A stretch of 41,582 nucleotides of DNA from Chthonomonadaceae bacterium (GTDB taxonomy: Bacteria; Armatimonadota; Chthonomonadetes; Chthonomonadales; Chthonomonadaceae). How positions within the stretch are numbered: position 1 is the stretch's first letter; the number at the start of each line of letters is the position of its first letter. Position numbers and translations under genes: made by a program. Positions 1-41,582 of this stretch are shown here, piece after piece. The stretch covers positions 1-41,582 of the forward strand of contig JANWZQ010000093.1 of assembly GCA_025054835.1 (NCBI GenBank), given 5' to 3'. Under the pieces are notes generated by a model, which did no database searches, was not told the origin of the DNA, and was given only the letters and a program-made list of their open reading frames with translations.

Positions 1-201
1 AATATCTCGCTCATCACGGACTATGACAGCGGGCTGGTTGCCGCTGGAGAGGTGCCTCCGTGTCAGCAGGATGAGATTTACGCGGTTTTCCTGAAGAACG
101 CGGAGCGTGTGAAACGCGTGGTGCTGGAGCTGGTGCGCAGGATCCCGCTGGATCTGGACAGTCCGTGTCATCATGCACTGGATCATGCGAAAGTGGGGTA
201 G
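1..201 (+). CDS. mtnP: 5'-methylthioadenosine/purine nucleoside phosphorylase, C-terminal end (partial)
   Basis: Only the last 66 codons are inside the window; the gene enters from the left edge in frame 1 and stops with TAG at 199-201. The segment starts with ISLITDYDSGLV, matching the substrate-binding TDYD stretch near the end of MTAP/PNP-family phosphorylases. It ends with a Cys-containing tail (SPCHHALDHAKV) resembling the CxxAL tail of archaeal and bacterial members. The family cleaves methylthioadenosine to adenine and methylthioribose-1-phosphate. mtnA starts only 9 bp downstream and apt follows, so the three genes form a coherent MTA and adenine salvage operon. That context favours MTAP over a general purine nucleoside phosphorylase. 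The symbol is an inference from context because the N-terminal two thirds are not visible. Confidence 0.75.
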   Translation, partial: NISLITDYDSGLVAAGEVPPCQQDEIYAVFLKNAERVKRVVLELVRRIPLDLDSPCHHALDHAKVG

Positions 202-210
202 GGAGACGCC

Positions 211-1314
211 ATGCCCATCGGGACGCAGAACAAGCCGCTACAGACGGTGATGTGGGAGGCGGGCAAGGTCCGCCTGATTGATCAGACGGCGCTGCCGGAG
301 AAGCTGCAGTATGTGGAGTACACGGACTGGCGGGATGTGGCCGAGGCCATCCGCACGATGGTGGTGCGCGGGGCGCCGGCCATCGGGTGCGCGGCGGCGC
401 TGGGTCTGGCGCTGGGCGCACGCGGGATCATCGCGGATGGGCGGGAGTCGTTCCTGCGTCGTGTGACGGGGATTGCGGACACCTTCCGGGCCGCGCGCCC
501 TACTGCGGTCAACCTGTTCTGGGCAATCGACCGGGTGCTGGCGGCGGCGGCGGAGACCGAGGGCAATCCGGTGGATCTGAAAGATGCCATGCTGGTGGAA
601 GCCCTGCTGATGCTGGATGAGGATATCGAGACGAACCGGCGTCTGGGGCAGTATGGTGCGGCCCTCCTGCCTGATCCGGTGAACGTGCTGACGCACTGCA
701 ATGCGGGCGCTCTGGCGACCGTGGGGTACGGCACTGCGCTGGGTGTGGTGCGCGCGGCGGTGGAGGCGGGGAAGAAGGTGCATGTGTATGCGGACGAGAC
801 GCGCCCCCGCTTGCAGGGGATGAAGCTGACCGCGTGGGAGCTGGCGCGGGATCAGATCCCGGTGACGGTGATTGCCGATAGTATGGCGGCGAGTCTGATG
901 CGGCAGGGCAAGATCGATTGTGTGATTGTGGGTGCGGACCGGATCGCGGCCAATGGCGATACCGCGAACAAGATCGGGACGTACGGACTTGCGGTGCTGG
1001 CGCAGCATCACAACATTCCTTTCTATGTGGCTGCCCCGCTCTCGACGATTGACACGAAGCTGGCCAGTGGCCTGCAGATCCCGATTGAACAGCGGGACAC
1101 GGTGGAGATGACGCACATTGAGGGGATTCGCATTGCTCCGGAGGGTGTGGATGTAATCAATCCGGCCTTCGATGTGACCCCGGGAGAGTTGATTACCGGG
1201 TTCATCACGGAGAAGGGGGTATTGCAACCGCCATTCGGTTCGGAGGCGTCGGTGCCTGCTCTGCCATCGGAAGGTCAGGAGGAGACGGAGGCGAAGGAGA
1301 CGGTGACCGCGTAG
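211..1314 (+). CDS. mtnA: S-methyl-5-thioribose-1-phosphate isomerase
   Basis: 367 aa, the usual MtnA length. It converts methylthioribose-1-phosphate to methylthioribulose-1-phosphate in methionine salvage. Visible family motifs are RGAPAIGCAAALG in the N-terminal half, THCNAGALAT containing Cys163, VYADETRPRLQG, and GADRIAANGD containing Asp243. Cys163 and Asp243 line up with the catalytic Cys160/Asp240 pair of the Bacillus subtilis enzyme. The ATG at 211 follows a GGGAGA ribosome-binding site. The gene lies between the phosphorylase that makes its substrate and apt, which recycles the adenine released in that step. The C-terminal 25 residues are an acidic low-complexity tail rich in Glu. 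Homologous eIF2B-like proteins exist, but both catalytic residues are present, so MtnA is well supported. Confidence 0.95.
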   Translation: MPIGTQNKPLQTVMWEAGKVRLIDQTALPEKLQYVEYTDWRDVAEAIRTMVVRGAPAIGCAAALGLALGARGIIADGRESFLRRVTGIADTFRAARPTAVNLFWAIDRVLAAAAETEGNPVDLKDAMLVEALLMLDEDIETNRRLGQYGAALLPDPVNVLTHCNAGALATVGYGTALGVVRAAVEAGKKVHVYADETRPRLQGMKLTAWELARDQIPVTVIADSMAASLMRQGKIDCVIVGADRIAANGDTANKIGTYGLAVLAQHHNIPFYVAAPLSTIDTKLASGLQIPIEQRDTVEMTHIEGIRIAPEGVDVINPAFDVTPGELITGFITEKGVLQPPFGSEASVPALPSEGQEETEAKETVTA

Positions 1315-1347
1315 CGGGTATCCGGAAGATCTGAAAGAGGGGACGGG

Positions 1348-1881
1348 TTGCCAGATATGGGCCGACTGTTAGCCGAGGACCTGGTTCGGGATGTGCCGGA
1401 CTTCCCGAAGCCGGGCATCCTGTTCAAGGATATCACTCCGGTGGTGCAGAATCATGCCGCTCTGAAAGAGGTGGTGCAGCTGCTGGCGGAATGGGCACGT
1501 CCGAAGCAGGTGGATGCGGTTGTCGGGATTGAGGCCCGCGGCTTCATCTTCGGCGCTCCGATTGCTCTGGAGCTGGGTGTGGGCTTTGTTCCGTTGCGCA
1601 AGCTGGGTAAGCTGCCGTACAATCGCGTGGCCGAGGAGTACGCGCTGGAGTACGGCACGAACACGGTGGAGATGCATGCTGATTCGGTGCAGCCGGGCCA
1701 GAATATCATCATCATTGATGATCTGCTGGCAACGGGGGGCACAGCAGCGGCGGCGGCCCGCCTCGTGGAGCGTCTGGGGGGCCGGGTGGCCGGCTTTGGT
1801 TTCCTGATCGAGCTGGAGTTTCTGGAAGGGCGGAAGGTGCTCAGTCCCTACGATGTGCACGCGTTGATCCGCTACCCGTGA
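1348..1881 (+). CDS. apt: Adenine phosphoribosyltransferase
   Basis: 177 aa. It transfers the phosphoribosyl group of PRPP to adenine, giving AMP. The PRPP-binding loop reads IIIIDDLLATGGTA, with the DD pair at residues 124-125 counted from the TTG start. The upstream stretch DFPKPGILFKDITP and the segment ARGFIFGAPIALEL are diagnostic of bacterial Apt. A GAGGGG ribosome-binding site at 1336-1341 fits the TTG at 1348 (6 bp spacing) better than the ATG at 1357, but either start is possible. It is the third gene of the mtnP-mtnA-apt salvage operon. Its last 10 bp overlap the 3' end of the convergent pyruvate kinase gene, and no terminator separates the two. Confidence 0.93.
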   Translation: MPDMGRLLAEDLVRDVPDFPKPGILFKDITPVVQNHAALKEVVQLLAEWARPKQVDAVVGIEARGFIFGAPIALELGVGFVPLRKLGKLPYNRVAEEYALEYGTNTVEMHADSVQPGQNIIIIDDLLATGGTAAAAARLVERLGGRVAGFGFLIELEFLEGRKVLSPYDVHALIRYP

Positions 1882-3476
1882 TCCGCCGGGGCTTTCTGCG
1901 GGGGTTCTCCGGTGTTGCCGCTTTCCCCTTCCAGCCATTGCGCCCACGCGTGCAGTTCTCGCAGGAGGCTGCGTTTTTTGAGCTGATGCTCCTGCATGCG
2001 GCGCAGAATGTCGTCCAGTGTGCGTACGGCTTTGATGACGTGGGGCCCTTTGTTGAGCATGACGCACTCTGCGCGAACGCCCATGGCAGCGTCGGTGATT
2101 TCGGCGCGTGATGGGCGCCCTTTCTGTGCCAGTCCTTCCAGCACCTGTGTGGCCCAGATCACCGGCACGTGTGCTGCCTCGCACACCCAGAGGATCTCCT
2201 CCTGCACTTCGGCCATGCGCTCGTAGCCCAGTTCGACCGCCAGGTCTCCCCGGGCGATCATGATGCCCACACTCTCCGCACGCAATCCTGCCAGCAGCAG
2301 TTGTGGCAATGCGAGGAATGCGCGTTGTGTTTCCACCTTGATTACGATGGCCGGGGGCGTGGCCGAGAGTTCGCTGAGTCGTTGGCGGAGCTCATCGACG
2401 TCGCTGGCGCGCTGCACGAATGAATAGCCGATCATGTCGGCGTGGGCAGCGATGAACGGCAGGTTCTGCAGGTCCTGCTCGGTGAGGGCAGGCAGGTTCA
2501 GGGCGCTGTCTGGCAGGTTGATCCCCTTCTCTGCACGCAGTTTTTCTCCGCTATCCCGGGCGTGGGTGATCTCGATCAGCAACGCGTCCGGGCGCACGTC
2601 GCGTACGATCCCTCCGATTTTGCCGTCATCGAACCAGATGCGTTCGCCCGGCCGGACACAGGGGAACACTTCGGGTAGCTGGCAGGCGATCTGTGCCGGG
2701 TGGATGATGCGCCCTTCCGGGTCTCGCCGGGCCACCTGTCCCGGCAGGGGATCGCGTGTGAGGCGCAGGAGGTCTCCTTTGAAGAGTCGAAGGACGCCAA
2801 GCTCGGGTTCTTCCTGTCGCACGTGTCCGGTTCGCAGCTTCGGTCCGGCGAGGTCCATGAGCAGGCGGCAGGTGCGTCCGGTCTCCTGTTGTGCACGGCG
2901 CAGGTGTGTTGCCATCTGATGCCACGCGTCCGGATGATCATGAGCGCAGTTGATGCGCATGCAGTCCATGCCACTGACGATCAGTTCCCGCACGAAGTCC
3001 GGGTCGGTTGCTGCTTCGGCAGGCATGGTGACCATGATGCGCACCTTGCGTCCAGGGGGTGGAGGGCCGAGAAGGCGGCAGGTGTTCTGCTCGAGGAGTG
3101 CCCGCCCCTGTGCGCAGGTTGGTGGTGGGATTTCTGAAGCGCTCGCGGGGAGCGGGCTTCCGATGAGCCCGTTCAAGATCCGGAGGAGGGCGTCGATACT
3201 GAAGGCCACGCTGGCCTCGTTGCGCCCCAGCGAGGAGAGGCCGATCGAGGCCAGATCTTCCTGCAGGGGGCGCAGATCGTAGCGGCGGAAGGCGAGGTAG
3301 TGGAGCAGGTTGCACGCGCTCTGGCGGTGCGTCGGATGCACGGACGTGAGACAGTCTCTGTGGCGTGCCTCGGTACGGGAGATTTCTTCCCGGATTTGCA
3401 GGAGTCGTTCGGCGATTGTCTGCAGGGCGCGCCGGTCCCAGCTGGCGCATCGGGAGGGGGTTCCATTCGCGTTCAT
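1872..3476 (-). CDS. Pyruvate kinase-family protein with N-terminal extension and no C-terminal domain
   Basis: 534 aa. Residues 1-115 form an extension not present in classical pyruvate kinase; it contains SACNLLHYLAFRRYDLR and LSSLGRNEA. The kinase barrel follows, with MRINCAHD in place of the usual RxNFSHG, then LLMDLAGPKLRTG, VIKVETQRA (likely catalytic Lys), IMIARGDLAVELG and ATQVLEGLAQKGRPSRAE. It finishes shortly after VMLNKGPHV, where classical enzymes have MLSGETA and then the allosteric C-terminal domain; that domain is missing. This architecture matches a recognised set of pyruvate kinase-like proteins in bacteria and plants. Phosphotransfer from phosphoenolpyruvate to ADP is likely but allosteric control must differ. 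The ATG at 3476 has GCGAGG 8 bp upstream. It sits 58 bp after hemQ on the same strand. Confidence 0.82.
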   Translation of the reverse strand: MNANGTPSRCASWDRRALQTIAERLLQIREEISRTEARHRDCLTSVHPTHRQSACNLLHYLAFRRYDLRPLQEDLASIGLSSLGRNEASVAFSIDALLRILNGLIGSPLPASASEIPPPTCAQGRALLEQNTCRLLGPPPPGRKVRIMVTMPAEAATDPDFVRELIVSGMDCMRINCAHDHPDAWHQMATHLRRAQQETGRTCRLLMDLAGPKLRTGHVRQEEPELGVLRLFKGDLLRLTRDPLPGQVARRDPEGRIIHPAQIACQLPEVFPCVRPGERIWFDDGKIGGIVRDVRPDALLIEITHARDSGEKLRAEKGINLPDSALNLPALTEQDLQNLPFIAAHADMIGYSFVQRASDVDELRQRLSELSATPPAIVIKVETQRAFLALPQLLLAGLRAESVGIMIARGDLAVELGYERMAEVQEEILWVCEAAHVPVIWATQVLEGLAQKGRPSRAEITDAAMGVRAECVMLNKGPHVIKAVRTLDDILRRMQEHQLKKRSLLRELHAWAQWLEGESGNTGEPPQKAPADHG

Positions 3477-3534
3477 AGCGGTTGCCTCGCCATTGAGTAC
3501 TGCTGCTCGAATGGTGCGTCTGTTCGGGTGCAGT

Positions 3535-4236
3535 TCAGCCGATTGCGTCGAGCGCGTCGCGCAGGGGCATCTGCACGCAGGTGAATATCGGGGTGTCCCG
3601 TAGCGTGTACTTGCTGGATTCTGTTTCGCGCAGGGCCATCACCAGGTCCAGAAAGTCGGCCATGACGTCGGTCTCGAATGCCACGACGAATTCCTGATCG
3701 TCGATGCCGAAGGAGTAGGTGGTGTTGAGTTTGACAGAGGGGAACTTGTGTCCGATGAGGATGTGCTCCTCCATGATTTTCTGCCGTTCCTGCAACGGGA
3801 GGAGGTACCACGCGCGGGTTTTGACGAAGGGGTAGACGAAGAGGTATTTGCGCCCTGTGGGTCGGAGCAACAGGCGTCGTCCCTCGGGCGCTCCCTGCTC
3901 GGTCGGGTCCTGATACTGGGAGGCCTTTGTCATGGCGAGATAGCAGTAGGGCTGGGAGGCCCATCGCCCCATGCCGGTTCTGAGCAGGCGTGCCCCGTGT
4001 TTCTGGATTGTTTCCAGTTGTGGCGCGGCGTTCCAGAGGAGCAGGTCGACGTCGCCCCGCACGCCGGTGAGAGAGTAGCACCGTACCATCATTTCCGCGG
4101 CGGCTTCTTCTACTGCGGCGGCGAAATCGGCTTTGTCGCGTTCGCGCTCTTCTGGTGGCAGGCGACGCCACGCGGGGTCGAACTTGTAGAAAGCAAACTG
4201 TACCACGGTGCGCCCGCGGTTCTCTGTTCCGTTCAC
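3535..4236 (-). CDS. hemQ: Coproheme decarboxylase (chlorite dismutase-like, HemQ/ChdC)
   Basis: 233 aa, typical of the HemQ family, which oxidatively decarboxylates coproheme III to heme b in the coproporphyrin-dependent branch of heme synthesis. Evidence includes VVQFAFYKFDPAWRRL at the start, VYPFVKTRAWYLLP (Tyr135 matching the catalytic Tyr of the YPMSK motif in firmicute enzymes), and IGHKFPSV with His163 in the axial heme-ligand position. The tail TYSFGIDDQEFVVAFET is also characteristic. The start is a GTG at 4236 with AAGGA 9 bp upstream. A chlorite dismutase activity is less likely given these motifs. It lies between a secreted WD40 gene and the pyruvate kinase gene on the same strand, with short gaps, so co-transcription is plausible. 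No other heme gene is in the window. Confidence 0.9.
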   Translation of the reverse strand: MNGTENRGRTVVQFAFYKFDPAWRRLPPEERERDKADFAAAVEEAAAEMMVRCYSLTGVRGDVDLLLWNAAPQLETIQKHGARLLRTGMGRWASQPYCYLAMTKASQYQDPTEQGAPEGRRLLLRPTGRKYLFVYPFVKTRAWYLLPLQERQKIMEEHILIGHKFPSVKLNTTYSFGIDDQEFVVAFETDVMADFLDLVMALRETESSKYTLRDTPIFTCVQMPLRDALDAIG

Positions 4237-4274
4237 CGTTTCGGGTCCTTCTGTTGTCGCGTGCAGTTGCCGGA

Positions 4275-5279
4275 TCAGGGCAGTATGACGATTGCCCGGA
4301 CGGTTCCGAGGTGCGCCTCGACTTTCATGAGGAGCTGCCCGCTGGTAGCATTCCAGTAGCGCAGGGTGCGGTCTTCACCCCCGCTGATCAGTATCCGGCC
4401 GTCGGGCGAGAAGGCCAGTGCGGTTACCGCTCGTTCGTGTCCTGCGGGAAAGACCGTTGTTTCGCGGCCCTTTTCAGCGTCCCAGAGGCGGATCCTGCCG
4501 CTTTCGTCGCCGGTGGCGATGGTACGGCCATCGGAGGAGAAGGCCACAGCCAGTACGCCTCCGTCACCCGCACGAATACGGTGTTTGAGGCTGCCGTCAT
4601 CGATCTGCCATGTTTTCAGGAAGGCATCTTCTGAGACGCTGGCGATGCTCCTGCCTCCCGGCGCGATGGCAATCGCGGCGACGGGCCGGTCATGGGCCAC
4701 GATGTTGGACCGGTACTCCAGAGGCATGGCGCCGGCGCGTGTGACTCTCCAGACGCGGAGGGTTCGATCGGCGCTGGCGCTGACCAGCACTTCACTGGAA
4801 GCGAATTGCAGGGCGCGGATTGCATCGGCGTGCGCGTCTAAGCTGGCCAGTTCCTTGCCGTCGGATGCGTTCCACAGGCGGATGCGCCGATCGTCTCCGG
4901 CGGTGGCGATGGTACGGCCATCGGGGGAGACGGCCAGAGCCAGTACGGGCGCGCCTGCGTCCTGCGCCAGGGTTGGCCGGGCACCGGGCACGTTCCAGAT
5001 TTTGAGTTTACCATCCCGTCCCGCAGAAACCAGCGTCATGCCCGGGTTGCCGGGCAGCAGGGCGATTCCCGTTACCGGTCCGTCGTGCGCGCCGATGACC
5101 GTTGCCAGTTTTCCCTGCCGGTCCCACCGTTTGATGGCGTGGTCTTCTCCGGCGGAGAGCACTTCGGGCAGTGCGGGGGCGGGTTGTGCCCGTGTCTGCA
5201 AGGGAGAGAGTGCGCAGAGCACCAGCACCGCCATGCCGACACTGCTTCTGCGGAAAGAGAGTCCGATCCGGTCTTTCAA
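4275..5279 (-). CDS. Secreted WD40-repeat beta-propeller protein
   Basis: 334 aa. An N-terminal signal peptide (basic DRIGLSFRRS, then hydrophobic MAVLVLCALSPLQ and an Ala-rich end near TRAQPAPA) is followed by WD40 repeats filling the rest of the protein. Recurrent blade signatures are SPDGRTIATAGDDRRIRLW, SADRTLRVW, SEDAFLKTW, SSDGRTIATGDESGRIRLW and SPDGRILISGGEDRTLRYW, consistent with one seven-blade propeller. Such proteins are scaffolds rather than enzymes; the partner is unknown. The best-supported start is TTG at 5279, with AAGGAG about 11 bp upstream. It is the next gene after the ECF sigma factor on the same strand, separated by 166 bp holding a strong hairpin. It may be a target or sensor partner of that sigma factor, but this is inference. 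Confidence 0.8.
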   Translation of the reverse strand: MKDRIGLSFRRSSVGMAVLVLCALSPLQTRAQPAPALPEVLSAGEDHAIKRWDRQGKLATVIGAHDGPVTGIALLPGNPGMTLVSAGRDGKLKIWNVPGARPTLAQDAGAPVLALAVSPDGRTIATAGDDRRIRLWNASDGKELASLDAHADAIRALQFASSEVLVSASADRTLRVWRVTRAGAMPLEYRSNIVAHDRPVAAIAIAPGGRSIASVSEDAFLKTWQIDDGSLKHRIRAGDGGVLAVAFSSDGRTIATGDESGRIRLWDAEKGRETTVFPAGHERAVTALAFSPDGRILISGGEDRTLRYWNATSGQLLMKVEAHLGTVRAIVILP

Positions 5280-5383
5280 CCTGTTCTACGCTCCTTCTCT
5301 GTGACAGGTTTGCCATTCTGTTAGACCGGAATTGTTTCCTGTTGTTGCACGGGGTCCTGCCGGGCCTCGGCCGTACGCACAGA

Positions 5384-5421
5384 GTTGTGGACCGGAACGG
5401 GTCGGGGTTCCGGTCCACAAC
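5384..5421 (-). terminator. Perfect 15-bp inverted repeat between sigma factor and WD40 genes
   Basis: Arms 5384-5398 (GTTGTGGACCGGAAC) and 5407-5421 (GTTCCGGTCCACAAC) are exact reverse complements around an 8-nt loop. The site lies 24 bp past the stop of the ECF sigma gene, so a role as its terminator is natural. The minus-strand sequence after the hairpin has no run of T, so it is not a textbook intrinsic terminator. It could instead be an operator or an mRNA-processing or stabilising hairpin for the WD40-hemQ-pyk transcript. Confidence 0.5.
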
Positions 5422-5445
5422 ATTGTTGTGGCGTGCCTCTGTAGC

Positions 5446-6033
5446 CTAGGTTGTGCTCAGCAACAGGCGGGCGCTGCTCCATCCATGGGATGTGAGCATG
5501 GCGCGCAGGCGTTCCCGGGCCCGATGGATGCGTGAGCGCGTGGTTCCCGGTGAGCATCCCATCACCTGAGAGATCTCTTCGTAGCTCCATCCGTACAGAT
5601 CGCAGAGCAGTACTGTGACGCGCAGTCTGGGGGAGAGCGACTGCAACGCCTGCTCCAGCCGTTCGTTCAGCACGACGTCCATCAGCAGGTGTTCCGGGTT
5701 ATGTTCCCGGCCAGCAGCGGTTCTGTTCTGGTGTTCGACAGCATCCAGCGAGATGGTTTCTACTTTCCGCGCGCGGCGCATGTCGACGAACACGTTGTGC
5801 GCGATCCGGCTCACCCATGCCATGAAGGGTCGCTCGGGATCATAGTAGTGGAAGAACCGGTATGCCCGGACGAGTGCCTCCTGCGTGATCTCTTCTGCGA
5901 GCGTGGGGCAACTGGCCAGACATCGGGCATAGTTGTAGAGGCGCGTGTAGTGCTGACGCACCAGGGTGTCGAACGTCTGGCGCGGGTCTTTGCCTGCAGA
6001 TTTTTTCGGCGGGTCCTGCCGCGGCATGCTCAC
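5446..6033 (-). CDS. ECF-type RNA polymerase sigma factor
   Basis: 195 aa, usual for ECF sigma factors. Region 2 is seen in RQHYTRLYNYARCLASC, ITQEALVRAYRFFHYYDP and FMAWVSRIAHNVFVDMRRA. Region 4 is seen in LSPRLRVTVLLCDLYGWSYEEISQVMGCS and the recognition helix PGTTRSRIHRARERLR. A Glu-containing linker of about 40 residues separates them. The GTG at 6033 has AAGGAG 6 bp upstream; an ATG six bases later is the alternative. No zinc-finger anti-sigma factor gene follows. The next gene downstream is the secreted WD40 protein. It is divergent from the winged-helix regulator across a 113-bp promoter region. Confidence 0.92.
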   Translation of the reverse strand: MSMPRQDPPKKSAGKDPRQTFDTLVRQHYTRLYNYARCLASCPTLAEEITQEALVRAYRFFHYYDPERPFMAWVSRIAHNVFVDMRRARKVETISLDAVEHQNRTAAGREHNPEHLLMDVVLNERLEQALQSLSPRLRVTVLLCDLYGWSYEEISQVMGCSPGTTRSRIHRARERLRAMLTSHGWSSARLLLSTT

Positions 6034-6070
6034 TTTCGTCTCCTTCTGCCCGTATGTATCTATGAAAATG

Positions 6071-6099
6071 TTGACGCGAAAGGCTATTCACGATATACT
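6071..6099 (+). promoter_or_regulatory. Sigma-70-type promoter of the winged-helix/IDH operon
   Basis: TTGACG (6071-6076) and TATACT (6094-6099) are separated by 17 bp, close to the housekeeping consensus. The predicted start site is about 40 bp before the ATG at 6147. The -10 box lies inside a palindrome (6087-6108). Confidence 0.75.
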
Positions 6100-6108
6100 A
6101 TACGTGAA
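6087..6108. promoter_or_regulatory. Palindromic operator candidate over the -10 box
   Basis: TTCACG (6087-6092) and CGTGAA (6103-6108) are perfect inverted half-sites 10 bp apart, centre to centre about 16 bp. The spacer contains the TATACT -10 hexamer. A dimer bound here would block polymerase, so this is a likely autoregulatory site for the winged-helix protein encoded just downstream. The binding protein is inferred. Confidence 0.5.
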
Positions 6109-6146
6109 AAGTTTGTCAGGAAATTCCCGACAGGTTCGATTTTTGC

Positions 6147-6575
6147 ATGGAAACGTTGAACGGGCAGCAGGCAGCTGTGGAGGATCCCGGCGTCTCGCTG
6201 GCAGACGTTGTGGAGACGCAGCATCACGAGTGGACGTTTCTCTCCAATCACGCGCATGTGGTGATCTGTCTGGCGCAGAACCCGGAGGTACGGGTACGCG
6301 ATGTGGCGCTGCGCGTTGGCATCACCGAGCGGGCTGTGCAACGCATCATCGCGGATCTGGAGGAGGCAGGCATCATTACCCGGGTGCGTGACGGACGGCG
6401 TAACCATTACCTGATACACGGGCACCGGCCGTTGCGTCACCCTGTTGAGTCGCACCGTACTGTCGGGGACCTGATACGTATGGTGTTCCCGAACGCTCTG
6501 CAGCCACATGACAGTCAGGTGGCAACACCCTCATCACGGGAAGAAGGAGGTAACACCGATGCAACAGCTGGATAA
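6147..6575 (+). CDS. Winged-helix (MarR/ArsR-like) transcriptional regulator
   Basis: 142 aa. Residues about 28-95 form a winged-helix domain: [18 protein letters not shown], then [18 protein letters not shown] (helix-turn-helix) and [19 protein letters not shown] (wing). This N-terminal pattern is a widespread small regulator family, often annotated only as helix-turn-helix protein. The C-terminal 45 residues keep [20 protein letters not shown], typical of the same family, then a low-complexity tail. The ribosome-binding site is weak (CAGG about 11 bp before the ATG). It is first in an apparent operon with a 71-residue protein and isocitrate dehydrogenase, so it may respond to a metabolite of central metabolism. 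No ligand-binding domain is visible. Confidence 0.8.
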
Positions 6576-6774
6576 CATCCGCATCTATTCCTGCCTGGAT
6601 CGGAACGGCGCGGGAACCAACTGTGTGCGCGTGGAAATTGATCTGCTCAACGGCACTGCTGCCGCAGGACAGATGACGACCCGGGAGGCGCGTGCGCTGG
6701 CGAGCATCCTGCTGGAGGCGGCGGATGCCGTGGAGGCGCGCACCGGACGGAATGACCTGCAGAGGGGAGTATGA
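6559..6774 (+). CDS. Small hypothetical protein (71 aa) between regulator and isocitrate dehydrogenase
   Basis: The ATG at 6559 has a very strong AAGGAGG site 8 bp upstream, located inside the 3' end of the regulator gene, which it overlaps by 17 bp. The stop TGA overlaps the ATG of the isocitrate dehydrogenase gene (ATGA), so the three genes are translationally linked. The sequence begins with a beta-strand-like [13 protein letters not shown] and [10 protein letters not shown] and ends in an amphipathic helix [18 protein letters not shown]. No membrane segment or metal motif is present. I do not recognise the family. A longer frame starting at 6508 is open but lacks a ribosome-binding site. 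Confidence 0.7.
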
Positions 6775-8237
6775 CCGTGGAGGCGACACCCGGGGATGTA
6801 CGCCCCATCACGGTCATTGCCGGTGACGGGATCGGGCCGGAGGTTGTGCGCGCGGCCATGCGCGTTGTAGAGGCGAGTGGCGCACGTGTCTGCTGGGAGG
6901 AGTGCGAGGCTGGCGCACGTGTGTTCCAGAAAGGCCTTGCTACGGGCGTGCCCCCGGAAACGATCGAGTCGATACGCCGCACGCGCGTGGTGCTCAAGGG
7001 CCCTCTGGAGACGCCGGTAGGCTACGGCGAAAAGAGCGCGAACGTCACGCTGCGCAAACTGTTTGAGACCTACGGCAACATTCGCCCGGCGCGTGAGTTG
7101 CCCGGGGTTGTCACGCCGTTCCACGGTCGTGGCGTGGATCTGGTGGTGATCCGCGAGAACGTGGAGGACCTGTACGCGGGCATCGAGCACCTGCAGACGC
7201 CGGGCGTCGCGCAGTGTTTGAAGCTGATGTCGCAGGTCGGGTGCGAGAAGATCGTCCGGCTGGCCTTTGAGTTCGCGCGCGCCGACGGGCGCCGGAGCGT
7301 GCACTGTGCAACCAAGGCCAATATCATGAAGCTGACCGAGGGGTTGCTCCAGCGCACGTTCGAGCGGATTGCGCCGGAATACCCGGACATCACGGCGAAA
7401 CATATCCTGATCGATAACTGCGCGCACCAGCTGGTACGCCACCCGGAGCAGTTCGAGGTGATCGTCACTTCCAACATGAACGGGGATATCCTGAGCGATC
7501 TGACTTCTGGTCTGATCGGCGGGCTGGGGCTGGCGCCTTCCGCCAACATCGGCAACGAGGTTGCGATGTTCGAGGCGGTACACGGGTCGGCGCCGGACAT
7601 CGCGGGGCGCAATGTTGCCAACCCGACGGCGATGATCCTCTCGGCGGTGCTGATGCTCCGGCACATTGGCGCGTTCGACGCGGCAGCCCGGATCAAGCGC
7701 GCGGTGCTGTTGACGCTGGAGCAGGGCGTGCACACGGCGGACATTGCGGCTCCGGGGCACCGAGCGGTCTCCACAACCGAGTTTGCCGACGCGGTGATTG
7801 GCAATCTGGGGAAGGAGTCGCCCAACTGGCACATGCGGGAGTGGCGTCCGTTGCGGTTACCGGACGCGTCCAGCCTGCGACAACCGGCTCTGCCGACGCA
7901 CCGACGCGTGATAGGCGCGGACGTGTTTGTGGAGTGGCGTGGAACGGCGGAGGCGCTCGGCGGGCAGCTGGAGGCGCTGGTGGAGGGCACTCCATTGCGT
8001 CTGAAGATGGTCTCGAACCGGGGCACGCGGGTCTATCCGCCAACCGGTGCGCTGACGGACTGCGTGGATCACTGGCGGTGTCGGTTCGTGCTGCGTTCGG
8101 TAGAGGGCACGCTGGAGGATGCGTTGCTGCTCTCCCTATTGCAACGGCTGTCGGCACAACTGCGGTGGATGCATGTGGAGAAATTGCAGGAGTTCGATGG
8201 CGAGCCGGCGTTCACCCGGGCTCAGGGAGAGGATTGA
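6771..8237 (+). CDS. icd: Isocitrate dehydrogenase, long form with C-terminal extension, NAD-type signature
   Basis: 488 aa. It oxidatively decarboxylates isocitrate to 2-oxoglutarate. Isocitrate-binding residues of the SxNxxxR type are present (Ser89, Asn91, Arg95) with Arg105 and Arg128; Tyr135 and Lys182 match the catalytic pair and Asp239/Asp243 the metal site. The cofactor motif reads HGSAPDIAGRNVANP. Asp276, Ile277 and Ala283 occupy the positions held by Lys344, Tyr345 and Val351 in the NADP enzyme of E. coli, which points to NAD. Residues from about 345 form an extension with LKMVSNRGTRVYPPTG and WMHVEKLQEFDGEPAFT, as in the long Thermus-type enzyme. Isopropylmalate dehydrogenase is excluded by the SxNxxxR motif. 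Citrate synthase is encoded 2 kb away. Confidence 0.9.
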   Translation: MTVEATPGDVRPITVIAGDGIGPEVVRAAMRVVEASGARVCWEECEAGARVFQKGLATGVPPETIESIRRTRVVLKGPLETPVGYGEKSANVTLRKLFETYGNIRPARELPGVVTPFHGRGVDLVVIRENVEDLYAGIEHLQTPGVAQCLKLMSQVGCEKIVRLAFEFARADGRRSVHCATKANIMKLTEGLLQRTFERIAPEYPDITAKHILIDNCAHQLVRHPEQFEVIVTSNMNGDILSDLTSGLIGGLGLAPSANIGNEVAMFEAVHGSAPDIAGRNVANPTAMILSAVLMLRHIGAFDAAARIKRAVLLTLEQGVHTADIAAPGHRAVSTTEFADAVIGNLGKESPNWHMREWRPLRLPDASSLRQPALPTHRRVIGADVFVEWRGTAEALGGQLEALVEGTPLRLKMVSNRGTRVYPPTGALTDCVDHWRCRFVLRSVEGTLEDALLLSLLQRLSAQLRWMHVEKLQEFDGEPAFTRAQGED

Positions 8238-8270
8238 TCCTGCTGCCGCACTTCTGGCTTCTGTGTGTTC

Positions 8271-8302
8271 TGCCCCCGGCGGTCCGGTACCGTCCGGGGG
8301 CA
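8271..8302 (+). terminator. Hairpin downstream of icd
   Basis: TGCCCCCGG (8271-8279) pairs perfectly with CCGGGGGCA (8294-8302), with a further possible GGTACC-centred pairing in the loop. It lies 33 bp after the icd stop. Only a short TTCTC follows, so termination is likely but not classical. Confidence 0.55.
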
Positions 8303-8465
8303 TTCTCATACTACTCTGGAAACTCTGGAAACGTTCACACAAAAAAGCGGGCACATTCCCCGCATGTGTTTCCGCTTTCTCTGCGTTGCGCCGAGTACAT
8401 GCAGTGTCAGCAGGGAGAGAACACACCCGTTACCCCTGCGGAATTCACAGAGAAGGAGCACTGCA

Positions 8466-9032
8466 ATGCAAACAGCATCTACCACCCTGCCTCAGCCGAA
8501 ACACGTGGCCCATGTGATCTCCCACGTACTGTTGCTGTTGCTGACTGTCACCATCGGGATCCTGTTGCTCTACCTCCTTTTGAAGCCTTTGTTTATGCTA
8601 TGCACCCACTACGTGTTCCCATACCTGCCCTGCGTAGTCGATGCCGGTCGATCTCTCTGGCGTACCGTTAGCCAGTACTTCTACGAAGTTATCCTGCTCT
8701 CCCAGAGAGATTTTCTCGGTGCACTGTCCCTCGGACTATTACGTTTGTTTGTGTTCGCTGCAATTGCGTTATTTGCATTGATTATTATTCCTATGATTGC
8801 AATATGCTATATTTTCTTCGCTTACGTATATACCGGGCCGTTTATTGTGCTGTACATTTTTGTTCTCTTAACCGTTTGCTGCCTGACTCTGGTGAGCAGC
8901 GGGATCATCGTGGAAGACCTCATGAATGGATGTAGCAGGTCCGAAACACTTCGAAGGATACGAGAAGTGGCTCGCGCTATAACGAGCACTCTCTGGGGTC
9001 GCTGCCGGAAACTATATCCATGGCCCGAGTAG
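8466..9032 (+). CDS. Integral membrane protein of unknown function
   Basis: 188 aa from the ATG at 8466, preceded by GAAGGAG about 10 bp upstream. An open frame extends upstream to 8265 but reads through the icd terminator, so the later start is preferred. Hydrophobic stretches at about residues 17-45 (VISHVLLLLLTVTIGILLLY), 86-115 (LLRLFVFAAIALFALIII) and 118-150 (YVYTGPFIVLYIFVLLT) indicate three to four membrane spans. A basic tail (RIREVARAITS) ends the protein. The central part is visibly AT-richer than neighbouring genes and uses ATT, TTA and TAT codons that are rare elsewhere in the window, hinting at different ancestry. I do not recognise the family. The gene appears to stand alone between icd and the convergent gltA. 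Confidence 0.65.
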   Translation: MQTASTTLPQPKHVAHVISHVLLLLLTVTIGILLLYLLLKPLFMLCTHYVFPYLPCVVDAGRSLWRTVSQYFYEVILLSQRDFLGALSLGLLRLFVFAAIALFALIIIPMIAICYIFFAYVYTGPFIVLYIFVLLTVCCLTLVSSGIIVEDLMNGCSRSETLRRIREVARAITSTLWGRCRKLYPWPE

Positions 9033-9054
9033 AGCGTAGCTGTACCAGTTATTG

Positions 9055-9085
9055 CAGGAGGCGGGCAGGTCCTGCCCGCCTCCTG
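9055..9085. terminator. Bidirectional terminator between convergent genes
   Basis: CAGGAGGCGGGCAGG (9055-9069) and CCTGCCCGCCTCCTG (9071-9085) form a perfect 15-bp stem. It is placed 22 bp after the membrane protein stop and 31 bp beyond the gltA stop on the other strand. No long T run follows on either strand. Confidence 0.65.
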
Positions 9086-9116
9086 TGCTTGCAAGGAGCC
9101 GGGTTCTGCGCCTCGC

Positions 9117-10244
9117 TCACGTTCTGCTGGCCAGGGGCAGGACTTTGCGTCCCCGGGGGCCGTTGTACTCGCTGTGCGGGCGGATGATCCGATTGTTCTC
9201 CAGCTGTTCCATGATGTGGGCGCACCAGCCAGTGATCCGGCTCATGACGAAGATGGGGGTGTAGAGGGGCACCGGGATACCCATCAGGTAGTATGCGCTG
9301 GCGACCGGGAAGTCGAGGTTGGGGTAGAGGCGTCTGGTTTGCAGCATTACGTCTTCCACCACCTGTGAGATTTCGGCCCAACGTGTATCCCCGAGGGCTT
9401 CGCCCAGTTCTGTGGCGTATCGCTTGACGATCCGGGCGCGCTCATCGCCGCGTTTGTATTCGCGATGGCCGAACCCCATGATCTTGCGCTTCTGTGCCAG
9501 CGCGCTGTGCACCCATTCGGCGGCCCGGGAGGCCTGCCCGATCTCCAGCAGCATCGCCATGGCCGCCTCATTGGCTCCGCCATGCAACGGCCCCTTGAGC
9601 GTGCCAATGGCGGACACCACGCCGGAGTGCAGGTCGGAGAGCGTGGAGACGGTCACGCGTGCCGCGAAGGTGGAGGCGTTGAACCCGTGCTCTGCATAGA
9701 GGATTTGCGTGACGTTGAACACGCGCAGGAACAGGTCCGGGGGGCTCTGACCGGTCAGCAGGTAGAAGAAGCTGGCGTTGTGGTCTCGCTCCGGATCCGG
9801 TGTGATGGGCTCCTGCCCCTGCAGGATGCGATACCCGTTGACCACCAGCACGGGCATCTGCGCGAACAGACGGACTGCCTTGCGCCGATTGGCTTCATGT
9901 GAGTGATCGTGGCGGTCCGGGTCCAGGATTGCCAGCAGGGCCACGGCCGCCCTGAGCGCATCCATAGGGTGCGTGTCCGGCGGGAACTGCCGGTAGAGCG
10001 CGAGGACCGCTTCGGGCACGTTCCGGTTTTCCACAACCGTCTGCCGGAACGCGGCGTACTCCCGGGTTGTGGGGAGCTCGCCGTAGAGCAGCAGGTATGC
10101 GACCTCTTCGAAAGTGCAGTGTTCCACGAGGTCATGAATGTCGTAGCCGCGATAGATGAGCGCGTTGCGCTCTGCATCGACCTCGGAGATCGCTGAGATG
10201 CCCGCGGTCACGCCTTCGAGACCCGGGCTGTATGGGGTTGCCAT
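9117..10244 (-). CDS. gltA: Citrate synthase
   Basis: 375 aa from the ATG at 10244, which has GGAGGT 7 bp upstream; an upstream open extension of 33 codons lacks such a site. It condenses oxaloacetate and acetyl-CoA to citrate. Catalytic residues are visible: His221 in GPLHGGANEAAM, His260 in MGFGHREYKRGD and Asp311 in YPNLDFPVAS. His186 lies in the AEHGFNASTF segment. Length and the FGHREYK pattern match the short dimeric Gram-positive/archaeal type rather than the hexameric E. coli type. 2-methylcitrate synthase is close in sequence, but no prp genes are nearby. It is divergent from the B12-controlled operon and convergent with the membrane protein gene. Confidence 0.93.
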   Translation of the reverse strand: MATPYSPGLEGVTAGISAISEVDAERNALIYRGYDIHDLVEHCTFEEVAYLLLYGELPTTREYAAFRQTVVENRNVPEAVLALYRQFPPDTHPMDALRAAVALLAILDPDRHDHSHEANRRKAVRLFAQMPVLVVNGYRILQGQEPITPDPERDHNASFFYLLTGQSPPDLFLRVFNVTQILYAEHGFNASTFAARVTVSTLSDLHSGVVSAIGTLKGPLHGGANEAAMAMLLEIGQASRAAEWVHSALAQKRKIMGFGHREYKRGDERARIVKRYATELGEALGDTRWAEISQVVEDVMLQTRRLYPNLDFPVASAYYLMGIPVPLYTPIFVMSRITGWCAHIMEQLENNRIIRPHSEYNGPRGRKVLPLASRT

Positions 10245-10336
10245 GGGCGCTACCTCCATAATGCGCTGGATAGGGGCTTCGTTGCACGTCAGTAGCTGAA
10301 TCTCCTGCAAGAGTGGACGGCGGGGGCACGCAGGCA

Positions 10337-10365
10337 TTGACACGAGGCATGGAAGTCACTATAAT
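10337..10365 (+). promoter_or_regulatory. Consensus promoter of the cobalamin riboswitch operon
   Basis: TTGACA (10337-10342) and TATAAT (10360-10365) are both perfect consensus hexamers 17 bp apart. The start site would be about 10372, directly before the riboswitch aptamer. Such a strong promoter leaves regulation to the RNA. Confidence 0.85.
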
Positions 10366-10388
10366 GGGGGCATAACTGTATAGCGTGT

Positions 10389-10512
10389 ATCGCAGTGGCC
10401 GCGCTGCCTGGCGCGGCTGAAACACGGGGGAAGTCCGGTGCGAGTCCGGCACAGTCCCGCTACGGTGTTCCGCCGTCTGGTACGGTGGAGAGTCCGAGTG
10501 CCCGCCTGCGAT
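10389..10512 (+). ncRNA. Cobalamin (adenosylcobalamin-type) riboswitch aptamer
   Basis: The conserved core is clear: GAAACACGGGGGAAGTCCGG, GTGCGAGTCCGGCACAGTCC and CGCTACGGTG, followed by the B12-box-like GAGTCCGAGTGCCCGCCTGC. The closing P1 helix pairs ATCGCAG (10389-10395) with CTGCGAT (10506-10512). It sits between a consensus promoter and an intrinsic terminator, so it should shut off the downstream surface-protein genes when cobalamin is abundant. Which cobalamin form it prefers cannot be told by eye. Confidence 0.92.
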
Positions 10513-10544
10513 CCATCCGTATCCCTTCGCGTGAAAGGGGGGTG

Positions 10545-10601
10545 ATGAAACGTCTGCTGCCGTGCGTGGCTCTGCCTGCCAGCGCAACGGCATCGGAGTG
10601 A
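10545..10601 (+). CDS. Possible 18-aa leader peptide inside the riboswitch expression platform
   Basis: An ATG with a strong AAAGGGGGG ribosome-binding site opens an 18-codon frame (MKRLLPCVALPASATASE) that stops with TGA 5 bp before the terminator hairpin. It looks like a truncated signal peptide. It may be translated and influence terminator folding, or be chance. No conservation can be checked here. Confidence 0.35.
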   Translation: MKRLLPCVALPASATASE

Positions 10602-10606
10602 GTGCC

Positions 10607-10634
10607 AACCATCCGCGAACCGGATGGTTTTTTT
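10607..10634 (+). terminator. Intrinsic terminator of the cobalamin riboswitch
   Basis: AACCATCCG (10607-10615) pairs perfectly with CGGATGGTT (10621-10629) over a 5-nt loop, and the 3' arm runs into a T tract ending at 10634. A second copy of CCATCCG at 10513-10519, directly after the aptamer, can pair with the 3' arm and act as antiterminator. Confidence 0.9.
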
Positions 10635-10713
10635 GTTGCCCCTGAGCTCCTGCCTTTCTGTCAGGGTTCGGGCTCTGATCAGTGCGGTGTTTTCTGGAGG
10701 AAAGGAGAGTTGG

Positions 10714-12603
10714 ATGATCCGTAGCCACTGGTTCGGTGCGGCGCTCCTGCTGGCGACCGCACCCTGCGCTGGTCTGGCGCAACAGGTTGAAGGGTTTCAA
10801 GCGCCCACCGGTTATGCGGCCTTCCGGTTGGGTCTGTCCGGCAGCGCGTTTGCGGTTGCGCCGGACGGCAAGTTTGCTCTGGCGCAGGACGACTTCGGAG
10901 GCCGTGCGACCGTTACTGTGTACGACCGTATCGGGACAGGCCGGCGGGTCCTGACGACTTTTCAGGCCCCTGCCGGAACATCGTGGCAGTTTCTCGGGGG
11001 TCTGGCCTGGCAGGATGCCAGCACGCTGGTGATCAGCGAGAACGGGAGCGCAAGAACGGTGTTCTCCGCCTCACTGACCTCTGGCGAAGTGACCCTGCTG
11101 GCCCCGGTGAACAGCCTGCCGAATGTGGCGCAGATCGCGTTTGCGCCGGACGGCGTACTGTACGCGGGTCTGGCCAATGGCCCCGGCGCGAACGCTGTGG
11201 TCACTGTGGCTGGTGGCACAGTACGGCCGTTCGCATCCAACTTCGGGGCGGGCTATCTGGGGGGGTTGGCGTTTCGCCCTGCAGACGGTGCGCTGTTTGT
11301 GGGGGACACGAACGACCCGTTCTTTGCCGGGAATCCGGGGCAGGTACTGCAACTGAGTCCGGATGGTCTGCTGGTCGGACAGTTCTCGCTGGCCGGAGGA
11401 GGCGGCAGCGGGATTTATGACCTGGTTTTTGCGCCGAACGGTGATCTGTTTGCCAGCACAGGTCGCACGCTGACATTGCTGCGCGCGGGCACGAGCACGG
11501 CGGTACCGTTCGGGATGTTTTCCGGAGTGTTCCCCTTCCCCACGGAGCTGGACTTCTTTGGTGGAGAGTTCGCTCCCTTCAGTGGCGGGAGCGGGCAGTT
11601 GATCGTCAACGGGGAGTTCACCGGTGTGGGTGGACTGTTTGTTGTGCAACCAGCAGCAGTACCGGAACCTTCCGGTTTGATCCTGGTGGCGGCCGGTCCG
11701 GTTCTGCTGTTTCTTCTCTTCCTGCGACGCCGGGTATGGCTTGCAGTGGTGCTGTGCGTTGTGGCACCTCTACCGACTGCCGCGCAGTTCGCCACGCGGG
11801 TATGGGCCTACAACAGTGCCGGGGCGGTGCCCGGGTTCACGGACCCGACCAGAGCACTGGGGCCTCCTTCGACTACCGCCACGCCGACCGTGCCGGACAA
11901 TTCGAGCATCGTTTCGATCGGGAATGGCGGATATCTGGTTCTGGGTTTTGACGCGCCGATCCGCCGACAATACTACCGGCGGGACGGGTTTGACTTCATC
12001 GTATTTGGCAACGCCTTTTATGTGGGTGGCAACATTCACCTGCGTTTTCAGGAGCCCGGGTTCGTGGAGGTCGGGCTGGACCTGAACCGCAACGGCTACG
12101 ACCCGGACGACCCTTTTTACCTGCTCCGGGGCAGCCCGAACCCTACAAGCCTGCCGTTTCAGGGGATCGATGATCGCATCCACATGACATGGGGCTATGC
12201 GGATGTGACGCCAACCAACGGCGCGGGAAATCCGTTCCTTCCGGATGACCCCTTTACTTCCGGGATCACTCCGGGCTCCGCCGGTGGAGATGCTTTCAGT
12301 CTCTCCTGGGCGGTGGATGCGAGTGGCAATCCGGTGGTGCTGGATTACGCGGATTTCATCCGGATCCGGCCGGCGGGCAACTGGAGCACGGAGATTGATG
12401 CGGTGGTCGTGTTGCCGTGGGAGGACCGTCGGCGCCCTGATCCGCGCTCGCCGTACGAGCGGCTGTACCAGGTATCCGGTCCACCCCGTGGCTTCCGTGC
12501 GACGCCGGCTGCGGTGCCGGAGCCGGCCTCTGCTACGAGCGTGGCGATGGGCATGGCGCTGTGGGCATGGCGCAGGAGGCGCAGTTGCCGGGGAAACCAC
12601 TAG
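10714..12603 (+). CDS. Double surface protein: two domains, each with signal-like helix and PEP-CTERM anchor
   Basis: 629 aa from the ATG at 10714 (GGAAAGGAGAG upstream). Residues 1-23 are a signal peptide. Residues 24-315 form a propeller-like domain with FAPDGVLYAGLANGP and FAPNGDLFASTGRTL. Near 316 comes VPEPSG, a hydrophobic helix and RRR, a complete PEP-CTERM sorting signal. It is directly followed by VWLAVVLCVVAPLPTAAQ (about 341-359), which reads as a second signal peptide. Residues 360-595 (DPTRALGPP, PDNSSIVSIGNGG, DFIVFGNAFYVGGN, GGDAFSLSWAVD, STEIDAVVVL) resemble surface proteins I recall beside cobalamin genes in other bacteria. A second VPEPAS, helix and basic tail end the protein. 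The cobalamin riboswitch controls it. Exosortase-type anchoring is inferred; no exosortase gene is in the window. Confidence 0.82.
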   Translation: MIRSHWFGAALLLATAPCAGLAQQVEGFQAPTGYAAFRLGLSGSAFAVAPDGKFALAQDDFGGRATVTVYDRIGTGRRVLTTFQAPAGTSWQFLGGLAWQDASTLVISENGSARTVFSASLTSGEVTLLAPVNSLPNVAQIAFAPDGVLYAGLANGPGANAVVTVAGGTVRPFASNFGAGYLGGLAFRPADGALFVGDTNDPFFAGNPGQVLQLSPDGLLVGQFSLAGGGGSGIYDLVFAPNGDLFASTGRTLTLLRAGTSTAVPFGMFSGVFPFPTELDFFGGEFAPFSGGSGQLIVNGEFTGVGGLFVVQPAAVPEPSGLILVAAGPVLLFLLFLRRRVWLAVVLCVVAPLPTAAQFATRVWAYNSAGAVPGFTDPTRALGPPSTTATPTVPDNSSIVSIGNGGYLVLGFDAPIRRQYYRRDGFDFIVFGNAFYVGGNIHLRFQEPGFVEVGLDLNRNGYDPDDPFYLLRGSPNPTSLPFQGIDDRIHMTWGYADVTPTNGAGNPFLPDDPFTSGITPGSAGGDAFSLSWAVDASGNPVVLDYADFIRIRPAGNWSTEIDAVVVLPWEDRRRPDPRSPYERLYQVSGPPRGFRATPAAVPEPASATSVAMGMALWAWRRRRSCRGNH

Positions 12604-12619
12604 CCGGTCAGGAGGCGTC

Positions 12620-12838
12620 ATGTGTCAGGAAGCGAAGAAGCCTGTGCGTGCCTGTCTGTGTTACGCACGCACCTTTGCAGAGATCAAGGAGCTAGCGTTG
12701 CAGAACGGGTGGCGTACTGTGGCGGAGATCACGCAGGCGCTGGGTTGTGGCGGCGGCTGCGGGCTCTGCGTGCCCTATCTGGAGCGGATGCTGGCGACTG
12801 GTGAGACGGCATTCGCGGTGATTTCCCGGCAGGAGTGA
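12620..12838 (+). CDS. Bfd-like [2Fe-2S]-binding protein
   Basis: 72 aa. The ATG at 12620 follows GGAGG by 4-5 bp and lies 16 bp after the double surface protein, so it belongs to the B12-controlled operon. The spacing CLC near residue 12 and CGLC near residue 51, with CGGGC between, matches the CxC...CxxC cluster motif of bacterioferritin-associated ferredoxin-like domains. The helices FAEIKELALQNGWRTVAEIT and VPYLERML fit that fold. Family members accept or pass electrons, or form modules of larger reductases. A role in cobalamin reduction or iron release is conceivable but not shown. There is no bacterioferritin gene in the window. Confidence 0.8.
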   Translation: MCQEAKKPVRACLCYARTFAEIKELALQNGWRTVAEITQALGCGGGCGLCVPYLERMLATGETAFAVISRQE

Positions 12839-12950
12839 TGCACCGGGATGTGAGTGGAAGCGCCCGGCAGGATGACGTATCGGTGGCACAGAAAATTTCC
12901 GCGCATGGAGCGCCCGTGCTTCATGACGCATGTTTTCAGGAGAGTGCCCT

Positions 12951-15167
12951 GTGCCTGTTCGTCACTGCTGCCAATTGCTGTTCCGGGTGGTGTGCTTGCT
13001 AGCGGCCGTCTGCTCTGGAGATGCAGTTGCGCACGCATGGCAGAAGCCTGCAACGCGCTACCCCGGCCGGGATACGTTCAGCGACACATGGACCGCCACG
13101 GACGCGCTTGGCCGCACGCTCCCCGGCTACGAGCAGGTTGGTCCGCCACGCAAGAACCGTACCGTCGGCATCTTCTACTTTCTGTGGCATGGGGAGCATG
13201 TTCAGGGTGGCCCCTATGACATCACGAAGATCCTGCAGCAGGATCCAGAGGCGATGCGGAAGCCGGACAGTCCTCTCTGGGGACCGCTACACGCGCCTCA
13301 TCACTGGGGCGAGCCTCTTTTCGGCTATTACCTGAGCGATGACGCCTACGTGTTGCGCCGACACGCGCAGATGCTCTCGGACGCCGGGGTGGACGTGGTG
13401 ATTTTTGACGTGACGAACCAGTTCACCTACCGGCGTTATTACATGGCGCTGCTGAAGGTGTTTTCGGAGGTGCGGGCAGCCGGGGGAAGGACGCCGCAGG
13501 TCGCTTTTCTCTGCCCCTTCTGGTCGCCAGCAAGAGTTGTTGCGGAGCTCTATCGGGACCTGTACGCGCCGGGTCTCTACCCCGATCTCTGGTTTCGGTG
13601 GCAAGGGAAGCCGCTGATTCTGGCGGATCCGCTTCTGCTCGAGGAGGGAGAGGGGTTCTCGCAGCACAATACGCCGGCGGAGCTGCTCCCGGGCAGGACG
13701 CTCGGTCAATCGTTCACCACTCACAGACGGTTTGACGCGGTTGCCTGCCTGGCGCCGACATGGCGCACTCAGCACTCGGCGGTGACCCTGACGCTTCTGC
13801 AGGAGGGCCCGCGAGGTCGGCGGATTGCACGGAAGCGTTTCCGCCATGTTGCCGATAATGCGTGGCTTTCGCTCTCTTTTCCGAAGCCCTTGCCTCCCGG
13901 AACTTACTATCTGGAGATGTCGCATCCGCAGGGGAAAGTGGGGTGGTGGAGCCACACCGAGGACCTCTTTCCGAACGGGCAGGCCTACGTTGATGGTGCG
14001 CGGGTATCGGGCGATCGCTGTCTGCGCATCGCCACTCTGGGCGAGGGGACGCGTCTGCGTGATTTTTTCACCTTTCGGAAGCCCCAGCCGGACTACTTTC
14101 AGGGACCAACGGCGCCCAACATGTGGAGCTGGCTGGAGGTTTACCCGCAACACGTCTTCCGCAACGACCGGGGTGAGAAGGAGCAGATGTCGGTTGGTGT
14201 TGCGCAGAACGCGGTGCAGGGACGGCTCGGTGCGATGAGCGAGCCGGGTGCGCGTGGACGGAACTGGCACAACGGCGCTAACGACACCTCCCCGGGCGCT
14301 GTCCTGCGCGGTCTGAACTTTGCGGAGCAGTTTGAACATGCCCTCAAGGAGGACCCGCAGTTTCTCTTCATCACCGGGTGGAACGAGTGGATCGCAGGTC
14401 GTTTCGCCGAGTTTGCCGGGGTGAGGTTGCCGGTGATGTTTGTAGACCAGTTCAATCAGGAGTTCAGTCGTGACATCGAGCCCATGAAGGGTGGACATGC
14501 CGACAACTACTATTATCAGATGGTCAGCTACATCCGCCGCTTCAAGGGTGTCCGCAGGCCGCCGACATCCAGCCCTCCGAAGACCATCGTGATCGACGGC
14601 GACTTCTCGGACTGGAAGGATGTGCGCCCTGAATATCGCGATGACGCCGATGATCCGGCGCACCGGGATCACCCCGGATGGAACCACGTGGAGCACTACC
14701 GCAACACTACCGGGCGCAACGACTTTGTGCAGATGAAGGTGGCGCGTGATCGCGTGCACCTCTATTTCTATGTCCGCACGAAGGAACCGATCACTCCGCC
14801 GGAAGGTTCCCGCTGGATGTTGCTCTTCCTCAATACTGATGGAGACCCGACGACCGGATGGGAGGGTTACAATTTTGTCGTCAACCGTCTGCGCAGGGGC
14901 GACGGCACGAGCATACTGGAGGAGAGCCAGCACGGGTGGCACTGGAGACCGAAAGGGGAGGTACGCTATCGCATACGGGGCAGTGAGATGGAGCTGGCGA
15001 TCCGACGCGCTGATCTGGGGCTCGCCGATCTCTCGCGTCCGATCCAGCTGGAGTTCAAGTGGTCGGACAATATGCAACGCGAGGGCGATATCCTTGACTT
15101 CCTCATTCATGGAGATGCAGCCCCCGGGGGTCGTTTTAACTACCTGTACCGGGCTCCGGCGCGCTGA
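12951..15167 (+). CDS. Secreted GH99-like glycoside hydrolase with CBM9-like C-terminal domain
   Basis: 738 aa from a GTG at 12951 with AGGAG 8 bp upstream; an ATG at 12930 lacks such a site. Residues 1-29 are a signal peptide ending near AVAHA. The barrel-like part begins with VGIFYFLWHGEH and contains WGPLHAPHHWGEPLFGYY, DAGVDVVIFDVTN and, near residue 475, FITGWNEWIAGRF, a pattern typical of GH99/WbsX-like proteins. A beta-rich insert lies around residues 240-350. From about 545 on, IVIDGDFSDW starts a CBM9/DOMON-like domain, with VHLYFYVRTKEP and LFLNTDGDPTTGW. The substrate is unknown; an extracellular polysaccharide is likely. It starts 112 bp after the Bfd-like gene and may be read from the same transcript. 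Confidence 0.72.
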   Translation: MPVRHCCQLLFRVVCLLAAVCSGDAVAHAWQKPATRYPGRDTFSDTWTATDALGRTLPGYEQVGPPRKNRTVGIFYFLWHGEHVQGGPYDITKILQQDPEAMRKPDSPLWGPLHAPHHWGEPLFGYYLSDDAYVLRRHAQMLSDAGVDVVIFDVTNQFTYRRYYMALLKVFSEVRAAGGRTPQVAFLCPFWSPARVVAELYRDLYAPGLYPDLWFRWQGKPLILADPLLLEEGEGFSQHNTPAELLPGRTLGQSFTTHRRFDAVACLAPTWRTQHSAVTLTLLQEGPRGRRIARKRFRHVADNAWLSLSFPKPLPPGTYYLEMSHPQGKVGWWSHTEDLFPNGQAYVDGARVSGDRCLRIATLGEGTRLRDFFTFRKPQPDYFQGPTAPNMWSWLEVYPQHVFRNDRGEKEQMSVGVAQNAVQGRLGAMSEPGARGRNWHNGANDTSPGAVLRGLNFAEQFEHALKEDPQFLFITGWNEWIAGRFAEFAGVRLPVMFVDQFNQEFSRDIEPMKGGHADNYYYQMVSYIRRFKGVRRPPTSSPPKTIVIDGDFSDWKDVRPEYRDDADDPAHRDHPGWNHVEHYRNTTGRNDFVQMKVARDRVHLYFYVRTKEPITPPEGSRWMLLFLNTDGDPTTGWEGYNFVVNRLRRGDGTSILEESQHGWHWRPKGEVRYRIRGSEMELAIRRADLGLADLSRPIQLEFKWSDNMQREGDILDFLIHGDAAPGGRFNYLYRAPAR

Positions 15168-15201
15168 GCCCTTCTCGCTGGCCAGTGCGGTATTAGCCAT
15201 G

Positions 15202-15236
15202 CAAAAACGTCCCCTCTCAGGTCAAGAGGGGACGTT
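15202..15236 (-). terminator. Intrinsic terminator of the dockerin protein gene
   Basis: AACGTCCCCTCT (15206-15217) and AGAGGGGACGTT (15225-15236) form a perfect 12-bp stem. On the minus strand it is followed by TTTTTGC, a proper T tract. It lies 24 bp past the stop of the dockerin gene and may also stop transcripts of the convergent hydrolase gene. Confidence 0.9.
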
Positions 15237-15260
15237 GCGCGTTGCGGGACTGCTGTGGCG

Positions 15261-17015
15261 TCAGTCGCCGGACTGGTCGAAGTTGCGGATCAGGATGTCG
15301 AGGTCGAGCACGTCCACCGCGCCGTCGTTATTGAAGTCGGCGCCGGCGAGGAAGCCTGCATCGCCCGCGCTCTTATCGAACGAGGAGATCAGATCCGCCA
15401 GATCGAAGACGTCTACCGCGTTGTCGCCGTTGGCATCCCCACCCAGCAGGGTGACGTTGAGCGTTGCGGTGCCGCTGGTGGTGTTGACGCCGGAGACTAT
15501 CCTGCGCAGGTAGGTCGGGGCCTGAACGGTCACCGTGTAGGTGCCGAAGGGCAACCCGCCGACCGTGTACGTGCCAGCGGGCCCCACCTTCACGGGCACC
15601 ACGATCGGGCTACCTGAAGTCGGCTGGAAGGTGAAGGTTACCGTCTGGTCACTGCCCGTATTCTCCCATCGGAGGGTGCCCTGCACCGCGGAAGCCGGCA
15701 CGGCAGTGATGTTGAGTTTCGGCCCGTAACGGAACTGGGTGATAATCATGGGGTTCTGCCCGCGGTAGGTCGCTCCAACGCCGGGTGTGTTCGCGTTATC
15801 CGGGTTGATCACCAGGGTGAGCGTGTTGTCGGTGCGGATGTCGTTAGCGACGACGTCCGCGCCGCCCCCGGTGAGTGAGGGCCCGAACAGATTGATCACA
15901 TCCGTGGTGTCATCGTTGCGCACGAAGTTGAACGTGCGGATGACGGTCTGCCCGGCCGGTTGTGGCGATGGGTAGCGGAACGGGCTGGCCGACGTCTTGA
16001 TGTTGGTGGTGTCATCGGTGGTGTGACTGAAGATCACCGTGCCGTTGGCAGTCTGCGCGAAGTTACTCTGGGTCATACGCAGATCGACGTTGCGCACGCG
16101 CCAGTTGCCTGCGCCGTAGGTGGCATTGAACTGATTGCGGATGCGCGTCAGATTAAAGCGCAGGATGCCGTAGCACCGGGTTGCGGCCGTCTGATTATCG
16201 CCCAGAATATTGAAGAAGTTGTCGCCACCGGAACCGGTGAGCGGTCCCGTGCTGCGGATCTGTGCCGAGAGCACTTCATTGCTCCCGTCGGTGCGGTCCG
16301 CGAGGGTCGACTGCACGGTAGGTTGCGTGCCGTCGTTGCGCTCGGCAGTCACCACCAGCTGGGGTGACAGGAAGCTAATGGCGGGGAGCTGCCCGCGATA
16401 GGTGGCCGCGACGAAGGGGGAGAGCACATTGTCCGGGTTGAACACCAGGGTAAGCGTGTTGTCGTTCTGGATGTCGATGGCGGCCGCCTGAGCGCCCGGT
16501 GTGCCGGTGAACAGGTTGATCGTGTCGACGGTGCCGGTTGTCAGCCCGACAAAGTCGTGTTGCGTGATGCGGATCTGTCCTTCTGGAGCGGGGGTCTGAT
16601 AACGGAAGGGGCTGACGCCGACCGTGTTGATGTCATTGGTGTCGTCCGGGGTGAAGTCGATGAAGAACCGACCGTCCGCAGTGAACGCAGCGTTGTCCTG
16701 CGTGAGTTCGAGCGTGAGGCCGGACACCCGCCAACGGCCGTTGCCGAAAATGCTGTTGAACTGATTGCGTACGCGGGTCAGGTTGAAGCGGGCGATCCCG
16801 TAGGAAGCATTGGCACCGCCATCATCACCCTGGAAGTTGAAGAACCGGAGCCCGAGAGGAGCCGGGCGCGGGCCTGCCGGCTGGATCGTGCCAGTGAGGA
16901 CTTCGATGGCGCCCTGCGCGGGGTCGTTGATGGTGGAAAGCGTGGTTTGCGCGGATGCGACGCTGGACAGTGAAGTCGCCAGCGCACACAACGGCAAAAG
17001 GTCTTTCTTTCGCAT
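15261..17015 (-). CDS. Secreted protein with duplicated module and C-terminal type I dockerin
   Basis: 584 aa from the ATG at 17015 (GGAGA upstream); an upstream extension to 17123 has no ribosome-binding site. A signal peptide (RKKDLLPLCALATSLSSVASA) leads into two homologous modules of about 200 residues. Matching segments are ASYGIARFNLTRVRNQFNS and CYGILRFNLTRIRNQFNAT, then SPFRYQTPAPEGQ and SPFRYPSPQPAGQ, then NDNTLTLVFNPDN and TDNTLTLVINPDN. A carboxypeptidase-regulatory-like beta domain (TVGGLPFGTYTVTVQAP) follows. The C-terminus is a type I dockerin with two calcium loops, DANGDNAVDVFD and DFNNDGAVDVLD. No cohesin gene is nearby, so a non-cellulosomal role is likely, as for many lone dockerins. 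The modules are not recognised. It has its own terminator. Confidence 0.83.
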   Translation of the reverse strand: MRKKDLLPLCALATSLSSVASAQTTLSTINDPAQGAIEVLTGTIQPAGPRPAPLGLRFFNFQGDDGGANASYGIARFNLTRVRNQFNSIFGNGRWRVSGLTLELTQDNAAFTADGRFFIDFTPDDTNDINTVGVSPFRYQTPAPEGQIRITQHDFVGLTTGTVDTINLFTGTPGAQAAAIDIQNDNTLTLVFNPDNVLSPFVAATYRGQLPAISFLSPQLVVTAERNDGTQPTVQSTLADRTDGSNEVLSAQIRSTGPLTGSGGDNFFNILGDNQTAATRCYGILRFNLTRIRNQFNATYGAGNWRVRNVDLRMTQSNFAQTANGTVIFSHTTDDTTNIKTSASPFRYPSPQPAGQTVIRTFNFVRNDDTTDVINLFGPSLTGGGADVVANDIRTDNTLTLVINPDNANTPGVGATYRGQNPMIITQFRYGPKLNITAVPASAVQGTLRWENTGSDQTVTFTFQPTSGSPIVVPVKVGPAGTYTVGGLPFGTYTVTVQAPTYLRRIVSGVNTTSGTATLNVTLLGGDANGDNAVDVFDLADLISSFDKSAGDAGFLAGADFNNDGAVDVLDLDILIRNFDQSGD

Positions 17016-17201
17016 GGTCTTCTCCTTGAACAAGCGAAGGGATTTCGAACCTGCTGCATCACTGCCGTGTACTGCGCTACTGCCACATTCAGTATACTTG
17101 CAGAGGGCGTCTGGATGAGTCACCGGTATTTTAAGGTTCTGTTAAGTTTTGCGTTCGAGTAGCGGCTGACGGCGTGGTGGGCGCGCGGATCCCTGCCGGG
17201 T

Positions 17202-17231
17202 TTGACAGGGCGTGCCGAAACGAAGTACACT
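17202..17231 (+). promoter_or_regulatory. Promoter of the sugar-phosphate isomerase-like gene
   Basis: TTGACA (17202-17207) and TACACT (17226-17231) are 18 bp apart. The expected start site near 17238 leaves a leader of about 42 nt before the ATG at 17280. Confidence 0.7.
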
Positions 17232-17279
17232 GGAACGGTTTCTGCATCCGTCGCCGGAGGAGTAGAGAGGGGTGCATTC

Positions 17280-18164
17280 ATGCAACTGGCAGCCATTACC
17301 GACGAGATTTCACAGGACTTTGAGCATGCGCTGGACGTGCTGCGGGAGTACGGCGCAACCGGCGCGGAACTGCGCGGGCTCTGGGGAACCAACATCGCGG
17401 ACCTGAGCGATGCGCAGGTTGCCCGGGCTGATGCAGCGATGCGGGAGCGTGGCATCCGTCCGGTCTGTCTGGCCACCCCTTTTTTCAAGTGCGATCTGGA
17501 CCCGGCGGAGCCGAACCCGGGAGAGGCCGTCGGGCGCATGCATCTGGCCCAGCCCCGTGGTCTGGAACAGCAGATGGAGATGTTGCAACGGTGTATCGCG
17601 ATCGCGCACCGACTGGCGGTGCCCTACCTGCGCATCTTCTCATTCTGGAAGCGCGATCGGCTCACGCCGCAGATCGAGGCGCGGATTGTGGAGGCGCTGC
17701 AGGAACCGGTGGCACTGGCTGCCCGGGCTGGCGTGACGTTGCTGCTGGAGAACGAGCATGCCTGTTACATTGGCACGGGGCAGGAGGCAGCTCGCGTGGC
17801 TGCTGCGGTGAACTCGCCGCATCTGCGTCTCGTATGGGATCCTGGCAACGCTTTCTGCGCCGGCGAGACCCCGTACCCGGACGGCTATCTGGCCGTGCGG
17901 CCCTATCTGGCGCATATGCATGTCAAGGACGCCCGCATGGTAGATACGCCTCACCACGGCCGGCAACCGGAATGGTGCGTGATCGGCGAGGGGGACATCG
18001 ACTACGCCGGGCAGTTTGCTGCGTTGAAGCAGGATGGCTACACCGGGTACGTCTCACTGGAGACTCATTACATTCCTGAGGCCGGCAGCGGCGAGAATGG
18101 CAGAGGCACTGCGGAGGATGGTTCGCGCCTCTGTCTGGCTGCTTTGCAGCGGTTTCTGGCATAG
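17280..18164 (+). CDS. Sugar phosphate isomerase/epimerase (xylose isomerase-like TIM barrel)
   Basis: 294 aa from the ATG at 17280, which has GAGAGGGG about 8 bp upstream. A promoter 50 bp further up ends inside the longer open frame, so the earlier start is rejected. The pattern is that of AP-endonuclease-2/xylose isomerase-like barrels: ITDEISQDFEHALDVLREYG and GAELRGLWGTN at the start, LLLENEHACYIGTG (metal-binding Glu), LRLVWDPGNAF, and AHMHVKDARMVDT with the HxHxKD-type metal ligands. GEGDIDYAGQFAALKQDGYTG and VSLETHY complete the barrel. The divalent-metal site seems intact. The natural sugar substrate cannot be told; inosose isomerase or hydroxypyruvate isomerase relatives look similar. 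It is followed 21 bp later by the SurA-like gene. Confidence 0.82.
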   Translation: MQLAAITDEISQDFEHALDVLREYGATGAELRGLWGTNIADLSDAQVARADAAMRERGIRPVCLATPFFKCDLDPAEPNPGEAVGRMHLAQPRGLEQQMEMLQRCIAIAHRLAVPYLRIFSFWKRDRLTPQIEARIVEALQEPVALAARAGVTLLLENEHACYIGTGQEAARVAAAVNSPHLRLVWDPGNAFCAGETPYPDGYLAVRPYLAHMHVKDARMVDTPHHGRQPEWCVIGEGDIDYAGQFAALKQDGYTGYVSLETHYIPEAGSGENGRGTAEDGSRLCLAALQRFLA

Positions 18165-18185
18165 AGCATAAGGGTAGAACGCGCA

Positions 18186-19991
18186 ATGGCTGATCTGTTA
18201 TCCATCACTACGTGGCGCAATGCTTTCTCCAAACATGGCTCCAAGCTGGGGTGGGGCCTGGCAATCATTTTCGGATTGCCCCTGGTGGTACAGTTCGGAC
18301 TGAACCAGTACGGGGGTGCGCTGGATGAGCGGGGCGCGGCGGAGGCGGCGCAGAACGCCCCAATCGCACGCGTGAATGGCGAGCCCATCACGCGCAAGCA
18401 GTTCCTGCAACTGACCCAGCGCATGCAGACCCAACCCGGTGTGTCTTTCGCGCAGATGCAGGGTGGTGCGCTGGATCAGTTGATCAGTTTCACTATTCTC
18501 AAGCAGGAGGCCCGTAAGCGCCGGGTACGCCCCGGTGATGCGGAGGTCGATCGGCAGATCACGGAGCTCCGGGAACGCACACTGGGCAAGAAGGGCACGG
18601 ATGCTGACTGGGAGCGCTACCTGATGCAGGCCTTCGGCGCCTCGCCCCGTGAGTTCCGCGAAATGGTCGCGGAACAGATGGTCGGGCAGGCTCTGCTGAA
18701 CGCGTTCAAGGCCGAAGAGAAAGTTACGGAGGAGGATGCACGTAAGCAGAGCGCGGAGGTGAAACTGGCCTACGTGCTGGTTCCTGTGATCAACCCGAAC
18801 TCTTCGATGGCAACGCCCCCGCGCGGGCCAAAGCCCCTGCCGGACGCGGAGGCGAAAAAGCAGGCAGAGGCCCTGCTGGCCCAGGCCAGAGGAGGAGCTG
18901 ACATCGCCGCACTGGCGAAGAAACATTCTGCAGACTTCTCGGCAGAGAAGGGCGGTGATCTGGGCTGGCAGCCGGAGTTCACCCGGTTCGCTTTCTCACT
19001 GCAGGGGAAAGAGTTCGCGGAGGCCGTGCGGAACACGCCCACGGGCCAGTTCACTTCCGTTGTCCGGGTGAAAGGCTTTCAGCCAGGTTACGCCTTTGCG
19101 AAAGTGGTTTCACGGCGCAACAACCTGCCCAAGGACTTCGATGCTAAAAAGGTTATCGAGCAGTTGAAGGAGGAACGTGCGCAGGAGCGGCTCGCCAACC
19201 TGCTCAGAGAGGGCAAGAAGCAGGCAAGGATTGAGATCCTCGACCTCGAGAAAAAGGCCTTCCATGCCTTCTTCCGTGCCCAGCAGATGCAGCAGGAACA
19301 GATGATGGCGCAGTTCGGCCAGGGCGTTGAGGATGCGCCGACGAAGGAGGACGTGGAGAAGCAGCAGGCGGAAGCAGATGCGCTGCTGGAGGAGGCGTTG
19401 AAGAAAAACCCGAAGGACGCCACGCTGGCTCTGATGGTCGCGGAAACCCTCAAGCGCAAGCGCTTTGACCCGAAGACTTCCCCACAAGAGCGCGAGAAGA
19501 TCAACGAGCGCCTGATTACGCTCTATGAGACGGCTCTGGAAAGCACGGAAAATCAAGAGATGCGCTTCGAGCTGGCCGACATGTACCGTCAGAAGAAGCA
19601 GAACGATCGTGCCGAGAAGCACTACGCGCTGATCGCGCGCTTGCTGGCGGCCTCGCCCCCGTACGATGTCAGCACCGCACAGCAGGCCAACCAGGCCCAT
19701 CGCCGGCTTGTTGCTGCGTTCAACAGCATCAATAAGCCTGAAGAGGCCGCCAAACAGCAGAAGCTGGTAGCGGAAACCGAAAAGAAGATCGCCGAGTATC
19801 GGGCCGCCGAAGAGAAGAAGCGCCGGGAGCTGGAGCAACAGCAGAAGGCCACAGCATTGACGCCTCCGGGCGGTGTGACAGTGGCACCGGGCGGTACGGC
19901 AAGCGTAGATCAAACAGTTCGCACACCGGCTGCGAAAACCAGTACGGCCAGTGATCGGAAGCCGGGCGCGCAGTCCGGTTCGACGCCCTGA
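18186..19991 (+). CDS. SurA/PpiD-like peptidyl-prolyl isomerase with TPR-like C-terminal half
   Basis: 601 aa. A single N-terminal membrane anchor (GWGLAIIFGLPLVVQFGL, residues about 19-38) is followed by a SurA N-terminal domain (APIARVNGEPITRKQFLQL, then LDQLISFTILKQEARKR). A parvulin-type PPIase domain covers about 195-320, with HSADFSAEKGGDLGWQ and TGQFTSVVRVKGFQPGYAFAKV. The second half is helical and charged, with TPR-like pairs around 395-545 and a Lys/Glu/Gln-rich coiled region, ending in a low-complexity Pro/Gly/Thr tail. The likely role is folding of exported proteins on the outer face of the inner membrane. It may form an operon with the isomerase upstream and rsmI downstream. The TPR extension is larger than in SurA or PpiD of E. 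coli. Confidence 0.85.
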   Translation: MADLLSITTWRNAFSKHGSKLGWGLAIIFGLPLVVQFGLNQYGGALDERGAAEAAQNAPIARVNGEPITRKQFLQLTQRMQTQPGVSFAQMQGGALDQLISFTILKQEARKRRVRPGDAEVDRQITELRERTLGKKGTDADWERYLMQAFGASPREFREMVAEQMVGQALLNAFKAEEKVTEEDARKQSAEVKLAYVLVPVINPNSSMATPPRGPKPLPDAEAKKQAEALLAQARGGADIAALAKKHSADFSAEKGGDLGWQPEFTRFAFSLQGKEFAEAVRNTPTGQFTSVVRVKGFQPGYAFAKVVSRRNNLPKDFDAKKVIEQLKEERAQERLANLLREGKKQARIEILDLEKKAFHAFFRAQQMQQEQMMAQFGQGVEDAPTKEDVEKQQAEADALLEEALKKNPKDATLALMVAETLKRKRFDPKTSPQEREKINERLITLYETALESTENQEMRFELADMYRQKKQNDRAEKHYALIARLLAASPPYDVSTAQQANQAHRRLVAAFNSINKPEEAAKQQKLVAETEKKIAEYRAAEEKKRRELEQQQKATALTPPGGVTVAPGGTASVDQTVRTPAAKTSTASDRKPGAQSGSTP

Positions 19992-20031
19992 TGGTTGCAC
20001 GGAGCAGGCGATTGCGCACGGTTGCCGGATC

Positions 20032-20721
20032 ATGCCGGGCACGCTCTATCTGATCTCCCTGCCCATCGGGAACCCGGACGACATCTCCCTGCGCGCCCTG
20101 CACATCCTGCGATCCGTTGCCACCATTGCAGCGGAAAACGTGCACGTCGTCGCGCCCCTGCTCACGCACCATGGTGTTCACTCTCCCTGCATCTCCTATC
20201 GTAAGCGGTCGGATCGGGACACCATGGCCCCCATTCTGTCGCGACTGGAGCAGGGAGAGGATGTTGCTCTGATCTGCGATGCCGGAACGCCTGCCATTGC
20301 GGATCCGGGGCATGAACTGGCGCGTGCAGCCATCGCACGGGACATTCCGGTCGAAGTAGTGCCCGGCCCCGTCGCAGCAACTGCGGCCCTTGTTGTTTCT
20401 GGCCTGCCCACCGGACGGTTCGCTTTCGACGGGTTTCCCCCACGCGCCCGGGCGGATCGTTCTGCGTTCTTCCGTCGACTCGCGAACGAAACCCGCACGA
20501 TCCTGCTCTACGAGTCGGCTGCGGGCCTGCGCGCTACTCTGCAGGATCTGGCTCGTGTGCTCCCGGAGGAACGCCAGATCGTCCTCACATGCGAGCTGAC
20601 GACTCCGCGCCAGTGGATTTTCCGTGGCACGCTCCGGGAAGCTCTGGCGCAGTGTGCCCCTCGTGTGCGCCCCGGACGCTACACACTGGTCATCGCCGGA
20701 CACACCCTCGCCCCCCTGTAA
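20032..20721 (+). CDS. Divergent RsmI-family 16S rRNA 2'-O-methyltransferase
   Basis: 229 aa from the ATG at 20032, where homology begins (GTLYLISLPIGNPDDISLRA). The tetrapyrrole/SAM methylase fold is clear: VALICDAGTPAIADPGHEL, VEVVPGPVAATAALVVSGLP, FAFDGFPPRARADR and ILLYESAAGLRATL. RsmI methylates C1402 of 16S rRNA using S-adenosylmethionine. Two features are odd. The strongly conserved AEDTR motif reads AENVH here, and the C-terminal 45-60 residues of ordinary RsmI are absent. Function as RsmI is therefore probable but not secure. No clear ribosome-binding site precedes the ATG, which may indicate coupling to the SurA-like gene ending 40 bp upstream. Confidence 0.72.
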   Translation: MPGTLYLISLPIGNPDDISLRALHILRSVATIAAENVHVVAPLLTHHGVHSPCISYRKRSDRDTMAPILSRLEQGEDVALICDAGTPAIADPGHELARAAIARDIPVEVVPGPVAATAALVVSGLPTGRFAFDGFPPRARADRSAFFRRLANETRTILLYESAAGLRATLQDLARVLPEERQIVLTCELTTPRQWIFRGTLREALAQCAPRVRPGRYTLVIAGHTLAPL

Positions 20722-21164
20722 CTGGAACCCGCACGGGGCCTACACTTCACTCCCGCTTCGAGCCACGGCCCCTGTCTTCCCTGCTCGCCCGTTCTCTCTG
20801 CAGATATCTCCCCGGGACAGCGGACCGGGGCGTTTCCACGGTTTTGCGGATTTTTTCGAAAAAAATTCTGTCCCTGTGGCACGAATTGTGCAGAACGAAC
20901 AGTGGCACAGGGAACGCTGTGTCATCAGATGCCCCGACACCATGGAAGGCTTCTGTATCTTTTGTTGCTGTGTCTGCGCTGCCGGACTTTTGAGAGTGGA
21001 AGTCGGGGCATTTTAAGCCGATAATAGTGCCCGTTCGACGCGTGCCGCCTTTACCTCAATGGCGAGGTCCTCCCGCGCAATGCGAAGCGGCTCGACGGTA
21101 GCACTGGCGCCAGAAGATCGCCGGTGAACGGGCTATGAGATAGGACAGCGAGGAGTTGGATGCG
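20722..21164 (+). other. 443-bp non-coding leader of the polysaccharide operon
   Basis: No convincing gene is present. Visible structure: CCCCGG/CCGGGG hairpin (20810-20830), an exact 14-bp palindrome TTTTTTCGAAAAAA (20851-20864), TCCCTGTG/CACAGGGA (20871-20878 with 20906-20913), and a long-range 10-bp pair ATGCCCCGAC (20929-20938) with GTCGGGGCAT (21002-21011) followed by TTTT. The last pair looks like a terminator or attenuator with a 63-nt loop upstream of the priming transferase. No -35/-10 pair with good spacing was found. The coding strand is T-rich in 20841-21015, unlike the flanking genes. Confidence 0.5.
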
Positions 21165-22013
21165 ATGGATATTCTTCGAGAACGCGAGACGTCGTTGCTC
21201 GTGGATGCCAGAGAACGCAACAGCGTAGCAGCCAATGGCCACTCTCCAGCAACTGCCGGGCAGTCGCACGTACGCAATGGCCATCGTTCCGCGTCAGAAT
21301 TCGCTGGCAACTCGCAAAGCCCTGTTGTTTCTCTGAACCCTGTGTCGCCCGCAGAGGATCGTGAGCGCTTTCGCCCCGATTTTCATGACCCGCTCTTCCC
21401 GCGCAAGCAGGTTCCATACGCCACTGCCAAGCGCATTTTCGATCTGACCGTTGCCATCCTTGTTCTGATCCTAGCATCTCCAATCATGGTCGTAGCGGCC
21501 TTGCTGGTCAAGCTGACTTCGCGCGGGCCTATTCTCTTCAAGCAGGTGCGCGTAGGCGAAGGGGGGCGTTACTTCTGGTGCTACAAGTTCCGCTCCATGT
21601 GCGTGGATGCCGAAGAGAAGAAAGCGCAACTGATGCACCTGAATGAGGCCTCGGGTCCGGTATTCAAAATGAAAAAGGACCCACGGGTCACCCCGGTCGG
21701 CGCGATCCTGCGCAAGTACAGCATCGATGAGCTGCCGCAACTTTTCAACGTAATCAAGGGCGACATGTCGATTGTTGGACCGCGTCCGCCCATTCCATCC
21801 GAGGTAGAGAAGTACACGGAGTTTGAGCGCGGCCGGCTCGCCGTGAAGCCCGGCCTGACTTGCCTCTGGCAGGTGAGCGGCAGGAGCAACATTTCTTTCG
21901 AACGGTGGGTTCAGCTGGACCTGCTCTACATCGACACGATGTCGTTGAAGAACGATATCAAAATCCTCTTCCAGACGATCCCGGCGGTTCTGAAGGGCTC
22001 CGGCGCTCACTGA
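21165..22013 (+). CDS. Polyprenyl-phosphate sugar-phosphate transferase (WbaP/ExoY-like priming enzyme)
   Basis: 282 aa from the ATG at 21165 (GAGGAG 9 bp upstream; an in-frame TTG nine bases earlier overlaps that site). It starts surface-glycan synthesis by moving a sugar-1-phosphate from a nucleotide sugar to undecaprenyl phosphate. An 85-residue variable N-terminus precedes the single membrane helix (KRIFDLTVAILVLILASP). The catalytic domain follows: SRGPILFKQVRVG, CYKFRSM, DPRVTPVGAILRKYSIDELPQ, MSIVGPRPP and KPGLTCLWQVSGRS. The last strongly conserved segment is WVQLDLLYIDTMSLKNDIKI. The Asp-Glu pair of SIDELPQ is the catalytic motif. It lacks the long multi-span N-terminus of WbaP and resembles the short form. 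It is first in a 9-gene operon. Confidence 0.92.
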   Translation: MDILRERETSLLVDARERNSVAANGHSPATAGQSHVRNGHRSASEFAGNSQSPVVSLNPVSPAEDRERFRPDFHDPLFPRKQVPYATAKRIFDLTVAILVLILASPIMVVAALLVKLTSRGPILFKQVRVGEGGRYFWCYKFRSMCVDAEEKKAQLMHLNEASGPVFKMKKDPRVTPVGAILRKYSIDELPQLFNVIKGDMSIVGPRPPIPSEVEKYTEFERGRLAVKPGLTCLWQVSGRSNISFERWVQLDLLYIDTMSLKNDIKILFQTIPAVLKGSGAH

Positions 22014-22055
22014 TCCCGGGTGCCCCACACGACCTGACAGAGTGCTGTATACTAC

Positions 22056-22092
22056 GGGACGGCTCGCTCCGCAATGAGATCTGAGCCGTCCC
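22056..22092 (+). terminator. Hairpin between priming transferase and GT-C gene
   Basis: GGGACGGCTC (22056-22065) and GAGCCGTCCC (22083-22092) are perfect complements with a 17-nt loop, followed by TGTTCTTC. In the 268-bp gap it may attenuate read-through into the rest of the polysaccharide operon. No further gene was seen in this gap. Confidence 0.55.
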
Positions 22093-22281
22093 TGTTCTTC
22101 ACTGGTTCTGACCCGCATACAGGGCTTTCTGTGAGCCGTGTTGCGAAGTTTTACTGGAAACTGACCGATAATCGCTACATGCCCGGCTTCCCATGCCGGA
22201 AGGAATGCGTGCTGGAGGCGAGCGTCCCGCTGCCCGGGCAGGCACGTACGGGACGCACAGGCAAAACAAGGATGTGCTCCT

Positions 22282-23712
22282 ATGAAGTCGCAGACTGCAA
22301 CCACGGCAGGCACTCTGTCTCATGCAGATGCCCCATCGGTCGCACGCACCGGGTGGATGCTCTTCCTGTTCGGTACGTTGACCGCGGCCCTGTTCGCCTT
22401 CGTCATTTATCCCCGGCAGGGTGCCATTGATGCTGTCATCGACGTGAATGGCTTTGGAAGTCTGGCCCGTCGCATCGCAAACGGCGAAGGGTTCAGCCTC
22501 GGTTATGGCCCGACCATGCGCCGCGCCCCGCTCTACCCCGCGTTTGCTGCTCTGCTCATGCTGCCCTTCGGCACGCAGGGCCCCCCTGCCGAGGTGTACC
22601 GCCCGGTCATCGCCGGGCAGTGCCTGATTTTCGGTCTCAGCTGTGTTGTCTGCTGGACCATCGCGCGGAAGCTGTTCGGCCCTCGTGCTGGACTGATTGC
22701 AGGGATCCTGTGTGCTATCACCCCGCAGACCCTGCGCTACGTCGGCATGACCGAAGTCGAAACGATGATGGGGCTCTTCATCGCCCTGATGGCTCTGACC
22801 GGCCTGAACTTTGCGCGTGAAACCACGTTCAAGAATGCTGTGTGGTTCGGAATGGCCTGTGCGGGGGCCTCGCTGCTGAAAGCGGTTGCCCTGCTCTACC
22901 CGTTTGTGTTTGCGGCTCTACTGGCTGTGCGCTGGTGGCGCACCCGGAAAACAGCGGCCAGTGCCGACACCACCTCGCAGGACCGCACGCGCCCGCACCC
23001 CCTGGCCGCAGCCGGTGTGGCCCTGGCCGTCTATGCGCTCTGTCTCGCGCCCTGGTGCATCCGCAATTACATTGTCAGCGGAGGACAGTTCAAAAGCATC
23101 AGCACCAACGGTCCAGGCGAGTTCCTGCGTGGTTACGTGATGGCGCAACCCAAATACGTCTTCCTGCAGAAAGACTTCGGCGGGCACGAGTCGGACATGA
23201 TCTGGGACGTGGAAGCGAACCTCGTGGAGGATGCGATCCTGCGCCGTTACGGACTGTCCATGTTCAGTCAGGAGCGCAGGGGCCCGAACGGGGAGCCGTT
23301 GCCTCTGGAGCCCCGGATCGATAACGAAGTGCGTAAAGACCGGGCCGAGGCCGCCGAGGTGAAGCGTCTGCTGCGCGAAGAACCTGCGGGTTTCGTGCGC
23401 AAGTTCGCCATGCAGTTCTTCTCGTTCTGGTACGTTGTGGAAACGCGCAAGAAGTCGCTGATTGTTGGGGCAATTGCGCTGATCTACCTGTCGCTGGCGA
23501 TCTTCGGTTGTGTGCGCGCCCGACGTGCCGGGATCGACACGGCTCCGGTCTACTCTGTGGTATTGTATTTCAACGTTATTTACGCTGCTATTCTCGCGTT
23601 TGCCCGTTACTCGATGCCTGTCTATCCCACGTTGATCGCGCTAACCGCAATCGGTCTGGCGCAATTGCTCCCGGCGCGCCTGCGGGAGCCGCAGACGCGC
23701 CGGAACCTGTAA
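22282..23712 (+). CDS. Polytopic membrane glycosyltransferase (GT-C, GT39/ArnT-like)
   Basis: 476 aa with about ten membrane spans. The N-terminal helix ([20 protein letters not shown]) is followed by a loop with the acidic [21 protein letters not shown], the expected site of the catalytic Asp in GT-C enzymes. [18 protein letters not shown] is the typical PPLYP-like motif. Further spans include [30 protein letters not shown] and [18 protein letters not shown] soluble insert at about 270-385 contains [20 protein letters not shown]. Such enzymes use polyprenyl-phosphate-linked sugars outside the membrane. The downstream GT2 enzyme could make that donor. Donor and acceptor are unknown. The start ATG follows an AAGGATG-type weak ribosome-binding site. 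Confidence 0.8.
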
Positions 23713-23726
23713 GGAGTGTACGAACC

Positions 23727-24539
23727 TTGGAAACCCGAACAGACACGGAACTGATCACCAGAACCACCGAAGCCCCGGAGCCGGAGCACGTCGCTCCCGT
23801 GCCCGAAAGCCAGCGCCTGACGCGGCTGCGCGCTCCACGCCAGGACTATGTGCTCTCCGTGCTGATCCCGGTGTACAACGAAGTCCACACGTTGCTGGAG
23901 ATACTGGCGCGGGTTCGGGAAGTCGAGATCAAGAAAGAGATCATTATTGTGGATGATGGCTCCACGGATGGTACCCGGGACCTGTTGCGCGAGAAGGTAG
24001 AGGGGCAGTTCCCGGATGTCAAGGTCGTCTACCATACCCACAATCAGGGAAAGGGGGCAGCCATCCGCACGGCGATCCAGCACGCCACCGGCGACTACAT
24101 GATCATTCAGGATGCCGACCTGGAGTATGACCCGCGCGAGTACTTCGCTCTGCTGGAGCCTCTGCTGGACGGGCGCGCCGATGTCGTCTTCGGCAGCCGT
24201 TTCCTGGGAGGAGGCCCGCACCGGGTGCATTTCTTCTGGCACCGCGTGGGCAACGGCTTCCTGACCCTGCTGTCCAACATGCTGACTAACCTGAACCTGA
24301 CGGACATGGAAGTCTGCTACAAGGTGTTCAAAGCGGAGGTGTTGAAAAACATCCAGCTCAAGAGCAACCGCTTCGATTTCGAGCCCGAAATCACCGCCAA
24401 GGTAGCCAAGAGACGGTACCGCATCTATGAGGTGCCCATCTCCTACAGCGGGCGCGACTACTCGGAGGGTAAGAAGATCGGGTGGCGCGATGGCGTACAG
24501 GCGATCTGGACCATCATCAAGTACCGCTTCACCGATTGA
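23727..24539 (+). CDS. Glycosyltransferase family 2, polyprenyl-phosphate sugar synthase-like
   Basis: 270 aa. The only suitable start after the preceding stop is TTG at 23727, with AAGGAG 10 bp upstream. The GT-A fold is clear: [32 protein letters not shown] (nucleotide binding), [32 protein letters not shown] (metal-binding DAD) and [13 protein letters not shown]. The C-terminal part with [18 protein letters not shown] and [14 protein letters not shown] matches dolichol-phosphate-mannose synthase-like enzymes. There are no C-terminal membrane helices, so it is the short soluble form. Its product may feed the GT-C enzyme encoded immediately upstream. The sugar is unknown. Confidence 0.87.
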
Positions 24540-24554
24540 GAGGAGCCCGCACGG

Positions 24555-25529
24555 ATGATACTGGTGACAGGAGGTGCCGGCTACATCGGCAGCCACTACG
24601 TGCAATACGCACGGGAACAGGGCGAAGCACTGGTTGTGCTGGACAATCTGGTTTACGGGCACCGTGAAGCGGTCCCGCCGGACGTGCCGTTCTATGAGGG
24701 CGATATGGGTGACCGCGCGTTGCTGGACCGGATCTTTTCCACGCACAGGATCGACGCGGTTGTCCACTTTGCCGCCTACGCCTACGTGGGCGAGTCTGTG
24801 CAGCAACCCGCCCGGTACTACCAGAACAACACGGTAGCCGCACTCACTGTGCTGGAGGCAATGCGCGCGCATCATGTGCCGTACTTCGTCTTCTCCTCGA
24901 CCTGCGCTACCTATGGCAACCCGCAGTACGTGCCCATCGATGAGCGCCATCCGCAGGACCCGATTAACCCCTATGGCGAGAGCAAGTTGTTCGTGGAGCG
25001 GATTCTGCGCGCATACGATCAGGCCTACGGACTGCGCTATGTCGCCCTGCGTTACTTCAACGCCGCAGGGGCTGACCCGCAGGGCCGCATCGGCGAGAGC
25101 CATGACCCCGAGACGCATCTCATCCCACTGGTGTTGCAGGTAGCAAAAGGCGTGCGTGAGAGCGTCAGCATTTTCGGCACTGACTATGACACTCCGGACG
25201 GCACCTGCATCCGTGATTACATTCACATCCTGGATCTGGCGCAGGCGCATGCACAGGCGCTGGATCGCCTGCGCGCCGGGGCCCCCAGCGACGTCTATAA
25301 TCTCGGTACGGAGCAGGGCTACTCTGTCCGTGAAGTGATTGCTATGTGTGAGCGAGTCACCGGCCGCCCCATCCGGGCTGTGGAGAGCCCCCGCCGCGCC
25401 GGCGACCCTCCCCGCCTCGTCGCCAGCGCCAGCAAGGCTCGGACGCAACTCGACTGGAAGCCCCGGTTTCAGGACTTAGAGGAAATCGTGCGCACTGCGT
25501 GGAACTGGGAATGCAATCGGCGTTTCTGA
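24555..25529 (+). CDS. galE: UDP-glucose 4-epimerase
   Basis: 324 aa, with GAGGAG about 10 bp before the ATG. It interconverts UDP-glucose and UDP-galactose with tightly bound NAD. The extended-SDR pattern is complete: [11 protein letters not shown] (NAD-binding glycines), [24 protein letters not shown], the catalytic Ser/Thr in SSTCATYG and Tyr140/Lys144 in PYGESK. The segments [32 protein letters not shown] and [14 protein letters not shown] are specific to GalE. UDP-xylose/arabinose 4-epimerase activity cannot be excluded by eye. It sits 15 bp after the GT2 gene in the polysaccharide operon. Confidence 0.92.
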
Positions 25530-25547
25530 AGTGGAAGGCCTTCCATC

Positions 25548-26633
25548 GTGAAAGGACTGATCCTGAGCGGGGGGCGCGGAACACGCCTGCGCCCCCTCAC
25601 GTACACCAGCGCGAAGCAACTGGTCCCTGTTGCGAACAAGCCGATCCTGTTTTACGCCATCGAGTGCGTGCGCGACGCCGGCATTACCGACATTGGCATT
25701 ATTGTTGGTGACACGCGCGAGGAGATTGAGCGCGCCTGCGGTACCGGTGACCGCTGGGGCGTGCAACTGACCTACATTCCGCAGGAAGCCCCTCTCGGTC
25801 TGGCCCATGCGGTCAAAACCGCACAACCCTTTCTGGGCAACACGCCGTTTGTGATGTATCTGGGCGATAACCTGGTGCGCGATGGCATCACGCCGCTGGT
25901 GCGCGCGTTCGAGCGCGAACGCCCGAACGCGCAGATCCTGCTGGCGCACGTGAAGAACCCGCAGGACTTCGGCGTTGCAGAACTCGAGGGGGATCGCGTG
26001 GTCGCTCTGGTGGAGAAGCCCGGACAGAATCCCGCTGCCCCGGACCCCCCGCGCAGTGATCTGGCCCTTGTGGGCGTCTATATGTTCGACGCGCACATCT
26101 TCGAGGCGGTGGACGCCATCCGCCCCTCCTGGCGTAATGAATATGAGATCACCGATGCGATACAGTACCTGATCCAGAAGGGCTACGACGTCCGCTCTCA
26201 CATCATCACCGGCTGGTGGAAAGATACCGGCAAGCTCGATGACCTTCTGGAGGCCAACCGGCTCATTCTGGAGAGCATCGAGACCTGCATTGAGGGCGAT
26301 GTGGACTCTGGATCACGCTTGCTGGGGCGTGTGGTGATTGGCAAGGGCACCCGGGTACGCCGGAGCGAGATCCGCGGCCCTGTGGTGATCGGTGAAAACT
26401 GTGTGATTGAAGACGCCTATATCGGTCCCTTCACCAGCCTGCACCACGGCGTGCGGATCATCAACAGCGAGGTGGAGCACAGCATTATTCTGGAAAACAG
26501 CAGCGCGCTCAACATCGGAAGTCGCCTTGAGGACAGTCTGATCGGCAAAAACGTTCTTGTCCGCCGGGAGGAACGCCGGCCGCGCGCCTATCGCCTGATG
26601 CTTGGCGACAACTCCGAAGTCAGCGTGCTGTAG
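25548..26633 (+). CDS. rmlA: Glucose-1-phosphate thymidylyltransferase, long form with beta-helix domain
   Basis: 361 aa from GTG at 25548, 18 bp after galE. It makes dTDP-glucose from dTTP and glucose-1-phosphate. The nucleotidyltransferase signature is LILSGGRGTRLRPLT with KQLVPVANKPILFY. YIPQEAPLGLAHAVKTA, MYLGDNLVRDGI and VALVEKP follow. Unlike the 290-residue RmlA of enteric bacteria, it carries about 110 C-terminal residues of hexapeptide-like repeats (VVIGKGTRVRRSEIRGPVVI, IEDAYIGPFTSL, NSEVEHSIILENS), a left-handed beta-helix as in StrD-type enzymes. The rmlC, rmlB and rmlD genes downstream confirm the dTDP-sugar pathway. Confidence 0.92.
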   Translation: MKGLILSGGRGTRLRPLTYTSAKQLVPVANKPILFYAIECVRDAGITDIGIIVGDTREEIERACGTGDRWGVQLTYIPQEAPLGLAHAVKTAQPFLGNTPFVMYLGDNLVRDGITPLVRAFERERPNAQILLAHVKNPQDFGVAELEGDRVVALVEKPGQNPAAPDPPRSDLALVGVYMFDAHIFEAVDAIRPSWRNEYEITDAIQYLIQKGYDVRSHIITGWWKDTGKLDDLLEANRLILESIETCIEGDVDSGSRLLGRVVIGKGTRVRRSEIRGPVVIGENCVIEDAYIGPFTSLHHGVRIINSEVEHSIILENSSALNIGSRLEDSLIGKNVLVRREERRPRAYRLMLGDNSEVSVL

Positions 26634-26661
26634 TCACCATCATCCTGCAGAAAGCGAGCCC

Positions 26662-27129
26662 ATGACCCCTCAGGAGATCGAAGCAGCGCTGCCGGGCGTC
26701 CGGGTCTTTCCTCTGATGCGTTACACCGATGCGCGCGGATGGTTGACCGAGCTGTTCCGTGAAGACGAACTGCCCGGGGGATTTCGCCCTCGCATGGGCT
26801 ACATCTCTCTGACACATCCCGGCATCACGCGAGGGCCGCATGAGCACCGCACGCAGACAGACGGGTTCGTATTTCTGCACGGGCGCTTTCGTATCTACCT
26901 CTGGGAGAACCGCCCGGGGCGCCCACGTGTTCGTTGCACTCTGGAAGCGGGAGAGGCCAACCCGATTTTTCTGCTGGTGCCCCCGGGTGTGGTGCATGCG
27001 TATCGCAACATTGGAGATACGGATGCGTTCATTCTGAACTTCCCGGATCAGCTCTACGCCGGCTGGGGCCGCAGAGAGCCCGTTGATGAGATCCGGTACG
27101 AGGAGACCGACTCCGAATTCCAGCTATGA
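26662..27129 (+). CDS. rmlC: dTDP-4-dehydrorhamnose 3,5-epimerase family cupin
   Basis: 155 aa from the ATG at 26662, where homology begins; the ribosome-binding site is weak (AAAGCGAG). The cupin fold is seen in RYTDARGWLTELFREDELP, YISLTHPGITRGPHEHRTQ, DGFVFLHGRFRIYLW and LLVPPGVVHAYRNIGDT. Standard RmlC is about 180 residues and has RGLHYQ at the catalytic His; here the motif is RGPHEH. It therefore belongs to a shorter branch of the family, and the exact reaction (3,5- or 3-epimerisation) is less sure than the pathway. Position between rmlA and rmlB, overlapping rmlB by ATGA, supports dTDP-L-rhamnose synthesis. Confidence 0.82.
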   Translation: MTPQEIEAALPGVRVFPLMRYTDARGWLTELFREDELPGGFRPRMGYISLTHPGITRGPHEHRTQTDGFVFLHGRFRIYLWENRPGRPRVRCTLEAGEANPIFLLVPPGVVHAYRNIGDTDAFILNFPDQLYAGWGRREPVDEIRYEETDSEFQL

Positions 27130-28172
27130 GTAAAACGATCCTGGTTACCGGTGGCGCAGGGTTCATCGGGAGCAACTACTGCCGCTACGTTTTGCAACAC
27201 CATCCGGACTACCGCGTGATTGTTCTGGACGCCCTCACGTATGCGGGCAATCTCTCCACACTGGCCGACATCCAGCAAAGTGTCGATCGGACCGATCGCT
27301 TCCGCTTCTACCCCGGGCGTATTCAGGATGAGACCGTCGTCAACGGCCTGCTGCGTTCCGAGCGCGTTGATTATATTGTGAATTGCGCCGCTGAAAGCCA
27401 CAACGACCGCAGTCTGCTGGAGCCGGGCAGCTTTATCCAGACGGATGTGTATGGCGTGTTCATTCTGCTGGACGCCGCAAAGCGGCATGGTATCGAGCGT
27501 ATCCTGCACGTGTCCACAGATGAAGTGTACGGCACGGCCGACACCGGGCGCTTCACCGAGCAGAGCCCGCTGGCGCCCAATACGCCCTACGCAGCCAGCA
27601 AGGCCGGGGGAGAATTGCAGGCAAGGGCGCACCGCGTTGCCTATGGCACTCCGGTGCTTGTCACGCGATGCGGCAACAACTTCGGCCCCTATCAGTACCC
27701 GGAGAAACTGCTGCCCTTCTTCATCACACGCCTGATTGACCGCAAGAAGGTTCCCCTGTATGGCACCGGAGAACAGGTACGTGACTGGATTTTTGTCATG
27801 GATCACTGCTCGGGCATCGACTTTGTCCTGCACCATGGCACTCCCGGTGAAGTCTACAACATTGGCGCAGACTGCGAGCGCACGAACCTGGAAGTGACGC
27901 ACCGTCTGCTACAACTGCTCGACCGCCCGGAGACGCTGATTCGACCGATCCCCGACCCGCGTGGGGCCGCGCACGACCGCCGCTACAGCGTGGACGCCTC
28001 CCGGCTTCGCTCACTTGGCTGGCGTCCAACGCACCCGTTCGATACTGCACTGGAACAAACAGTACGGTGGTATGTGGAGCATCAGACATGGTGGCGAGAG
28101 ATTGTGGCCCGGCCGGACTATCAGGCATTCCTGCAACGCTTCTACGGGCCCTATCTGGGAGAGGATCTGTGA
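27126..28172 (+). CDS. rmlB: dTDP-glucose 4,6-dehydratase
   Basis: 348 aa. It converts dTDP-glucose to dTDP-4-keto-6-deoxyglucose. TGGAGFIGSNYCRY is the NAD-binding motif; LDALTYAGNLSTL is typical of RmlB. The catalytic Thr131-Asp132-Glu133 lies in STDEVYGT and Tyr155/Lys159 in PYAASKAG. NCAAESHNDRSL and RCGNNFGPYQYPEKLLP are strong family markers. The start codon overlaps the rmlC stop (ATGA) and the stop overlaps the next gene's GTG, so translation is tightly coupled. Confidence 0.95.
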   Translation: MSKTILVTGGAGFIGSNYCRYVLQHHPDYRVIVLDALTYAGNLSTLADIQQSVDRTDRFRFYPGRIQDETVVNGLLRSERVDYIVNCAAESHNDRSLLEPGSFIQTDVYGVFILLDAAKRHGIERILHVSTDEVYGTADTGRFTEQSPLAPNTPYAASKAGGELQARAHRVAYGTPVLVTRCGNNFGPYQYPEKLLPFFITRLIDRKKVPLYGTGEQVRDWIFVMDHCSGIDFVLHHGTPGEVYNIGADCERTNLEVTHRLLQLLDRPETLIRPIPDPRGAAHDRRYSVDASRLRSLGWRPTHPFDTALEQTVRWYVEHQTWWREIVARPDYQAFLQRFYGPYLGEDL

Positions 28173-29140
28173 GCGTTCGTCCTCAGGAGGATCCGACGCC
28201 AGCCTCCGCATTTCCCGGAGTGCACACCTCACGGCGCTCCCTGCCGGTCGCGCTGATGCAGGCCCTGCGCCCCCGACAGGCAACCAAGAACCTGTTCGTC
28301 TACGCCGCTCTGGTCTTCTCTGGCAAGCTATTTGATCCTGTCCTGTTTGGTAGAGCCACTCTGGCCTTCCTTCTATTCGCAGGGGCCTCGGGCAGCATCT
28401 ACCTGTTGAACGACATCCTGGATGCGGAGCAGGACCGGCAGCATCCAGAGAAACGCCACCGGCCAATCGCTTCTGGTGACCTGCCTGTCTCTGTTGCGTG
28501 GACGTCGGCGTTGCTCCTTGCCGCAGGCAGTCTTGCTGCTGGATTCCTTCTGCATCCGAAGTTCGGTCTGGTGCTGCTGGCCTATATACTGCTGCAATTG
28601 AGCTACAATTTCTACCTGAAGCATCAGGTGCTTCTGGATGTTTTCGCGATTGCGGGCGGGTTCGTCCTGCGCACCGTGGCCGGTGGTGCCGTGGACGATA
28701 TTTACATCTCGCGCTGGTTGCTGCTCTGCTCGTTGTTGCTGGCCCTGTTGCTCGGTTTCGGCAAACGCCGACAGGAACTGGTGCTGCTCGGCACGGAGGC
28801 GGATCAACACCGCAGGATCCTGCGCGCATACAGCCTGCCTTTCCTGGATCAGATCCTTAACATCGTCTCCGGCGTCACCATTGTGTGCTACTCGGTCTAC
28901 TGCGTTGAGTCGGCATCGGCAATCCGGCACCCGCACCTGTGGGTGACCATTCCCATTGTGATCTACAGCGTCTGTCGCTACCTGTATCTGGTACATCAGA
29001 AAGGGATGGGGGGCGCGCCCGATGAAGTGCTGTTGCAGGATCGTGCTCTGCAGGTGGCGATCCTGCTCTGGTTCTGCTTGATCCTGCTGCTGTTCGCGTT
29101 TGACAGTCCAGCGATACAGTTCTGGGGGGAGAGGCCATGA
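28169..29140 (+). CDS. UbiA-family prenyltransferase, decaprenyl-phosphate phosphoribosyltransferase-like
   Basis: 323 aa from GTG at 28169, overlapping the rmlB stop by 4 bp. About eight membrane helices are present. The aspartate-rich motif NDILDAEQDRQHPEKRHRPIASG type is clear (NDILDAEQD near residue 93, then KRHRPIA). LRPRQATKNLFVYAALVFSG at the N-terminus matches the subfamily that transfers phosphoribose from PRPP to polyprenyl phosphate, the entry step to polyprenyl-phosphate-arabinose in mycobacteria. The family also includes quinone prenyltransferases, but the polysaccharide setting supports the lipid-phosphate function. It lies inside the rml gene set, between rmlB and rmlD, with coupled overlaps on both sides. 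Confidence 0.82.
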   Translation: MSVRPQEDPTPASAFPGVHTSRRSLPVALMQALRPRQATKNLFVYAALVFSGKLFDPVLFGRATLAFLLFAGASGSIYLLNDILDAEQDRQHPEKRHRPIASGDLPVSVAWTSALLLAAGSLAAGFLLHPKFGLVLLAYILLQLSYNFYLKHQVLLDVFAIAGGFVLRTVAGGAVDDIYISRWLLLCSLLLALLLGFGKRRQELVLLGTEADQHRRILRAYSLPFLDQILNIVSGVTIVCYSVYCVESASAIRHPHLWVTIPIVIYSVCRYLYLVHQKGMGGAPDEVLLQDRALQVAILLWFCLILLLFAFDSPAIQFWGERP

Positions 29141-30072
29141 AGCTGCGCATTCTGGTGACCGGGGCCAACGGGATGCTGGGTCAGGACCTCTGTCCGATCC
29201 TGGAAGAGGCGGGCCACGAGGTGATTCGCACGGACACAGGGGCGCCTCCTGCGCACAACCGGGCCCTGTGGGAATTGCTGGACGTCACCGACGTTCAGAA
29301 CGTGCGGCACACCCTGTTGCGCCATCAACCCGATGTGGTGATCCATGCCGCGGCGTACACGGATGTGGATGGTTGCGAGCGGAACCCGGACCACGCTTTC
29401 CGGGTCAACGCGCTGGGCACATGGAACGTGGCCGCGCTCTGTGGCGCGCACCACATGACGCTCTGCTACCTGAGTACCGACTTTGTCTTCGACGGCGCCC
29501 GATCCACACCGTACACGGAGTTCGATCCTCCCAACCCGATCAATCGCTACGGGGCCTCCAAACTGGCCGGGGAACGCTTTGTGGCGCAACTCTGCCGGCA
29601 GCATTTCATCGTGCGTACCGCATGGCTGTTCGGCGTCCACGGAGGCAAGAGCTTCCCGGACCGCATGCTGCAGCTGGCGCGTACGCACCGCGAACGCTTT
29701 GTTGTTGCGGACCAGTTCGGCAGCCCCACCTACACGCGTGATCTCTCCCACGCGCTTGTGGAGCTGCTGACATCCCCGCTTTACGGGACTTACCACATTG
29801 TCAATGCCGGGCAATGCTCCTGGTTTGAACTGGCACGGAAGACACTGGAGCTGGCAGGGGTGACTACCATGGAAGTGAAGCCGATCCCTGCCTCGGAGTA
29901 TCCCGGACCAACGCGGCGGCCAGCCTACTCCGTACTGCGGCGCTATGCTCTGGAATTGCAGGGACGGGACTTCCTGCGCCCGTGGCAGCAGGCACTTGCC
30001 GAGTTCATCCGCCAGCGCCAGAGTATCGAAACCGGGGGCTCCGCGTCCGGTGCCGGCAGCGAGAACGCTTAA
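29137..30072 (+). CDS. rmlD: dTDP-4-dehydrorhamnose reductase
   Basis: 311 aa. The last step of dTDP-L-rhamnose synthesis. The motifs are VTGANGMLGQDL (cofactor binding), HAAAYTDVDGCERNPD, STDFVFDGARSTPY and the catalytic Tyr138/Lys142 in RYGASKLAGE. The segments VRTAWLFGVHGGKSF, VADQFGSPTYTRDLS and GTYHIVNAGQCSWFEL are characteristic. The ATG overlaps the stop of the ubiA-type gene (ATGA). It ends with a short Gly/Ser tail. It is the last gene of the operon; no strong terminator is visible behind it. Confidence 0.95.
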   Translation: MKLRILVTGANGMLGQDLCPILEEAGHEVIRTDTGAPPAHNRALWELLDVTDVQNVRHTLLRHQPDVVIHAAAYTDVDGCERNPDHAFRVNALGTWNVAALCGAHHMTLCYLSTDFVFDGARSTPYTEFDPPNPINRYGASKLAGERFVAQLCRQHFIVRTAWLFGVHGGKSFPDRMLQLARTHRERFVVADQFGSPTYTRDLSHALVELLTSPLYGTYHIVNAGQCSWFELARKTLELAGVTTMEVKPIPASEYPGPTRRPAYSVLRRYALELQGRDFLRPWQQALAEFIRQRQSIETGGSASGAGSENA

Positions 30073-30098
30073 CGCGTCGGGCAGAATCGGGGTATACT
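30069..30098 (+). promoter_or_regulatory. Possible promoter after rmlD
   Basis: TTAACG (30069-30074) and TATACT (30093-30098) are 18 bp apart, with the -35 overlapping the rmlD stop. It would serve the two small genes at 30169 and 30497. The -35 match is modest. Confidence 0.4.
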
Positions 30099-30168
30099 AT
30101 TCAAACGCTTCGCGGGCGCAGCACCTGTGCCCCCTCGTGCGTGGAGCCAGATGAGGACGAGATAGATC

Positions 30169-30483
30169 ATGTTGCGCTACCTGAACACGTTTGTTCTGAT
30201 TGGCATTGCGCTGATCCTGATCAGTATCGGCGGCTTTGCCACCGGGAACCGGCTGCTGGCGGAGCCGGGGCAGACGCCAAACCCCAGTGCGTCGCTCATC
30301 TATCTGGGTGCTGGTATTCTCATGCTGTTCAATGGCCTGCTGTCTATCCTGCAACACCAGGCCACACCGCACCCGGCGCGTCCATCCAGCAGCCCCTCTT
30401 CTGGAACGCACAGAGAAGGAACGGGTTCTTCTGAGCCTGCTTCCGCCCCGACACCCATGGACACTACACGACAGAGGACCTGA
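30169..30483 (+). CDS. Small membrane protein with two predicted helices
   Basis: 104 aa. Two hydrophobic segments, LNTFVLIGIALILISIGGF (5-24) and ASLIYLGAGILMLFNGLLS (about 42-62), are followed by a Pro/Ser/Thr-rich tail of about 40 residues likely to be exposed. A GAGGACGAG sequence precedes the ATG by about 8 bp. I do not recognise the family. It lies 96 bp behind rmlD with a possible promoter of its own and 13 bp before another small gene. Confidence 0.6.
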   Translation: MLRYLNTFVLIGIALILISIGGFATGNRLLAEPGQTPNPSASLIYLGAGILMLFNGLLSILQHQATPHPARPSSSPSSGTHREGTGSSEPASAPTPMDTTRQRT

Positions 30484-30496
30484 GGAGTAAGGATCT

Positions 30497-30796
30497 ATGC
30501 GAAAGCCTGATGTGGAAGTGCGTGAAGTCGTCTGTTCTGAGACAGGCAAGCCCATGCCCAAGATCCCGCTCTGGCTGGCCGATGTCAAAGTCAAATTTGT
30601 CTGCGAGGAGGCACGTCAGCGGCATGGCTCGTCCTACAGCTTTGGTAATGACGTTTTGCGCCATGCTTCTTATGCTGACGACGAAGACCCGAAGGCAGAT
30701 ATGGATCCGGATATGCTCGGCGATCCGGACACAGGAGACCTTTACGAGGACGAGCTGGAAGCGGACGAGCCGGGTATGGACCTCGAGGAGGAGTAG
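30497..30796 (+). CDS. Small acidic hypothetical protein with paired cysteines
   Basis: 99 aa. The N-terminal 45 residues contain VVCSETGKPMPKIPLWLADV and VKFVCEEARQRHG, a compact segment with two cysteines and a PxIPLW core that recalls degenerate zinc-ribbon-like domains. The second half is strongly acidic (about 20 Asp/Glu in the last 40 residues) and ends EEE. Its last 55 bp overlap the 3' end of the convergent histidine kinase gene. TAAGGAT precedes the ATG. Function unknown. Confidence 0.6.
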   Translation: MRKPDVEVREVVCSETGKPMPKIPLWLADVKVKFVCEEARQRHGSSYSFGNDVLRHASYADDEDPKADMDPDMLGDPDTGDLYEDELEADEPGMDLEEE

Positions 30797-31899
30797 GCAT
30801 CCCGTCGTGGCAGGGTGAAGGAGAACACACTGCCCCGCCCGTACTCGCTTTCCACACTCACGCGCCCTCCGTGCGTCTCGACAATATGCTTGACAATGGA
30901 TAGACCGAGGCCCGTTCCCCCCGATTGGCGCGAACGGGCCTTGTCGGCACGATAGAAACGTTCAAACAGCCGGGGCAGGTCCTGGCTCATAATCCCGATC
31001 CCGGTGTCCGACACCTTCACGACGATCTGACGTTCCTGACACTCGGCCTCCACGCGCACTTTTCCGCCGGAGGGCGTGTACTTGATCGCGTTGTCGATCA
31101 GATTGACCAGTACCTGCTCGATCTGATCGCGGTTGGCGGTCGCTGGCAGTGGATCGGGCACCTGATAGGTGAGCTGGATACCGGCTTTTTCTGCCTGCGG
31201 CTGGAAGCGCTCGACCACATCCCGGATCAACTGATGCAGCGCGAAATGGTTATACTCGGGCAGTTTCGACTCGGCGCGCGAGAGCACCAGAAGATCCTCC
31301 AGAATGCGCGTCAGCCGTTCAACCTCACCCACAATGATGCTGACGAACCGGCGCGCTACCGCAACATCTTCGATCGCGCCATCCTGCAACGTCTCGGCCA
31401 TGGCCCGAATGGAGGCCAGAGGGGTGCGCAGTTCATGGGAGACGTTGGCCACAAAATCACGTCGCACGGTCTCCAGACGACGTAATTCGGTGACATCTTT
31501 CAGCAACAGCAGGAAGCGTGGCATCGGCGGCACGCTCGTACCGGAGGTGGTACCACCATGACTCTTCAGAGGAACAATGCGCACCTCCAGAATGCGCGCC
31601 GCAAGTTCGCTGCCCCGGCGCAACTCCTGCTGCAGGGGCGTCTCGGAGTTCTGCGCCGTGGCGAGCAGATGGAGTAACTCATAGGAGAGAGTGGCTTCCA
31701 GAAGGGTTCGGCCCGGAAGACTCCCTTCCCGCGCGCCCAGCATCCGGTGTGCGGCGGCGTTACTCTCCAGAATGCGTCGCTGGTTATCCAGCAGGAGCAC
31801 GCCGATATCCATCTCTGCCAGCAGTACAGGGAGAAACGTCTGCAGGAGAGAAGAGGGCCGGGACCCCCGGGTATCGCCCTCTGGTCGTACGTCCGACAC
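30742..31899 (-). CDS. PhoR-like sensor histidine kinase without membrane anchor
   Basis: 385 aa from GTG at 31899, which has GGAG about 9 bp upstream and lies 16 bp after the response regulator stop. A PAS domain covers about 25-135 (MDIGVLLLDNQRRILESNAA and FLLLLKDVTELRRLE). The phospho-accepting His is in [15 protein letters not shown]. The ATPase domain shows NLIDNAIKYTPSGG (N box), SDTGIGI (G1), FERFYRADKARS and GGTGLGLSIVKHIVETHGG (G2). No membrane segment is present, unlike PhoR of E. coli, so it should sense an internal signal or bind a membrane partner. The C-terminus is a Ser-rich tail encoded opposite the acidic end of the convergent gene. Confidence 0.9.
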   Translation of the reverse strand: MSDVRPEGDTRGSRPSSLLQTFLPVLLAEMDIGVLLLDNQRRILESNAAAHRMLGAREGSLPGRTLLEATLSYELLHLLATAQNSETPLQQELRRGSELAARILEVRIVPLKSHGGTTSGTSVPPMPRFLLLLKDVTELRRLETVRRDFVANVSHELRTPLASIRAMAETLQDGAIEDVAVARRFVSIIVGEVERLTRILEDLLVLSRAESKLPEYNHFALHQLIRDVVERFQPQAEKAGIQLTYQVPDPLPATANRDQIEQVLVNLIDNAIKYTPSGGKVRVEAECQERQIVVKVSDTGIGIMSQDLPRLFERFYRADKARSRQSGGTGLGLSIVKHIVETHGGRVSVESEYGRGSVFSFTLPRRDAYSSSRSIPGSSASSSSS

Positions 31900-31915
31900 C
31901 TTGCTCTGCTCCGGA

Positions 31916-32599
31916 TCACTCGTTGAACTTGTAGCCCACTCCGCGGATCGTGACCAGACGGGTTGGTTGCGAGGGATTGGCCTCGATCTTCTCGCGCAAC
32001 CACCGCACGTGCACGTCGACCGTGCGTTCCTCCACGTACGCCTCCGCCCCCCAGACACGATCCAGCAGCACCTGTCGCGTGAACACCTGTCCCGGGTGCG
32101 TTACGAGGAAGCGCAACAGCTCAAACTCTTTCGGCGACATGGGCACCACCCGATCGTTGACGCGCACCTCGTAACGCGCAGGATCGATGAGGAGATTGCC
32201 GGACTGGATAGGCGTCTGCGCCAGCAGATGCACATCCTGTGCGGTTGTGCGGCGCAGCACGCTTTTTACCCGTGCCATGAGCTCGCGCATGTTGAACGGT
32301 TTGGTCACATAATCATCTGCGCCCAGCTCCAACCCGACCACGCGATCGGTCTCATCAGCCCGGGCTGTCAGCATGATGATGGGAATATTGCTCTGCTTGC
32401 GCAGCATCCGGCACACGTCGAAACCACTTGCGGAGGGTAGCATGACATCCAGTAACACCAGATCCGGAGCATCGCGTCGGGCCACTTCCAGACACTGTTC
32501 CGCATCACCTGCGGTCAGGACTTCGTACCCCTCTTTCTTCAGGTTGTAGGAGACGGCTTCCACGATAGGCAGTTCGTCATCCACTACCAGCACTTTCAT
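31916..32599 (-). CDS. OmpR/PhoB-family response regulator
   Basis: 227 aa. The receiver domain has the acidic pocket Asp7/Asp8, phospho-accepting Asp51 in LLDVMLPSASG, Thr78 in IIMLTARADE and Lys100 in DDYVTKPF. The C-terminal winged helix is seen in VPMSPKEFELLRFLVTHPG, VFTRQVLLDRVWG and RTVDVHVRWLREKI, ending TIRGVGYKF. A GGAG ribosome-binding site sits 5-8 bp before the ATG. It is co-transcribed with the kinase downstream. The closest everyday relatives are PhoB/PhoP/WalR regulators, but the stimulus cannot be derived here. Confidence 0.93.
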   Translation of the reverse strand: MKVLVVDDELPIVEAVSYNLKKEGYEVLTAGDAEQCLEVARRDAPDLVLLDVMLPSASGFDVCRMLRKQSNIPIIMLTARADETDRVVGLELGADDYVTKPFNMRELMARVKSVLRRTTAQDVHLLAQTPIQSGNLLIDPARYEVRVNDRVVPMSPKEFELLRFLVTHPGQVFTRQVLLDRVWGAEAYVEERTVDVHVRWLREKIEANPSQPTRLVTIRGVGYKFNE

Positions 32600-32685
32600 G
32601 GGATCTCCTCTTGCATCGTCACAAAGGCCACAGGGCCAGTGCTCGGTCGACGGTGCAGGCGCCAGCAGGATAGCCTGCCAGAGTC

Positions 32686-32691
32686 ATTATA
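32686..32691 (-). promoter_or_regulatory. Extended -10 box of the two-component operon
   Basis: Minus-strand TGCTATAAT places a perfect TATAAT at 32691-32686 with the TGN extension. The best -35 candidate (TTCACA) is 20 bp away, so the extended -10 may be the main contact. The leader to the ATG at 32599 would be about 80 nt. Confidence 0.55.
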
Positions 32692-32717
32692 GCACGTGCG
32701 CCAGCACGCCATGTGAA

Positions 32718-32743
32718 GACCGGCTCCCGCACGGGAGCCGGTC
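32718..32743 (-). terminator. Terminator hairpin of the zinc-ribbon/TPR gene
   Basis: GACCGGCTCCCG (32718-32729) and CGGGAGCCGGTC (32732-32743) form a perfect 12-bp stem 9 bp past the gene's stop. Only TTCA follows on the minus strand. It insulates the two-component promoter that begins right after it. Confidence 0.7.
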
Positions 32744-32752
32744 TCTGGAGCG

Positions 32753-34123
32753 TTACGCATCACCGCTTGCGGAAGATAGGTTGCTGTAAGAGGACGTACT
32801 GTCCTGCGGTGCTCCCACGACACTCAGTTGCGTCAACGCCTGTTCGAGCGTGTGGAGATCATCGCCGTCAGGATCCGCCTCATAGGCGGCAGCACGATCG
32901 ATGGTTGCCAGTAACAGGGTTGGACCCACAACCCCGGGATCTACCCCTTCCTGTATGTAGACCGTTACATGCTTTGTGTGTGGGTGGAGTGCGAAGAAGG
33001 CGCGTGCAGCACGATAGACGTTACGCACCATCAGTTCTCGCGCCGATGCGCTTGTGGCCGTGGACGTCGTGAGCGGCGATGTGACCAGCAGTGAAGCGTC
33101 CTGACCACCGGAGCCCTGATGTACCCGGGCCAGATACATCCCATCGGGCAGCGGTAGGAGCGCTTGCGACGTGGGGCTCATTCCTCCCTCTGGCCTGATG
33201 GCGCCACGGGCGCTGGTCGGAGGCGCCGGGAAGGGTTGCACGCGCAATACCGGCGCAGGCGGCAGGTTCTGCGGCGTACGGACCGGGCCGGACGTCGCGG
33301 GCGTTGTGGTTGTGGCCAGAGCACCCGATACCGACGTATCCGGTCGCAGGCCACTTCCAGCAGGCGGCGCGGTACCGGGCCGCGCTTCCAACACAGTGCC
33401 GTGACCATCCTGGCCTGCTGTGACGTTTCGTGTTGAGGACGGGGCATTTTGCGACGAGGTCGCTGCAGGTGGAGCACTGGCCACAGACGCTGCTGTTGTT
33501 TCCGACGCGCGGCGCCCGACCTTCAGCCCGATCAAGGCAGCCAGCATCACGGTGGTGAACCCTGTGGCCAGCAGCGTCATTCCGGTGAGCCAGCTCCGCG
33601 GAGAGAGTCCCATCAGCTGTGTGGTACCGGCGCGCACGCTTCCATCGGCATTCAGTGCGGCGGAGAGCCCCTGCCCGACGAGGCGTGCATTCTGTGCGCG
33701 CACCTGTCGAGCGCGTTCGTGTTCCAGCTGGCGCAGCCGGGCTTCATCAGCCGGACTGGGCCCCAGCTCTACTGCCATCCGGTACCACTGGATGGCTTCA
33801 TCCAGCTTCCCCTGATCCTGATAGATGGCTCCCAGCAGGGCATGCGCAGTTTGATTGCCGGGCTGGGATTGCAATACGGCGATGCAGTACTCGATCGCCC
33901 GATCCCACTGCTGGCGGATGCGGCACAGGCTGGCCTGTGCGAGTAGAGTCTGCAGGGAGCCAGAGACGTCCTCACTGGCCAGACGGGTCAGCGCCCCTGC
34001 AGAGGAAACAGCGGCAGTCCCATCACACGAACCGGTATCTTCTGCCAGCGCAGTAGGTTGCCCGCAATGAGGGCAATACCGGTAGTCATCTGACAGGGAC
34101 ACTCTACATCCAGAGCAGACCAT
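32753..34123 (-). CDS. Zinc-ribbon, TPR and single-membrane-span protein
   Basis: 456 aa. The N-terminal zinc ribbon has two CxxC knuckles, CSGCRVSLSDDYRYCPHCG. Two TPR-like repeats follow around 58-130 (ASLCRIRQQWDRAIEYCIAV and ALLGAIYQDQGKLDEAIQWY). One membrane helix (WLTGMTLLATGFTTVMLAAL, about 178-198) separates this cytoplasmic part from an outer part. The outer part has a long Ala/Pro/Thr/Ser-rich linker (205-315) and a folded C-terminal domain of about 120 residues (FFALHPHTKHVTVYIQEG, LLLATIDRAAAYEAD). The family is not recognised. It is followed by a terminator and preceded by dut 18 bp upstream, so it is likely last in the kinase-dut operon. Confidence 0.7.
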   Translation of the reverse strand: MVCSGCRVSLSDDYRYCPHCGQPTALAEDTGSCDGTAAVSSAGALTRLASEDVSGSLQTLLAQASLCRIRQQWDRAIEYCIAVLQSQPGNQTAHALLGAIYQDQGKLDEAIQWYRMAVELGPSPADEARLRQLEHERARQVRAQNARLVGQGLSAALNADGSVRAGTTQLMGLSPRSWLTGMTLLATGFTTVMLAALIGLKVGRRASETTAASVASAPPAATSSQNAPSSTRNVTAGQDGHGTVLEARPGTAPPAGSGLRPDTSVSGALATTTTPATSGPVRTPQNLPPAPVLRVQPFPAPPTSARGAIRPEGGMSPTSQALLPLPDGMYLARVHQGSGGQDASLLVTSPLTTSTATSASARELMVRNVYRAARAFFALHPHTKHVTVYIQEGVDPGVVGPTLLLATIDRAAAYEADPDGDDLHTLEQALTQLSVVGAPQDSTSSYSNLSSASGDA

Positions 34124-34141
34124 CGGCCCGTTCTCTCTTTC

Positions 34142-34585
34142 CTACCCGGTACTGCCGAATCCCCCTTCGCCCCGTACTGTTTCGTCGAGAGCGGTGACTT
34201 CTGCGAGTGTGGCACGCATCACGGGAGCGATCACCAGTTGCGCGATCCGATCGCCGCGCCGGATGGTGAACGGCGCGTCTCCCCAGTTGATCAGCAGAAC
34301 CTGCACAACGCCCCGGTAGTCCGCGTCCAGGGTACCCGGTGCGTTGACCATACCGATCCCATATTTGAGCGCCAGACCACTTCGCGGGCGGATCTGTCCC
34401 TCATACCCCTCGGGAATGGCAATGCGCAGTCCTGTTGAGATCAGTTGACGTTGCCCCGGTAGCAGAATTGCGGGAGCGTGCTCAGGCACTGCAGCGAGCA
34501 GATCCATGCCCGCAGATCCGGGGGTTGCGTATTCTGGCAACGGCAGACCTTCGGCTTCTGGCTCTCGCAGTACGCGTATCCGCAC
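34142..34585 (-). CDS. dut: dUTP diphosphatase
   Basis: 147 aa, standard for trimeric dUTPase, which hydrolyses dUTP to dUMP. All five motifs are present: [45 protein letters not shown] and the C-terminal [10 protein letters not shown] that closes the active site. The DADYRG Asp and the SGLA Ser are intact. It is placed 5 bp after the orphan histidine kinase gene and is followed by the zinc-ribbon gene, so it is co-transcribed from the promoter at 36485-36514. Confidence 0.95.
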
Positions 34586-34590
34586 GATGC

Positions 34591-36372
34591 CTACTCTTTG
34601 AGATCCATCGTCAGGGGCAGGATGTTCCCGTTTTCATCGCGTGGCTGGCGTACCGGGAAGCGGAACCAGAATGTGGATCCTTTGCCCAGTCCCTCGCTCT
34701 CCGGCCAGAGCCTACCCCGATGCGCCTTCAGCAGGTTGATCACCAGAAACAGGCCGATACCTGTACCCCCGATGCTTTTTGATTGGGCCGTGCGGTAGAA
34801 CTTGTTACCCACTGCTTTCAGATCATGCTCGGTCATTCCGATGCCCTGATCCTTGACACCCACCAGCACGCTCTCGGGTTCTGTCTCAGTAGCAGGCTCG
34901 AGGCGCCCGATGATCCGGATCTCGCCCCCGTCCGGGGAGTACTTGATGGCGTTGGAGATAATGTTGTGCAGAATGTTCTGGATCTTGTCCGGATCCGTCT
35001 CCACAACGATCGTTTCCGGGTCGAAGTCTACCACGATAGTGTGCTTGTTCGTGCGGGCGCGCTGCACGGTTGCCACATCTTCGACCGCTTTGCGCAGGTC
35101 GACCTCTTCCCACTTCATATCGAGGCCTGCCGCTCCCATGCGTTCGATACGCGATACATTGAGTAGATCGTCGATCAACCGCCCCAATCGATCCACATTC
35201 TCCTCAATGATCTTGTAGAACTCACGGCGGTCCTCACGAGTGTACCACTCTTCGTTCTCGTCGTCCAGCAGCGTGCGCACGAAGCCCTTCATCGGCGTCA
35301 GGGGCGTACGCAGTTCATGAGAAACGATGGAGACGAACTCGGTCTTCATGCGCTCCACATGGCGCAGATCGGTGATATCGGTGAAAAGGAAAACAGTCCC
35401 GAGGGGGTTCCCGTTGTCATCCGTGACGCTGGTCGCGTGCACCTGATAGATGTACTCCACATCATCTTTGTCGTGCACCGTGATCTCGTCGGGTTGTCGG
35501 ATCCCCCCGACTTCCTCCTCTTTCTGCGGGTGACACAGCTCCTCGAGTTTGCGGTGGAGTAGCTTGAGGCACTCTTCGTGCCGCACGACCTCTTCGATGG
35601 GCCTGCCAATTGGATTGAAATCCTCTGGCACGGCGAACATGGCGCGTGCCTGCGTGTTCATCTGTCCGATGCGGCCCCGCTGGTTGAGAAAGATGAGACC
35701 TGCGGTCAGACTTTCCAGAGTATGGACGAGCTTCTGCTTCTCCTCAACCACCTCCTGAAACATCTGCGCATTGGCAATCACGGCTGCCGCATTGCGGGAC
35801 AGGCGTTCCAGCAGGCGTACATCCTCCTCGATGAACTCCCCGCCATAGCGCTTGTTGAAGCAATGCAGGACGCCCACTGTGATACGGTCGACGATCCGGT
35901 TTTCCTCGTCGCGTTTCTCGATCAGCAGGGGCACCGACACTCCGTTCCGTATCCGGAAGCGCACCAGATTTTCGGCAACTGCGCGCTCGTCTGTGGCCGC
36001 GTCATGAAAAATCCCGGCTGCCGTCGACTGGAAGACAGCGCCGGAGATCCCCCGGTCGGGACTGATCCGGAACTCGCGCAACTCCTCGTCCGTCATTCCG
36101 AAGGCGGGCGGCCGGGCTACCAGATCCCCGGTCTCACGGTCCCGCACCATGATCACACACTTCTCGGCCTGCACGATCATGGCTGTGCGTTGCACCAGAC
36201 GGCGAAGGGTCTCTTCGAACTCACTGATAGCGACCGGCAACTCGCCGACTTCGGGCGCCGCACTGGAGCGCACGCGTTCCAGCTCGGCGTTCCGCTGCTT
36301 GACCTCAGCCAGCTCCTTCTTCAGCCGCTGTATCTGTTGCCTCAGAACCTCGAATTCGTCGGTCGTCACCAT
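34591..36372 (-). CDS. Orphan soluble histidine kinase with coiled coil, GAF and PAS domains
   Basis: 593 aa from the ATG at 36372, which has GAGG 6 bp upstream; ATG 36378 and TTG 36405 are alternatives. A short coiled coil ([20 protein letters not shown]) precedes a GAF domain (about 45-205, [18 protein letters not shown] to [15 protein letters not shown]). A PAS domain (about 220-335, [18 protein letters not shown] to [16 protein letters not shown]) follows. The His is in [17 protein letters not shown]. The ATPase part has [28 protein letters not shown] and [19 protein letters not shown]. No membrane span is seen and no response regulator is adjacent. GAF/PAS content suggests sensing of a small molecule, redox state or light, none of which can be chosen from sequence alone. 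Confidence 0.9.
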
Positions 36373-36484
36373 CGCCATCCTCTGCAGGTCTTCCACCACG
36401 CGCAACGCGCCACCGGGGAGGGCGTCATCCTGTCAGCCACAACCTGTGCAGGAGCAGGCTCCATTGCCAGCAGGACACGCCGGT

Positions 36485-36514
36485 ATTATAACATACCCCT
36501 CTCTGGAGCGTCAA
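36485..36514 (-). promoter_or_regulatory. Promoter of the histidine kinase-dut operon
   Basis: On the minus strand TTGACG (36514-36509) and TATAAT (36490-36485) are 18 bp apart, near consensus. The start site near 36478 gives a leader of about 105 nt to the ATG at 36372. Confidence 0.78.
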
Positions 36515-36854
36515 CCAGACACCTCCTGCGCCTCACCTCGAGGGCGTATCGCGTGCCCGTTGTGCGCTGTACATCAACACGTTGTGTGGAATTATAATGG
36601 CCAGAGAGACATCGGCTCTGCAGAACGCGTTGCGAGCAGCGCAGTGCGTCGGATTTCCGTACCTTCCAAACGCAATATTTCTTCCTCCTGTGGCAATAAT
36701 GAAAGCGAGTGTGCGCTTTTCCGCAGATCATCGTAGATATAGTAGGTAGAGATTTTGCGGATGCAATCGATATGCCACAGGATGCAGACTTTCCTGTGGT
36801 CAGACAATTCGTGCGTGGCCAATGGCGGCACGCCAGCGATTCGAGGAGGAGTCG
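36515..36854 (+). other. Non-coding leader upstream of gdhA
   Basis: No gene was recognised. An isolated TATAAT lies at 36593-36598 with no -35 at proper distance. A hairpin CCACAGGA (36775-36782) with TCCTGTGG (36792-36799) lies about 55 bp before the gdhA start. CCGCA (36721-36725) and TGCGG (36756-36760) may pair further upstream. The stretch 36650-36800 is AT-richer than its surroundings, as expected of a regulatory leader. Confidence 0.4.
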
Positions 36855-38174
36855 ATGAACACTGCACCCGTCCTTTCCGAGTCAGGTCGACCGGTACAAC
36901 CGGGGAGCACCCCGCGCGACACGCCCCGTGAGAATGTCAATCCCTATCATATTGCTCTGGAGCAACTGGAGACCGCGGCACAGTACCTGGAGCTCGACCC
37001 CGGTCTGCATGAGGTGCTCAAATATCCGGAACGCGAGCTGATCGTGCACTTCCCGGTGAAGATGGACGATGGCCAGACGCGTGTCTTCACGGGCTATCGT
37101 GTGCAACACAACGTGGCCCGTGGTCCGGCGAAGGGCGGTATCCGTTACAGTCCGCACACCGATCTGGATGAGGTGCGCGCGCTGGCCATGTGGATGACGT
37201 GGAAGTGCGCGATTGTCAACATTCCGTTCGGCGGCGCCAAGGGTGGCGTTGTCTGTGACCCGCGCACCCTGAGCCACTCCGAGCTGGAGCGCCTGACCCG
37301 GCGTTACACCTCCGAAATCAGCATTCTGATCGGTCCCAATACCGATATCCCGGCGCCGGACATGGGCACCGACGCGGCGACCATGGCCTGGATCATGGAT
37401 ACCTATTCGATGAACGTCGGACATACGGTTCCGGCGGTTGTCACAGGCAAGCCGGTCGCGGTCGGTGGATCCGAAGGGCGCAGCGACGCCACCGGGCGAG
37501 GCATCGTGTTCATTGCACAGGAGGCTCTGCGAGACAACGGCATAAGCATGCGGGGAGCACGCTTCGCGATCCAGGGTTTCGGGAACGTGGGAAGCGTTGC
37601 CGCGCGCATCCTGCATGAGATCGGTGCCAGGGTGATAGCGGTTTGCGATGCGGAGGGTGGCCTGTACAATCCGAACGGACTGGACATCCCCGCCCTGCGG
37701 GACTGCGCACGCCGGGAGGGTTCCATTCTCGCGCACGGCGGAGGTGACCCCATCACTCCCAGGCAGCTCCTGGAGCTGGACACGGATGTGCTGATCCCGG
37801 CGGCCGTGGAGAACCAGATCACTCTGGAGAACGTGCACCGCATTCGCGCGCGCATCATCATTGAAGGGGCGAACGGCCCGACCACTCCGGCCGCCGATCG
37901 GATCCTGCAGGAGCGGGGAGTCTTTCTGGTGCCAGATGTGCTCGCCAACGCTGGCGGCGTGGTCGTTTCCTACTTCGAGTGGGTGCAGGATCTGCAGTTC
38001 TTCTTCTGGCACGAAGAAGAGGTCAATCAGAAGATGGAGAAGATCCTGATCCGCGCCTATCGGGACGTGCGTGAGATGGCCCGGAAGGAAAAAGTTGATA
38101 TGCGCCTTGCAGCCTACCTGATCGGTGTCAAGCGCGTTGCGGATGCGACGACCCTCCGGGGGTTCTATCCGTAG
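36855..38174 (+). CDS. gdhA: Glutamate dehydrogenase
   Basis: 439 aa from the ATG at 36855 with GAGGAGGAG 7 bp upstream. It interconverts glutamate and 2-oxoglutarate plus ammonia. Conserved Lys residues are in RGPAKGGIRYSP (Lys93), MTWKCAI (Lys117) and PFGGAKGGV (catalytic Lys129); the catalytic Asp lies in IPAPDMGTD. The Rossmann motif is GFGNVGS near residue 245, and NAGGVVVSYFEWVQ ends the cofactor domain. Length and motifs place it with hexameric NAD(P) enzymes of the Bacillus/archaeal type. Leucine dehydrogenase relatives lack this length. It appears monocistronic, with a hairpin behind the stop. Confidence 0.93.
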   Translation: MNTAPVLSESGRPVQPGSTPRDTPRENVNPYHIALEQLETAAQYLELDPGLHEVLKYPERELIVHFPVKMDDGQTRVFTGYRVQHNVARGPAKGGIRYSPHTDLDEVRALAMWMTWKCAIVNIPFGGAKGGVVCDPRTLSHSELERLTRRYTSEISILIGPNTDIPAPDMGTDAATMAWIMDTYSMNVGHTVPAVVTGKPVAVGGSEGRSDATGRGIVFIAQEALRDNGISMRGARFAIQGFGNVGSVAARILHEIGARVIAVCDAEGGLYNPNGLDIPALRDCARREGSILAHGGGDPITPRQLLELDTDVLIPAAVENQITLENVHRIRARIIIEGANGPTTPAADRILQERGVFLVPDVLANAGGVVVSYFEWVQDLQFFFWHEEEVNQKMEKILIRAYRDVREMARKEKVDMRLAAYLIGVKRVADATTLRGFYP

Positions 38175-38181
38175 CGATCCG

Positions 38182-38223
38182 GGCCGCCTCTTCGTACCCG
38201 ATGAGGAGCATGGAGAGGCGGCC
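38182..38223 (+). terminator. Hairpin behind gdhA
   Basis: GGCCGCCTCT (38182-38191) pairs with AGAGGCGGCC (38214-38223) over a 22-nt loop, 8 bp after the gdhA stop. It is followed by GGTTGCTGTT rather than a pure T run, so it is a probable but not perfect terminator. Confidence 0.6.
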
Positions 38224-38475
38224 GGTTGCTGTTCACCTGGCTTATTTCTTCCGTTAATTTCTGCGAACAATGGAAATTCGGGCAGGAATTCCCGGCGTTT
38301 CCATCTAAACTGCAGTAGCAAAGAGTACGTTCCTCTCCCCCCGAATGTTCTTTCGCATCAGAGGAAAAGTTTCTGCTCCTCTGTTGTGCATGGCCCTGTT
38401 GCGTGCACGTTCTCGCCGCACTGATCGAGGCCATGCCTGATCTCCATGCAGTCCAGAGAGGAGAACCGACACGCC
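38224..38475 (+). other. Non-coding leader of the large secreted propeller gene
   Basis: No gene seen. ATGGAAA (38270-38276) and TTTCCAT (38298-38304) enclose a second pair CGGG/CCCG (38279-38282 with 38291-38294), forming a compound stem. Downstream the sequence is pyrimidine-rich until the GAGAGGAGA ribosome-binding site at 38455-38463. No convincing -35/-10 pair was found. Confidence 0.35.
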
Positions 38476-40989
38476 ATGTCACTCGTATTGGACGCATTAC
38501 GCCCTGTCGCCGGGTGGAAACGCGTTGCTGCGGTCTTCCGGGTATTCCTCAGCGCGGCAATTGCGCTGGCAATACCCGCGCACGCACAGCTCGGGGACCC
38601 GCTGGGCGTTCCACTGCCGGAGCCGTTCACCGGCGTGCATGTTCTGACGCACCGTATGGATTCGGCGCGCACAGGCGTGAACCCGAACGAGACGATCCTG
38701 ACGCCCTCGGTGGTGCGCAACGGGATCACCACGCCATCCGGTCAACGTCTGGTGTTTACCAAGCTGTTCGAACGGCGCGTGGACGGCGAGATCCATGCTC
38801 AGCCACTCTACGTTTCCAACGTTCCTGTGACCGACGCCTACACCGGCCTGATGATGCTGCGCAACGTGGTCTACGTGTGCACAGCCAACAACACGATCTA
38901 CGCCTTCGATGCCGACGAGGCCAAGGGGAATTTCGCGCGTCCCTACTGGCAACGCTCGTTCAATTTTGAACTGGTGGAGATCGGGCCGGTACCCAGCTTC
39001 GATATCTTCCCGGACTACTACGACATCTACCCGGTGATCGGCATCGTGGGCACCCCGGTGATCGATCTGCAGACCCAGACGATGTATGTGGTGGTGCGCT
39101 CCAAAGAGCTCGGGGTCTACTACCAGCGGCTCTACGCCATCGACATCGTGACGGGACGCGATCGGGTGCCCCCGGTGAACATCGAGGCGCGTGTGGAAGG
39201 CACCGCGAGCGAGGCGGAACCTGACCCGAATAATCCCTCGGTGACCTATCTGACCTTCGACCCGCGCATGCACAACCAGCAGGCAGCCCTGCTGCTGCAC
39301 AACGGGGTGATCTACATCGCGTGGGGATCCCATGCCGAACTGCCGGACTATCATGGCTGGATCATGGCCTATCGCGCGTCGGACCTGCAGCAGCTGGCCG
39401 TGTTCTGCACCACGCCAGATGCCCAGTTCGACCCCGATCGTTCCGTGGGTGGTGGCATCGGGCAGAGCGGGTCTGGCCTGGCCGCTGACGCCAACGGCAA
39501 CGTCTACGCCGCGATCGGTCTGGGCACGTTCGACGTTGATCTGGAGGGCCGTAACTACGGGATGAGCGTGGTGAAGCTGCGCCCGAACCTGACCGTGGCT
39601 GATTACTTCACCCCGTTCAATCATACCTTCCTGACCGACGAAGGGTATGACCTCTCCACCGGAGGCGTGGTGCTGCTGCCCGGCTCGGTGGGTAATGCCG
39701 CACACCCGAACCTGGCGGTTGCCGGCGGCCTGGAAGGGCGGATCTACCTGCTGGATCGCACCGATAAGCAGAACCCCAATGAGTTCCGCATGGGCGAGTT
39801 CAACATCGGGTTCGATGCGGCGGTGCAGACCATCCGCAATGCAGTAGGCCCGATCTACGGGGCGCCGGCCTACTTCAACGGCCGGCTGTACTACAACGGC
39901 GCGGGGGACGTGCTCAAGCAGTTCACAGTATCCAACGCCCGGATCAATCCGATTGCGGAGCGCCGATCCCCGATCCGGATCGGTTACCCGGGTGCTTCTC
40001 CGGTGATCTCGGCTAACGGTACCCAGAACGGCATCGTCTGGACGCTGGCACCCTACTATCCAGCGCCCGTGTTGCCCGGCGGGCAGGAGCCTGCCCCGTA
40101 CGCGGTGCTGTACGCCCACGACGCTAACGACGTATCGCAGGTTCTGTTCAACGGTCTGGCCCGTGGTCAGACCGATCTGGCCGGGCAGTATGTCCGTCAC
40201 TCAGTACCGGTTGTAGCCAACGGCAAAGTGTTTGCGGTTGGTAGTCGCCGGCTCGCAGTGTACGGGCTGGGACCGGAGCCCCCGGCGCGCGCCACGCGCT
40301 ATCAGATCAGTGGACCGGTGTTCATACCAGCGTTCTTCTTCCTGCCTGATATCAGTGAGAAGACTGCGTACAGCTTCCAGATCACGGCAATCGGGCCCAA
40401 CCAGCAACCAGTGCCCATTACCACAACGGTCCAGCTGGCGATGCGCGAACCGAGCGGGGCGTTGCGTTCGCTGGGCACGCTCCGGTTCAACAATCAGTCC
40501 TCGATTGTGCACACGCGCATCTTCCCGGTGGCTTCGGGACTGGTAGAGTTGATCGTCACGGACCGCAACGGCACCTCCAGTTCCGCCTTTGTCTCCATCC
40601 GCGGGCTGGCGGCCGAGGGGCAGGACCGGTACCGGATACGCGTGGCCTCGTCGGTACGTGTGGGGCAGCTGGTACCGGTGACCGTGACGGCGGTAGCGCG
40701 CGACGGATCGCCCATCCCGGTCTTCGATATTGACACGCAGAATAATGCGTTCGTGCCGCGACAATTCGCTGTGCTGTCCACTCTACCGAGTGGCACGCAG
40801 GATCTGGACGTTCTGGCGCCCGGCTTTGCATACGACATCGATCATCCGGACCCGGCCGGGCGTGCGCCAGAGCTGTTCTTCCAGTCGGAGGTGACGATCC
40901 TGGTGCGGTTCAAGGAAGTGGGCCAGCAGGTGTTGATCGTTACGGATGGCGTACGTACGGGCACTGCCACCGTTAACGTGCGTCCTTGA
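38476..40989 (+). CDS. Large secreted PQQ-like beta-propeller protein with Ig-like C-terminal region
   Basis: 837 aa from the ATG at 38476; GAGAGGAGA lies about 12 bp upstream. An ATG at 38446 has no ribosome-binding site. Residues 1-38 form a signal peptide ending at IPAHAQ. Residues about 50-610 look like a propeller of the PQQ-dehydrogenase type: NNTIYAFDADEAKGNFARPY, VIGIVGTPVIDLQTQTMYVV, RLYAIDIVTGRD, LAVAGGLEGRIYLLDR and NGKVFAVGSRRLAVYGLG. The segments repeat at blade-like spacing. No calcium/PQQ catalytic residues could be assigned, so an enzyme role is not claimed. About residues 630-837 are beta-rich (ITTTVQLAMREPSGALRSLG and VGQLVPVTVTAVARDGS), probably Ig-like domains. It ends at a strong terminator. 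The function is unknown, likely extracellular or cell-surface. Confidence 0.75.
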   Translation: MSLVLDALRPVAGWKRVAAVFRVFLSAAIALAIPAHAQLGDPLGVPLPEPFTGVHVLTHRMDSARTGVNPNETILTPSVVRNGITTPSGQRLVFTKLFERRVDGEIHAQPLYVSNVPVTDAYTGLMMLRNVVYVCTANNTIYAFDADEAKGNFARPYWQRSFNFELVEIGPVPSFDIFPDYYDIYPVIGIVGTPVIDLQTQTMYVVVRSKELGVYYQRLYAIDIVTGRDRVPPVNIEARVEGTASEAEPDPNNPSVTYLTFDPRMHNQQAALLLHNGVIYIAWGSHAELPDYHGWIMAYRASDLQQLAVFCTTPDAQFDPDRSVGGGIGQSGSGLAADANGNVYAAIGLGTFDVDLEGRNYGMSVVKLRPNLTVADYFTPFNHTFLTDEGYDLSTGGVVLLPGSVGNAAHPNLAVAGGLEGRIYLLDRTDKQNPNEFRMGEFNIGFDAAVQTIRNAVGPIYGAPAYFNGRLYYNGAGDVLKQFTVSNARINPIAERRSPIRIGYPGASPVISANGTQNGIVWTLAPYYPAPVLPGGQEPAPYAVLYAHDANDVSQVLFNGLARGQTDLAGQYVRHSVPVVANGKVFAVGSRRLAVYGLGPEPPARATRYQISGPVFIPAFFFLPDISEKTAYSFQITAIGPNQQPVPITTTVQLAMREPSGALRSLGTLRFNNQSSIVHTRIFPVASGLVELIVTDRNGTSSSAFVSIRGLAAEGQDRYRIRVASSVRVGQLVPVTVTAVARDGSPIPVFDIDTQNNAFVPRQFAVLSTLPSGTQDLDVLAPGFAYDIDHPDPAGRAPELFFQSEVTILVRFKEVGQQVLIVTDGVRTGTATVNVRP

Positions 40990-40996
40990 TCTCCCC

Positions 40997-41039
40997 GCGT
41001 ACTCCCGATCCTGTGCGAGCAGATCGGGAGTACGCTTTT
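40997..41039 (+). terminator. Strong intrinsic terminator after the propeller gene
   Basis: GCGTACTCCCGATC (40997-41010) and GATCGGGAGTACGC (41022-41035) form a perfect 14-bp stem with an 11-nt loop, followed at once by TTTTCC. It lies 7 bp after the stop and ends only 13 bp before the next start codon. Confidence 0.92.
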
Positions 41040-41052
41040 CCTGTATGCCCCG

Positions 41053-41582
41053 ATGACCTCTATTTATCAGTGTGTCCCCAATTTCAGTGAGGGGCGCCGG
41101 CCTGAGGTGGTGGCTGCAATCGCGCAAGCGATCCGGGACACACCCGGTGCGCTCCTGATCGACTTCTCTTCAGACCCTGACCATCATCGGTGTGTGATGA
41201 CGTTTCTGGGTGATGCGGAGGGCGTGCGTGCCGCCGTATGGAACGCGGCTCGCGTTGCCGTGGAGCAGATCGATCTGCGAGCACATCAGGGCGTGCACCC
41301 GCGCGCCGGCGCGATCGATGTGGTACCGGTAGTCCCGCTACAGGGAGCAGGACGGGAAGGGGCTGTGGAACTGGCCCGGTGCATTGGCGACGATCTGGCC
41401 AATACGCTGGACATTCCTGTCTACTTCTACGAGTGGTCGGCACGTGCAGACCGGCCGAGCGCTCTGCCGGACCTGCGTCGGGGAGGCTTTGAGGCATTTG
41501 CCGCAACCCCGCTGGTGGGGGACCGCGCCCCCGATCTGGGCCCCGCACACGCGCACCCGACTGCCGGGGTCACTGTGGTAGG
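41053..41582 (+). CDS. ftcD: Glutamate formimidoyltransferase (partial, runs off the right edge)
   Basis: The first 176 codons are inside the window with no stop. The family pattern is complete from the first residues: IYQCVPNFSEGRRPEVV, IDFSSDPDHHRCVMTFLG, and HQGVHPRAGAIDVVPVVP with the catalytic His region. VYFYEWSA and LPDLRRGGFEA also match. The enzyme transfers the formimino group from N-formimidoyl-glutamate to tetrahydrofolate in histidine breakdown. The ATG at 41053 aligns with the family start, yet no ribosome-binding site precedes it and a strong terminator ends 13 bp upstream. Whether a cyclodeaminase domain is fused downstream cannot be seen. Confidence 0.9.
   Translation, partial: MTSIYQCVPNFSEGRRPEVVAAIAQAIRDTPGALLIDFSSDPDHHRCVMTFLGDAEGVRAAVWNAARVAVEQIDLRAHQGVHPRAGAIDVVPVVPLQGAGREGAVELARCIGDDLANTLDIPVYFYEWSARADRPSALPDLRRGGFEAFAATPLVGDRAPDLGPAHAHPTAGVTVV

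Follow-up and report, generated by a model that had tools for sequence, protein, structure and literature searches.

Regulatory leader and gene layout

The window, that is the whole 41,582-nucleotide stretch of DNA analysed here (contig JANWZQ010000093.1 of a Chthonomonadaceae bacterium), carries on its forward strand a regulatory leader followed by genes for a fused surface protein and a [2Fe-2S] protein. The leader begins with a sigma-70-type promoter, TTGACA-17-TATAAT (positions 10337-10365, + strand), which agrees with the consensus at 12 of 12 positions around a spacer of 17 nt; one such match was found, compared to 0.4 expected in shuffled sequences. At 10377-10523 (+) we observed a cobalamin riboswitch aptamer, namely a covariance-model match to RF00174 spanning model positions 1-189 and scoring 34.5 bits, above the curated cut-off of 31.5, and the expression platform of this riboswitch includes an intrinsic terminator (10607-10636, +), which folds as a 9-bp stem followed by a T run; stem and T tail were located at 10607-10629. 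All three elements had been claimed in the preliminary description of this DNA and are confirmed here. The aptamer score is modest, though the match covers model positions 1-189, and we count this modesty against the capture reading proposed below. The riboswitch is inferred to act as an OFF switch.

The first gene (CDS 10714-12603, +) encodes a 629-aa protein in which a signal peptide precedes a six-bladed NHL-type beta-propeller (residues 29-315; 10798-11658, +), assigned from an AlphaFold model and VIA-align. Next come an internal PEP-CTERM signal of the form VPEP-TM-RRR (residues 316-340; 11659-11733, +) and a signal-peptide-like hydrophobic stretch ending TAA-Q (residues 341-358; 11734-11787, +), both recognised from the sequence, the PEP-CTERM models giving two stretches in this protein. 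A BtuH-type domain with a GNAF motif, identified by profile comparison with the PDB and inferred to bind corrinoids, occupies residues 359-570 (11788-12423, +), and the C-terminal PEP-CTERM signal lies at residues 601-624 (12514-12585, +; TIGR02595, 23.6 bits, cut-off 16). With TIGR02595 above its cut-off, two such stretches and three exosortase matches in the host genome (G000), the protein qualifies as an exosortase substrate. The genes had been described as encoding a double PEP-CTERM protein and a Bfd-like protein; this stands, with the correction that the first is a single open reading frame that encodes two secretable units, both provided with a signal-like stretch of their own. Propeller and BtuH domain are separate adjacent genes in G151, G191, G228 and G040, which would fit an assembly or sequencing artefact uniting two genes; against this, G094 and G207, which belong to two further families, contain the identical fusion, with the VPEP-TM-RRR-TM junction and the same internal signal-like stretch, and we regard an artefact as very unlikely.

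The second gene (12620-12838, +) encodes a 72-aa Bfd-like [2Fe-2S] protein matching PF04324 (Fer2_BFD) with an E-value of 1.6e-9 and 38.4 bits against a threshold of 26. Cysteines 12, 14, 47 and 50 are present, in a spacing which we take to be the Bfd pattern. Like other Bfd-like proteins it exceeds the Pfam cut-off and has the four cysteines, but it is encoded in a B12-riboswitch operon with surface proteins and is not part of NirB or NifU. As previously stated, the operon lacks BtuB, BtuCDF and cob/cbi genes, none being present among the seven genes scanned (9117-19988), and it contains no transporter gene. A neighbouring gene of 745 aa was evaluated as a possible part of the cassette and rejected, having no homologue in the loci searched.

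The two surface domains and their known relatives

The profile of the second surface domain retrieved only two relatives from the PDB, 8BLW (1.6e-27) and 7BIZ (1.9e-17), both of them BtuH domains of B12-capture proteins; the relation to the H domains of BtuH2 and BtuG1 was also found with the single sequence (1.7e-9 and 4.3e-9). A Foldseek search with the whole-protein model gave BtuG1 (8BLW_B) as top match, with an E-value of 7e-17, the next being 5.6e-10. Judged by these homologies, the domain is BtuH, which binds B12 in BtuH2 and BtuG1 of Bacteroides. Specifically, Asn399 of BtuH2 corresponds to N433 here, near-invariant across a 41-row alignment, and Asn399 and Phe401 (GNAF) are both kept. 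The Trp577/Leu578 loop is shortened, and the ring contacts Tyr510, Trp511 and His476 lie in a region without alignment. Only Asn399 and Phe401 are confidently alignable among the eight named B12 contacts of BtuH2, which counts against the capture reading. Binding of B12 by the surface proteins of the window is inferred, and there are no binding data.

The propeller model has pLDDT values of 85-97 in most 10-residue blocks and 24 strands, that is six blades of four. VIA-align compared it with six-bladed propellers at a Z of about 26; the matches listed are six-bladed NHL propellers and include no BtuG, which by itself excludes nothing. BtuG2 is seven-bladed (PMC10404256), and no BtuG occurred among PDB sequence matches of the propeller up to an E-value of 10, an absence of sequence relation that we count against the capture reading. 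Because it is predicted to be six-bladed, the propeller is not BtuG; this identification was rejected on blade number, on sequence and on the absence of a btuB partner, the host having no detected TonB receptor or plug next to which a BtuG gene could be expected.

BtuG/BtuH-type surface capture has been described in gut Bacteroidetes, with a B12-bound BtuH structure solved in Bacteroides (7BIZ), BtuH domains in Bacteroides B12 uptake loci and three BtuH-like genes in Firmicutes (PMC8941943). BtuG1 (BtuGH, BT_1490 of B. thetaiotaomicron, 8BLW) resembles the window protein in that a single surface protein, encoded at a cobalamin-riboswitch locus, combines propeller and BtuH domain (PMC10404256, PMC8941943). 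In contrast, the propeller of the window is predicted to be six-bladed, with no detectable sequence relation; anchoring is by PEP-CTERM signals rather than lipid, with an internal exosortase/signal junction; and the locus has no BtuB partner gene. BtuH2 (BT_1956, 7BIZ) shares the C-terminal domain with its Asn399 and Phe401, but has Ig-like PKD domains where the window protein has the propeller; the ring-contact region has diverged and the window protein, judged by eye, is no lipoprotein. DUF4465/BtuJ proteins are B12-binding proteins of surface or vesicles, with DUF4465 found across several clades (PMC12751083, PMC13398666). This is another family, and no Pfam match to it was found in the window protein (E-values up to 1) or in P2, the PEP-CTERM partner described below. 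ZepA, a PEP-CTERM exoprotein made under zinc scarcity that aids zinc uptake (PMC10957091), likewise combines PEP-CTERM with a micronutrient, but involves zinc and Zur instead of B12 and a riboswitch.

As far as the sources were accessible, and with subscription papers and preprints outside the scope, we found no relevant-looking literature joining cobalamin riboswitches with PEP-CTERM or pseudopilins/prepilins, BtuG with Planctomycetes, or PEP-CTERM with vitamin B12; within the same scope, none was found joining Armatimonadetes, cobalamin and riboswitch. The suggestion that such a system is poorly described fails for the BtuH domain, known from 7BIZ, and holds for its exosortase-anchored use outside Bacteroidota and for the partner genes, of which no description was found.

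BtuH loci, partner genes and host inventory

A cobalamin-class riboswitch lies upstream on the same strand in 43 of 56 BtuH-domain loci; ten have none, and in three more the locus is truncated by the end of the contig. Among propeller loci with upstream sequence, the riboswitch is present in 10 of 10. Lack of enrichment of the domain near B12 riboswitches would have refuted the initial proposal, and this outcome was not observed. In Armatimonadota, five BtuH genes standing apart from their propeller showed no riboswitch in the flank that was scanned; the BtuH domain is therefore not always B12-regulated, which we count against the capture reading. The combination of BtuH and riboswitch extends over Armatimonadota, Planctomycetota, Hydrogenedentes, Lentisphaerae and Spirochaetes, and the mention of Planctomycetota in the preliminary description was right, this phylum accounting for 19 of the 35 GTDB BtuH loci added by the new scan. 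In BtuH genomes, every cobalamin riboswitch whose place is known stands at the cassette (that of G166 was not determined).

We observed the gene set to be conserved. A Bfd homologue keeps its position in 12 Planctomycetota BtuH loci, and a pseudopilin is present in 27 of the 35 GTDB loci, in two of which (L064 and L065) it shares a single open frame with BtuH. Pseudopilins of the DUF1559 type abound in these phyla. The only other cobalamin riboswitch of the host controls a pseudopilin, as first gene, together with P2 at G000:C87:14076-14726, a PEP-CTERM domain and the second further partner. Both host riboswitches hence serve this gene set, which we count as support for capture; pseudopilin and P2 are absent from the locus of the window itself, which we count against it. 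The P2 profile found nothing credible in PDB or Pfam, and its fold model, built from three sequences, has a mean pLDDT of 41.9, so that the Foldseek matches of that model are not meaningful. The strand pattern of P2 gives an impression of transcobalamin-like DUF4430 domains, without support from any search.

The host genome was observed to contain four proteins with PF02310 B12-binding domains and a BtuFC-like pair, while CobS was not found in it; together with the exosortases, we count this inventory as support for capture. A TonB receptor or plug was not found in the host, nor in G191, G040, G031 and G101. A replacement of TonB receptors by the cassette was not borne out over 251 genomes: counted by eye, a receptor is present in 14 of 21 genomes with BtuH and in 17 of 30 with P2, compared to 144 of 251 overall. 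Cassette genomes show no depletion of receptors, which is evidence against a simple replacement of BtuB. A riboswitch beside a TonB receptor was seen by eye in at least 14 genomes; none of the 14 found belongs to the 48 cassette genomes, a weak difference (P about 0.05). The chance estimate relies on an assumed density of two riboswitches per 4 Mb, as in Armatimonadota, and holds only to an order of magnitude.

A proposed B12-repressed corrinoid-capture operon and its alternatives

We consider it highly probable that the operon is repressed by B12 and serves corrinoid capture at the surface by a PEP-CTERM-displayed BtuG/BtuH variant, with binding inferred. When cobalamin is scarce, the aptamer would be empty, the terminator at 10607 would not form and the operon would be read. 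The fused protein would be exported by Sec and probably cleaved by exosortase and signal peptidase where the internal PEP-CTERM and signal stretches meet, so that a propeller protein and a separate BtuH-domain protein would be exposed on the outer face of the cell or within exopolymer. The BtuH domain may hold the corrinoid, the conserved GNAF asparagine gripping the nucleotide-loop phosphate, and the propeller, like that of BtuG1, may serve as an additional site of capture or hand-over. The corrinoid would then pass the outer membrane, along a route not identified, and enter via BtuFC, the cytoplasmic Bfd protein probably giving electrons for its reduction; the second riboswitch locus would contribute pseudopilin and P2. 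Switch direction, cleavage, hand-over and the roles of Bfd, pseudopilin and P2 are all inferred.

The original proposal had left capture and sparing side by side. Capture is retained on the BtuH homology and the riboswitches at 43 of 56 loci. Sparing, in which the operon would substitute for a B12-dependent enzyme, could appeal to the B12-independent isozymes that stand under B12 riboswitches elsewhere, but no cassette protein resembles such an isozyme or matches any enzyme family, the cassette consisting of surface proteins, a pseudopilin and the 72-aa [2Fe-2S] protein; it was dropped as scarcely credible. The riboswitch might instead read B12 merely as a cue, the surface proteins with their PEP-CTERM or dockerin anchors doing adhesion, matrix building or substrate attachment. 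Pseudopilins often serve adhesion, many cassette proteins elsewhere bear dockerin-like repeats, and PEP-CTERM proteins have been linked to exopolysaccharide (PMC1569441). However, the sole PDB relatives of the BtuH domain are those of B12-capture proteins, the domain also occurs in Bacteroides B12 uptake loci (PMC8941943), and the located riboswitches of BtuH genomes stand at the cassette, G166 again being undetermined; we hold the cue reading to be quite improbable.

Capture might also be coupled to a pilus-like import, the B12-regulated pseudopilin building or capping a fibre by which corrinoid would be carried across the envelope where a TonB receptor for B12 is lacking. The frequency of the pseudopilin in the GTDB loci, its first place after the second host riboswitch, its single frame with BtuH in two loci and the five genomes without TonB receptor and plug (the host among them) all favour this; the undepleted receptors and the abundance of DUF1559-type pseudopilins speak against it, and without data on secretins or pilus motors it remains improbable. 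Equally tentative, and improbable as it stands, is the wider conjecture of a new-build B12 uptake machine common to Armatimonadota, Planctomycetota, Hydrogenedentes, Lentisphaerae and others, in which exosortase-displayed BtuH, propeller and P2 would catch corrinoid, transport to the outer membrane or across it would fall to a B12-regulated pseudopilin fibre instead of a TonB receptor, and the dedicated [2Fe-2S] protein would reduce the corrinoid inside.

In conclusion, B12 is a nutrient both shared and competed for, and our capture reading, drawn from a little-known bacterial phylum, suggests that cells catch it at their surface more widely than has been reported. BtuH under the same RNA switch in the phyla listed above extends this type of capture to many non-gut lineages, and three uncharacterised gene groups, namely P2, this pseudopilin group and this Bfd group, gain a testable role. 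In addition, with no TonB receptor detected in the host, the passage of B12 through an outer membrane without BtuB becomes directly testable.

Operon and architecture of the fused surface protein

On the plus strand, a promoter matching 12 of 12 consensus bases (10337-10365) is followed by a cobalamin aptamer (RF00174, 10377-10523), which scores 34.5 bits where the cut-off is 31.5, and by a terminator (10607-10629 plus a T run), located upstream of the gene for a 629-aa surface protein (10714-12603). Sixteen bases past this gene starts that of a 72-aa Bfd-like [2Fe-2S] protein (12620-12838, plus strand; PF04324, E 1.6e-9), and the operon includes neither a transporter gene nor a cobalamin-synthesis gene. 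The preliminary description, which placed a cobalamin riboswitch ahead of a surface protein and a [2Fe-2S] gene without a transporter, is confirmed.

Read from its N-terminus, the 629-aa protein has a signal peptide and then a propeller at residues 29-315, which leads into a PEP-CTERM signal (316-340). A further hydrophobic stretch resembling a signal peptide (341-358) precedes a globular domain (359-570), and another PEP-CTERM signal follows at 601-624. In a single-sequence search of the PDB, the globular domain matched 8BLW chain B (1.7e-9), which is BtuG1 of B. thetaiotaomicron, and 7BIZ (4.3e-9), which is BtuH2 with B12 bound; a third match (0.053) was too weak to credit. With a profile built from 16 relatives, the same two entries reached E 1.6e-27 and 1.9e-17, and no further PDB match appeared up to E 1. 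When the full-length AlphaFold model was searched with Foldseek, BtuG1 came out on top (E 7e-17; runner-up 5.6e-10). The GNAF motif of the domain aligns with Asn399 and Phe401 of BtuH2, the phosphate and lower-ligand contacts respectively (PMC8941943). The Asn (N433) is near-invariant in a 41-row alignment, and the remaining named B12 contacts of BtuH2 could not be confidently aligned to the window domain. The second domain is a BtuH domain.

BtuG1 likewise combines a propeller and a BtuH domain (PMC10404256). Despite this common architecture, the window propeller is not a BtuG, because the AlphaFold model predicts 24 strands, that is six blades, against the seven of BtuG2 (PMC10404256), the best structural matches are six-bladed NHL propellers, and a search against the PDB revealed no sequence relation to BtuG.

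The window protein looks like a true gene fusion, since two genomes of other families (G094 and G207) share its layout and junction, and the two halves are adjoining separate genes in G191, G228, G040 and G151, the last being the sole BtuH genome from the host's own family. In G207, a dockerin-like tail replaces the second PEP-CTERM signal. One fused gene thus probably yields two displayed proteins, cleavage being inferred.

About 90 bases past Bfd, a 745-aa secreted protein with weak likeness to glycosyl hydrolase family 99 is encoded (12930-15167); no homologue of it turned up in the other loci searched that carry the riboswitch-linked cassette, so it is probably a mere neighbour. Also near the PEP-CTERM operon, on the minus strand, is the gene (15261-17123) for a 620-aa protein ending in a type I dockerin.

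Riboswitches and partner genes at BtuH loci

BtuH-domain genes were present in 21 of 251 genomes in a phylum-wide search of Armatimonadota, and a GTDB contig scan returned 43 loci, named as Armatimonadota, Verrucomicrobia, Omnitrophota, Hydrogenedentes, Nitrospiraceae, Planctomycetota, Spirochaetes, Lentisphaerae and Desulfobacterales, among others. The Rfam scan covered 35 of these, the other eight duplicating loci of the 251-genome search; RF00174 lay upstream on the same strand in 30 (17/20 and 13/15 in two batches), 183-1655 bases from the domain. Thirteen of the 21 Armatimonadota genes have an upstream riboswitch, six lack one (G166 and five distant from their propeller), and the loci of the remaining two break off where the contig ends. 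Pooled, the riboswitch is upstream at 43 of 56 loci, including G191, whose AdoCbl match (45.5 bits) is under the family cut-off of 50; three loci are cut (L068 being the third) and 10 are without. The proposed B12 link, which a lack of enrichment near B12 riboswitches would have refuted, therefore withstood this test. Propeller loci with upstream sequence carry a riboswitch in 10/10 cases (two AdoCbl-II; G191 under cut-off).

BtuH-domain genes that are remote from their propeller and have no detected riboswitch occur at G237:C195, G240:C25, G244:C1, G031:C15 and G002:C42, and several of these encode a dockerin-like tail.

When the loci were clustered and searched with profiles, recurring partners emerged. 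A pseudopilin, with an N-methylation motif and a DUF1559 start, is found in 27 of 35 GTDB loci, three of which (L092-L094) do not clearly outscore the ordinary pseudopilins in that set (~1e-30 vs 1e-28); two relatives match an H-X9-DG motif. Bfd occurs in 12 of 35, all Planctomycetota, where complete loci read riboswitch, propeller, BtuH, pseudopilin, Bfd. P2, a PEP-CTERM family without relatives in Pfam or PDB, is present in 30 of 251 Armatimonadota genomes, with a cobalamin-class riboswitch upstream at 23 of 32 loci (14 by position, and 9 of 18 from the scan, six of these reaching cut-off). Riboswitch-controlled P2-BtuH fusions exist in Lentisphaerae MAGs (L095:2556-4349, L097:2553-4355). 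At L064:1325-4126 and L065:1297-3711, BtuH is encoded in one open frame with a pseudopilin that has a prepilin leader of its own, making this the second case, after the window protein, of fusion across a signal sequence.

The host genome and a possible route for corrinoids

The host genome (G000), which belongs with Armatimonadota, has two cobalamin riboswitches. The second, at C87:15672-15810 with a score of 67.7 bits, lies ahead of a pseudopilin and P2 (G000:C87:14076-14726 and L003:10858-11616, minus strand), so that both loci jointly carry all five members. The genome also encodes four B12-binding-domain proteins, three exosortase matches and, on C167, a BtuF-like protein paired with a BtuC-like one; even their best scores with B12-specific NCBIfam models fall short of the cut-offs. 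CobS was not found in it (0/14 genomes tested), nor was a TonB receptor or plug; as the assembly is 97% complete, these absences are strong, not final.

Work on Bacteroides has already described the BtuH domain, the concept of surface capture and the riboswitch (PMC6143338, PMC8941943, PMC10404256), and ZepA is a known PEP-CTERM exoprotein for zinc uptake (PMC10957091). As far as the literature searched shows, the exosortase-anchored form, the spread of BtuH over further phyla and the repeated association with a pseudopilin, P2 and Bfd are new.

The boldest reading, that a pseudopilin-based step carries B12 across the outer membrane, draws on a pseudopilin that is conserved, riboswitch-regulated and fused with BtuH, and on some genomes without a TonB receptor; we consider it improbable, however, as such receptors are not scarce across cassette genomes as a whole. 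In at least 14 other Armatimonadota genomes (e.g. G073:C379, G005:C2, G200:C82), a cobalamin riboswitch adjoins a TonB receptor gene instead, and none of the 14 listed has a BtuH or P2 cassette.

We favour surface capture of B12, in which the operon would be read when B12 is scarce, the surface proteins being made and displayed so as to keep corrinoid near the cell. A BtuFC-like importer would then admit the corrinoid to the cytoplasm, where Bfd would probably feed electrons to it.

Follow-up and report, generated by a model that had tools for sequence, protein, structure and literature searches.

A gene under a cobalamin riboswitch joins a propeller and a predicted BtuH-type domain, each followed by a PEP-CTERM motif

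Why would one reading frame carry two complete sets of surface-sorting signals, and what might its product do? The question is raised by a gene of 629 codons (positions 10714–12603) in a 41,582-nucleotide stretch of DNA from a Chthonomonadaceae bacterium, hereafter the window; coordinates refer to its plus strand unless stated. The frame is open throughout, forms one gene and has homology along its length to fused frames in two further genomes (G182 and G173). A preliminary description had read from it, in order, a signal peptide, a propeller and a PEP-CTERM motif with RRR, followed by a further signal-peptide-like segment, another domain and another PEP-CTERM motif, and we located every one of these parts. 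To this we add a suggested function absent from that description, the capture of B12 under a cobalamin riboswitch.

Two sets of sorting signals in one open frame

Just 5′ of the ATG at 10714 lies a strong Shine–Dalgarno region, GGAGGAAAGGAGAG (10697–10710). The N-terminal signal peptide (10714–10779) has its hydrophobic peak at residues 7–21, in the same place as in relatives, and is expected to be cut after GLA and before QQVEG. It is followed by a β-propeller domain (10780–11652), modelled by AlphaFold at pLDDT mostly above 90 with about 24 strands, or six blades by strand count, and matched to propellers by Foldseek. Next comes an internal PEP-CTERM motif (11659–11733, residues 316–340), made up of VPEP at residue 316, a helix and RRR at residues 338–340, and then directly the second signal-peptide-like segment VWLAVVLCVVAPLPTAA (11734–11784), with TAAQ at residues 355–358 and a candidate cleavage site before Q358. 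The residues across the join are VPEPSGLILVAAGPVLLFLLFLRRR-VWLAVVLCVVAPLPTAAQ-FATRV.

Hydrophobic peaks flank the RRR cluster on both sides (residues 322–336, mean KD 2.86; residues 343–357, mean KD 2.27), and the full-length AlphaFold model combines a confident propeller with a helix at 319–338, a break and a helix at 342–350, joined through a linker of low confidence. By inspection, the join has the features of a signal peptidase I substrate: RRR, just before the second segment, could act as its basic n-region, LAVVLCVV forms a hydrophobic h-region, and T-A-A before Q places small residues at −3 and −1. Equivalent segments end in SPAQA before GG in G182 and in LAAA before ND in G173. As the preliminary description had stated, the junction offers neither an in-frame ATG (none in residues 300–385) nor a ribosome-binding site (no Shine–Dalgarno sequence before the in-frame GTG codons at 11746, 11749 and 11761). 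Its suggestion that the junction TGG is a former stop codon fared less well. A lone TGA-to-TGG substitution leaves no sensible two-gene ancestor because the overlapping ATG at 11736 (ATGA) opens the wrong frame, and stop loss explains the join poorly because no usable in-frame start follows it; a small indel that removed both stop and start is an equally likely origin.

The two PEP-CTERM copies differ in strength. Against the Pfam cut-off of 20.7 bits, the C-terminal copy (12511–12600 with its tail; VPEP at residue 601) scores 23.7 bits over 12511–12579 in the genome search and 20.2–20.3 bits in protein scans. The internal copy scores below the cut-off in the window (15.4 bits) and in G182 (19.8 bits) and above it in G173 (24.8 bits), so the profile check proposed in the preliminary description finds the C-terminal motif in the genome search and misses the internal one taken alone; comparison with relatives nevertheless argues that the window's internal motif is real. 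PEP-CTERM closes the first gene in all genomes. At the end of the second half the motif occurs only in the window and G182, and most relatives have a dockerin-like tail or nothing there. A dockerin-like C-terminal repeat replaces it in the BtuH-domain proteins of five loci (L075, L077, L081, L084 and L079; best 22.6 bits, cut-off 22.9), and the G173 fusion also ends in such a tail, which means that double PEP sorting is not a general feature. Exosortase has three matches in the window's genome, with candidates on contigs C155 and C53.

Two other coding regions of the window are recorded here. A BFD-like [2Fe-2S] protein (38.4 bits) adjoins it downstream at 12620–12838, and a surface protein at 15261–17123 (minus strand) appears to contain a tandem duplicate of a domain of about 200 residues and has a dockerin-like tail.

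A predicted B12-binding domain behind a cobalamin riboswitch

Pfam and NCBIfam name neither domain and return only a weak match to the LIC_13355 lipoprotein family; the identity of the second half (11788–12414) came instead from a profile search of solved structures. A profile of this half aligned with 20 homologues matched BtuG1 (E 5.1e-28) and BtuH2 (E 2.4e-20), and Foldseek ranked BtuG1 and BtuH2 in its first three places (E 2.7e-11 to 9.9e-8; global TM 0.54–0.56) for an AlphaFold model of pLDDT 93.6. Asn433 (12010–12012), invariant in 21 of 21 homologues, aligns with BtuH2 Asn399, a contact of the B12 phosphate (PMC8941943). Among the other contact residues, the equivalent of Phe401 is mostly kept, and those of Tyr510, Trp511, His476 and Trp577 are not confidently alignable. 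These comparisons identify the second half as a BtuH-family domain and, as both BtuG1 (PMC10404256) and BtuH2 (PMC8941943) bind B12, suggest that it does so too. DUF4465 (BtuJ) was considered as an identity for this half and had no Pfam support.

The propeller profile, searched against solved structures, reached no BtuG chain at E 0.1. With the full-length model, the best Foldseek match over both domains is BtuG1, which has the same propeller-then-BtuH order, and a role for the propeller in B12 binding is conceivable.

Upstream of the gene we found a sigma-70 promoter, TTGACA-17-TATAAT (10337–10365), that agrees with the consensus at 12 of 12 positions where 0.3 sites are expected by chance, a cobalamin riboswitch aptamer (RF00174, 10377–10523; 34.5 bits against a gathering score of 31.5, E 2.9e-5) and an intrinsic terminator of a 9-bp hairpin and a T run (10607–10629), the likely expression platform of the riboswitch. 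Promoter, cobalamin riboswitch and terminator before a gene are the usual layout of B12-repressed transcription. The fused gene is thus under a cobalamin riboswitch, presumably one that represses it when B12 is plentiful.

CbiC was not found in the window's genome, so there is no sign of corrin-ring synthesis, and the 97% complete assembly (G000) has no TonB-dependent Plug domain, although B12-capture proteins are predicted there; G021, G173 and G182 have exactly one such domain each. On contig C87 (L105, 6077–7811) a second cobalamin riboswitch precedes a DUF1559 pseudopilin and a 219-residue PEP-CTERM protein, the 'NRAALVIDWN' protein, for which we found no solved relative.

Recurrence of the join and of its B12 setting

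We searched 291 genomes of the phylum for both halves. The second half is present in 32 of the 291 and the first in 17, and 13 genomes hold close relatives of both, as one fused frame (three), as adjacent separate genes (five) or unlinked (five). The fused frames, of 629 codons in the window, 623 in G182 and 733 in G173, belong to three genera in three families. The adjacent genes are separated by a TAA stop, 4 nt and an ATG in G021, by a TAA stop, 6 nt and an ATG in the same frame in G177, and by a larger gap in G172; they overlap as GTGA in G176 and as ATGA in G138. Such separate genes, most of whose products have their own signal peptide, bear out the reading of the frame as a fusion that the preliminary description had proposed to check against split homologues; that the fusion is recent cannot be shown.

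A tree of both halves rejected a single clade for all three fusions (p-AU 5e-76) and did not reject a clade of the window and G182 alone (p 0.078). On this evidence the join originated two or more times; a less simple account is an ancestral fusion that split repeatedly. All three fusions keep the PEP-CTERM motif, the Arg cluster, the second hydrophobic segment and small residues at −3 and −1. A single scan of genome contigs gave one distant locus.

Two of the separate-gene loci have irregularities of their own. The propeller gene of G138 (L083, 5393–6330) is split between two frames ahead of its PEP-CTERM motif, by pseudogene formation or sequencing error. The BtuH gene of G176 (L080, oriented 6104–6140, minus strand) has an apparent GTG start overlapping the stop, so that its signal peptide lacks basic residues; a −1 frameshift there would produce the Arg-cluster hairpin join of the fusions.

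The B12 setting extends beyond the fusions. A cobalamin or AdoCbl-II riboswitch lies upstream of the propeller gene in 11 of the 13 genomes, including those in which that gene is unlinked from the BtuH gene; G176 and G182 have none there at the gathering score. Riboswitches also occur at BtuH genes in distant genera, and ten more distant genomes share an operon that runs from a cobalamin riboswitch through a DUF1559 pseudopilin to genes for a BtuH-domain and a PEP-CTERM protein (L086, 4760–8432; L087, L088, L089, L090, L091, L093, L094, L098 and L099). The pseudopilin has an N-terminal methylation motif. The PEP-CTERM protein is propeller-like in six of these operons and a 'NRAALVIDWNDG' protein in four, the latter being the type encoded at the second B12 locus of the window's genome. 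We found no pseudopilin in B12 uptake loci in the literature searched.

Possible fates of the joined protein

We lean towards a PEP-CTERM-sorted, BtuG1-like B12-capture protein that arose when two genes were joined with their sorting signals kept, and whose halves are cut apart after export, probably by exosortase and signal peptidase; we infer both internal cuts and the final location. When B12 is scarce, the riboswitch would let transcription through the terminator, and one polypeptide would be exported, its propeller brought out by the first signal peptide. The PEP-CTERM helix would then stop transfer, leaving RRR inside to double as the basic n-region of the second hydrophobic segment, which would restart export, now of the BtuH domain with its own terminal PEP-CTERM. 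Cutting by exosortase at each PEP and by signal peptidase between TAA and Q would yield equal amounts of two proteins, each sorted on its own, and leave a short hairpin behind, and both proteins might bind cobalamin or help to load it for uptake. Weighing against this reading are the sub-threshold score of the window's internal motif, the doubt that motifs far from the C terminus function (Haft 2006, PMC1569441), the dockerin-like end of the G173 fusion, the lack of a sequence match between the propeller and BtuG in solved structures, and the lack of a Plug domain in the genome. More tentatively, the gene may encode a surface polyprotein, cut by these two enzymes at the shared helix–RRR–helix hairpin into two PEP-anchored B12-capture proteins at a fixed 1:1 ratio, within an undescribed riboswitch–pseudopilin–BtuH–propeller uptake system of the phylum. 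The earlier proposal that one product yields two anchored proteins is plausible in that the Arg cluster, second hydrophobic segment and AxA-like site persist in all three fusions, and is weakened in that the second gene does not usually end in PEP-CTERM.

A serious if rather unlikely alternative leaves the chain uncut, with the two hydrophobic segments as a membrane hairpin that tethers both domains outside, a two-site B12 catcher like BtuG1. BtuG1 does work as one two-domain lipoprotein (PMC10404256), and the window's internal PEP-CTERM is weak; against it, a two-domain protein would not need a hairpin, and all three fusions, although non-monophyletic, retain PEP-CTERM, the Arg cluster and an AxA-like site. 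That recurrence, in three genera outside one clade and with both halves intact and conserved, also makes it improbable that the join is recent and neutral, a chance loss of stop and start that left the internal signals behind and perhaps one half mis-sorted. In favour of such an accident, no close relative of the window has the fusion, the halves are separate in same-family G021, and PEP-CTERM lies near the C terminus 'virtually without exception', motifs far from it being suspected of non-function (Haft 2006, PMC1569441).

Two products might instead come from an internal translation start such as GTG 11746. In-frame GTG codons are present, and the overlaps in G176 and G138 are typical of coupled re-initiation; the window, however, has neither a Shine–Dalgarno sequence for such a start nor a preceding stop codon that would allow re-initiation, and the signal peptide left would have 12–14 residues, none basic, which makes this reading very improbable. 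Least credible is a sequencing or assembly error that deleted a stop codon or caused a frameshift at 11733–11745, as the preliminary description had allowed. The genome is a draft of 202 contigs, but two other genera (G182 and G173), assembled independently, carry the same in-frame join in the corresponding position, which argues that it is not an artefact.

The closest known counterpart is BtuG1 of Bacteroides thetaiotaomicron (PDB 8BLW chain B; BT_1490), a natural propeller–BtuH fusion with two B12 sites (PMC10404256), which likewise places propeller before BtuH in one surface protein from a B12-riboswitch locus. BtuG1 differs in being a BtuB-bound lipoprotein whose propeller forms the B12 lid, whereas the window protein has PEP-CTERM sorting and a predicted membrane hairpin between its domains, its propeller is unrelated or only very distantly related, and no BtuB was seen. 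BtuH2 (PDB 7BIZ; BT_1956) and its family share the homologous B12-binding domain and the phosphate-contact Asn; BtuH2 has PKD domains and a different anchor, in place of the PEP-CTERM or dockerin-like tails of the window protein and its relatives. From PEP-CTERM/exosortase proteins (PMC1569441), with which it shares a signal peptide, PEP motif, helix, basic cluster and an exosortase in the genome, the window protein departs in having one of two motifs mid-protein. The myxosortase paper (PMC11980579) states that sorting tags can work in that position and cites MXAN_5598, whose internal MYXO-CTERM is also a C-terminal-type tag thought to come from gene fusion; tag, protease and domains differ there, and a further tag of its kind is not described. 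ZepA (PMC10957091) resembles the window protein as a PEP-CTERM exoprotein for the capture of a scarce nutrient, in its case zinc, and is unfused and induced under zinc deficiency. BtuH domains, BtuG1-type fusions, PEP-CTERM sorting and internal sorting tags are thus each already known; their combination, its repeated occurrence and the riboswitch–pseudopilin–BtuH–PEP operon were not found in the literature searched.

By these results, the BtuH-type capture of B12 that has been studied in gut Bacteroidetes would extend to an environmental phylum whose surface proteins are sorted by exosortase, and exosortase biology would gain a likely ligand system. The recurring back-to-back arrangement of PEP-CTERM and signal peptide opens to experiment the standing question of whether exosortase can act on a motif away from the C terminus.
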